Assembly (NCBI GenBank): GCA_947175295.1
Contig: CAMWMK010000029.1
Coordinates: 1-37,184 of the forward strand
From: an uncultured Porphyromonadaceae bacterium
GTDB taxonomy: Bacteria > Bacteroidota > Bacteroidia > Bacteroidales > Muribaculaceae
DNA: 37,184 nucleotides
Direction: 5' to 3'
A program made the translations under genes and the position numbers. The notes beneath the pieces are model-generated. The model was given only the letters and a program-made list of their open reading frames with translations, ran no database searches and had not been told where the DNA came from. This document shows positions 1 to 37,184 of this stretch, piece by piece. Position 1 is the first letter of the stretch. Every line of letters begins with the position of its first letter.

Positions 1-1
1 A

Positions 2-172
2 GACGATCAAAAGAGTTATGTATGGGAAAGCCAAATTGCCCCTGTTAAAGATAAATATGGTAATGCCAACATGGATTTTCAACTAAAGAAGGAAAGAACC
101 ACTTTTTTCAGGCCAAGACACAGCTACAGGATACCCGACATGTTGACTCATATAAAACGACATTCAAAATGA
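2..172 (+). CDS. 3' end of an unidentified gene (partial)
   Basis: An open frame runs from the left edge of the window to a TGA at 170-172 and encodes 56 residues, ending in THIKRHSK. It is basic, with an aromatic patch (FFRPRHSYRIPD), and shows no membrane segment. The start lies outside the window. I do not recognise the family. It reads toward the ATPase gene, but the palindromic promoter region at 228-323 separates the two, so they are probably independent transcripts. The call rests only on the uninterrupted frame and a plausible amino acid composition. Confidence 0.45.
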   Translation, partial: DDQKSYVWESQIAPVKDKYGNANMDFQLKKERTTFFRPRHSYRIPDMLTHIKRHSK

Positions 173-227
173 TCTCAGCGAGTCCTCTGCTCCTCCGCGT
201 GAGATTTCCCGGCCTTAAATTCTAAAA

Positions 228-308
228 TCCCTCAATGAGGGACGATTTGGATGAAAAATATCCCTCATTGAGGGATAAAATTACCCGAAAATGTCCCTCA
301 TTGAGGGA
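228..308 (+). repeat. Array of three 15-nt palindromes with exact 33-bp spacing (putative operator)
   Basis: Three copies of an odd-centred perfect palindrome occur at 228-242 (TCCCTCAATGAGGGA), 261-275 and 294-308 (both TCCCTCATTGAGGGA). The start-to-start distance is exactly 33 bp both times, leaving 18-bp spacers that are not conserved apart from an A-rich run before each copy. The first copy is the same palindrome with its central base flipped. Copy 3 overlaps the position expected for the -33 element of the ATPase promoter, so a protein bound there would compete with RNA polymerase. Autoregulation by the ATPase or a partner is inference. Confidence 0.85.
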
Positions 309-315
309 TTTTTCG

Positions 316-323
316 TATATTTG
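316..323 (+). promoter_or_regulatory. -7 promoter element of the ATPase gene
   Basis: TATATTTG matches the Bacteroidetes -7 consensus TAnnTTTG exactly. Transcription would begin near 331, almost at the ATG at 333 and close to the ATG at 342, so the mRNA may be leaderless or nearly so. The expected -33 position (about 292-295) has no TTTG and touches the third palindrome. Confidence 0.55.
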
Positions 324-332
324 CAGAAAAAT

Positions 333-1520
333 ATGGATTTTATGGTAGATTATTCGCTTATAAGTTTTATGGAAGAACGGCTGAAGAGTACTCCGGTTGC
401 ATTCAGACGATACATGTATAGCCGTATCAACTGGGAAAGCCGTCTTGTAGGCCTTACGGGGCCGCGCGGTGTAGGAAAGTCAACGATGATGCTCCAATAT
501 ATGCTTGCTCAGACGTCAAGGAAACATATGCTTTACGTTGCCGCAGACCATATATGGTTTGCGACCCATTCGCTCGTAGAGCTTGCAGACGACTTCGTGA
601 AGTCAGGAGGGAAATGGCTCTGCATTGATGAGGCACATAGACACGAGGGATGGTCGCGGGAAATAAAACAGATCTATGACGGGCATCCTGACCTCCGGAT
701 TGCCTTCACGGGCTCGTCGGTGCTGGATATCAACAGGGGAGAGGCGGACCTGAGCCGTAGGGCATTGATGTATCATATGCAAGGCCTCTCTTTCAGGGAA
801 TACCTTGAGATGTTCCATTCCATAGAGGCTCCCCTTCTAAGTCTGGAAGATATCCTGAACGGGGATGTGAGTATGCCCGATGCGCTTGAGCATCCTCTTC
901 CATTGTTCCGTCAATATCTGGCGGAAGGATACTATCCGTTTGCGATCGAGGGAGACCTCGCACAGAGGGTCCAGCAGATAGTGAGTCTTACGGTAGAGAC
1001 GGATATTCCAATGTATGCCGACATGAAGGCCGCGACGGCGCGTAAGCTCAAACAGATGCTCGGTATAATCGCGGCATCCGCCCCTTACAAACCGAGTGCC
1101 GATCATCTTGCCCAGGAGATAAAGGTAAGTAAGAACAATGTGCCTGATTATCTGCTGTGGCTTGAAAAGGCAGGGATGATCGGACAGCTTCGCGACGATA
1201 CCGGCGGAATGCGGGGTCTGGGAAAAGTGGAGAAGGTATTTCTCGATAATCCGACATTGATGACCATACTTTCCGGAAGCAGACCAAATATAGGAAACCT
1301 CCGGGAGACCTTTTTCTACAATCAGATGCGTGTGGACAATGATGTTATGTCGTCAAAGATCTCGGATTTCCGTATCAAGGATGCCACATTTGAGGTCGGG
1401 GGCAGGAACAAGGGTCAGCGACAGATCCGTGAGGCGGAGAAGGGTTATGTGGTAAAGGACGATATCGAGTTCCGCCATGCCAATATCATCCCCCTCTTCC
1501 TCTTCGGACTGACCTATTGA
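333..1520 (+). CDS. AAA family ATPase (AAA_14 / DUF4143-type)
   Basis: A cytosolic P-loop ATPase of the AAA_14 plus C-terminal DUF4143-like type, which is common and often multi-copy in Bacteroidales; its biochemical role is generally unknown. Visible motifs are Walker A GPRGVGKST about 40 residues in, Walker B-like WLCIDEAH, a sensor-like IAFTGSSVLDI, then a winged-helix-like segment (LAQEIKVSKNNVPDYL, LEKAGMI) and the C-terminal signature YVVKDDIEF...IIPLFLFGLTY. The frame is open from an ATG at 291, but that codon lies upstream of the -7 box and overlaps the third palindrome region. I therefore take the ATG at 333; the ATG at 342 is equally possible. No signal peptide is present. The convergent neighbour ends at 1604. 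Confidence 0.85.
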   Translation: MDFMVDYSLISFMEERLKSTPVAFRRYMYSRINWESRLVGLTGPRGVGKSTMMLQYMLAQTSRKHMLYVAADHIWFATHSLVELADDFVKSGGKWLCIDEAHRHEGWSREIKQIYDGHPDLRIAFTGSSVLDINRGEADLSRRALMYHMQGLSFREYLEMFHSIEAPLLSLEDILNGDVSMPDALEHPLPLFRQYLAEGYYPFAIEGDLAQRVQQIVSLTVETDIPMYADMKAATARKLKQMLGIIAASAPYKPSADHLAQEIKVSKNNVPDYLLWLEKAGMIGQLRDDTGGMRGLGKVEKVFLDNPTLMTILSGSRPNIGNLRETFFYNQMRVDNDVMSSKISDFRIKDATFEVGGRNKGQRQIREAEKGYVVKDDIEFRHANIIPLFLFGLTY

Positions 1521-1550
1521 TACCCTTTCAAGGGTCCATGAGTGTAGTCA

Positions 1551-1565
1551 GCGCACTTCGTGCGC
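1551..1565. terminator. Small hairpin between convergent genes
   Basis: GCGCACTTCGTGCGC forms a 6-bp GC-rich stem with a tight loop in the 83-bp gap between the ATPase stop and the end of the minus-strand glycosidase gene. There is no T-tract on either side, so function as an intrinsic terminator is uncertain. A weaker dyad (ACCCTTTCAAGGGT) lies just upstream at 1522-1535. Confidence 0.3.
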
Positions 1566-1603
1566 GCCCACGCACGTGTAATAAGGTAACATAAGCACCT
1601 GTC

Positions 1604-3874
1604 TCAGAAAGGCAGCGTGACGCGCTTCGTTTTTCCGGCCTTTACGTCTATCGGGGTGAAACGGCTGACGAATGCGTTGTCGCCGAGTGGCTTCGCGGCA
1701 TTCGCGTCGCTCTCCGCCATTATTGTATAGGTGGCGTCCATCCCGGTCGGGTTCGTGATCTCCAACGTCACCTTCCTGCCGTCGGCCTTGATTATCTTCG
1801 CTTCGGCATGGTCGAATACCATAAGTTCTTCTCCGCCCCGTACATAGATTCCGGGAATCTCAAGCGCCATGAGGGCTCCGTTAGTCTCGTTCCATCCTGT
1901 CTTCCAGTTTGGGTCGAGATACCCGCGGCTGTCGGCATCGCAGTAGGTGAGACGTTCGTTGATGGTGCCGTCAGGTTGGATGCCCTCGGCATGCGCATGT
2001 ATGATGTCGCGTAGCAGTTCGGCGTAGTCTCGGTTGCCGCCCGCGCGGTACAGCTTGAAAAGCGCATCTCCCGATAGAGTGCAGAATCCGGGCGCGCCAT
2101 GCTTGTTCTGAGTGCTTGCCCACACCGCGCCCATCATGTTGGCTCCAGTCTTGGCGAGCATTAGGTCGGGAGGCAACTGATAGTCGAACGAGACGGTCCA
2201 TGTGGAGCAAAGATCCGCCAGACGTTCTCCCATGGTCAGGAATTTCCGGTCACCGGTGATTTCATAGAGGCTGACCATTCCCGTGGCAAGGGCTATGGCC
2301 GTTTCCGAGTCGGCGTTCTGGAGTATGTCGCCGCATCCCCCCGATGTGAATCCCACTACCTTGAAATTATCATAAAGGTTTTGCGCTGCCTCGCAGGCTA
2401 CCTTCAGATAACGGGAATCATCGAAATACCATGACGCCAACGCCATGCCGGCCACGGCGCTCGCGCCGCCGGTGGTGTTGAAGGTGGCCGGCGCGCCCGT
2501 TTCGACATGGATGTAGCCTCCCCAGGTGCCGTATTCTTTCCAAGTGTCGAGGAAAGCGTCGGCCAAACGCCGTGTCTCCTCCTCCCACATTGGATTGATG
2601 GCTGCCTGACGGCCGGTGGCTTTCAGCAGTTCCAGCTGCTTCACCATCCAGTAAAGCAGGTCGCCGTTTTTGCGGGTCAGACCGATGCCGGGTACTATGG
2701 CGCAGGCATCGCGCAGTTCCACGGTGCCGTCCGGCTTGAGCAGGTCGTAGAAATAACCTGACTCTCCTTTCCCTTGCGGCAACCCGAAATCGAAGGTACG
2801 GCTCACTCGGCGGAGGTGTTCGGCATCTCCGAGGGCGAGCATGGGATAGGTGTTGATCATGCCCCCTATCCAGCCATACGACATCCAGTCCCAGCCTTCC
2901 GGCCTGTAGAATTCCACGCTGTCGCGGGCATAATACCGGTTGTCGATATTCTCGTCCATCACCTCCAGCACCCTGCCCATAGGATAGAAATCGCGTGGCG
3001 GGCGAGAGGTGGGGGAGGTGTGGAGTTTGCGTATGTGCATGAAGCCCGCGAGGAGATCGGCGGGGGTGCTTGCAGGAAACCTCACTTCCGTCACGCTCAC
3101 CGTGAGCGTGTCTCCCTTGGCGAAACTCATGGCGCGGTCAGGGCTTTCGCTGAAGCCGATGAATTCAGGTTTCTTCTCCCTGACCCCGGGCGCGGCGATT
3201 ACGGCGGTGGCTCGGGAGCGGTCGGGACTTTCCTCCACTATGAGGGCATGGTCGTGGATGGCGTTTCCTTGGGGGATGCCCTGATCGGTGAGCAGGATTA
3301 TTGCTTCCTTGCCACTCCGGTCAAGGATGGCTATGGCCGGAGTGGCTGCATTGCATACACTCACTTCAAGCAGGGAAGGGCTTCCGAAATCCGGACTGAG
3401 CTGCGGGATGGGGTTGGAGGTGAGGGCGAGGTCCCTGCGGTCATAGTCTGTAGGGTCAAGTCCTGTGGCATACCGGCGGTTGACGATTCTCTGTCGGTTG
3501 CCGTTATAGACCGATGCCGGAATCATCACGTAGTTGTCGCTGCTCCAGCCGCTGAAATCATGGGCCACTGCGACTCCGCTTTCATCCATGTCCTCTCGGG
3601 CTATGAAATGATAGGTGGTTTTGGAGGCGGTTGCGCTGTCGATTAGCGAGGGGATGTGGATCTTGCGCACGCACTCCTCCCGCTCTACGGTCCAACGGCC
3701 GGAGTCCTCGACCGGCGATGAATTACTGAGATACTGCCTGTCATACCTGCAATCCAGCAGCCTCGTTCCGTTATGGATGCCGGCAGGCATCCATTTAGTC
3801 CTGCCTGATGCCATGGTCACGAAGAAAGAACACACTATCGCGGCTATCGCCAAAACACTGTTTTTACACTTCAT
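1604..3874 (-). CDS. Exported six-hairpin (alpha/alpha)6 glycosidase-like protein
   Basis: A 756-residue secreted protein. The N-terminus is a clear signal peptide (MKCKNSVLAIAAIVCSFF..., cut near residue 24). About 270 residues look like beta-sandwich, and the middle and C-terminal half reads as a helical toroid of the six-hairpin glycosidase type: WDWMSYGWIGGMINTYPMLAL, GGCGDILQNADSETAIALATG, and repeated helices with Gly/Trp turns. A short beta domain with Thr-rich strands closes the protein. I cannot assign a CAZy family or catalytic residues. It is divergent from the FG-GAP gene across a 403-bp intergenic region and probably belongs to the same glycan locus. The promoter candidate is at 3952-3959 on the minus strand. 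Confidence 0.7.
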   Translation of the reverse strand: MKCKNSVLAIAAIVCSFFVTMASGRTKWMPAGIHNGTRLLDCRYDRQYLSNSSPVEDSGRWTVEREECVRKIHIPSLIDSATASKTTYHFIAREDMDESGVAVAHDFSGWSSDNYVMIPASVYNGNRQRIVNRRYATGLDPTDYDRRDLALTSNPIPQLSPDFGSPSLLEVSVCNAATPAIAILDRSGKEAIILLTDQGIPQGNAIHDHALIVEESPDRSRATAVIAAPGVREKKPEFIGFSESPDRAMSFAKGDTLTVSVTEVRFPASTPADLLAGFMHIRKLHTSPTSRPPRDFYPMGRVLEVMDENIDNRYYARDSVEFYRPEGWDWMSYGWIGGMINTYPMLALGDAEHLRRVSRTFDFGLPQGKGESGYFYDLLKPDGTVELRDACAIVPGIGLTRKNGDLLYWMVKQLELLKATGRQAAINPMWEEETRRLADAFLDTWKEYGTWGGYIHVETGAPATFNTTGGASAVAGMALASWYFDDSRYLKVACEAAQNLYDNFKVVGFTSGGCGDILQNADSETAIALATGMVSLYEITGDRKFLTMGERLADLCSTWTVSFDYQLPPDLMLAKTGANMMGAVWASTQNKHGAPGFCTLSGDALFKLYRAGGNRDYAELLRDIIHAHAEGIQPDGTINERLTYCDADSRGYLDPNWKTGWNETNGALMALEIPGIYVRGGEELMVFDHAEAKIIKADGRKVTLEITNPTGMDATYTIMAESDANAAKPLGDNAFVSRFTPIDVKAGKTKRVTLPF

Positions 3875-3951
3875 TATTGAGATGTCTATATTGGTTTACG
3901 TTAGATGACTTCTTTCTCCGGCCGATACTGCTCCAGGCAGGATGGCAGCTG

Positions 3952-3959
3952 CAAAGTTA
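3952..3959 (-). promoter_or_regulatory. -7 promoter element of the minus-strand glycosidase-like gene
   Basis: Read on the minus strand this is TAACTTTG, an exact TAnnTTTG match, with transcription starting near 3945 and a leader of about 70 nt. No good TTTG is seen 26 bp upstream. The rest of the divergent intergenic region (3960-4160) has no other gene or RNA that I can see. Confidence 0.5.
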
Positions 3960-4118
3960 GTGAAAAATTTTTCATTTCCGCATCCTGATGACAGGAAAAA
4001 AGCACGATAAACGTGGTAATGTAAGCAAAGTCAAGGATAACAGCAACTATATCAATGATATAGGTGGCGGAGGAAGTAAAGTAAGGATTGCGTGGATTTT
4101 TTCACAAATGCGCCATTC

Positions 4119-4155
4119 ATGACGTATTTCGGTAAAATTTACAAAAAATGACGTA
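4119..4155 (+). promoter_or_regulatory. Direct repeats ATGACGTA, candidate regulator site
   Basis: ATGACGTA occurs at 4119-4126 and again at 4148-4155, 29 bp apart, ending 7 bp before the presumed -33 element of the FG-GAP gene. AraC-type outputs of HTCS regulators usually bind direct repeats just upstream of PUL promoters, so this is a reasonable site for the HTCS encoded at 10930. The assignment is inferred from position and symmetry only. Confidence 0.4.
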
Positions 4156-4161
4156 ATCAGA

Positions 4162-4193
4162 CTTGGCGGTTTTGTGAATTTTTAAGAATTTTG
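4162..4193 (+). promoter_or_regulatory. Promoter of the FG-GAP gene
   Basis: CTTG at 4162-4165 and GAATTTTG at 4186-4193 are 26 bp apart centre to centre, the usual Bacteroidetes -33/-7 distance. Both boxes deviate by one base from TTTG and TAnnTTTG, which fits a promoter needing an activator. Start would be near 4201, giving a leader of about 77 nt. Confidence 0.45.
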
Positions 4194-4277
4194 CACCGTC
4201 AATCAGCGCAGGTTGAGTCTTCATTCCTGAGAAGCTGGCAACCGGCAACGTACAACTATAATTAAAACCCAATAAGC

Positions 4278-6200
4278 ATGAAAAAACTTACTTCTACATT
4301 CGCTCTCGGACTTCTTGCCTCGGCAAGCTTCTCCATGGCAGCGCAGGCGACTTTCGAACAGAGCGCCACTGAGTTCTGGACAACTCACCGCACAGCGGCC
4401 CTCATGGGCGACTTCACCAACAACGACAACCTCGACATATTCTATGGCGGCCAGGGCAACAACCTCTTCAACGACCCCGTAGGCTGGTGGTGGCAGATCC
4501 AGCAGAACTTCTGCATCAACGACGGCAACGGCAACTTCACAATCGACGGCTATACCTTCCAGGAACGCGAATACGTGGATGAAGAAAGCGGCGAGACCAG
4601 AATCGCATACGACCGCGTATGGAACAACCACGGTCTTATTGGCTCCACCTACAATCAGTATGCCGCTCTCGACTATAACAACGACGGCCTTCTCGACATC
4701 CTTCTCTTCGGTCGCACCGAGTGGGATATCTTCCTCAACGACGACGAAAAGAACCTCGACCGCTATCTCCTCCTCTATAAGAACCTCGGCGAAGGCAAGT
4801 TCGAGCTCGTCCAGGAAGCAGCTTTCCCGAAGATGAAGCCCGACAACGACAGCAAGAACTACTCCCTCGCAGTCGGCGACTACGACCGCGACGGCTATGT
4901 GGACTTCGCGGTTTCTGCCACAGACCTCGAAAGGGAAGACAACTATCCCGGCCGCACAGTATCGCTCTACCGCAACATCGACGGCACCGGCGTATTCAAG
5001 GACATGAAGATCGCTGAGACAAAGGGTGGTGTCTACACAAATGAGGTAAAGGACGACGATGGCAACGTAATCGTAGAGAAACAGCTTCTCGAAGGCTACT
5101 TCCTCCCCGTCAGCGGCGACGTGCATTTCGCCGACCTCAACAACGACGGCTGGCTCGACATAGTAGTGACAGGCTGGGCCGACAACAACTGGGACGGTAT
5201 CCACAACGCAGGCAACACCGGCAAGATCTATCTCAACCAGAACGGTGAGAAGTTTGTAGACGCTACTCCCGACACTCCGGGATTCGTAACGCTCCGCTCA
5301 TCCGCTTCCAGCATCGCCGACTTCGACAAAGACGGCTACCTCGACCTCTTCCAGACAGGCTGGGGCGACAATGGATATGCTTGGAACGCGTTCCTCTTCT
5401 ACAACAACAACGACAACACCACCTTCTTCGAGGAGCCCCTCACATGCGACAACCTCGGCCTTGACGGAACTGAAGGCTGCCGCCAGATCATCCGCGACTT
5501 CGACGGCGACGGCTATCTCGACATCTACTATTCAGGCTCGGAAGGCTGCCAGATCTACTACGGCAACCTGACAGGCGGCTTCAACAAGGGTGAAGGTCTT
5601 CCTTCATACAGCAGCGGACATGCCGCTGTCGGCGACATCAATAAGAACGGCCTCAGCGACATCTTCATGTGTGGCTACGGCGACAACGGCGCATATGCAG
5701 CCCTTCACCTCAACACCACAGCCTCTGTAGAGGCTCCCGCAGCTCCCGAGAATGTGAAGGCTGAAGTGATCGACGGCAAGCTCGTCATCACCTGGGACTA
5801 TGACACGGATGAGGCAATGGCCAACGATGTAGTCTACAACGTATATGTGAAGAATGCCGAAGGCAAGGTCTACACTGTGGTTCCCGCCAACCCCGAGACG
5901 GGCTTCGTGAAGGTAGGCTATGGCCGCACCGTAGGCATCCGTCCGCAGCTTAAGGAATACTCCATCACTGCTCCCGCCGGCGACTGCACAGTAGGCGTTC
6001 AGGCCATCAGCACCGCCAACGAGACCTACAGCGCATTCGCTACAGCTACTGCTGAAGGCACAGGCGTAGCAGCCATCGACTCCGCAGCTGACGCTACCGC
6101 TACATACTACAACGTACAGGGCCAGCGCGTCGACAATCCTGCAAAGGGTCAGCTCCTCATACAGGTGAAAGGCAATCAGGCGACTAAGGTGATTTTCTAA
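4278..6200 (+). CDS. Secreted FG-GAP/VCBS seven-repeat propeller with Fn3 and sorting domain
   Basis: A 640-residue exported protein with signal peptide MKKLTSTFALGLLASASFSMA. Seven Asp-rich calcium-loop repeats of the form D-x-[ND]-x-[ND]-G-x-x-D start near residues 45, 132, 201, 286, 348, 407 and 453 (for example DYNNDGLLDI, DFDGDGYLDI), matching a seven-bladed FG-GAP/VCBS propeller. A fibronectin type III-like domain follows (about 485-590). The end resembles a type IX secretion sorting domain (YYNVQGQRV ... ATKVIF). No catalytic motif is seen; glycan or surface binding is inferred. It has its own promoter and a strong terminator, so it can be expressed apart from the downstream operon. 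Codon use is strongly biased to C-ending codons, suggesting high expression. Confidence 0.8.
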   Translation: MKKLTSTFALGLLASASFSMAAQATFEQSATEFWTTHRTAALMGDFTNNDNLDIFYGGQGNNLFNDPVGWWWQIQQNFCINDGNGNFTIDGYTFQEREYVDEESGETRIAYDRVWNNHGLIGSTYNQYAALDYNNDGLLDILLFGRTEWDIFLNDDEKNLDRYLLLYKNLGEGKFELVQEAAFPKMKPDNDSKNYSLAVGDYDRDGYVDFAVSATDLEREDNYPGRTVSLYRNIDGTGVFKDMKIAETKGGVYTNEVKDDDGNVIVEKQLLEGYFLPVSGDVHFADLNNDGWLDIVVTGWADNNWDGIHNAGNTGKIYLNQNGEKFVDATPDTPGFVTLRSSASSIADFDKDGYLDLFQTGWGDNGYAWNAFLFYNNNDNTTFFEEPLTCDNLGLDGTEGCRQIIRDFDGDGYLDIYYSGSEGCQIYYGNLTGGFNKGEGLPSYSSGHAAVGDINKNGLSDIFMCGYGDNGAYAALHLNTTASVEAPAAPENVKAEVIDGKLVITWDYDTDEAMANDVVYNVYVKNAEGKVYTVVPANPETGFVKVGYGRTVGIRPQLKEYSITAPAGDCTVGVQAISTANETYSAFATATAEGTGVAAIDSAADATATYYNVQGQRVDNPAKGQLLIQVKGNQATKVIF

Positions 6201-6236
6201 GATTAGGTTTAGATTAGGTTAATATTTAGGTTCGGA
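6201..6236 (+). repeat. Short degenerate TTAGGTT repeats after the FG-GAP gene
   Basis: GATTAGGTTTAGATTAGGTT and then looser copies (ATTTAGGTTCGGATT) follow directly after the stop codon. They make a low-complexity stretch of about 36 bp before the terminator. No function is evident. Confidence 0.4.
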
Positions 6237-6281
6237 TTCAGATCGGATTACGATCAAACTACAGTCACTATTTCAGGTATG

Positions 6282-6314
6282 GCCCCGCAGATGGATGCGG
6301 GGCTTGTTTTTTTG
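6282..6314 (+). terminator. Rho-independent terminator after the FG-GAP gene
   Basis: A perfect stem GCCCCGCA (6282-6289) / TGCGGGGC (6296-6303) with a 6-nt loop is followed by TTGTTTTTTTG. It separates the FG-GAP gene from the glycosidase operon. Confidence 0.9.
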
Positions 6315-6379
6315 TTGGAAACTTCAAAAAACCGGGGTGAAATCCGCATTTATTACATAAATTGGACCATTTTTTCAAA

Positions 6380-6407
6380 TTTGCACCATGTATTTTTACT
6401 AATTTTG
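6380..6407 (+). promoter_or_regulatory. Promoter of the glycosidase/HTCS operon
   Basis: TAATTTTG at 6400-6407 matches the -7 consensus exactly. A TTTG lies at 6380-6383, a little closer than the ideal 26-bp spacing. Transcription would start near 6415, with a short leader to the ATG at 6434. No copy of the ATGACGTA repeat is seen here. Confidence 0.55.
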
Positions 6408-6433
6408 CAGTGTAATCTTTATAAAAAAGCATC

Positions 6434-8446
6434 ATGAACAGACACCACTTCATAAGCATGATCGCGGCCTGTCTCCTGTGCATGGCGTATGGACACGCCG
6501 ACGGAGCGACACGCACTTTCGACATCGACGGATGGACACTGAAAGTAGACGACCTTTCAGGCAGGATCGATCTCCTTCATGGCGACCGACCCGTGATAGA
6601 AAACAGCACTGCGCAATGGCAGGAAGCCGGCGACACCGTATCCTTCGCCGACTGCCACGGCCTCAGCGTGAAGATGCGCGACGGACATACCGCCTTAGGG
6701 AAGGGAAAGACAGTGACCCTGACCGGAAGGAAAGGAGGCATGACTGCCGAGCAGATCATCGGCTTCTATCCCGATAGCGATTTCGTGACCACTGAACTCA
6801 TACTGACTTCTCCACGGGGAGTCTCTTCCCGATATATCGCTCCCATCGCCGTCACCGACGGATACCGGGTATTCGACCGCAGCGGCAACTACGCGGTGTT
6901 CGTTCCTTACGACAACGACGCATGGGTGAGATACCGATCCACTGCTTTCGGCGAACGGATACCGGACAGCTATGAGGCGACAGCCCTTGTCAACGCCGAC
7001 ACCCGCCGTGCGATTGTAGTCGGTTCGGTGGAGCACGACACATGGAAGACCGGCATCAAGGTGGCTACCGACGGAGCCTGCCGCGTCGACACACTGATCG
7101 CCTACGGGGGTATCGCCACCAACCTTACGCGCGACATCATCCCTCACGGCATTGTCAGCGGCAAGAGCGTGAAGTCGCCCCTCATCTTCATCGGCGACTA
7201 CGACGACTGGCGCGACGGCATGGAGGCTTTCGCCGACGCATGCACGGAAATCGCTCCCAAGATCGCTTCCCGAGGAGGCAGGCCCTTCGGCTGGAACAGC
7301 TGGGGCAAGCTGCAGACCAAGATCAACTACGACAAGGCCATGGAGGTCTCCGACTTCATACATGACGCGCTCCAGGACGAATCGTTCAACAACGACGGCA
7401 CCGTCTACATCGGACTCGACGCCTTCTGGGATTTCGGATTCAAGCCCGAACAGCATAAGCAGTTTACGGAGCATTGCCGTAAAAACGGCCAGAAGGCCGG
7501 CATATACTATTGCCCCTTCACCGATTGGGCCAAGAATCCCGACGCTACAGTAGGGGAGATGCCGGAATATAAATTCAAGGACCTCTATCTTTACGGCGAT
7601 GGAAAGATCCTTGAGTTTGACGGCGCATATGCCCTCGACCCTACCCATCCGGCGGTAAAGGCCCGTATCGCAAAGCAACTCAGGGAATTCATCGACTGGG
7701 GTTATGAATACGTGAAGATCGACTTCATGGCCCATGGAGCCTACGAGGCCGACCGCCACTTCGACCCGGCGGTGACGACAGGCGTGCAGGCCTACAACCA
7801 GGGTATGGCCTTCATTGACTCCGTAGCCGACGGAAAACTCTGGATCAACCTCTCCATCGCTCCGCTTTTCCCGGCCAACTACGCCCATAGCCGGCGCATA
7901 GGATGCGACGCATGGGCCGACATCAACAATACGGAATATACGCTCAACGCACTGACCTATGGATGGTGGCTCGACCATATGTATCACTACAACGACGCCG
8001 ACCACATCGTACTCGAAGGTGTATCCGACGGGGAGAACCGAGCCCGCGTCACTTCCTCTGCCATCACCGGAGTGTATCTGCTCGGCGACGACATGAGCCG
8101 CGAAGGAGACGACGCCGTGAAGCGGAGGATCAGTAAGAACATCACCAATCCCGATATCAACCGCATGGCGAGGGAATGCAAGTCGTTCCGTCCCATAGAG
8201 CTCGGACAGGGTGACAGGGCAACGGACGCTTTCGTGGCCGACATGGGCGACGAGATGTATGTGGCCGTATTCAATTTCGCCGACAAGGCCGCGCAGAAGA
8301 CTATCCCCATGCGCAGGCTTGGACTTTCGGAGGGGCGCCACTACGACGCCAAGGAACTCTGGACCGCCGACAAGGCCGACCTTTACGGCGCCGTATCAGT
8401 CGAGGTTCCGGCAAAAGACGTGAGGGTATTCAGAATAAGTAAGTAA
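6434..8446 (+). CDS. Exported GH36-like (clan GH-D) glycosidase, first paralogue
   Basis: A 670-residue secreted enzyme of the alpha-galactosidase/melibiase superfamily. A signal peptide (about 24 residues) is followed by an N-terminal beta-sandwich (about 25-265). The TIM barrel opens at FGWNSWG, has the nucleophile motif YVKIDF (Asp430) and an acid/base candidate in SRRIGCDAWADI (Asp492), and ends in a beta domain. The 62-residue spacing of the two Asp residues is like clan GH-D. It differs clearly from the canonical GH36 at 16987, so substrate preference is open: alpha-galactoside, N-acetylgalactosaminide or another alpha-linked sugar. It is the first gene of the operon, 21 bp before a paralogue. 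Confidence 0.75.
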   Translation: MNRHHFISMIAACLLCMAYGHADGATRTFDIDGWTLKVDDLSGRIDLLHGDRPVIENSTAQWQEAGDTVSFADCHGLSVKMRDGHTALGKGKTVTLTGRKGGMTAEQIIGFYPDSDFVTTELILTSPRGVSSRYIAPIAVTDGYRVFDRSGNYAVFVPYDNDAWVRYRSTAFGERIPDSYEATALVNADTRRAIVVGSVEHDTWKTGIKVATDGACRVDTLIAYGGIATNLTRDIIPHGIVSGKSVKSPLIFIGDYDDWRDGMEAFADACTEIAPKIASRGGRPFGWNSWGKLQTKINYDKAMEVSDFIHDALQDESFNNDGTVYIGLDAFWDFGFKPEQHKQFTEHCRKNGQKAGIYYCPFTDWAKNPDATVGEMPEYKFKDLYLYGDGKILEFDGAYALDPTHPAVKARIAKQLREFIDWGYEYVKIDFMAHGAYEADRHFDPAVTTGVQAYNQGMAFIDSVADGKLWINLSIAPLFPANYAHSRRIGCDAWADINNTEYTLNALTYGWWLDHMYHYNDADHIVLEGVSDGENRARVTSSAITGVYLLGDDMSREGDDAVKRRISKNITNPDINRMARECKSFRPIELGQGDRATDAFVADMGDEMYVAVFNFADKAAQKTIPMRRLGLSEGRHYDAKELWTADKADLYGAVSVEVPAKDVRVFRISK

Positions 8447-8467
8447 TTCAAAGATTAAGGAAAGAAC

Positions 8468-10921
8468 ATGACATATATCAATAAATCATTGGCTATGGCC
8501 ATGCTGATGACTGTCGGCGGAGTTGCCGGGTCTTTCGCCGCAGACTATAAGGCGGAGGAGGGAGACTGGGCCATCACAGTAGCAGAATCGACTAAGAAGA
8601 TGACGCTGACCTACCGCGACATCAATCTGCTCAATGACGTATATGCCGCCTCCACCTACAACTACCTCGGAGAGACTGAGGAGCATACCGTGTCGTCGCT
8701 CTCAATGGACGTGATGCCGGAAGTGGGCGTAGAGAATGTGTCTGACTGCTTCGGTGATGGTAGGAGATACGACTTCAAGTATGCTGCCGACGACGTAATC
8801 CTGACCCAGAGCTTTTTCTTCTATCCTTCCCTCCCGTATGCACTGGCGCAGGTGAAGGTGGAAAGCGCAGACGGGCGTGAGCTTCAGTCAGGTTCGCTCA
8901 CGGCCTTGGCAGCTGGAGCCTCTTCCGCACCCCTCAACGGAGCCTCCAACAGAATGGTATGGGTGCCTTTCGACAACGACGGACATCTGAAGTATGAGGT
9001 AAACGTGATGAAGAACGGCGACGAAATGACGTCGCATGAAGTGGGCTACGTATTCGACGGTGAATCCCGTCGCGGCCTTATAGCCGGATCGGTAGACCAT
9101 GACACATGGAAGAGCGGTGTGACCATAGCCGGAACCAACGGCTACCGCATAGACAAATTCGAATGCCTCTCAGGCTATACCGGATATTTCACACGCGATG
9201 CGCTTCCCCACGGCAAGGTGAGCGGCAGGTCGGTGGCTTCGGCCAGGTTTTTCCTCGGCCTTTACGATGACTGGCGCGAAGGTCTCAACGACTTCGGCGA
9301 AGCGAATACGAAAGTAGTGCCGAGGGCTGAATGGAGCGGCGGCAATCCTATGGGATGGAGCAGCTGGGGAGTGCAGCAGAACTACATCACCTACGATGGA
9401 GTCGAGGAGTCGGCACGCTTCATCAAGGACAACCTCTACGATCTCGGATTTCACAACAACGACGGACAGACCGTAATAAGCCTCGATGCCTTCGCCGGCG
9501 ACAACATTCCCTCCAACAAGCTGTGGAGCCTCGGCACGAAGGTGTTCAGCGACGGAACTTACCGCGACGGCCGCGATACGAAGCAAGGCACCAACCAGGT
9601 GCTCGGCGAATACTGCGGTCCGCTCGTAGCTTGGGAATGGGCTCTTGACAGCAAGGTGCCGGGAACAGGCCTCAACGGCACGCCTGACTATACTTACCGC
9701 GACATAGCTCTCAAAGTGAACGGACAGGTCTATAAAGTGTCGTCAAACGGCGGATGCGCCGTAGACCCGACACATCCAGGCGTGAAGGCCAACATCGAGT
9801 TCTTCCTCAAGCAGTATGCCACCAACGGAACGAAATACATCAAGGTAGACTTCCTCAACAACGGCATCATAGAAGGCGACAGCTGGTATGACCCCGATGT
9901 CACCACCGGCGTGCAGGCCTACAACTACGGCATGAAGCTACTTTATGAGGAGGCTTCGAAATACGGCATGTACATAGTGGAGTCAATCTCCCCGATATTC
10001 CCTTATCAGTATGCCCACGGACGCCGCACCTGCTGCGACCGCTTCAGCGAGATAGGGGAGACGGAATATGTGATGAACGCCATGAGCTACGGATGGTGGA
10101 CCGACCGCCTTTATACTGTCAACGACCCCGACCAGCTCGTGATGTGCAAGGGTGGTCACGGAGCCAGGGAGACGATAGGGGAGAACCGCGCACGCGCCAC
10201 TTCCGGCATGGCTACCGGAGCCTTCATCTTCGGCGACAATTTCAGCGACAAGGTGCTCTACACCGATACCAAAGACGGCCATGTGAAGGGCGACGTGGTA
10301 GGTTATCCTGAGGAGTCGAGACGTCGTGCCATGGAGATCATGGGCAACCCGGACATCAATGAGTATGTGAGGAACCATACAGGTTCATTCATGCCTGTCG
10401 ACGGCCATAAGCCCTCCTCCTCGCAGAGCGCGGAAAGCATGTTTGTAAGGCGTACGGACGACGCCCTGTATCTCGCGGTGTTCAACTATGGCGGTCTCTT
10501 CGCTTCCAACGGTAGCGTGGCTTATTCGCGCCTCGGGCTGTCTGATGCCGATGAGATCGGCGAGATAAAGGAACTCTGGAGCGGCGAGACAGTGGCGGCC
10601 GACGGTGACGCCCTGGAGTATTCGGTTCCGGCCAAGGACGTAAAGGTGTTCCGTTTCTCATTCGGAGGGGCAGGAGTAGGCCAGACCGTCGCAGGGTCCG
10701 GCATGGAGATATCGCTTGTCAGAATCTCAAAAGGACTCTATGCCGCTGAGGGCTGCGGCGAAATCAAGGAATACCGCGTCTATGGCCTTTCCGGATCGCA
10801 GGTGGCGTCGGCACGCGATGTCGGGTATGTGGATCTCAGGAATCTCGCAGCGGGCGTATATGTGGTGGAAATCGTGGCGGCCGATGGCTCGCAAGGTTAT
10901 TCAAAGGTGATAAATAATTGA
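8468..10921 (+). CDS. Exported GH36-like (clan GH-D) glycosidase with C-terminal sorting domain, second paralogue
   Basis: An 817-residue paralogue of the preceding gene, with the same order of motifs: MGWSSWG at the barrel start, YIKVDF (nucleophile Asp461), RRTCCDRFSEI (acid/base candidate Asp524), then YGWWTDRLY and GENRARATSG. It has an extra loop of about 60 residues in the barrel (around DGRDTKQGTNQVLGEYCG). The last 80 residues form a type IX secretion-like sorting domain (YRVYGLSGSQV ... LAAGVYVVEI ... YSKVI). The N-terminus is a signal peptide (MTYINKSLAMAMLMTVGGVAGSF). It is probably surface-bound or secreted by T9SS, unlike its shorter neighbour. Its stop overlaps the start region of the HTCS gene. 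Confidence 0.78.
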   Translation: MTYINKSLAMAMLMTVGGVAGSFAADYKAEEGDWAITVAESTKKMTLTYRDINLLNDVYAASTYNYLGETEEHTVSSLSMDVMPEVGVENVSDCFGDGRRYDFKYAADDVILTQSFFFYPSLPYALAQVKVESADGRELQSGSLTALAAGASSAPLNGASNRMVWVPFDNDGHLKYEVNVMKNGDEMTSHEVGYVFDGESRRGLIAGSVDHDTWKSGVTIAGTNGYRIDKFECLSGYTGYFTRDALPHGKVSGRSVASARFFLGLYDDWREGLNDFGEANTKVVPRAEWSGGNPMGWSSWGVQQNYITYDGVEESARFIKDNLYDLGFHNNDGQTVISLDAFAGDNIPSNKLWSLGTKVFSDGTYRDGRDTKQGTNQVLGEYCGPLVAWEWALDSKVPGTGLNGTPDYTYRDIALKVNGQVYKVSSNGGCAVDPTHPGVKANIEFFLKQYATNGTKYIKVDFLNNGIIEGDSWYDPDVTTGVQAYNYGMKLLYEEASKYGMYIVESISPIFPYQYAHGRRTCCDRFSEIGETEYVMNAMSYGWWTDRLYTVNDPDQLVMCKGGHGARETIGENRARATSGMATGAFIFGDNFSDKVLYTDTKDGHVKGDVVGYPEESRRRAMEIMGNPDINEYVRNHTGSFMPVDGHKPSSSQSAESMFVRRTDDALYLAVFNYGGLFASNGSVAYSRLGLSDADEIGEIKELWSGETVAADGDALEYSVPAKDVKVFRFSFGGAGVGQTVAGSGMEISLVRISKGLYAAEGCGEIKEYRVYGLSGSQVASARDVGYVDLRNLAAGVYVVEIVAADGSQGYSKVINN

Positions 10922-10929
10922 AAAAATAT

Positions 10930-13900
10930 ATGTTGCGGAAGGTAAACAGATATCTGCTGTATATAGCGGCCTGCCTCATTCTCGGACTGACTGAAGCGCA
11001 GGCACGGCAGCACTATGCCTTCACTCAGATCGGAAGCGACCAAGGGCTTTCCGCAAGTTATGTGAAGGCCATAGCGCAGGATGCCAACGGATTCATATGG
11101 TTCGGCACCAAAAACGGCCTCGACCGTTTCGACGGCGTTTCGATTCGCGACTTCAACTGCCGCGATGCAGAGGCCGGGCGTGGCAACAACAACATAGGAG
11201 CTGTATATGTGGCCGACGACGGCGACATATGGGTAGGTACCGACCGGGGAGTCTATATATTCGATCCCCATACGGAGACATTCAAGGTGCTTGACATCGT
11301 CAGTCCGAACGGAGTGATGGTGGAAGACTGGGTTCAGACCATAACCGGAGACAAAGAGGGAAACAAATGGATTCTGGCGCCCAACCAGGGAGTGTTCAAA
11401 TATTCCAAAGGGAAGATGGAATACTACAGCGTGACCAACCATGGCGGCAACAAGGAGAAACTGCCGGTCAGCCTTCTGGTCACGTCGACCGGCGACGTGC
11501 TTGTAGGCACAAACAACCAGGGCCTCTATGTCTATGCTCCTCAGACCAACCTCTTCAGGAAGGTCAAGGGCGACGACGGAGCGTTTGATGGCCTCGACAG
11601 CGTGATGGCCCTTTATCTGGATGAATTGCCTGATGGCAGCGTGGTGATAGCCACAAGAGACGGAAGGCTCTTCCACGTATCACCGTCGCTGAAGCATCTC
11701 TCTGAAATAAGATATTCAAAACAAGGCAGATCCTATCTGCACTCGATGATGTGTGCGGGAGATGAGATCTGGCTCGGTACTACCGAGGGTGTGCATACCG
11801 TCAGGATGGCTGACGGCCAAGAGGAGGAGATCAGTCTGCACACCATGGGACATCGCTCCATATCCGACAATACCGTCACATCATTGATGGCCGACCGCGA
11901 CGGCAACATATGGGCCGGAACCATGTTTGGCGGAGTCAATCATATCCAGCGTTCGGGCCTGATATTCGAGAAATACGGGAGCGACACTTCATTGCGCGGA
12001 CTTTCAAGCAATCATATAAGAGGGATGGCTGTGGATTCAAGGGGGAATGTCTGGATAGGCACGGAGGAGGCCGGAATCAACAGGCTCGATCCTAAGACCG
12101 GAATCGTGACACACCTGCCTACGGACAATGCAAATGAACGGATTACGCTATGCATTGAAGCAAACGGAGGGAACGTCTATGCCGGATTCGCGAGAGGGGG
12201 ATGCGTCATCATGACCGAAGACGGAGTGCGTGTAGGCACTATCGGCACCGACCTCCTCAAATCGGTAAAGGATGTCTATTGCGTGCTCAACGACAGGGAT
12301 GGAAACATATGGCTTGGAGCTTCATGGGGACTTTTCCGGAAAGACAGGGGCGCATCCCTGTTTGAGAAGATAGAGGATGTAGGTGAAAGCTGGATATATG
12401 ACATGCATCAGGATTCGAAAGGCATCGTATGGATAGCTTCAATGGGGCAGGGAATATGGATCTACAATCCTTCGACAGGAGCCTACAGGCATCATGCGTA
12501 TGACGAGAACCACAGCAACGGACTATGTTCCAATTCGGTAAGTTCGATTACCGAAGACAGCAAAGGCAATATATGGTTTTCAACCGACCGTGGCGGCCTC
12601 GCTCTGTATCTTCCGGCTTCAGACAGCTTCCGTACCTACGACAGGGCGAGCGGACTTCCCGACGATACGGTCTACGACGTGATAGAGGACGGCAACGGCT
12701 ACCTATGGTTCGGTACCAACCGCGGCCTGGTGAAATTTGACCCGGCTACGGGCGCCTCCAAGGTATTCGGCAACGGCAAGAGTCAGTTCAACTATCAGTC
12801 GGCCGTGAAGGACAAGGAGGGTCGGTTCTATATGGGAGGCATCGACGGAGTGCTCGTATTCAATCCCGACGCTGATGTGCGCGAGAGTGAGGCTCCTATA
12901 TTCTTCACTGATTTCAGGCTCACCCGCGGAGAAGAGGAGCATGGAAGGGTGAAGGGACTGGAGAAGGAGAGCATCCTTTTCTGCAAAAAGGTGGAGCTTG
13001 ATGCCGACAACTGCGACTTTTCGGTGAGCATCGGCTCGCCTGACTATGTGACGCATACCACCGAACAGTTCGTCTACCGTCTTCTTCCGCTCAGCGACGA
13101 CTGGAAGACAGTAAGCAATCCGGCCGATCTCTCTTTTGCCGGAATATCTCCGGGCAACTATACCCTTGAGGTGAAGCGTATCGGCACTGCCGACGGACCG
13201 AAGCGGCTCGCCATCACGGTGCTCTCCCCATGGTTTCAGTCATGGTGGGCCCTGTGTCTGTATCTGCTTATGTTCGCCGGATTCATAGCCCTCTGCTGGG
13301 GTGTCTACCGCAAGCGTCAGATGCAGAAGCTTGCTGAGAAGGAGGAGATCTTCACCATAGAGAAGGAAAAGGAACTCTATAAGAAGAAAATGCAGTTCTT
13401 CACGGAAATCGCGCATGAGATCAGGACTCCCCTTACACTTATCGGCACTCCTCTTGAGGCCATAGAGGAAATCGGCGTGAAGGACAATCGGATTCAGAGG
13501 TATCTGAAGGTAATACGTCAGAACACATCGCGTCTTCTTGATCTCACAGGGCAGATACTCGACTTCCAGAAGATGGATTCGGAGACCCACGCGCTGAAAT
13601 TCGAGACCGTAGACATCAATACGTTGGTGCAGGAGATAATCGACCGTTTCGAGGTGACGATCTCAACCCGGAATAAGGAACTCCTGTGCAAGCTTCCGGA
13701 GCGTCAGGTGCTGGCAACCGTAGACAAGGATGCCGTCATAAAGATCCTCAGCAATCTTTTCAACAACGCCATGAAATATTCCGACCGGTATATAGAGATC
13801 ATTCTTGAGATTCAGGAAGAAACGTTTACTGTGTCGGTGAAAAGCGACGGCGAGAAGATCACAGGCGAAAACCGCTACAGGATATTCGAGCCTTTCTATC

Positions 13901-14955
13901 AGGCCACCAACAAGACCGACAACGGCGGCGTAGGCATAGGACTGCCGCTCTGCCGGACGCTCGCCCATCTTCAGGGGGGCACCATCGAGCTTCTGGACGA
14001 TGACGATCCCGGTATCAACACATTCCGCCTGACGCTCCCCCTCAAGGCCGCGATAGAGGAGCCGGAGATGAATGCGAGCCCGGTCTTGACGGAATACGTG
14101 CTTGAGGAAGATTCCCCCGTCAGAACCGAGACTTCCAGCTATTCGCTGCTCTTTGTAGACGACAACGAGGAGATGCGCGAATTCCTCTACGACCAGCTCA
14201 GCAAGGACTTCAATGTGGAGACGGCCGCTGATGGGGAGGAGGCTCTGGCAAAGATGAAGGAATTCAATTTCGATATCATCGTGACCGACATAATGATGCC
14301 GGTGATGGACGGCTATGCGCTCTGCAAGGCCATAAAGGATGATCCCAATCTATCGCCGATTCCTGTGGTGTTCCTCACGGCGAAAAACGATCTCGAGAGT
14401 AAAGTGCGGGCCCTCGAATGCGGCGGAGAGTCGTATATAGAGAAACCCTTCTCCATAAAGTATTTCCGCCAGCAGATAAAGTCGCTCCTCGACAACCGCC
14501 GACATGAACGCAAGGCATTCCTCAACAAGCCCTTCTTCTCGGTAGACAACATGAAGATGAACAAGGCCGACGAGGAATTCATGAGTAAGGTGGTGGCTCT
14601 CATCAACGACAACATAAGCAATGAGGGCTTCAATGTGGAGAGCATGGCCGACACGCTCTGCATGAGCCGCAGCAGCCTGCTGCGCAAGATAAAGACGCTT
14701 TTCAACCTCTCGCCGGTGGAACTCATCCGCCTCGTACGCCTCAAGAAGGCGGCCGAACTGATCCAGGAGGGGCAGTACAGGATGGGCGACATCTGCTACA
14801 TGGTGGGCATCAATTCGCAGTCTTATTTCACCCGCCTCTTCTTCAAGCAGTTCGGCATCACTCCGAAGGCTTTCGAGAAGCAGTGTCAGGAAAAGATAAG
14901 CCGCAACGAGAAGCCCGACCCGATAGACGTGAATCTTCCTTCAACCCAATCATGA
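10930..14955 (+). CDS. Hybrid two-component system regulator (HTCS)
   Basis: A one-protein sensor, kinase and transcription factor, typical of Bacteroidales polysaccharide loci. In order: signal peptide (MLRKVNRYLLYIAACLILG), a large periplasmic double beta-propeller of Reg_prop repeats (for example NGFIWFGTKNGLDRFDG, GNIWAGTMFGGV), a Y_Y_Y domain, one membrane segment (near residue 770), histidine kinase with H-box AHEIRTPL (His829) and ATP-binding NLFNNAMKYS / GGVGIGLPL, a receiver with DIIVTDIMMP (Asp1120), and an AraC-type HTH at the end (RMGDICYMVGINSQSYF). Numbering is from the ATG at 10930; an in-frame TTG at 10918 overlapping the previous stop is the alternative start. It is embedded in the operon and presumably senses an oligosaccharide released by these enzymes. 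Confidence 0.93.
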   Translation: MLRKVNRYLLYIAACLILGLTEAQARQHYAFTQIGSDQGLSASYVKAIAQDANGFIWFGTKNGLDRFDGVSIRDFNCRDAEAGRGNNNIGAVYVADDGDIWVGTDRGVYIFDPHTETFKVLDIVSPNGVMVEDWVQTITGDKEGNKWILAPNQGVFKYSKGKMEYYSVTNHGGNKEKLPVSLLVTSTGDVLVGTNNQGLYVYAPQTNLFRKVKGDDGAFDGLDSVMALYLDELPDGSVVIATRDGRLFHVSPSLKHLSEIRYSKQGRSYLHSMMCAGDEIWLGTTEGVHTVRMADGQEEEISLHTMGHRSISDNTVTSLMADRDGNIWAGTMFGGVNHIQRSGLIFEKYGSDTSLRGLSSNHIRGMAVDSRGNVWIGTEEAGINRLDPKTGIVTHLPTDNANERITLCIEANGGNVYAGFARGGCVIMTEDGVRVGTIGTDLLKSVKDVYCVLNDRDGNIWLGASWGLFRKDRGASLFEKIEDVGESWIYDMHQDSKGIVWIASMGQGIWIYNPSTGAYRHHAYDENHSNGLCSNSVSSITEDSKGNIWFSTDRGGLALYLPASDSFRTYDRASGLPDDTVYDVIEDGNGYLWFGTNRGLVKFDPATGASKVFGNGKSQFNYQSAVKDKEGRFYMGGIDGVLVFNPDADVRESEAPIFFTDFRLTRGEEEHGRVKGLEKESILFCKKVELDADNCDFSVSIGSPDYVTHTTEQFVYRLLPLSDDWKTVSNPADLSFAGISPGNYTLEVKRIGTADGPKRLAITVLSPWFQSWWALCLYLLMFAGFIALCWGVYRKRQMQKLAEKEEIFTIEKEKELYKKKMQFFTEIAHEIRTPLTLIGTPLEAIEEIGVKDNRIQRYLKVIRQNTSRLLDLTGQILDFQKMDSETHALKFETVDINTLVQEIIDRFEVTISTRNKELLCKLPERQVLATVDKDAVIKILSNLFNNAMKYSDRYIEIILEIQEETFTVSVKSDGEKITGENRYRIFEPFYQATNKTDNGGVGIGLPLCRTLAHLQGGTIELLDDDDPGINTFRLTLPLKAAIEEPEMNASPVLTEYVLEEDSPVRTETSSYSLLFVDDNEEMREFLYDQLSKDFNVETAADGEEALAKMKEFNFDIIVTDIMMPVMDGYALCKAIKDDPNLSPIPVVFLTAKNDLESKVRALECGGESYIEKPFSIKYFRQQIKSLLDNRRHERKAFLNKPFFSVDNMKMNKADEEFMSKVVALINDNISNEGFNVESMADTLCMSRSSLLRKIKTLFNLSPVELIRLVRLKKAAELIQEGQYRMGDICYMVGINSQSYFTRLFFKQFGITPKAFEKQCQEKISRNEKPDPIDVNLPSTQS

Positions 14956-14979
14956 CGATACATAATATTTTGACCAGAT

Positions 14980-16902
14980 ATGCTGAAACGTAATACATTG
15001 ATATTGTCTGCGGCGGTAGCTGCCATCTCTGCGGACGCGGCAGTGACTCTGCCGAACTATATCACCGACAACATGATAGTGCAGCAGAACAGCGTGCTGA
15101 CCGTCAACGGGCATGCCGCCGCAGGCTCTACTGTAAGGGTCTCTGCCGGATGGACCGATACCATCCAATCGGTAAAGGCCGGAAAAGACGGAAAGTTTAC
15201 AGTAAGCCTTCCTACCCCTCCGGCAGGAGGACCCTACACCATCACCTTTCTTGACAAGGACGGGAGGGTGAATGTGGAGAATGTGGTGTCGGGCGATATA
15301 TGGTTCTGCTCCGGACAGTCAAACATGGAGTTTCCCGTGCAGGGCTGGACCACGGTGATGGGCTATGACCGGGAGGTGGCTACCGCGCATCATCCCGACA
15401 TCCGCCTGCTCCAGGTGAGGAAAAAGACTGCGATAGAGCCTCAGGACGACATTGAGGTCAACGGTGGAGGCTGGCAGATATGCAGCTCGGCGAGCATGGC
15501 CGATTTCTCGGCCATCGCATATTTCTTCGCCCGTGAGCTCCACGAAGAACTTGGAATACCCATCGGAGTGATCGACTCCACATGGGGTGGAACCCCGGCC
15601 GAGGCCTGGACCTCCGCCTATGCCTTGGGTGCGGTGCCCGGCTTCGAGGGAGAACTCGCCGACCTCAAGGCGGCCGCAGGAGATATGTCGAGGCTCAATG
15701 CCTTGTATGATAAGCGTGTCGAAGATTGGATGAAGAAGGCCAACGCTTCAGATCTCGGTTTTGACAAAGGGAAGCTTCAGGCAGGGCCTGAATGGAAAGC
15801 AATGCAGGCTCCCGGATACTGGGAGCAGGCCGGGCTTCCCGGTTTCGACGGTATCGTGTGGATGCAGCGGGAAATTGAAGTTCCCGCTGACCTCGCCGGC
15901 AAACCGTTGACGCTCCGCTTCCGTGCGATCGACGATGAAGACGAGACATATTTCAATGGTCAGCTCGTAGGCAAGGGCTCAGGCTTTGATACTCCGAGAA
16001 GCTACGAAGTGCCATCCGGCATTGTAAAGGGGGGCAAAAACGTGATAGCCGTAAGGGTCAGTGACTTCGGAGGCGAAGGTGGATTCGCTCCCGGCTATAT
16101 GGAGGCTTTAGTGGATGGCCGGACCATTCCGCTCGACGGAGAATGGAATTATTGCGTGCAAAACGATTTCGCCAAGATGGATCCCAAGCCCGTGTCTCCT
16201 CAGAGCTCAAGCTATCCTTCGGTGCTCTACAACGCCATGATGCATCCGCTCAAGGATATGCCCGTCAAGGGGGTGCTGTGGTATCAGGGTTGCGCCAACG
16301 TAGGCCGCGACGAGCAGTATGCCCCTCTTTTCAAGGCACTTATAAACGACTGGCGAAGCCAGTGGGGAGAGCAGCTGCCGTTCTATTTCGTCCAGCTCGC
16401 CGGATTCCTTCAGCCTCAGGCCGTGCAGCCTGGCTCCGAATGGGCGGCGCTCCGCAACTCGCAGGCAAAGGCTCTTGAACTCGACAATACAGCCATGGCG
16501 GTGGCCATCGATTTGGGCAATCCAGCCGACATTCATCCTAAAAACAAGCAGGATGTGGCACACCGCCTTGCCCTCATAGCCCTCAACCGTGATTATGGAA
16601 AAGGCTGTGAATACGCCGCTCCGAACTGTGTGTCGGTGACACGCGACGGCAAGTCGCTTACCTTGAAGTTCGACCGCCCCGTCAAGCCTTCATCCAATGC
16701 CCTGACAGGTTTCATTATAGCGGGCAAGGACGGAGTATTCACCACGGCGACACCCGTGATGAAAGACGAGACCACGATCACGCTGTCGTCGCCTTTTGTG
16801 GCGAAGCCGGAATACGTGCGCTACAACTGGGCCGACTATCCATGCGGAAACCTCTACGGAACGACCGGACTGCCCGTGGCGCCCTTCGCCAACGACCGTT
16901 GA
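14980..16902 (+). CDS. Sialate O-acetylesterase-like SGNH esterase
   Basis: A 640-residue exported carbohydrate esterase with signal peptide MLKRNTLILSAAVAAISADA. The SGNH blocks are FCSGQSNMEFP (nucleophile Ser114), VLWYQGCANVGRDEQYAPL, and the catalytic dyad NPADIHPKNK (Asp517, His519). A GH2-like jelly-roll of about 110 residues is inserted in the middle (WMQREIEVP ... YFNGQLVGKGSGF ... NVIAVRVSD), a usual arrangement in this family. It would remove acetyl groups from sialic acid or other sugars so that exo-glycosidases can act. It lies 24 bp after the HTCS gene and is likely co-transcribed. Confidence 0.85.
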   Translation: MLKRNTLILSAAVAAISADAAVTLPNYITDNMIVQQNSVLTVNGHAAAGSTVRVSAGWTDTIQSVKAGKDGKFTVSLPTPPAGGPYTITFLDKDGRVNVENVVSGDIWFCSGQSNMEFPVQGWTTVMGYDREVATAHHPDIRLLQVRKKTAIEPQDDIEVNGGGWQICSSASMADFSAIAYFFARELHEELGIPIGVIDSTWGGTPAEAWTSAYALGAVPGFEGELADLKAAAGDMSRLNALYDKRVEDWMKKANASDLGFDKGKLQAGPEWKAMQAPGYWEQAGLPGFDGIVWMQREIEVPADLAGKPLTLRFRAIDDEDETYFNGQLVGKGSGFDTPRSYEVPSGIVKGGKNVIAVRVSDFGGEGGFAPGYMEALVDGRTIPLDGEWNYCVQNDFAKMDPKPVSPQSSSYPSVLYNAMMHPLKDMPVKGVLWYQGCANVGRDEQYAPLFKALINDWRSQWGEQLPFYFVQLAGFLQPQAVQPGSEWAALRNSQAKALELDNTAMAVAIDLGNPADIHPKNKQDVAHRLALIALNRDYGKGCEYAAPNCVSVTRDGKSLTLKFDRPVKPSSNALTGFIIAGKDGVFTTATPVMKDETTITLSSPFVAKPEYVRYNWADYPCGNLYGTTGLPVAPFANDR

Positions 16903-16907
16903 GGCAA

Positions 16908-16943
16908 TGCATAATTCATAATTCATAATGCATAATTCATAAT
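16908..16943. repeat. Low-complexity TGCATAATTCATAAT repeats
   Basis: Repeated CATAATTCATAATG-type units fill the start of the 84-bp gap between the esterase and alpha-galactosidase genes. They are AT-rich and self-similar in both strands. Such strings recur in intergenic DNA of Bacteroidales, from memory. No role is evident; they might mark a past insertion or affect read-through. Confidence 0.6.
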
Positions 16944-16986
16944 CGAAGTTATACAACTCAAAATAGACTGTTCAAAACTGACAACC

Positions 16987-19137
16987 ATGAAATCAATCTT
17001 CACATTAGCCACGGCACTGATGCTCTACCCGGCATTCATGCAGGCTGAAAACCTCATCGTGATAGAGAGCGACAACAACGCTATCGTATACGACGTGGCC
17101 GACAACCAGCGCCTCTATCAGCGCTATTTCGGAAAGAAACTGAAAGACAAGAGCGACTACAGCAAGATCCAGAACGGACCGGAGGCCATAATCACCCACG
17201 GAATGGAGGACTACTACGAGCCGGCCCTCCACATAAACCATCCCGACGGCAACCAGTCGACACTCCTGCAGTATCAGAAGCACGAGACATCGAAGCTCGC
17301 CGACGGAGCGGACCGCACGGTGATCACACTTTCAGATCCGGTATATAAGGATGAGGTGAAACTCATCTACGACGTATATCCGGAGCACGACATCTTCAAG
17401 TCGCACACTGAGATAACCAACAATGAAGGCAAACCCATCGAAGTGGAGAAATACGCTTCCTCCATGCTTCATTTCGCCAACGGCGATTACTATCTGACCC
17501 AGTTCAACGGCGATTGGGCTTCGGAGGTGAACGCCAAGGAGACAAAGCTTGAGTACGGAAAGAAGCAGCTCGATACGAAGCTCGGCGCGAGAGCCGATAT
17601 GTTCTGCTCCCCCTTCTTCCAGATCGGACTCGACTCTCCGGCATCGGAGAATTCCGGCGATCTGCTTGCAGGCACACTGGGCTGGACCGGCAACTTCCGC
17701 TTTACATTCGAGGTGGACCATAAGGGTGAGCTGCGTGTGATCTCAGGCATCAATCCCTACGCATCTACCCGCACGCTCAAGAAAGGGGAGACATTCGTGA
17801 CCCCGGAGTTCATCTTCACACTCTCGGATGAGGGACGCGGCAAGGCGAGCCGTAATTTCCACGACTGGGCCCGCGACCACCAGCTCAACAAGGGCAATGA
17901 CTCGAGAATGACACTCCTCAACAACTGGGAGGCCACCTACTTCGACTTCGACGAGGAGAAGCTCAAGAAACTCATCGGAGAGGCCAAGGAACTTGGAGTA
18001 GACATGTTCCTGCTCGACGACGGATGGTTTGCCAACAAATATCCGCGCCACAGCGACACCCAGGGCCTCGGCGACTGGACCGAGACCAAGGACAAGCTTC
18101 CCAACGGCATCGGCGCCCTCACCAAGGCTGCGAAAGACAACGGCGTGAAGTTCGGCCTCTGGATCGAGCCGGAGATGGTCAATCCCAAGAGTGAACTCTA
18201 TGAGAACCACAAGGACTGGGTGATCACGCTTCCCAACCGCGATGAATATTACTTCCGCAACCAGCTCGTGCTCGACCTGAGCAATCCGAAGGTGCAGGAC
18301 TATGTGTTTGATGTGGTAGACGGCCTTATGACCAAATATCCCGACATCGCTTTCTTCAAGTGGGACTGCAACTCTCCGATCACCAACATCTACTCCAACT
18401 ATGAGAAGATGGACCAGGACCATCTCTATGTGGACTATGTGAAGGGTCTCTACAATGTGCTCGAGCGTATCAAGGCCAAGTATCCCGACCTTATGATGAT
18501 GATGTGTTCGGGTGGCGGTGGCCGCTCCGACTACGAAGGGCTCAAATATTTCACGGAGTTCTGGCCCAGCGACAACACGGACCCTATCGAGCGCCTCTAC
18601 ATCCAGTGGGGTTTCTCGCAGGTGTTCCCTGCTAAGACGCTCTGCGCGCATGTGACCACTTGGAACCGCTCTACTCCCGTGAAGTTCCGCACCAATGTGG
18701 CCATGATGGGTAAGCTCGGCTTCGACATCAAGCTCGACGACATGGAGAAAGACGAGGTGGAATACTGCAAGCGCGCCATTAAGAACTACAACAGCCTGAA
18801 GCCCATCATCCTTGAAGGCGACCAGTACCGCCTCGTGTCGCCCTACGAAGGTCAGCATGCCGCTACCATGTATGTGGGCAAGAACGACGGCAATGCAGTG
18901 GTCTTCACCTTCGATCTCTATCCGCGCTATAAGCAGGGCATATTCAAGTCTGAGGCCAACGTGAAGCTCAACGGCCTGAATCCGGATGCCCGCTACAGGG
19001 TGACGGAAATTGACCGCACCGACGGCAACAACGAGAACATCGGCGAGTACTCAGGTGAGTTCCTGATGACGGTAGGTCTGCCGCTCTTCACGCTCAACCG
19101 ACTCAATAGCCGTGTCTTCACAGTAGACAGGATATGA
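16987..19137 (+). CDS. GH36 alpha-galactosidase, exported
   Basis: A canonical family 36 alpha-galactosidase of 716 residues with signal peptide MKSIFTLATALMLYPAFMQA. The order is N-terminal beta-supersandwich, TIM barrel (about 290-600) and C-terminal beta domain. Diagnostic motifs are NNWEATYFDF, DMFLLDDGWF, GLWIEPEMVNP, FFKWDCN (nucleophile Asp460), CSGGGGRSDY and FWPSDNTDPIERL (acid/base Asp529). The 69-residue spacing of the two acids is usual for the family. It releases terminal alpha-galactose. Its stop overlaps the start of the GH110 gene (ATGA at 19134-19137), implying translational coupling of two alpha-galactosidases with different linkage preference. Confidence 0.93.
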   Translation: MKSIFTLATALMLYPAFMQAENLIVIESDNNAIVYDVADNQRLYQRYFGKKLKDKSDYSKIQNGPEAIITHGMEDYYEPALHINHPDGNQSTLLQYQKHETSKLADGADRTVITLSDPVYKDEVKLIYDVYPEHDIFKSHTEITNNEGKPIEVEKYASSMLHFANGDYYLTQFNGDWASEVNAKETKLEYGKKQLDTKLGARADMFCSPFFQIGLDSPASENSGDLLAGTLGWTGNFRFTFEVDHKGELRVISGINPYASTRTLKKGETFVTPEFIFTLSDEGRGKASRNFHDWARDHQLNKGNDSRMTLLNNWEATYFDFDEEKLKKLIGEAKELGVDMFLLDDGWFANKYPRHSDTQGLGDWTETKDKLPNGIGALTKAAKDNGVKFGLWIEPEMVNPKSELYENHKDWVITLPNRDEYYFRNQLVLDLSNPKVQDYVFDVVDGLMTKYPDIAFFKWDCNSPITNIYSNYEKMDQDHLYVDYVKGLYNVLERIKAKYPDLMMMMCSGGGGRSDYEGLKYFTEFWPSDNTDPIERLYIQWGFSQVFPAKTLCAHVTTWNRSTPVKFRTNVAMMGKLGFDIKLDDMEKDEVEYCKRAIKNYNSLKPIILEGDQYRLVSPYEGQHAATMYVGKNDGNAVVFTFDLYPRYKQGIFKSEANVKLNGLNPDARYRVTEIDRTDGNNENIGEYSGEFLMTVGLPLFTLNRLNSRVFTVDRI

Positions 19138-20882
19138 GCAGACGAATCTATGTAATGGTTTCGGCGGCATTGGCGGCTATGTGCGTCAATGCCGCTGGCA
19201 TAATCGAGGTGCCTCTTTGCGACGGCGATGCCACGGAGGCCATCCAGGCTGCGATAGAGAAAGCCGCTTCCTACAAGGGAAAGCCCGTAACGCTCAGGCT
19301 TTCCCCCGGCAACTACCACATAAGCAGGGAAAAGGGCTCGCGCTTCCTCTACCATATCTCCAATACGGCCTCTGCTGAGGAGAACCCAGACCAGACAAAG
19401 CACATCGGACTATGGCTTAGGGGGATGAAGAACGTCACCATTGACGGCAACGGCGCATGGCTCGTGACCCACGGAGAGATGACTTCATTCGTCATAGACA
19501 GTTGCGAGAACATCACCCTCAGGAACTTCACGCTGACGTCTGCCGACCCGTCCGTACCGGAATTCAAGGTGCTGTCGGTCGACCGCAATTCGATGACGGT
19601 GGAGATTACGCCGCCTACTCAGTTCGAGATCAGCGAATCGGGTGAGTTCCGGTTCAAGGGTGAGGGCTGGAGCTTCGCAGAAGGGGCGCATGCCACCACA
19701 TATCCGGAGTTTGCCCAGGTATTCTATCCTGAGAGCAACGTCACCCTGCGCTGCGAGACTCCTCTGCAGGGGCGTAAATGGGCCCGGCGGCTCGGTGAGC
19801 GTATCGTGCAGTTCGGCTATGACCATGCTCCCGACGTGCACGTAGGCGAGATCTACCAGTTGCGCCACGGAATACGCAATCAGGCCTGTGGCTTCATCAG
19901 CATGAGCCGTGACATAAGGATAGAAGACGCTGAGTTGAATTTCCTCGGTAATTTCGGTCTGGTGGGGCAGTATAGCGAGAACATCACCTACGACAATATC
20001 CGTTGCCGTCCGCGTCTCGGTTCGGGCAGGACCGACGCAGGATTCGCCGACTTCGTACAGATGTCGGGCTGCAAGGGGAAGATACGTATAGCCAACTCTT
20101 ACTTCGAAGGCGCTCATGACGACCCCATCAACATCCACGGCACCCATCTGAAGGCGGTAGCATCGGATGCTCCCGACAGGTTGAGGGTAAGATTCATGCA
20201 TGGTCAGAGCTACGGCTTCACGCCGTTTTTCAAGGGCGACAAAGTAGAGATAATGGACCGCCATTCGCTCAACTGCATCACTCCTGCTACTGTAAAAAGC
20301 GTACGGAAGATCGATGACTATGAGTTTGAACTGACTTTCGACCGCGTGGTTCCGGCCCTGAAGGAGGGATACCCGATAGACGATATCGCGGTGGAGAACG
20401 TGACATGGACACCGGAGGTGGAGATCGTCAACAATTACTTTGCCCGCATCCCGACACGGGGAATCCTCATCACTACCCGTGGCAAGTCGCTGATCGAGGA
20501 CAATACGTTTTTCCGCATGCCTATGCCGTCGGTGCTTGTCTCCGACGACGCCCGCGGCTGGTATGAATCCGGACCTGTCCACGACCTGACCATACGGCGC
20601 AATACATTCATCGAATGTGGCTCGCCGGTGATAGCGATATGGCCTGAATACGACCGCTTCGACCGACCGATCCACCGCAATATCGAAGTGGTAGACAATC
20701 GGTTTATCATGAAGAAGGAAGAGACTGCCATAAGCATGAGGGGAGTGGAAGACGTCACGGTCCGGGGCAACGTGTTTGATATGCCGCAGGCAGACTCAGG
20801 CGTTTCCGCAGAGTCCCTCATAGAGTCGAAAGATACGTCCGGACTCAAGATCTACGACAACAAAGTGGTGGCGACACCTTGA
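19134..20882 (+). CDS. GH110 alpha-1,3-galactosidase
   Basis: A 582-residue exported right-handed beta-helix enzyme matching the GH110 alpha-1,3-galactosidases first known from Bacteroides (GlaA/GlaB), which cleave Gal-alpha-1,3-Gal and, in some members, blood group B antigen. The signal peptide is MSRRIYVMVSAALAAMCVNA. The family signature is FADFVQMSGCKGK followed by YFEGAHDDPINIHGTHLKAV, with the Asp329-Asp330 pair likely catalytic. Parallel beta-helix coils are visible as repeated N-I-T-L/N-V-T-I-D-G strands. I do not assign GlaA or GlaB because that depends on specificity. It overlaps the GH36 stop by 4 bp, and the next gene starts 28 bp on. Confidence 0.9.
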   Translation: MSRRIYVMVSAALAAMCVNAAGIIEVPLCDGDATEAIQAAIEKAASYKGKPVTLRLSPGNYHISREKGSRFLYHISNTASAEENPDQTKHIGLWLRGMKNVTIDGNGAWLVTHGEMTSFVIDSCENITLRNFTLTSADPSVPEFKVLSVDRNSMTVEITPPTQFEISESGEFRFKGEGWSFAEGAHATTYPEFAQVFYPESNVTLRCETPLQGRKWARRLGERIVQFGYDHAPDVHVGEIYQLRHGIRNQACGFISMSRDIRIEDAELNFLGNFGLVGQYSENITYDNIRCRPRLGSGRTDAGFADFVQMSGCKGKIRIANSYFEGAHDDPINIHGTHLKAVASDAPDRLRVRFMHGQSYGFTPFFKGDKVEIMDRHSLNCITPATVKSVRKIDDYEFELTFDRVVPALKEGYPIDDIAVENVTWTPEVEIVNNYFARIPTRGILITTRGKSLIEDNTFFRMPMPSVLVSDDARGWYESGPVHDLTIRRNTFIECGSPVIAIWPEYDRFDRPIHRNIEVVDNRFIMKKEETAISMRGVEDVTVRGNVFDMPQADSGVSAESLIESKDTSGLKIYDNKVVATP

Positions 20883-20910
20883 ATAATGTTTTTTTTCAAA
20901 GACTTAATAA

Positions 20911-23661
20911 ATGAAAAAAGCACTGACCCTTATATCCTTATTGATCTCCATTTGTTGCTATGGAAGCGTCACGACATTGAATGTCGCTCCGGAGGCGCGC
21001 GTCAGCGCTTCATCTTTTGTGGCCGGGCATGAGCCTTGTGGAATCAACGACGGCCTTGCACGCATAGCGGGTAAGGGTGATTGGCTTTCCGATGTCAAGG
21101 AGACATTTTGGGGTGAGATTGATTTCCCCTGGATACGTCTTGACTGGAATCGCCCCATAGAGGTGGATAAGGTGGTGATTTATGATCAGATTTCGTCTGA
21201 TTCAAATACTTCGGGAGTGATGCTTCGCTTCAGTGACGGCTCAAGCTACGATGTCGGTTGTATCCCTGCCTCCGGAGCTCCTATAGAGGTGGACCTGGGA
21301 GGTAAAGTGACGGAATCAATTATGGTGGAGGTAATTGACGGTAATGGAGACAATCTTGGACTCTCGGAAATAGAGGTATATCCCACACCCCAAAGCTGTG
21401 GGGATTATGTCTCGATGGTCAATCCGTTTGTTGAGACCACCCGTGGAAGATACTTCTTCTTCATATCCGGATGCCAGCCTCAGGGCATGATTGGAGCGGC
21501 TCCCATGACCAGGAATAAGAACCAGGGAGGCGGAGGATACAATTACAATGATTCGCATATTTTGGGATTTCCGCAGATCCATGCATGGATGCTTTCCGGC
21601 CTCAGCTTTATGCCTGCATCATCAGGTGTAATGACTACTGGAGGCGAGGATGGGTGGAAGTCAGGATTCTCCCATTCCGGAGAGATCGCTTTCCCGGGCT
21701 ACCATAGGGTCTATCTTGAAGACCATAGAGTATGGGTGGAACAAACGGCCACCCAGCGTACTTCCGCTTACAGGCTGACCTATAGCGCTGATACAGAGGC
21801 TAACCTCCTTCTTGTTTTAGGAGGCTATGTGGGTACTTCAACTATGGTCAATGCCGATGTCAGGGCAGTATCGTCTACAAGACTGGAAGGCTCGTTCGAC
21901 ACTACCGGACGGCTCTGGGGTGGTCCCGACTTCGTGAAGGTATTCTTTGTAGCGGATTTCGACAGGCCGTTTAGGAATCTTGATTCATGGACCGGAGAAT
22001 GCATAAGCCATGATGTCGATGGGCTTGCGGTGAATACCGAAAGTGTGCCCCGAAATGAAGGAATGAGCTATCATGATGCGCAAAATACAGGCCTTAATGT
22101 GCGCTTTCCCGTGCAAGCCGGTGAACCGGTGGAAGTGAAGATGGCTGTTTCTTATGTCAGCGTGGATAATGCCCGAGATAATATGGAGAAAGAGGCCGGA
22201 GGCATTGGATTTGATGAAATCCGGGCTCGCTCAACGGAAGAATGGAACGACTGGCTCGGAAAGATCGAAGTGAAGGGAGGTACGCAAGACCAACGTATAA
22301 AATTCTATACCGATCTATGGCACACTCTTCTCGGACGGCATAAGATCAATGATGCCAATGGAGAGTATCCCGACCGTACGAAAGGAGGCTGTATCAAGGG
22401 AAAAAATGTGATCGATCCTGTCTTCAGGGTGGGTAAACTGCCGGTGGATAAAGCCGGTCATCCAGTCTTCAACATGTATAATTCAGATGCCCTATGGCTC
22501 ACGCAATGGAATCAGAATACATTGTGGGGCCTTGCGTGGCCTTCGCTTCTTGACGATTTCAGCGCGTCGATGGTGGAGTATGGTGCCAATGGTGGCCTTA
22601 TTCCCCGCGGACCGTGCGGAGGCGGATATTCATTCATCATGAGCGGATGTCCCGCCACTTCAATGATTACAAGCGCTTATCAACGGGGACTCTGCCATAA
22701 GTGGAATCCTGGAAAGGCATACGGCATCCTGCGCCGTAACCATGAGAAGGGGGGGATGCTCGGCTACAACTATGAGCGTGAATTTGATGTCTACGATGTT
22801 GAAGGGTATGCTCCCGAACGGGGCGGTGTGACCGTGCAGTGGGCATTTGAAGACTGGGCCTTGAGCCAGATGGCCACCGCAATGGGAAAGCGGAAGGATG
22901 CCGCGAGATTCGGGCTTAGGTCAAAAGGTTGGGTTAAATGCATTCATCCTGACCTCCATCTGCTTCTTCCATTGAAGGAAGACGGCTCATGGCTTCACAC
23001 GGATCCGTTGAGCGGATGGGGATTCGAGGAAGCGAACTCATGGCAAACCACTTTCGGACTTTCCCACGACATCCCCGGGCTTGCCGAGGCGATGGGGGGA
23101 AGCGATGTTCTGTGCGATATGCTTGACCATGCTTTCACGCAAAGCGTAGACGGAGATTTCGTGGCGGGATATGGGTCGGGCTATGTAAGCTACGCGAATC
23201 AACCGGGACTTTCCTCAGCGCATGTGTTTTCCCACGCAGGGCGCCCTTGGCTCACTCAGTATTGGGTGAGGCAGGTGAAGAAAAAGGCATATGGCTCGAT
23301 ATCCCCGTCAAGAGGATATGGCGGACATGACGAAGATCAGGGGCAAATGAGTGGGGTGAGCGCCTTGATGGCCATCGGACTTTTCTCGATCAACGGCGGC
23401 TCTGCGATCAATCCCTATTATGAAATCACTTCCCCGATATTCGATGAGATCATAATAAAGCTTGACAAGGAGTATTATAGTGGAGACGAATTCAGGATAA
23501 AGACGTATGGAAATTCCGACCGTAACTGCTACATACAGCGAGCCGAGCTTAACGGTAGGCTCCACGAATCCTTCCGTATCGATCATGATGATTTTGCGAA
23601 AGGAGGAGTGCTCGAACTCTGGCTTGGTGACACACCCAATGAGGAGTGGGGTATAAGATAG
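20911..23661 (+). CDS. Divergent GH92-family glycosidase with N-terminal F5/8-type (CBM32-like) domain
   Basis: A 916-residue exported protein (signal peptide MKKALTLISLLISICC...). Residues about 25-165 form a discoidin/CBM32-like sandwich (WIRLDWNRPIEVDKVVIYDQ ... LSEIEVYP). The rest follows the calcium-dependent GH92 alpha-mannosidase plan: NPFVETTRG, a beta-sandwich, then an (alpha/alpha)6 barrel. The acid motif is FEEANSWQ (Glu707) and the base motif is GGHDEDQGQMSG (Asp807/Asp809). It departs from typical members: the usual HGNEPSHH calcium/specificity loop is replaced by ANQPGLSSAH, and the opening NPFIGTG by NPFVETTRG. Substrate specificity may therefore not be alpha-1,2-mannose. A T8 run precedes the start codon. 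Confidence 0.8.
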   Translation: MKKALTLISLLISICCYGSVTTLNVAPEARVSASSFVAGHEPCGINDGLARIAGKGDWLSDVKETFWGEIDFPWIRLDWNRPIEVDKVVIYDQISSDSNTSGVMLRFSDGSSYDVGCIPASGAPIEVDLGGKVTESIMVEVIDGNGDNLGLSEIEVYPTPQSCGDYVSMVNPFVETTRGRYFFFISGCQPQGMIGAAPMTRNKNQGGGGYNYNDSHILGFPQIHAWMLSGLSFMPASSGVMTTGGEDGWKSGFSHSGEIAFPGYHRVYLEDHRVWVEQTATQRTSAYRLTYSADTEANLLLVLGGYVGTSTMVNADVRAVSSTRLEGSFDTTGRLWGGPDFVKVFFVADFDRPFRNLDSWTGECISHDVDGLAVNTESVPRNEGMSYHDAQNTGLNVRFPVQAGEPVEVKMAVSYVSVDNARDNMEKEAGGIGFDEIRARSTEEWNDWLGKIEVKGGTQDQRIKFYTDLWHTLLGRHKINDANGEYPDRTKGGCIKGKNVIDPVFRVGKLPVDKAGHPVFNMYNSDALWLTQWNQNTLWGLAWPSLLDDFSASMVEYGANGGLIPRGPCGGGYSFIMSGCPATSMITSAYQRGLCHKWNPGKAYGILRRNHEKGGMLGYNYEREFDVYDVEGYAPERGGVTVQWAFEDWALSQMATAMGKRKDAARFGLRSKGWVKCIHPDLHLLLPLKEDGSWLHTDPLSGWGFEEANSWQTTFGLSHDIPGLAEAMGGSDVLCDMLDHAFTQSVDGDFVAGYGSGYVSYANQPGLSSAHVFSHAGRPWLTQYWVRQVKKKAYGSISPSRGYGGHDEDQGQMSGVSALMAIGLFSINGGSAINPYYEITSPIFDEIIIKLDKEYYSGDEFRIKTYGNSDRNCYIQRAELNGRLHESFRIDHDDFAKGGVLELWLGDTPNEEWGIR

Positions 23662-23697
23662 GACTGAAAAACTTTTGCTTGACATAATGATAATGAC

Positions 23698-25887
23698 ATG
23701 AATAAGAGACAAATTAATCTGGCGATTGCCGCTTTTTTTGCGTCTGCGGCGCTTGCGGGCAATTATACGCAATATGTAAACCCATTCATAGGCACCGGCG
23801 CTATTGACGGCGGACTTTCCGGCAACAACTATCCCGGCGCTACAGTGCCATTCGGAATGGTGCAGCTAAGCCCTGACACCCATGAGGCTCCCGACTGGTA
23901 TAACGCTTCCGGCTACGACCACAACGACAGCCGCATCTACGGCTTCAGCCATACGCGCCTGAGCGGTACGGGAGCGAGCGACCTCATCGACATACTCATG
24001 ATGCCCACCACAGGCGACCTCAAGGTCTCATCCTTCAGCCACGACAAGGAGACCGCATCGCCGGGCTACTATAAGGTGCATTTAAACGACGAGGGGATTG
24101 ACGCCGAACTTTCGGCCACTACCCGCACCGGCCTTCACCGCTATTCCTATCCCAAGGGGGCGGACCGCAACATATGGCTGGATGTGGACCATTCCGCCAA
24201 CAAAGGAAGCTGGGACCGCCGCATCATCAACGCGCAGATACGCCAGACCGCTCCCAACCGTCTGGAGGGATACCGCGTGATAACCGGTTGGGCGAAGCTG
24301 CGCAAGGTATATTTCGTGATAGACTTCTCCGAGCCGATAAGCGAACTCAAGCTTTTCGACGGCGACGGACGTGAATACACCGCCGATGACGCTACGCTCA
24401 TCAACGGCCGCTCTCCGCGAGCGCTTATTTCCTTCGGAGTGGGCGATAAGCCTGTGGTAGGCAAGGTGGCGCTCAGCGGGGTGAGCCTCGCAAACGCAAG
24501 GGAGAACATGAAGGCGGAAGCCGATTCGTATGAATTCGACAGATATGTGGCAGCCGCCGACCGCCAGTGGGATTCCCAGCTCGGCAAGATAGAGGCCAAG
24601 GGCGATCCGGAGAAACTGACTACATTCTATACGGCCCTCTACCATATGATGCTTCAGCCCAACACATTCTCCGACGTCAACGGGGAGTGGATGACTCCCG
24701 ACTATTCCGTGGCCAAAGTGCCCGACGGAGAGACCCAATACACCACCTTCTCGCTCTGGGACACGTACCGTGCGGCCCATCCGCTCTACACCATAACGGA
24801 GCCGGAACGGACACGCGACTTCGTCAACAGCATGCTGCGCCATTATGACTACTACGGCTATCTTCCCGTATGGCACCTTTGGGGCCAGGACAACTACTGC
24901 ATGATAGGCAACCACGCCATTCCCGTTGTGGTGGACGCTGTATTGAAGGGTATTCCTGGCATCGACAAGGCCCATGCGTGGGAGGCGGTGAAGAACAGCA
25001 GCCTGCAGTCGCATCCAAATTCTCCTTTCGGTGTGTGGGAAAAGTATGGATATATGCCTGAGAACATTCAGTCGCAGTCCGTATCGATCACTCTTGAGAT
25101 GGCTTACGATGATTGGTGTGCGGCTCAGCTCGCCAAGGCTATGGGCGATGAGGAGAGCGCGGAGCGTTTCACGCGCCGCTCGCAGTTCTACAGGAACCTC
25201 CATAATCCGGACAATATGTTTTTCGCTCCAAAGGATGATGCGGGCAACTGGATAGAGCCTTTCGATCCCTTGAAGTTCGGTGCCAACGGCGGAAACCCCT
25301 TCACTGAAGGAAACGCCTGGCAGTATTACTGGTATGTGCCCCACGATATGGAGGGCCTTATATCGCTGACCGGCGGCCCTAAGGCGTTTGAGAAGAAACT
25401 CGACACCTTCTTTACTCTTACCGACACTTCCGGAGAGAAAAACGACAACATATCCGGCCTTATCGGCCAATATGCACACGGCAACGAACCGAGCCATCAT
25501 GTGGCGTATCTCTACAACAATGTGGGGAAACCGGAAAAGACACGTGGCATGGTGAAGCGTATCATGACGGAGCTCTACAACAACAACTACAACGGCTACG
25601 CCGGCAACGATGACTGCGGCGAGATGTCGGCATGGTATGTCTTCAGCGCCATGGGTTTCTATCCGGTCAATCCGGCTTCGGGCGAATACAGTGTCGGTCT
25701 TCCCCTTTTCGATGAGTGCGTCATTCATCTTCCTTCGGGAAAGGATTTCAGCATCACAGCCGACCGCCGCAACCCTGACTCTACCAAAGTGAAGAAGATC
25801 CTCCTCAACGGGAAGCCGGTGAAAGACCAGACCCTCCGCCACGCCGACCTTGCTTCAGGCGGTACGCTCCACTTTGCATTCGATTGA
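23698..25887 (+). CDS. GH92 alpha-mannosidase (probable alpha-1,2 type)
   Basis: A canonical family 92 exo-alpha-mannosidase of 729 residues, calcium dependent and inverting. The signal peptide is MNKRQINLAIAAFFASAALA. Motifs include YVNPFIGTG, GATVPFGMVQLSPDT, GFSHTRLSGTG, TFSLWDTYRAAHPLYT, FTEGNAWQYYWYVPHD (catalytic acid Glu537), HGNEPSHHVAYLYN and GNDDCGEMSAWYVFSAMGFYPV (Asp638/Asp639, base region). The HGNEPSHH loop is the pattern I associate with alpha-1,2-mannosidases. It is the last gene of the operon, 36 bp after the divergent paralogue and 21 bp before the terminator. It probably trims high-mannose or hybrid N-glycans. Confidence 0.92.
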   Translation: MNKRQINLAIAAFFASAALAGNYTQYVNPFIGTGAIDGGLSGNNYPGATVPFGMVQLSPDTHEAPDWYNASGYDHNDSRIYGFSHTRLSGTGASDLIDILMMPTTGDLKVSSFSHDKETASPGYYKVHLNDEGIDAELSATTRTGLHRYSYPKGADRNIWLDVDHSANKGSWDRRIINAQIRQTAPNRLEGYRVITGWAKLRKVYFVIDFSEPISELKLFDGDGREYTADDATLINGRSPRALISFGVGDKPVVGKVALSGVSLANARENMKAEADSYEFDRYVAAADRQWDSQLGKIEAKGDPEKLTTFYTALYHMMLQPNTFSDVNGEWMTPDYSVAKVPDGETQYTTFSLWDTYRAAHPLYTITEPERTRDFVNSMLRHYDYYGYLPVWHLWGQDNYCMIGNHAIPVVVDAVLKGIPGIDKAHAWEAVKNSSLQSHPNSPFGVWEKYGYMPENIQSQSVSITLEMAYDDWCAAQLAKAMGDEESAERFTRRSQFYRNLHNPDNMFFAPKDDAGNWIEPFDPLKFGANGGNPFTEGNAWQYYWYVPHDMEGLISLTGGPKAFEKKLDTFFTLTDTSGEKNDNISGLIGQYAHGNEPSHHVAYLYNNVGKPEKTRGMVKRIMTELYNNNYNGYAGNDDCGEMSAWYVFSAMGFYPVNPASGEYSVGLPLFDECVIHLPSGKDFSITADRRNPDSTKVKKILLNGKPVKDQTLRHADLASGGTLHFAFD

Positions 25888-25908
25888 TAGATAATTTATA
25901 CTATACGG

Positions 25909-25945
25909 CGAAGGCGCTCATCACTGCGATGGGCGCCTTCGTTTT
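25909..25945 (+). terminator. Terminator of the glycosidase operon
   Basis: CGAAGGCGCTCATC (25909-25922) pairs with GATGGGCGCCTTCG (25928-25941) around a 5-nt loop, followed by TTTTATTC. The minus-strand reading also gives a strong stem, so it may serve the convergent CotH gene ending at 25971. Confidence 0.9.
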
Positions 25946-25970
25946 ATTCATATGGATCCTGTGGCTGCGG

Positions 25971-28352
25971 TCATTTCACTGATATCTTCCTTACTGCATT
26001 GCCTTGGCGCAGGATATAGATGCCTTGTGGGAGCGCTGCGGTCGATGTCGTGCCGAGGAGGCGCCCAGCGGTGTCGTAGACTTCGCAGGGGAATGTCGGG
26101 TCGATATCGGCCTGAAGCTGTCTGGCGGCAAGCGGTTCGGTGCCGAGGATAGGGGAGATCTCTACGTCTGTCCCCATAGGCATGTGTAGGGTAAGTGTTT
26201 CCGTTTCGTAGGTGATGGAGCCGGTCTTCCCTCCGGTGGTCACCTTAAGTTCCCAGCCGTTGACGTAGAGGCCGTCGGTGTCGGAATCGCAACAGACCGT
26301 GAGTTTCCGCCCGGGGAAGAACTTGCCGTTGAAGTTCCCGGAGTTCAGCGCGATGCCGTTGACGGTCAGCCTGCGTCCGTCGCCTCCGTTGAGGATGGTC
26401 AGCGCTACGGGTTTCTGCAGGCCGAAGAAGTCTGCTAAGTGATTGTAGAAGAAAGCCGGCCGCTTCCGGCTCCATTCCTTACCCCAGTCAACTTCCTGGC
26501 TGTAGACGGGCCACCACGGATTTATCTGGTCGCGGTGGAATTTATATTCGGTCTTGATTTCGTCATATCGTGCGTCGATGCGTGCGGTGATGGCGTCTGG
26601 TGTAAGGAAGTCGCCCATGTAGACGGCACAGCGGTCGATAAACATATCCTTGAATTCCGGAGTGTCGAGCAGGCGGCGGAAGAGGCGCGTGTGTTCCCGT
26701 TTGTTGGCCCAGTCGTTGCGGTTGTTGTCGTAGCCCTGGGTCGTGATCCAGTTAAGGGTGGGATAGTCGGCCCGTTCGCCGTAGAGACCCATTCCGAAGT
26801 CGGTGTCTTTCGCTACCCAACGCCAGCGTCCCCCTTCGGCCTGCGGTCGCCACATGACGATGTTGTTGCCCGGGAAATCCTTGTTGTCGAAGAAGGTGCC
26901 CATGATCATGAGGTTGCAGAATTCTCCGGTGTCCATAACCGCGTCATATTCGGCGAATGTATGGTCGGTGGCGGCATAGAACTCCTGGAATGCGTTGAAG
27001 CTGTCGATAGATCCTTCCTTAAGTTCCCACCAGTTTTCCACCATGTCGATGTCTTCGAGTCCGTCGTAGTAGGAATATATGTTGTCTTCGTTGCTTCGCG
27101 GGCGGATATTGAGGATTCCCTTGTATTCGCCGTTGATGTAGAGGATTGCGGGGCGTGATGGTTGCCAGTCGAGGTCGCAGTTCATGCCCATGCACTGTTG
27201 CATTACGGCGTCGCGCATATACATGTAGTCGAAATCATTGCCTGAATTGCGCATCTCAAATGATTTGAACTCCCCTATGCCCGGGGTCTGGTCGGGGAAG
27301 AACTCATAGTTGAAGCGTTTCTCTCCGAAGCGTTTGTTGGCGTAGACGGCAAGCGATTTGAGGGCGCTGCCACGTGTGGCTCCCCCTTTCACTCGGGTTT
27401 CGCAAAGCTGATTGATGGAGCTTTCTGTATCTGCAGCTTCGAAATATTCGATGTTTATCGGACGGCGCCAGTCATACTCATAGTTTGGCGTATGGTTGGT
27501 ATAGTTGCCCTGTACGTATATGCCGAGCTTGTTGCCGTAGAAATAATCGCGGTTGGTCACCATCGACACTACAGGGAGAGTCAGTTCACGTGGATGGTGG
27601 ATGTAGGAGTGGGTGGTGGAGCGGGGCGAGAGGTATCCGTCGCAGAAGAGTTTCGCGCGCACGGTCCTTGTCACCGACATATGTATCGGATTGGTGTATA
27701 TGGGGCTCGTTTCCGTAGGTTCCGTTCCGTCGAGGGTATAGCGTATGGTGGTTCCTTCGGGAGCATCTGCGGGGATCGAGAGGGTGAGGTCGAAGGTTTT
27801 CGATGTCACTTTTCCGGGATGGCTGAATACGGGCTCGCCGAGTATGTCTTTGCAGAGTGTGCCGCAGTTTGCCTTTCCGGGAGTGGGAGAGGCCTGGTAT
27901 CCCCATTCGTCGCTGTTGTCGGTCTTGCGTCCGTAGGCTATGTTTGGGGCAGGCTGTTTCTTGAGCCCTTCGAGATGGTCTACCGTTTCATCGTTTTTGA
28001 AGAGATATACCGCTCCGTCTTTGCCGGATTCGAGTCGGAAGTCGGTATGTCTGCCTCGGTCTGACTTGTCGCAGTAGATCACGATGTATTTTCCTGCCGG
28101 GATGGACCCTGCGGGGAGACTGTAGGCTTTAGAAGCTTTGTCTTTAGTGCCGAGGCTGTAGTCGGCGAGGCTTTCGGCGTCTGGTCCGGGATTGTAGAGT
28201 TCTACCCAGGAGTCGGGAAATTCGTTGAAGTCGTCCATGATGCAGTCGATGTTCGACTGCATTATCTCGTTTATGACGAGGTGGGCCGAAGCTGCCGGGA
28301 TTCCGACGGCTACGGCTGCCGCCATAAATATTGATCTGAAGGTATTCTGCAT
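25971..28352 (-). CDS. Secreted CotH-like protein with lamin-tail and chitobiase-like domains
   Basis: A 793-residue exported protein. The signal peptide (about 23 residues) is followed by a lamin-tail domain (LVINEIMQSN ... WVELYNPGPDAE), a chitobiase-like C-terminal beta domain (GTTIRYTLDGTEPTETSP), then a CotH kinase-fold domain (about 255-600) with RVKGGATRGSALKSLAVYA, FEMRNSGNDFDYMYMRDA, ILNIRPRSNEDNIYSYY and the metal-site-like WVAKDTDFGMGLYG. A C-terminal beta domain and a type IX secretion-like sorting tail (VYDTAGRLLGT ... LPQGIYILRQGNAVRKI) end it. CotH in Bacillus is an atypical protein kinase; whether this extracellular homologue phosphorylates anything is unknown. It has its own promoter at 28418-28449. 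Confidence 0.85.
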   Translation of the reverse strand: MQNTFRSIFMAAAVAVGIPAASAHLVINEIMQSNIDCIMDDFNEFPDSWVELYNPGPDAESLADYSLGTKDKASKAYSLPAGSIPAGKYIVIYCDKSDRGRHTDFRLESGKDGAVYLFKNDETVDHLEGLKKQPAPNIAYGRKTDNSDEWGYQASPTPGKANCGTLCKDILGEPVFSHPGKVTSKTFDLTLSIPADAPEGTTIRYTLDGTEPTETSPIYTNPIHMSVTRTVRAKLFCDGYLSPRSTTHSYIHHPRELTLPVVSMVTNRDYFYGNKLGIYVQGNYTNHTPNYEYDWRRPINIEYFEAADTESSINQLCETRVKGGATRGSALKSLAVYANKRFGEKRFNYEFFPDQTPGIGEFKSFEMRNSGNDFDYMYMRDAVMQQCMGMNCDLDWQPSRPAILYINGEYKGILNIRPRSNEDNIYSYYDGLEDIDMVENWWELKEGSIDSFNAFQEFYAATDHTFAEYDAVMDTGEFCNLMIMGTFFDNKDFPGNNIVMWRPQAEGGRWRWVAKDTDFGMGLYGERADYPTLNWITTQGYDNNRNDWANKREHTRLFRRLLDTPEFKDMFIDRCAVYMGDFLTPDAITARIDARYDEIKTEYKFHRDQINPWWPVYSQEVDWGKEWSRKRPAFFYNHLADFFGLQKPVALTILNGGDGRRLTVNGIALNSGNFNGKFFPGRKLTVCCDSDTDGLYVNGWELKVTTGGKTGSITYETETLTLHMPMGTDVEISPILGTEPLAARQLQADIDPTFPCEVYDTAGRLLGTTSTAALPQGIYILRQGNAVRKISVK

Positions 28353-28417
28353 TCTGAATCGTTGTAGGGTTGGATGTAATATGGCTGTAGTGGCAGCCTG
28401 AGAATCTTGCTATGATG

Positions 28418-28449
28418 CAAATTTAAGCATAAGATTTCAGATTTACAAA
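28418..28449 (-). promoter_or_regulatory. Promoter of the CotH-like gene
   Basis: On the minus strand TTTG (28449-28446) and TAAATTTG (28425-28418) are exactly 26 bp apart centre to centre and match the Bacteroidetes -33 and -7 consensus fully. The start would be near 28410, about 58 nt before the ATG. Confidence 0.75.
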
Positions 28450-28492
28450 TAATTATGGGGATATTACGGAAAAATCCGGAGGAATGATATGG

Positions 28493-28525
28493 AAAGACCC
28501 CGCCAAGGCTTATGGCAGGGTCTTT
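28493..28525 (-). terminator. Terminator of the minus-strand hypothetical gene
   Basis: AAAGACCC (28493-28500) pairs with GGGTCTTT (28518-28525), extended inward by GCC/GGC. It lies 50 bp past the stop of the 28575-29135 gene and just upstream of the CotH promoter, separating the two transcripts. Confidence 0.75.
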
Positions 28526-28527
28526 AC

Positions 28528-28558
28528 TTCGGACTTACGTCCTCAGCACAGTGTTGAG
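28528..28558. repeat. Dispersed palindromic element, copy 1
   Basis: TTCGGACTTACGTCCTCAGC followed by ACAGTGTTGAG. It contains a small dyad GGAC-TTAC-GTCC and a larger one CTCAGCAC-A-GTGTTGAG. A second copy with only a few differences is at 32253-32282. Both copies directly follow a gene 3' end. Confidence 0.6.
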
Positions 28559-28574
28559 GCGGAAGGGATTGCTG

Positions 28575-29135
28575 TTATTTCTGCTGGAGGGGTGTCATGT
28601 GGTAGCCGAGGGCGTTGAGCTCCAGCTCCATTCCGGCGAGATAGAGCTGATGCAGGGCGGCTACGAAGCATCCGAAAGCGGCGTCCGTTCCGTTCTCCAC
28701 CTGCTCGTGGGTCAGAAGGCTATGTACTCTTGAAGCGCATTCCGCCACGAGTTCGATCATCTTCTCGGCGGCTTCCCCTTCATATCCGAGTACTGTCTTT
28801 ACGACTGTGTCGTCGAGGTTGTCGTAGCCGTTCATGTCGCGTAGTGCTTCATAGTAGTCGGTGCGGTCGGCGTTTGCCACCCAGTCGGTATCCCAGTAAT
28901 AAGCCATGGCCATACCTACAAACATTATCCAGCCCAGCGACACTACGGGATATTCCTGGAATTCCTTTGCTCCGTCGGGGAGATAAGCACGTCCGATCAT
29001 GGTCCATTTCTCCTCCACGTCCGGACATTCCGGCACGTGGGGGTCAAGCGCCTTTTTATACTGCAGGAAGCTCGTCAGGTCTTCCCTTACCTTCTCTTCA
29101 AATTTCTTAGCTATTTCCTTGCTGTCGTTTTCCAT
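28575..29135 (-). CDS. Hypothetical protein of 186 residues
   Basis: A small, acidic, probably cytosolic protein that I do not recognise. Its composition and intact frame look like a real gene. The N-terminus is a charged helix (KEIAKKFEEKVREDLTSFL), the centre has a semi-hydrophobic stretch rich in aromatics (VSLGWIMFVGMAMAYYWDTDW) that is probably buried rather than a true membrane segment, and the C-terminus is mostly helical (AEKMIELVAECASRVHSLL). No signal peptide is present. It is transcribed alone: its terminator is at 28493-28525, and the upstream neighbour (kinase) is divergent. Confidence 0.7.
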   Translation of the reverse strand: MENDSKEIAKKFEEKVREDLTSFLQYKKALDPHVPECPDVEEKWTMIGRAYLPDGAKEFQEYPVVSLGWIMFVGMAMAYYWDTDWVANADRTDYYEALRDMNGYDNLDDTVVKTVLGYEGEAAEKMIELVAECASRVHSLLTHEQVENGTDAAFGCFVAALHQLYLAGMELELNALGYHMTPLQQK

Positions 29136-29357
29136 AATAAATCAGTTTTTAATCCAAGATATAAACGATTTTCCTGCCTTGATGGTTTGGTGCCTGTTAA
29201 TTTCAAATTAATCAGCAGCAAAGTCGAAATTCATCGGTTATTGAAAGATCTAATGCGAATTCTTATCCCGAACTCGCGTTATTATTTATTATCTCGAAGT
29301 AGAACTCGTCATCGGCTCATGTTTTTATTCGGATAAGGACTCGGATCAAGGAATTGA

Positions 29358-29389
29358 TTTTTATTTTTGGAGTAAAGGTATTAACTTTG
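29358..29389 (+). promoter_or_regulatory. Promoter of the protein kinase gene
   Basis: TAACTTTG at 29382-29389 is an exact -7 match. The -33 position (29358-29361) is TTTT, one base off TTTG, at 26 bp centre to centre. The rest of the divergent gap (29136-29357) contains no gene that I can see, only an isolated AT-rich 15-nt palindrome at 29197-29211. Confidence 0.55.
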
Positions 29390-29423
29390 TAGTCAAAATG
29401 TCAAATGATACTATCTGGATGAT

Positions 29424-30644
29424 ATGATACCGAATTCGATGGGGGGGCCGGTTGATGGTGGGATGCCGGGAGAATGTCTGGAGCCGTTCAGGAGGGGGAC
29501 CCGTAATCTGCTGTGGCTGACGGTAAGAGAGGGGAGGAGGTTTATCCTCAAGGGATTACCGGAGGCGTTGCGCTCGCATCCGGAGGAGACGGCACGTCTG
29601 CGCAAGGAGTATTCGCTCGGACTTCGGATAAGCCATCCGGGGATTGCAGGGATATATGGTTTTGAGACGCACCCAACAGTAGGGCCGGTGATTGTAATGG
29701 AATATATCGATGGGATAACGTTGGGAGACTATCTCTGGAAGAACAAATCGATTCCGCAGAAGGATAGGGTGGGAATAGCCCGCCAGATAGCGGATGCCCT
29801 CGCCTATATGCATTCAATGGGAGTGTCGCATCGGGATTTGAAGCCGGACAATATCCTTGTAACACGCAGGAACGAGGCGAAGATAATCGACATAGGACTC
29901 GGGGACAGCGAGGACTCGGTGATCTACAAGCAGTCGCTCGGCACGGATGAATTCGGAGCTCCGGAGCAGCAGAAGCCATATGTGGGTGATTCTCGTTCCG
30001 ACGTGTATTCTTTCGGGAGAATATTGGACATGCTGCTTCCTGAAAGGAAATTCCGCAAGTTGAGAAAAGGATGCCTGAAGGAGAATCCGGCCAAGCGCTT
30101 GACGATGCAAGATGCTGTCGAAATGCTTGACTCAGAACATAAGCCACGTAAAAGGAGTTTCTGGTGGTGGGTTGGGACTTTCTATGGTGTGATGTTAGTC
30201 CTGGGGCTTGTAATAGGACTGTTTGAGGAACTGACAGGGAAAAAACCGGACCGACACACGCCGGGAGATGATCCATATATGGTCTCTACGGCGGATACGG
30301 TAGCCGGGTCAACAGTATCGGCTGTGGATGCCACAGAATCGGATGAAGGGCCGAATGGTTGGGATATATTGTTTGAGCATACACAGATGCTCGACAGCGC
30401 GATAGCTGTATACGACGTATATTTTGACAGGGACAGGCGAGCATGGAAGGATTCGAAAGAAGAGCGGAACCGGTTGGCCCATGACATAGCCGACCATATG
30501 CTGGAAGAGCTGTTGTCGGCCGGATACAAGCCTATTGAGGCTGACATATATCTAAGTACATATTGGGAATATGTGGTCGATGCCAATAAGAAGATGGATG
30601 AGGTTATGGGGCATCTGAAGGAACTTCAGGATCAGGCAAAGTAA
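29424..30644 (+). CDS. Membrane Ser/Thr protein kinase (Hanks type)
   Basis: A 406-residue eukaryotic-like kinase. An N-terminal kinase domain (about 20-225) has the ATP lysine in RFILKGL (Lys43), an alpha-C glutamate (Glu62), the catalytic loop SHRDLKPDNIL (Asp138), a DIG in place of DFG (Asp156), an APE-like GAPEQQ, and SDVYSFGRIL. The glycine-rich loop is poorly formed (FRRGTRNLLWL). One membrane segment follows near residues 246-268 (WWWVGTFYGVMLVLGLVIGL). A C-terminal region of about 135 residues lies on the far side, with a Thr/Ser/Asp-rich linker and a helical end. It may sense envelope signals. Its 3' end overlaps the convergent HTH-like gene by 41 bp. Confidence 0.85.
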   Translation: MIPNSMGGPVDGGMPGECLEPFRRGTRNLLWLTVREGRRFILKGLPEALRSHPEETARLRKEYSLGLRISHPGIAGIYGFETHPTVGPVIVMEYIDGITLGDYLWKNKSIPQKDRVGIARQIADALAYMHSMGVSHRDLKPDNILVTRRNEAKIIDIGLGDSEDSVIYKQSLGTDEFGAPEQQKPYVGDSRSDVYSFGRILDMLLPERKFRKLRKGCLKENPAKRLTMQDAVEMLDSEHKPRKRSFWWWVGTFYGVMLVLGLVIGLFEELTGKKPDRHTPGDDPYMVSTADTVAGSTVSAVDATESDEGPNGWDILFEHTQMLDSAIAVYDVYFDRDRRAWKDSKEERNRLAHDIADHMLEELLSAGYKPIEADIYLSTYWEYVVDANKKMDEVMGHLKELQDQAK

Positions 30645-31218
30645 TGGAGAAGGTGATGCCGGAGGCTGCTCCTGCCATGGCCGTCATGGGGTGTGATCCT
30701 TCGCGGAATACGCGTGGGAAATATACGGGAGCGTGCTGCGTGAAGCAGCCGCATTCCACTTCGTCACCTTTGCGCAGTGTAGTGGAATTCTCCACATCGA
30801 TTACTTTAAACAGAGTATTACCGAGATATATCATGGTGCAGACGCGGTTTGGCTGCCATCGTAGCTCTACTATGGTGTCTTTGGGCAGACTGCGACTTTC
30901 TACGAACGTCCCGGTGTATTCGCGTGACTGGACGGGGACGTCGGCTGCCGTGAACTCTTCAATGTCTTTGAATCCAATTAGGCGGCAAAGTGCAGTTATG
31001 GTATAGGCGTTGGGACGGTAGTCTGCGCCGGTGTCGGATATGTATCCCCATATGCGTTTAAGGGTTGTGGCGCTGACTGTGCCACAACCTTCTGCTTTCA
31101 ATAGGTCGGAGAGACGGGAATAGTCGTCGGGAGACTTTATAGGGAAAGGGAGCCGCTGTTCGACTTCCTTTTTGAGTCGTTGGAGTTGTTCGGTGTCTAT
31201 TGTATGTCTTTTTTTCAT
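30604..31218 (-). CDS. HTH-like putative regulatory protein
   Basis: A 204-residue cytosolic protein. The N-terminal 90 residues match a pattern that I know from many Bacteroidetes proteins: a helix, then SRLSDLLKAEGCGTVSATTLKRIWGYI, then ITALCRLIGFKDIEEF, likely a helix-turn-helix DNA-binding unit. The C-terminal part (about 95-190) is beta-rich (TIVELRWQPNRVCTMIYLG, KGDEVECGCF), possibly a ligand-binding or oligomerisation domain. No catalytic motif is visible. The gene converges on and overlaps the kinase gene by 41 bp, and is divergent from the lipoprotein gene. A regulatory link to either is inference. Confidence 0.7.
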   Translation of the reverse strand: MKKRHTIDTEQLQRLKKEVEQRLPFPIKSPDDYSRLSDLLKAEGCGTVSATTLKRIWGYISDTGADYRPNAYTITALCRLIGFKDIEEFTAADVPVQSREYTGTFVESRSLPKDTIVELRWQPNRVCTMIYLGNTLFKVIDVENSTTLRKGDEVECGCFTQHAPVYFPRVFREGSHPMTAMAGAASGITFSITLPDPEVPSDAP

Positions 31219-31240
31219 GTGTCAATATTAATTGATGGGG

Positions 31241-31269
31241 TAGCGGACGCACGGGCCGTGCGTCCCTAC
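31241..31269. repeat. REP-like extragenic palindrome
   Basis: A perfect 21-nt dyad at 31245-31265 (arms GGACGCACGG and CCGTGCGTCC around one G) is extended by GTAG and CTAC on the outside with one bulged C. It sits between the divergent HTH-like and lipoprotein genes. The GTAGGGACGCACGG-type core is a sequence that I recall as widespread between genes in gut bacteria. Confidence 0.7.
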
Positions 31270-31302
31270 GAGGCAACGGTAGCCGTTTGTTTTTTGCGGA
31301 TT

Positions 31303-31310
31303 CAAAATTA
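31303..31310 (-). promoter_or_regulatory. -7 promoter element of the HTH-like gene
   Basis: On the minus strand TAATTTTG matches TAnnTTTG exactly, with transcription starting near 31295. The REP-like palindrome would lie in the 5' leader. The -33 position is weak. Confidence 0.5.
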
Positions 31311-31374
31311 GTGAAAATATTTGAAATAGACTTAAAGGAGTCCATGGTGGACAGAAAAATGGACTAAAATGGAA

Positions 31375-31406
31375 TTTCCAATCATGGACAAATAGCATTA
31401 ACTTTG
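31375..31406 (+). promoter_or_regulatory. Promoter of the lipoprotein gene
   Basis: TTTC at 31375-31378 and TAACTTTG at 31399-31406 are 26 bp apart centre to centre. The start would be near 31414, about 30 nt before the ATG at 31445. Confidence 0.65.
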
Positions 31407-31444
31407 CAGGCGAAAACATTTCATAACTCAAAAACGGAATCATC

Positions 31445-32242
31445 ATGAAGAAAGAAAGAATGGCGGGAATCGTTCCCGCATGGAAGATCGGAAGCATGGC
31501 GCTGTCGCTGCTCATGCTCCTTGGCCTTGGCGCCTGCGGCGAAAAAAAGACAGAACAGACAGTGACGCCTATGACGACTTCAATCCTCGGCCCGGCCGGA
31601 GATGTGTTTGAAGTAGTCGACAAGCCTCGCACACTCTCGGTGAAAGACAATTATTCCTTTAATCTGAGTGTAAGTGTCAAGCGTACAGCGGAAGGCTCTG
31701 TGAAAGATCTGGAATGGGGTCTTGAACTTCTTGACGAGAACGACGAGGTAATAGTTTCGGATGAAGATTTATTTTCAATTGATGGCCGTGATACTCTTGA
31801 AGGGATTAAGGTCGGAGATGTGGGTAATCTTAAGATGCCCCTGCATCATAATGTCGATGAGTCGGATGTAAAGAAGATTACAAAGTTCAGGGTGACTTCA
31901 AAAGCGAAGAAGGACTGGGGTTCGTCATCTTCGGCTACAGATGAAGTAGCAGAGGAAGTCGTAGCGGAAGAAGTGGTTGCTGATGATGGCGCTTCCGCAT
32001 CCTCTGGCAGCGAAGACTGGGATAAGGTCCTAGACGAGTATGAGGAATTCATCGATAAGGCGGTGGCCTATGCCAAGAAGGTGAATGAGGGCGACATTTC
32101 CGCCATGGTGGAATACGCATCGATGCTGGAGTCTGCCGAGTCGCTGCAGAAGAAGCTGGAGAATGCCGGCTCCAATCTTTCCGCAGCCCAGGCTGCACGT
32201 CTCAACAAGATATCCATCAAGTTGGCTCAGTCCATGAGGTAA
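31445..32242 (+). CDS. DUF6591-like lipoprotein
   Basis: A 265-residue lipoprotein with a hydrophobic stretch ending in lipobox LGLGAC followed by GEKK. The ORF starts 17 residues before MALSLLMLLGLGAC, and that inner Met could be the true start. After a beta-sandwich-like region (about 40-155, FEVVDKPRTLSVKDNYSF) comes an acidic low-complexity linker with a repeated EEVVAEEVVA unit. The C-terminal helical domain (WDKVLDEYEEFIDKAVAYAK ... LSAAQAARLNKISIKLAQ) resembles DUF6591, common in Bacteroidales lipoproteins of unknown role. A promoter lies just upstream, and the palindromic repeat copy 2 follows the stop. Confidence 0.8.
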   Translation: MKKERMAGIVPAWKIGSMALSLLMLLGLGACGEKKTEQTVTPMTTSILGPAGDVFEVVDKPRTLSVKDNYSFNLSVSVKRTAEGSVKDLEWGLELLDENDEVIVSDEDLFSIDGRDTLEGIKVGDVGNLKMPLHHNVDESDVKKITKFRVTSKAKKDWGSSSSATDEVAEEVVAEEVVADDGASASSGSEDWDKVLDEYEEFIDKAVAYAKKVNEGDISAMVEYASMLESAESLQKKLENAGSNLSAAQAARLNKISIKLAQSMR

Positions 32243-32252
32243 GGCTTGTTAT

Positions 32253-32282
32253 TTCGGACTGCGTCCTCAACACAGTGTTGAG
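32253..32282. repeat. Dispersed palindromic element, copy 2
   Basis: TTCGGACTGCGTCCTCAACA followed by CAGTGTTGAG. The core CTCAACAC-A-GTGTTGAG is a perfect 17-nt dyad. It lies 10 bp after the lipoprotein stop, in the same plus-strand orientation as copy 1 at 28528-28558, although the two neighbouring genes face opposite ways. Confidence 0.6.
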
Positions 32283-32307
32283 ATTGAGGTGGATTTCCGG
32301 AATTTTA

Positions 32308-32339
32308 TTTGGAAGTAAGGAAATTAATTATTAATTTTG
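32308..32339 (+). promoter_or_regulatory. Promoter of the structured RNA
   Basis: TTTG at 32308-32311 and TAATTTTG at 32332-32339 are exactly 26 bp apart centre to centre. Both boxes fit the consensus. Transcription would start near 32346. With the CotH promoter it is the best promoter in the window, and no ORF of credible quality starts behind it for 350 bp. Confidence 0.75.
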
Positions 32340-32345
32340 CGCCAA

Positions 32346-32645
32346 GACATCGGAGGAGACTCCTCCGGTGTCTTGGAGATATATAAAGAGCGTTTACGAA
32401 GCGCTTGTCTCTTGACTGTTTGGAATTCTGGCAGATTTCAGTGGTCGTCAAGGACAAGGCAGCTGTAGATGCCCGCAGTGATGTAATGTCATGCTTTCGG
32501 CAGAGGGGCCCACATGTGGGCTAAAGCCGAAGGCATAGCTTACATATACGAGCGTGGGCTTCTGCGTTGCCGTCCTTACGACCAGGGCAATGCCAGAAGC
32601 CTCAAGCAGTGGGACGGCGACGAGTACGGATCCCACGCTTTTTTG
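32346..32645 (+). ncRNA. Putative structured non-coding or leader RNA of about 300 nt
   Basis: Behind a consensus promoter lie several strong hairpins: a stem of about 16 bp at 32342-32376 (CGGAGGA/TCCTCCG core); a long hairpin at about 32481-32545 (ATGTAA...TTACAT outside, TTCGGC/GCCGAA, and GCCCACATGTGGGC at the tip); and 32557-32601 (GGCTTCTG/CAGAAGCC with TTGCC/GGCAA). The end (32604-32640) is a GC-rich hairpin followed by six T. AGCGTGGG (32551-32558) and AAGCAGTGGGA (32604-32614) can both pair with the same 3' arm. I see no hallmarks of RNase P, tmRNA or SRP RNA. 6S RNA or the Bacteroidales-1 motif remain candidates; the 5' end is approximate. It could also be a regulatory leader for the gene at 32703. 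Confidence 0.55.
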
Positions 32646-32646
32646 T
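32604..32646 (+). terminator. Terminator of the structured RNA
   Basis: AAGC-A-GTGGGA (32604-32614) pairs with TCCCACGCTT (32631-32640) with one bulged A, followed by TTTTGTTTG. It ends the RNA 57 bp before the next gene, so read-through or antitermination would be needed to express that gene from the upstream promoter. Confidence 0.7.
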
Positions 32647-32702
32647 TTGCTGACTTAACGCTTCGGAGGGGAGACTGCGGCATAGATAATAAACGCTAAA
32701 TC

Positions 32703-33827
32703 GTGAACGAAAGATCGCCGTTACATTCTGATGGGCTTTACAGGAAAGAAGATTATCGGGAATGGTTACAGAAAAGATGTGGCTTAAGCAAAGGCTCTTC
32801 TGATTCGTATATATCATATATGAATTCTCTGAATAAATATGTCGATGTCAAGAATGGTACAGATTTCTATACCATTCTTTCAAAACTTATATTGGATAAT
32901 AGAGATGCGGAAGTCATGCTTTTATTAGATGATGTGGATCGCAATGTCTCAAAAATGATTGATTCTTTCAATACTGATAGTGGAACACGGAAGAAGCTCA
33001 ACGACTGTCGATCTAGTCTGAGGAGATACAGGGATTTTTTGATGGAAGAAATGGAGGACATTCCTGATGAGGAAGAGATAGAGGAACTCAACGATTCTTT
33101 TCCGATGGAGTTTGAATCTATAGACTCTCAGCACATAGTATCAGACATAATTGAGGTCTACGACTACAAGTCATTAGAAGACAATTTCCGTTTCAGGCTT
33201 TTGACGCAGAACAGGATGAGTGGAAAGAAAGATGTCTTCTATCCAATTGGAATTATCCGTAAGCTTTTCAGGTATTCTCAGAAAAACGATCTATCCTCTG
33301 AGAAAGACTATGATTGGCTGATAAAATGGATTAATGATTGTGTGGGAGAAATATTAGTTCTTACAAATGAGGGTTCGGTCGCATTGCAGGATATGTCTTA
33401 TCTTACAATAGATTCGCAGTCTAAGCGAGTGGATATCTCATGTAAAGAAGATGATAATCGAGACTATGTGGTATGCACAGAGACAAATGATGCTTATGAT
33501 AAAATAGCACCTATGGCAGTAGGCAGATTGAGAGATATCCACATTGATCACACTCCATTGATGAGTCAAACTCTTTCTGACGAGGTGGCAAATCTAAAAG
33601 CTCTTCCAAAGCTTACGGAAATCATCAGAAAGGTTGCAAAACGACATGGAATTGAAATAACGACGAAGAATTTTGGAAAGATCAGTAAGAAGCTTTTTGC
33701 GGATGAAACTATGGTTTGTGAGAAGCTTATTCCAATGATTGAAGAAATAAAGAGTGATCTTTATTTACTTCAAAGAAACTCGTCACTAAAGTTGATGGCC
33801 AGCAAGTATAACCTTAGAAAGAAATGA
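32703..33827 (+). CDS. Hypothetical protein with SAM-like (integrase N-terminal-like) domain
   Basis: A 374-residue cytosolic protein, GTG start. The first 115 residues (YREWLQKRCGLSKGSSDSYI ... SLNKYVD ... LRRYRDFLMEE) look like the helical SAM-like core-binding domain of tyrosine recombinases, but no recombinase catalytic domain (R-H-x-x-R-Y) follows. An acidic linker (EDIPDEEEIEELND) joins a second part of unknown fold, with IGIIRKLFRYSQKN, VGRLRDIHIDHTPLMSQTLSD and a helical C-terminus. Function unknown. The stop overlaps the start of the WG-repeat gene (ATGA, 33824-33827), so the two are translationally coupled. DNA is AT-richer than the upstream glycan locus. No separate promoter is evident between the RNA terminator and the start. 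Confidence 0.7.
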   Translation: MNERSPLHSDGLYRKEDYREWLQKRCGLSKGSSDSYISYMNSLNKYVDVKNGTDFYTILSKLILDNRDAEVMLLLDDVDRNVSKMIDSFNTDSGTRKKLNDCRSSLRRYRDFLMEEMEDIPDEEEIEELNDSFPMEFESIDSQHIVSDIIEVYDYKSLEDNFRFRLLTQNRMSGKKDVFYPIGIIRKLFRYSQKNDLSSEKDYDWLIKWINDCVGEILVLTNEGSVALQDMSYLTIDSQSKRVDISCKEDDNRDYVVCTETNDAYDKIAPMAVGRLRDIHIDHTPLMSQTLSDEVANLKALPKLTEIIRKVAKRHGIEITTKNFGKISKKLFADETMVCEKLIPMIEEIKSDLYLLQRNSSLKLMASKYNLRKK

Positions 33828-35950
33828 AGATGAATAGAATTAAGTATTTATTATTTTTAGAATTACTGATATTTGTGATTATAGTACCGAGTTATGCTCA
33901 GTATGGTATATCCCCATTTGACCCAAAAACATATGGAAATTCTTCCACAACTCATAAATCCAGTAAGACTAAGGCAGATAACGATGAAAGTGTAAAGCCT
34001 AAATTAATAATTATAAGTAAAGATGGAAAGTTCGGTGTTTTTGATATGTCTAAAAAAAAGACTATTATAAAACCAAAATATGACGAAATTCAACCTTTTT
34101 GCGAGGGGTATGCAATCGTCACTAAAAATGGTAAGAGGGGAGTTATCTTCCAAACAGGGAAAGAATATATAAAGAGCAAATATGTAGAAATACTTCCTTC
34201 TCCAAACTGTATTCTTAAAGAAGATAATAATCCTCTTTTTAGAGTAAAAGATAAAAATCGATGGTGTCTAATGACAAATAGTGGTCCAGTAAGTCTACAA
34301 TATGATTCAATTTCAGTGTCTCCAGATTGTGTATTTTGGGGGGAAGTGAATGACAAAGAATGGATTACTTTGAATGCTGACGGAACAGAAGGAGTAAAAG
34401 AAGAGGCTACTCGTAAGGAAATGACAACACGGATATTGCCAGATTCGAATATTTTATTTAATGATAGGATTTATAATAAAAAAGGAATCCTACAGATGTC
34501 TGATAATAGTAAGGTGAAAAAAATAAATGTTAGTGATAATGAATATTTGTATTCAGGAAGTAGAATATATAGCGCTAATGATTTATATCGTCCCTATTAT
34601 TATAGGGAAGGTAATTATACACCAGCTGATTCTCCGGATGGTTTCTATAAGACAGAAAAGTTTGGTAGTGAATTTCTAATCAGGGAAGGAAGTATATATT
34701 CGATATCTTTATTTGATCGAAATTATCAATTAGTCCAAGATATTAAAACAGGAAAAAAAGGACTATTATATAAGGACTCAATAATTTTGGCACCATCGTT
34801 CAAAGACATATCAAATAATAAGAAATTCCTTTCTAATAAAAGAATTACCGATGAATCTCTCGATATTCTATCTTTAATTAAACCTATAGACATTTTCACA
34901 ATAGTTATTGATGAGTATTCGGATGAAAAAGAACTTATTGCAGAGACAGAACGATTTGCAAATAAAATATGTTCTAACAATCCTAATTGTATAATCAATT
35001 TTGTTGGTAAAGATAAATCAAGAATATGGGGGCTGCATGAGAAATCAGTAGATATCCCAATTCCAAACAGCATCGTAATTTCTTATCTTCATCTTCCATG
35101 GATAGAATATGAAGATGTATTAGCTTTATATGATCCTGAAGGGGAACGCATAATATCAGGAATAACAGGAGTTTCTAAAATTAAAGAAAATATTGAGAAA
35201 ATTACAAAAGACAGGAAAAATGGATGGGTTTGTGTGTCTGAAGGACGTATTGAAAATATAGTAGAACCAAAATTTGATACAATAGAAAGTCTTGATAGCA
35301 TTGTCGGAGGCTGGGCCGGAAAAATAGATGAGATCCCTAATATCGTTGTTTCTAAAGATGGTCTGAAGGGAATATATAGCTATAGTGGAAAGGAACTTCT
35401 GCCATGTGAATTTCAAAGTGTCGAAAAACTATATCGATTCATGCAAGATATAAAAGATGTGTGGTTAAAGGTTAAAAAGGATAATTCATATGGTTTGGTG
35501 TCGGTTGATGGCAAAGAAATTCTACCATGTAAGTATTCTCATATTAAAGAAGATTCAGACATAGATCACATCGTATATGTTACTGATTCAAATGGAGATT
35601 TGATTAGAATTGATATAACTGAAGCCAATAGACCAATAACAGGATATAGTAGCTACGGAGAAGATGGACGTGTATATAAAAAAGGGAAAATGGGTTTTAT
35701 TGATGTAAAAACCGGCAAGTTATTGATTCCTTGTATTTATGATCCAAATGCTCTTGGTGGAGGAATGTACGGTCCTGATAATGGTCGGGATACACGAATC
35801 GCGTTGGGCTATGAAAATTATAATGGTGCTATTATTGACATTTGGACATTAGGTGGGAAAAAGATTGCCTCAAGAACGTTTAAACGCAATGATCGTTTTT
35901 CGATGGCTTCTTTTATTGAGCAAATGATTGGTATTGAGGTAGGATGGTAA
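33824..35950 (+). CDS. Exported WG-repeat protein
   Basis: A 708-residue protein with an N-terminal signal peptide (KMNRIKYLLFLELLIFVII..., cut near SYAQ). It carries about nine diverged WG-type beta repeats, for example GKFGVFDMSKKKTIIKPKYD, GKRGVIFQTGKEYIKSKYVE, LKGIYSYSGKELLPCEFQSV, SYGLVSVDGKEILPCKYSHI and GKMGFIDVKTGKLLIPCIYD. Repeats are clear at both ends and weak in the middle (about 200-430). WG-repeat proteins are secreted or envelope scaffolds of mostly unknown function. It is coupled to the preceding unknown gene, and codon use is visibly AT-rich compared with the glycosidase genes, suggesting a different origin. Confidence 0.8.
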   Translation: MKMNRIKYLLFLELLIFVIIVPSYAQYGISPFDPKTYGNSSTTHKSSKTKADNDESVKPKLIIISKDGKFGVFDMSKKKTIIKPKYDEIQPFCEGYAIVTKNGKRGVIFQTGKEYIKSKYVEILPSPNCILKEDNNPLFRVKDKNRWCLMTNSGPVSLQYDSISVSPDCVFWGEVNDKEWITLNADGTEGVKEEATRKEMTTRILPDSNILFNDRIYNKKGILQMSDNSKVKKINVSDNEYLYSGSRIYSANDLYRPYYYREGNYTPADSPDGFYKTEKFGSEFLIREGSIYSISLFDRNYQLVQDIKTGKKGLLYKDSIILAPSFKDISNNKKFLSNKRITDESLDILSLIKPIDIFTIVIDEYSDEKELIAETERFANKICSNNPNCIINFVGKDKSRIWGLHEKSVDIPIPNSIVISYLHLPWIEYEDVLALYDPEGERIISGITGVSKIKENIEKITKDRKNGWVCVSEGRIENIVEPKFDTIESLDSIVGGWAGKIDEIPNIVVSKDGLKGIYSYSGKELLPCEFQSVEKLYRFMQDIKDVWLKVKKDNSYGLVSVDGKEILPCKYSHIKEDSDIDHIVYVTDSNGDLIRIDITEANRPITGYSSYGEDGRVYKKGKMGFIDVKTGKLLIPCIYDPNALGGGMYGPDNGRDTRIALGYENYNGAIIDIWTLGGKKIASRTFKRNDRFSMASFIEQMIGIEVGW

Positions 35951-35994
35951 AAATAACTATAATAAAACCCAGTTGAGTTCGTGTAAATGAGATT

Positions 35995-36384
35995 ATGAAG
36001 AGATTGATTTTTTTATTGATGAGTGTGGTGGTGGCGGTAGCAGCCTTCGCTTTCGATTTTACGGGTAAGACTTTCCGTGGAAATGGCTCTATGGGAGGAA
36101 CGAAAGTTACTGTAACTTATCGTTTCAAAGCCAATAATCGGATGACCGGGACTATTGCTATTCAGGGGCAGAAACCTGATACCGACAGCGGTATGCATTG
36201 GGAAATATCCGGGGATTATATGAATATCTATGATTCTACCGGAGACCGGTCCTATATGGAGATAAGCGAATCAGATGGGAAACCGATATTGATAGCCTTT
36301 GATTCCTATGGAAACGAGGCTATGGTATTCAAGCAGGTTCAGGCATCTCCGGCTTCCAAGAAGTCATCTTCAAAGAAGAGATAG
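35995..36384 (+). CDS. Small exported hypothetical protein
   Basis: A 129-residue protein with a clear signal peptide (MKRLIFLLMSVVVAVAAFAF). The mature part is beta-rich (GKTFRGNGSMGGTKVTVTYR, GDYMNIYDSTGDRSYMEI), resembling small lipocalin-like or META-type sandwich domains, though I cannot assign one. The C-terminus is a Lys/Ser tail (SPASKKSSSKKR). It lies 44 bp after the WG-repeat gene in the same direction and before a strong terminator, so it may be the third gene of that unit. Confidence 0.7.
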   Translation: MKRLIFLLMSVVVAVAAFAFDFTGKTFRGNGSMGGTKVTVTYRFKANNRMTGTIAIQGQKPDTDSGMHWEISGDYMNIYDSTGDRSYMEISESDGKPILIAFDSYGNEAMVFKQVQASPASKKSSSKKR

Positions 36385-36404
36385 AGAGACGATTTATATT
36401 GGAG

Positions 36405-36446
36405 GCATCCGCTTCGACTTCAGTCGGGGCGGATGCTTATCTTATG
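36405..36446 (+). terminator. Terminator after the small exported protein gene
   Basis: GCATCCGC (36405-36412) pairs with GCGGATGC (36429-36436), and TCGAC/GTCG extends the stem inward around a short loop; TTATCTTAT follows. The stem is symmetric enough to act in both directions. Confidence 0.8.
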
Positions 36447-36454
36447 AGTCAGAA

Positions 36455-36565
36455 TCATAGTAGTGGTGTCATGTAGATGGGAAGGTATATGATGTCGTCT
36501 TCAATTTTTAGGTCCTTGTCGTGGATGAGATATGACGTGGATAGGTATTGGCCGTATTTGGCCGT
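36455..36565 (-). pseudogene. Possible C-terminal remnant of an AAA ATPase gene
   Basis: A minus-strand frame ends ...SYLIHDKDLKIEDDIIYLPIYMTPLL and then a TGA at 36455. The spacing and pattern recall the end of the AAA_14/DUF4143-type ATPase at 333-1520 (YVVKDDIEF...IIPLFLFGLTY): a Y-hydrophobic-hydrophobic-x-D start, then DII/NII at the same distance. About 30 codons remain. The palindrome array at 36566-36649 sits directly upstream in this orientation, where the ATPase body would be expected. A 9-bp direct repeat TTGGCCGTA (36548-36556 and 36558-36566) lies at the join. The match is short, so the call is tentative. Confidence 0.35.
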
Positions 36566-36649
36566 ACACGAATCTGAGATTTGTAAACAATGATTTTTAC
36601 ACGAATCTGAGATTTGCAAACGGTGGTTTTTACACGAATCTGAGATTTG
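36566..36649 (-). repeat. Second array of three palindromic repeats with exact 33-bp spacing
   Basis: CAAATCTCAGATTCGTGT (minus strand) occurs perfectly three times, at 36566-36583, 36599-36616 and 36632-36649, with start-to-start distance 33 bp both times. Each copy contains an odd-centred 15-nt palindrome (CAAATCTCAGATTCG, one G-T mismatch). The 15-bp spacers are half conserved (AAAAA.CA..GTTT). The geometry equals that of the array at 228-308, but the sequence differs. It lies downstream of the toxin gene and upstream of the ATPase-like remnant. Confidence 0.85.
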
Positions 36650-36728
36650 TGCTTTTGCAAAGGTAAGCAATCCTAATCATATTTCAAAATAAATCAGACT
36701 AAAAAATAGAAAATATAAAATAGATTCT

Positions 36729-37067
36729 TCATAAATCCAAGTCTTTTAACAACTTTTTTAGGTAATCTGTTTGAATATTTGGAGATTCGCTTTTGTCGTA
36801 AATATACAAAAGGGTGATTTGACCACTCTCGCAGTCGCTTACAGCTAAGAATGAGATTATTCTTGCTCCTCCGGATTTGCCCTTGCCTTTGGACGCAATA
36901 GCCATTCTCATTTTTCTAACCCCGGGCAGTATTTCTACTCCTAAAAAAGGATTTTGGATGAGTTCCTTTTGGAATTGCGATAAATCGGAGCGAAGACTCT
37001 TGTATTTCTTCGCCAAACGTTTGACTTCCCTGTCAAAATCAGGAACGGTACTAATCGTCCAGTTCAT
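36729..37067 (-). CDS. RelE/ParE-family toxin
   Basis: A 112-residue toxin of the RelE/ParE superfamily: WTISTVPDFDREVKRLAKKY at the N-terminus, LGVEILPGVRKMRMAIASKGKGKSGGARII in the core (the conserved K-x-R and G-x-R-I region), and LLYIYDKSESPNI near the end. RelE-like members usually cut mRNA at the ribosome; ParE-like members inhibit gyrase, and I cannot decide between them from sequence alone. Its start codon lies inside the end of the antitoxin gene (17-bp overlap), giving antitoxin-first coupled expression. The gene is AT-rich. Confidence 0.85.
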   Translation of the reverse strand: MNWTISTVPDFDREVKRLAKKYKSLRSDLSQFQKELIQNPFLGVEILPGVRKMRMAIASKGKGKSGGARIISFLAVSDCESGQITLLYIYDKSESPNIQTDYLKKLLKDLDL

Positions 37068-37184
37068 CTAAAAGATTATCTAAGGTGTTAAGACGAATTT
37101 TCCCTTCTTTGGCTAACTTTACCTGTCTTAATCCATTCGCAATATGAATGGTTATATCGTCTTCTTGTTTTTTTTCATGAACGG
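37051..37184 (-). CDS. Antitoxin of the RelE/ParE-type module (partial)
   Basis: A minus-strand frame enters from the right edge and ends at a TAG at 37051-37053. The 43 visible residues (VHEKKQEDDI ... LRQVKLAKEGKIRLNTLDNL ... LDELDD) fit the C-terminal part of the small antitoxins that accompany such toxins in Bacteroidetes. The start is outside the window. It overlaps the toxin start by 17 bp. A run of eight T (A on the coding strand) lies in its KK-rich segment and is a possible slippage site. Confidence 0.75.
   Translation of the reverse strand, partial: VHEKKQEDDITIHIANGLRQVKLAKEGKIRLNTLDNLLDELDD

Follow-up and report, generated by a model that had tools for sequence, protein, structure and literature searches.

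In autorepressors with cooperative operator arrays, and in plasmid Rep proteins acting on iterons, copies of a site stand at a fixed step by the gene of the protein that reads them. On the protein side, the closest described system is PDC-S01, a PADLOC phage-defence candidate, which PMC12988326, in the text available, describes as an ATPase fused to a PD-(D/E)XK member and ranks fourth in frequency among prokaryotic defence systems, most candidates of this kind still awaiting experimental validation. Another is IniR of mycobacteria, the ATPase domain of which is predicted to be SSO1545-like and which was shown to bind DNA upstream of iniBAC; in the available main text of that paper (PMC5760070) the terms "palindrom" and "direct repeat" are absent. 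Within the open-licence literature searched, the word DUF4143 was found in PMC4406477 only, as far as its available text goes, and the same search of open-licence papers gave no description of arrays such as the one presented here.

The window, that is, the whole stretch of DNA analysed, comprises 37,184 nucleotides of one contig of an uncultured Muribaculaceae bacterium. Near its start stand three candidate operator palindromes of 15 bp, for which no strand applies: TCCCTCAATGAGGGA at 228..242 (centre 235), TCCCTCATTGAGGGA at 261..275 (centre 268, 33 bp from the first) and TCCCTCATTGAGGGA again at 294..308 (centre 301, 33 bp from the second). They are followed on the plus strand by the promoter box TATATTTG (TAnnTTTG) at 316..323, to which we assign a −7 function on the assumption that the Bacteroidota consensus TAnnTTTG applies. 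With the box at this position, the last palindrome, centred 15 bp 5' of it, lies over the −33 region. Both features, the exact 33-bp period and the consensus −7 box with the last copy over the −33 region, had been noticed by a model that saw the letters alone (the sequence-only reading), and both were borne out. In the window and in the own-genome assembly (3.63 Mb, 91% complete) these three are the only exact copies of the 15-bp palindromes. Odd-centred palindromes with arms of at least 7 number 15 in the window, as compared with 2.45 expected from 40 first-order Markov sequences, and among the 15 those at 228, 261 and 294 have one common sequence and even spacing, with spacers that differ from one another. 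In the window as in homologues, one dyad recurs at a fixed step at the promoter of the gene.

The gene behind the array encodes an ATPase of 392 aa (P0002) at 342..1520 on the plus strand. Possible starts of the ORF are at 291, 333 and 342; the start at 342 was placed by homology, the nearest homologues aligning from there, with 333 also possible, and a start at 291 would sit beside the third palindrome. The protein matches AAA_14 (PF13173) with 92.9 bits against a curated cut-off of 27 (E 2e-26), whereas its match to DUF4143 (PF13635) falls below the cut-off (20.6 against 28.1 bits, E 4e-4), so that in the "AAA_14/DUF4143-type ATPase" of the sequence-only reading the AAA_14 part is clear and the DUF4143 part rests on a sub-threshold score. 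It also matches the PADLOC PDC-S01 profile at E 3e-24, for which the output gives no curated cut-off, and PDC-S01 models are matched by 84 of the 84 aligned homologues. The AlphaFold2 model, made with the alignment of 84 sequences (mean pLDDT 94.2), consists of a P-loop NTPase, a winged helix and a C-terminal domain. The Walker A motif, GPRGVGKS at residues 40-47 (459..482, plus strand), contributes G40, G43, G45 and K46 to the residues that are invariant in the 84 homologues, the others being G353 and K357. The winged helix-turn-helix at residues 230-301 (1029..1244, plus strand), with model helices at 230-246, 253-260 and 264-276, is proposed as the reading head on the basis of the model and of the operator prediction by windows inside it, with residues 264-276 (1131..1169, plus strand) as the putative recognition helix. 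Among solved folds, SSO1545 and PABY2304 rank highest for the model, ahead of CED-4 and plant NLR proteins. The window ATPase is therefore modelled as a STAND-like P-loop NTPase, an NTPase followed by a winged helix in an SSO1545-like fold, a placement that rests on fold and domain order, the sequence motifs read being the Walker motifs only. The C-terminal nuclease-like domain, residues 318-392 (1293..1517, plus strand), carries the conserved PD-(D/E)XK candidate residues D342, E351, K357 and Q361 (D342, E351 and Q361 at ≥90% in the 84 homologues), at a spacing unlike that of the ExK motif of PD-(D/E)XK nucleases; the tentative assignment to these nucleases follows this motif and what PMC12988326 says of the family.

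The array is not peculiar to the window. A search of 198 Muribaculaceae genomes at E ≤1e-40 gave matches in 49 genomes, the own one included, with up to 9 per genome; 85 of the 87 matches listed were retrieved (two fragments were left out), and 82 homologues had a usable 200-bp upstream region, a partial gene, a contig end and one with masked bases being set aside. With the self-lag called as the best lag with a score of at least 9, the lag is 33 bp in 36 of the 82, 32 bp in 20, 29 bp in 9 and 34 bp in 2, the remainder having other lags (7) or none (8). Among 115 control promoters of the own genome 33 pass the score, at scattered lags, with 4 at 29 bp, 2 at 34 bp and none at 32 or 33 bp. Dyads with a score of at least 6 occur within 30 bp 5' of the −7 box in 50 of 79 homologues as against 11 of 58 controls, and 38 of these 50 strong dyads are centred 14.5-18.5 bp upstream of the box. 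Since the count is 50 of 79, the dyad itself is not universal in the family, and some members have direct repeats instead.

The set was then widened by a scan of named genomes (80 of 295 relatives, among the matches listed) and a scan of 393 Bacteroidales genomes, of which 49 had a match at E ≤1e-105 and from which 29 further loci, from among the matches listed, were added. Plasmid and phage copies were included as well. Matches are present in 34 plasmid records, among them a Segatella copri copy of 62% identity, and in two phage records, both unannotated, while in viral contigs the query patterns had no match. The widened set gave 196 usable upstream regions, or 185 after removal of redundancy at 92% identity, with a best lag of 33 bp in 66, 32 bp in 55, 29 bp in 9 and 34 bp in 3 (133/185); the 52 that fall outside this direct-repeat range of 29-34 bp have other lags (14) or none (38), and some of them show inverted pairs, doubled lags or single dyads. 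Arrays at 29-34 bp are present upstream of 129 of 180 homologues, as compared with 8 of 180 downstream regions and 7 of 162 upstream regions of neighbouring genes (63 loci), with Fisher values of 4e-44 and 8e-42, respectively, for homologues that are not independent of one another. The array thus belongs to the promoter side of the ATPase gene itself, and the homologous genes, an absence of arrays from which would have spoken against the sequence-only reading, carry them for the most part. The position relative to the promoter is likewise preferred: in the 155 homologues with a clear operator and box, the dyad chosen for each is centred 14-18 bp 5' of the −7 box in 77, a step higher (46-50 bp) in 33 and 3' of the box in 11.

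Arrays are present in other subfamilies and in other phyla as well. DUF4143 is present in 57 of 59 Muribaculaceae genomes, and 60 genes of other DUF4143 subfamilies were taken, roughly every second among the matches listed, of which 59 were readable. Their best lags are 22-23 bp or twice that in 23, 32-33 bp or about twice that in 19, and none or other in 17, which means arrays in 42 of 59 genes versus 4 of 115 own-genome controls at those lags; some of the 23-bp arrays are near-perfect tandem repeats. Outside Bacteroidota, among 19 plasmid copies picked for spread and not at random, 8 pass at 22-23, 32-34 or 66 bp, two of them archaeal, and 11 do not, some of the latter having inverted pairs, doubled lags or single dyads. 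Compared with 7 of 162 neighbour controls at the same lags, the 8 of 19 correspond to a p of 1e-5, the lags having been chosen after the data were seen. The archaeon Methanosphaera has three identical 20-mers at 32 bp and the archaeon Haloferax has dyads at 33/66 bp; the lag is 32 bp in Treponema, 34 bp in Aliarcobacter, 33 bp (at threshold) in Arcobacter cloacae, 22 bp in Sulfitobacter, 23 bp in Asticcacaulis and 66/22 bp in Novosphingobium. In the two Thermus copies a lone dyad sits close to the start, and among the 19 the array is absent from the Thermococcus, Acidithiobacillus (start uncertain), Rhizobium etli and Lachnospira copies. All 6 of the 6 proteins scanned from outside Bacteroidota match PDC-S01. 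The array is, then, very often found 5' of its own gene in a widespread family of bacterial and archaeal ATPases.

As regards the surroundings of these copies, those of Arcobacter cloacae and Haloferax larsenii adjoin CRISPR genes (cas3, cas4; Cas3'') and that of Sulfitobacter adjoins a restriction endonuclease gene (loci L327, L338 and L336, Sulfitobacter included). Treponema and Arcobacter-group plasmid copies (L323, L151, L152, L328) lie on the same strand 3' of a gene annotated as Fic family or DUF4172, the latter being, we presume, Fic-linked.

It was also proposed that, a step of 33 bp being about three helical turns, the bound dimers would lie on nearly the same face of the DNA. This holds in part, for the step varies by branch (29, 32, 33 or 34 bp, and 22-23 bp in other subfamilies), and a general rule of helical phasing at exactly 33 bp is rejected, other branches standing at 22-23, 29, 32 or 34 bp. 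Note also that in loci L099, L102 and L111 sites like TTGTTCC...GGAACAA stand 29 bp apart (58 in L111), and a step of about 2.8 helical turns is at odds with the same-face idea.

The array sequence diverges alongside the protein, differing from branch to branch of the ATPase family. As judged by eye among the matches listed, the nearest relatives (about 60-100% identity) mostly have TCCCT…AGGGA, many homologues at 50-58% identity have GCACT…AGTGC, and hybrid operators with one half of each type also occur. Residue 264, the first of the putative recognition helix, is K with TCCC-type half-sites and R with GCAC-type ones: among 103 sequences of at least 47% identity, 62 have TCMCY- or GCAC-type dyads, and K264 is present in 24 and R in 2 of the 26 with TCMCY-half operators, while R264 is present in 36 of the 36 with GCAC-only halves. 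The two R264 exceptions (L195, L205) are counted, though their dyads are judged to be chance. K264 changed only twice on the tree and its link to the operator is not significant alone; a phylogenetic sign test of K264 against operator class has 2-3 independent pairs and no power. Over 184 sequences (pairs above 30% identity), partial association with operator similarity is strongest at column 264 (0.177), Q110 coming next (0.147), and the windows 45-60 and 301-312 come near the winged-helix windows. When 167 sequences were put to a nearest-neighbour test that left out close relatives, the top one of 93 windows falls within the winged helix at all four identity cut-offs, with small margins (245-268, 249-272, 245-268 and 245-268 at 75, 60, 50 and 45%), and the preset window 253-276 comes 4th, 2nd, 12th and 7th. 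Among close pairs that are path-disjoint, the region of the recognition helix gives no significant gain over the remainder of the protein (partial 0.14, p 0.10, 92 pairs; with a second operator measure, partial 0.04, p 0.36, 76 pairs), and other windows, 35-48 and 148-161, scored higher. The expected co-variation of palindrome and ATPase is seen in that the operator varies by branch and is predicted best from winged-helix windows; in the close-pair tests of the recognition helix it does not reach significance. The further claim, that selection acts on the palindromes rather than on the spacers, is upheld: the sites are kept better than the spacers (0.73 vs 0.51, for example, at 60-70% protein identity), with a Wilcoxon value of 2.4e-6 over 49 path-disjoint pairs matched for lag and centre type.

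The ATPase gene is solitary: within 2.5 kb on each side, no other family stands beside it in more than 4 of 63 loci. Nor was a regulon seen elsewhere in the own genome, where, of the 11 off-array near-sites (within two mismatches), the 7 that the analysis covered all lie inside ORFs of at least 120 aa, some of them perhaps spurious, and none of the 7 is in an array. The lack of a recurrent neighbour, and of any second array or exact site in this genome, suggests that the ATPase, rather than the product of a partner gene, is probably the reader of the array. On the whole the analysis supports the sequence-only reading of a dedicated self-recognition or autoregulatory system. The same genome has 13 AAA_14 genes over the cut-off, and the DUF4143 cut-off is passed by 10 genes other than the window's. 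At least 5 AAA_14 genes besides the window's have clear 32-33-bp or 23-bp arrays (L014, L018, L019, L020, L022), and the arrays of AAA_14 genes of one genome differ; avoidance of similar operators among same-genome paralogues was not seen, 66 pairs being not clearly more different than matched cross-genome pairs. At about 1081-1220 of L011 in the own genome (G000:C4) the operator pair and promoter of the paralogous ATPase gene L013 have, by eye, a near-copy 5' of a different AAA_14 ATPase, which is possibly an orphan array from gene loss or duplication. A perfect 55-bp palindrome at the very start of contig G000:C7 (L020, 1-55), just 5' of the array of another AAA_14 ATPase, may stem from a fold-back in the assembly.

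Elsewhere in the window, a 756-aa ORF on the minus strand (1604-3874) adjoins the ATPase gene and has no Pfam match at 1e-5. A carbohydrate-use cluster at 4278-25884 includes GH36 and GH92 enzymes, an esterase-like protein, a beta-helix protein and a hybrid two-component regulator (10918-14955), the scan of the cluster having left out the ORF at 20911-23661. A dyad, CGGAGGAGACTCCTCCG, lies at 32351-32367 in the gap after the ORF at 31445-32242, soon after a TAATTTTG box.

We propose that the array is the operator of the ATPase gene itself, with the ATPase binding its own array and repressing its own promoter, an explanation that we regard as the best one and to which we give a probability of about two in three. 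In this model, the ATPase, probably as a dimer, would bind each palindrome via its winged helix, and several dimers would occupy adjacent sites at a spacing dictated by the protein. Occupancy of the promoter-proximal site over the −33 region would repress the promoter, until some signal, received by way of the STAND-like NTPase module, would free the complex or change its arrangement and so raise the expression of the ATPase-nuclease. It is noted that the bacterial −7 box is not applicable in archaea, and since a step of about 32 bp is present in an archaeal copy, it is probably the protein rather than the bacterial promoter that sets the step. A repressor tolerates sites on either side of the −7 box, while an activator usually does not, and because operator sites occur on both sides of the box, autorepression is the best-supported reading. 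That the ATPase binds the array but activates its own promoter would agree with sites upstream of and touching the −33 region, and with IniR, an ATPase with a predicted SSO1545-like domain that is a direct activator according to the available text of PMC5760070; but sites 3' of the −7 box in some homologues (L073, L153 and L160; 11/155), and by eye in several of the single-dyad subfamily (among L263-L272), make activation quite improbable.

Alternatively, the array could be an assembly platform or target of the ATPase-nuclease, on which oligomers nucleate as initiators do on iterons and act on the DNA, in mobility, incompatibility or attack on relatives with a matching array, with promoter control being secondary. 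The even spacing and the several copies, the conserved nuclease-like residues, the patchy multi-copy spread (49/198 Muribaculaceae genomes, up to 9 matches in one), the 34 plasmid records and the similar arrays in two archaeal copies would all suit such a platform. Yet the array stands on the promoter side and seldom 3' of the gene (8/180), it has a preferred phase with the −7 box, and no replication or recombination partner recurs, so that we consider this alternative unlikely. A separate host transcription factor as the reader is conceivable insofar as binding by the ATPase is deduced from comparison of sequences, but such a factor is hard to reconcile with an array that varies from branch to branch and among the AAA_14 genes within a genome, that has no recurrent neighbour and is present in other phyla and archaea, and of which the ATPase winged helix is the best predictor; we regard it as very improbable. 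Slippage could produce some of the 23-bp near-perfect tandem repeats, but chance or neutral tandem-repeat expansion as a general origin is hardly credible, as the spacers in the window differ, controls (own-genome promoters, downstream and neighbour regions) are much lower and the sites outlast the spacers.

Tracking the protein as it does, the array offers a probable DNA ligand for well over 100 homologues and points to a probable regulatory circuit, so that the function of a very large and unexplained ATPase family can be tested directly. Moreover, the pairs of reader and site form a natural two-sided data set for learning winged-helix recognition. A wider idea, which we hold to be doubtful, is that self-addressing is ancestral to AAA_14/PDC-S01 in Bacteria and Archaea, the own array travelling with each gene and its step coming from an ATPase oligomer that assembles on the DNA. 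If this idea is true, the array would serve STAND activation as a scaffold of DNA and would give each of the many paralogues a private address that keeps them separate, and PDC-S01 may be selfish or rival-excluding single-gene elements, with the nuclease acting at matching addresses.

Finally, we compare the locus with the known systems. With PDC-S01 it shares the profile, which all the aligned homologues match, and the solitary gene, and a defence role of the window ATPase is a candidate one only; a cis array is not mentioned in the available text of PMC12988326 and PMC13356809. IniR resembles the window ATPase in having a predicted SSO1545-like ATPase domain in a regulator with shown DNA binding, but differs in its SdiA-like DNA-binding domain and in regulating iniBAC (PMC5760070, available text). 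The archaeal STAND-like ATPases SSO1545 and PABY2304 (2fna, 2qen) have 15-17% identity to the window ATPase, about 80 C-terminal residues of which lie beyond the aligned range. By contrast with autorepressors and Rep proteins on iterons, here a STAND-like NTPase carrying a nuclease-like tail is the presumed reader, and the site varies by branch.
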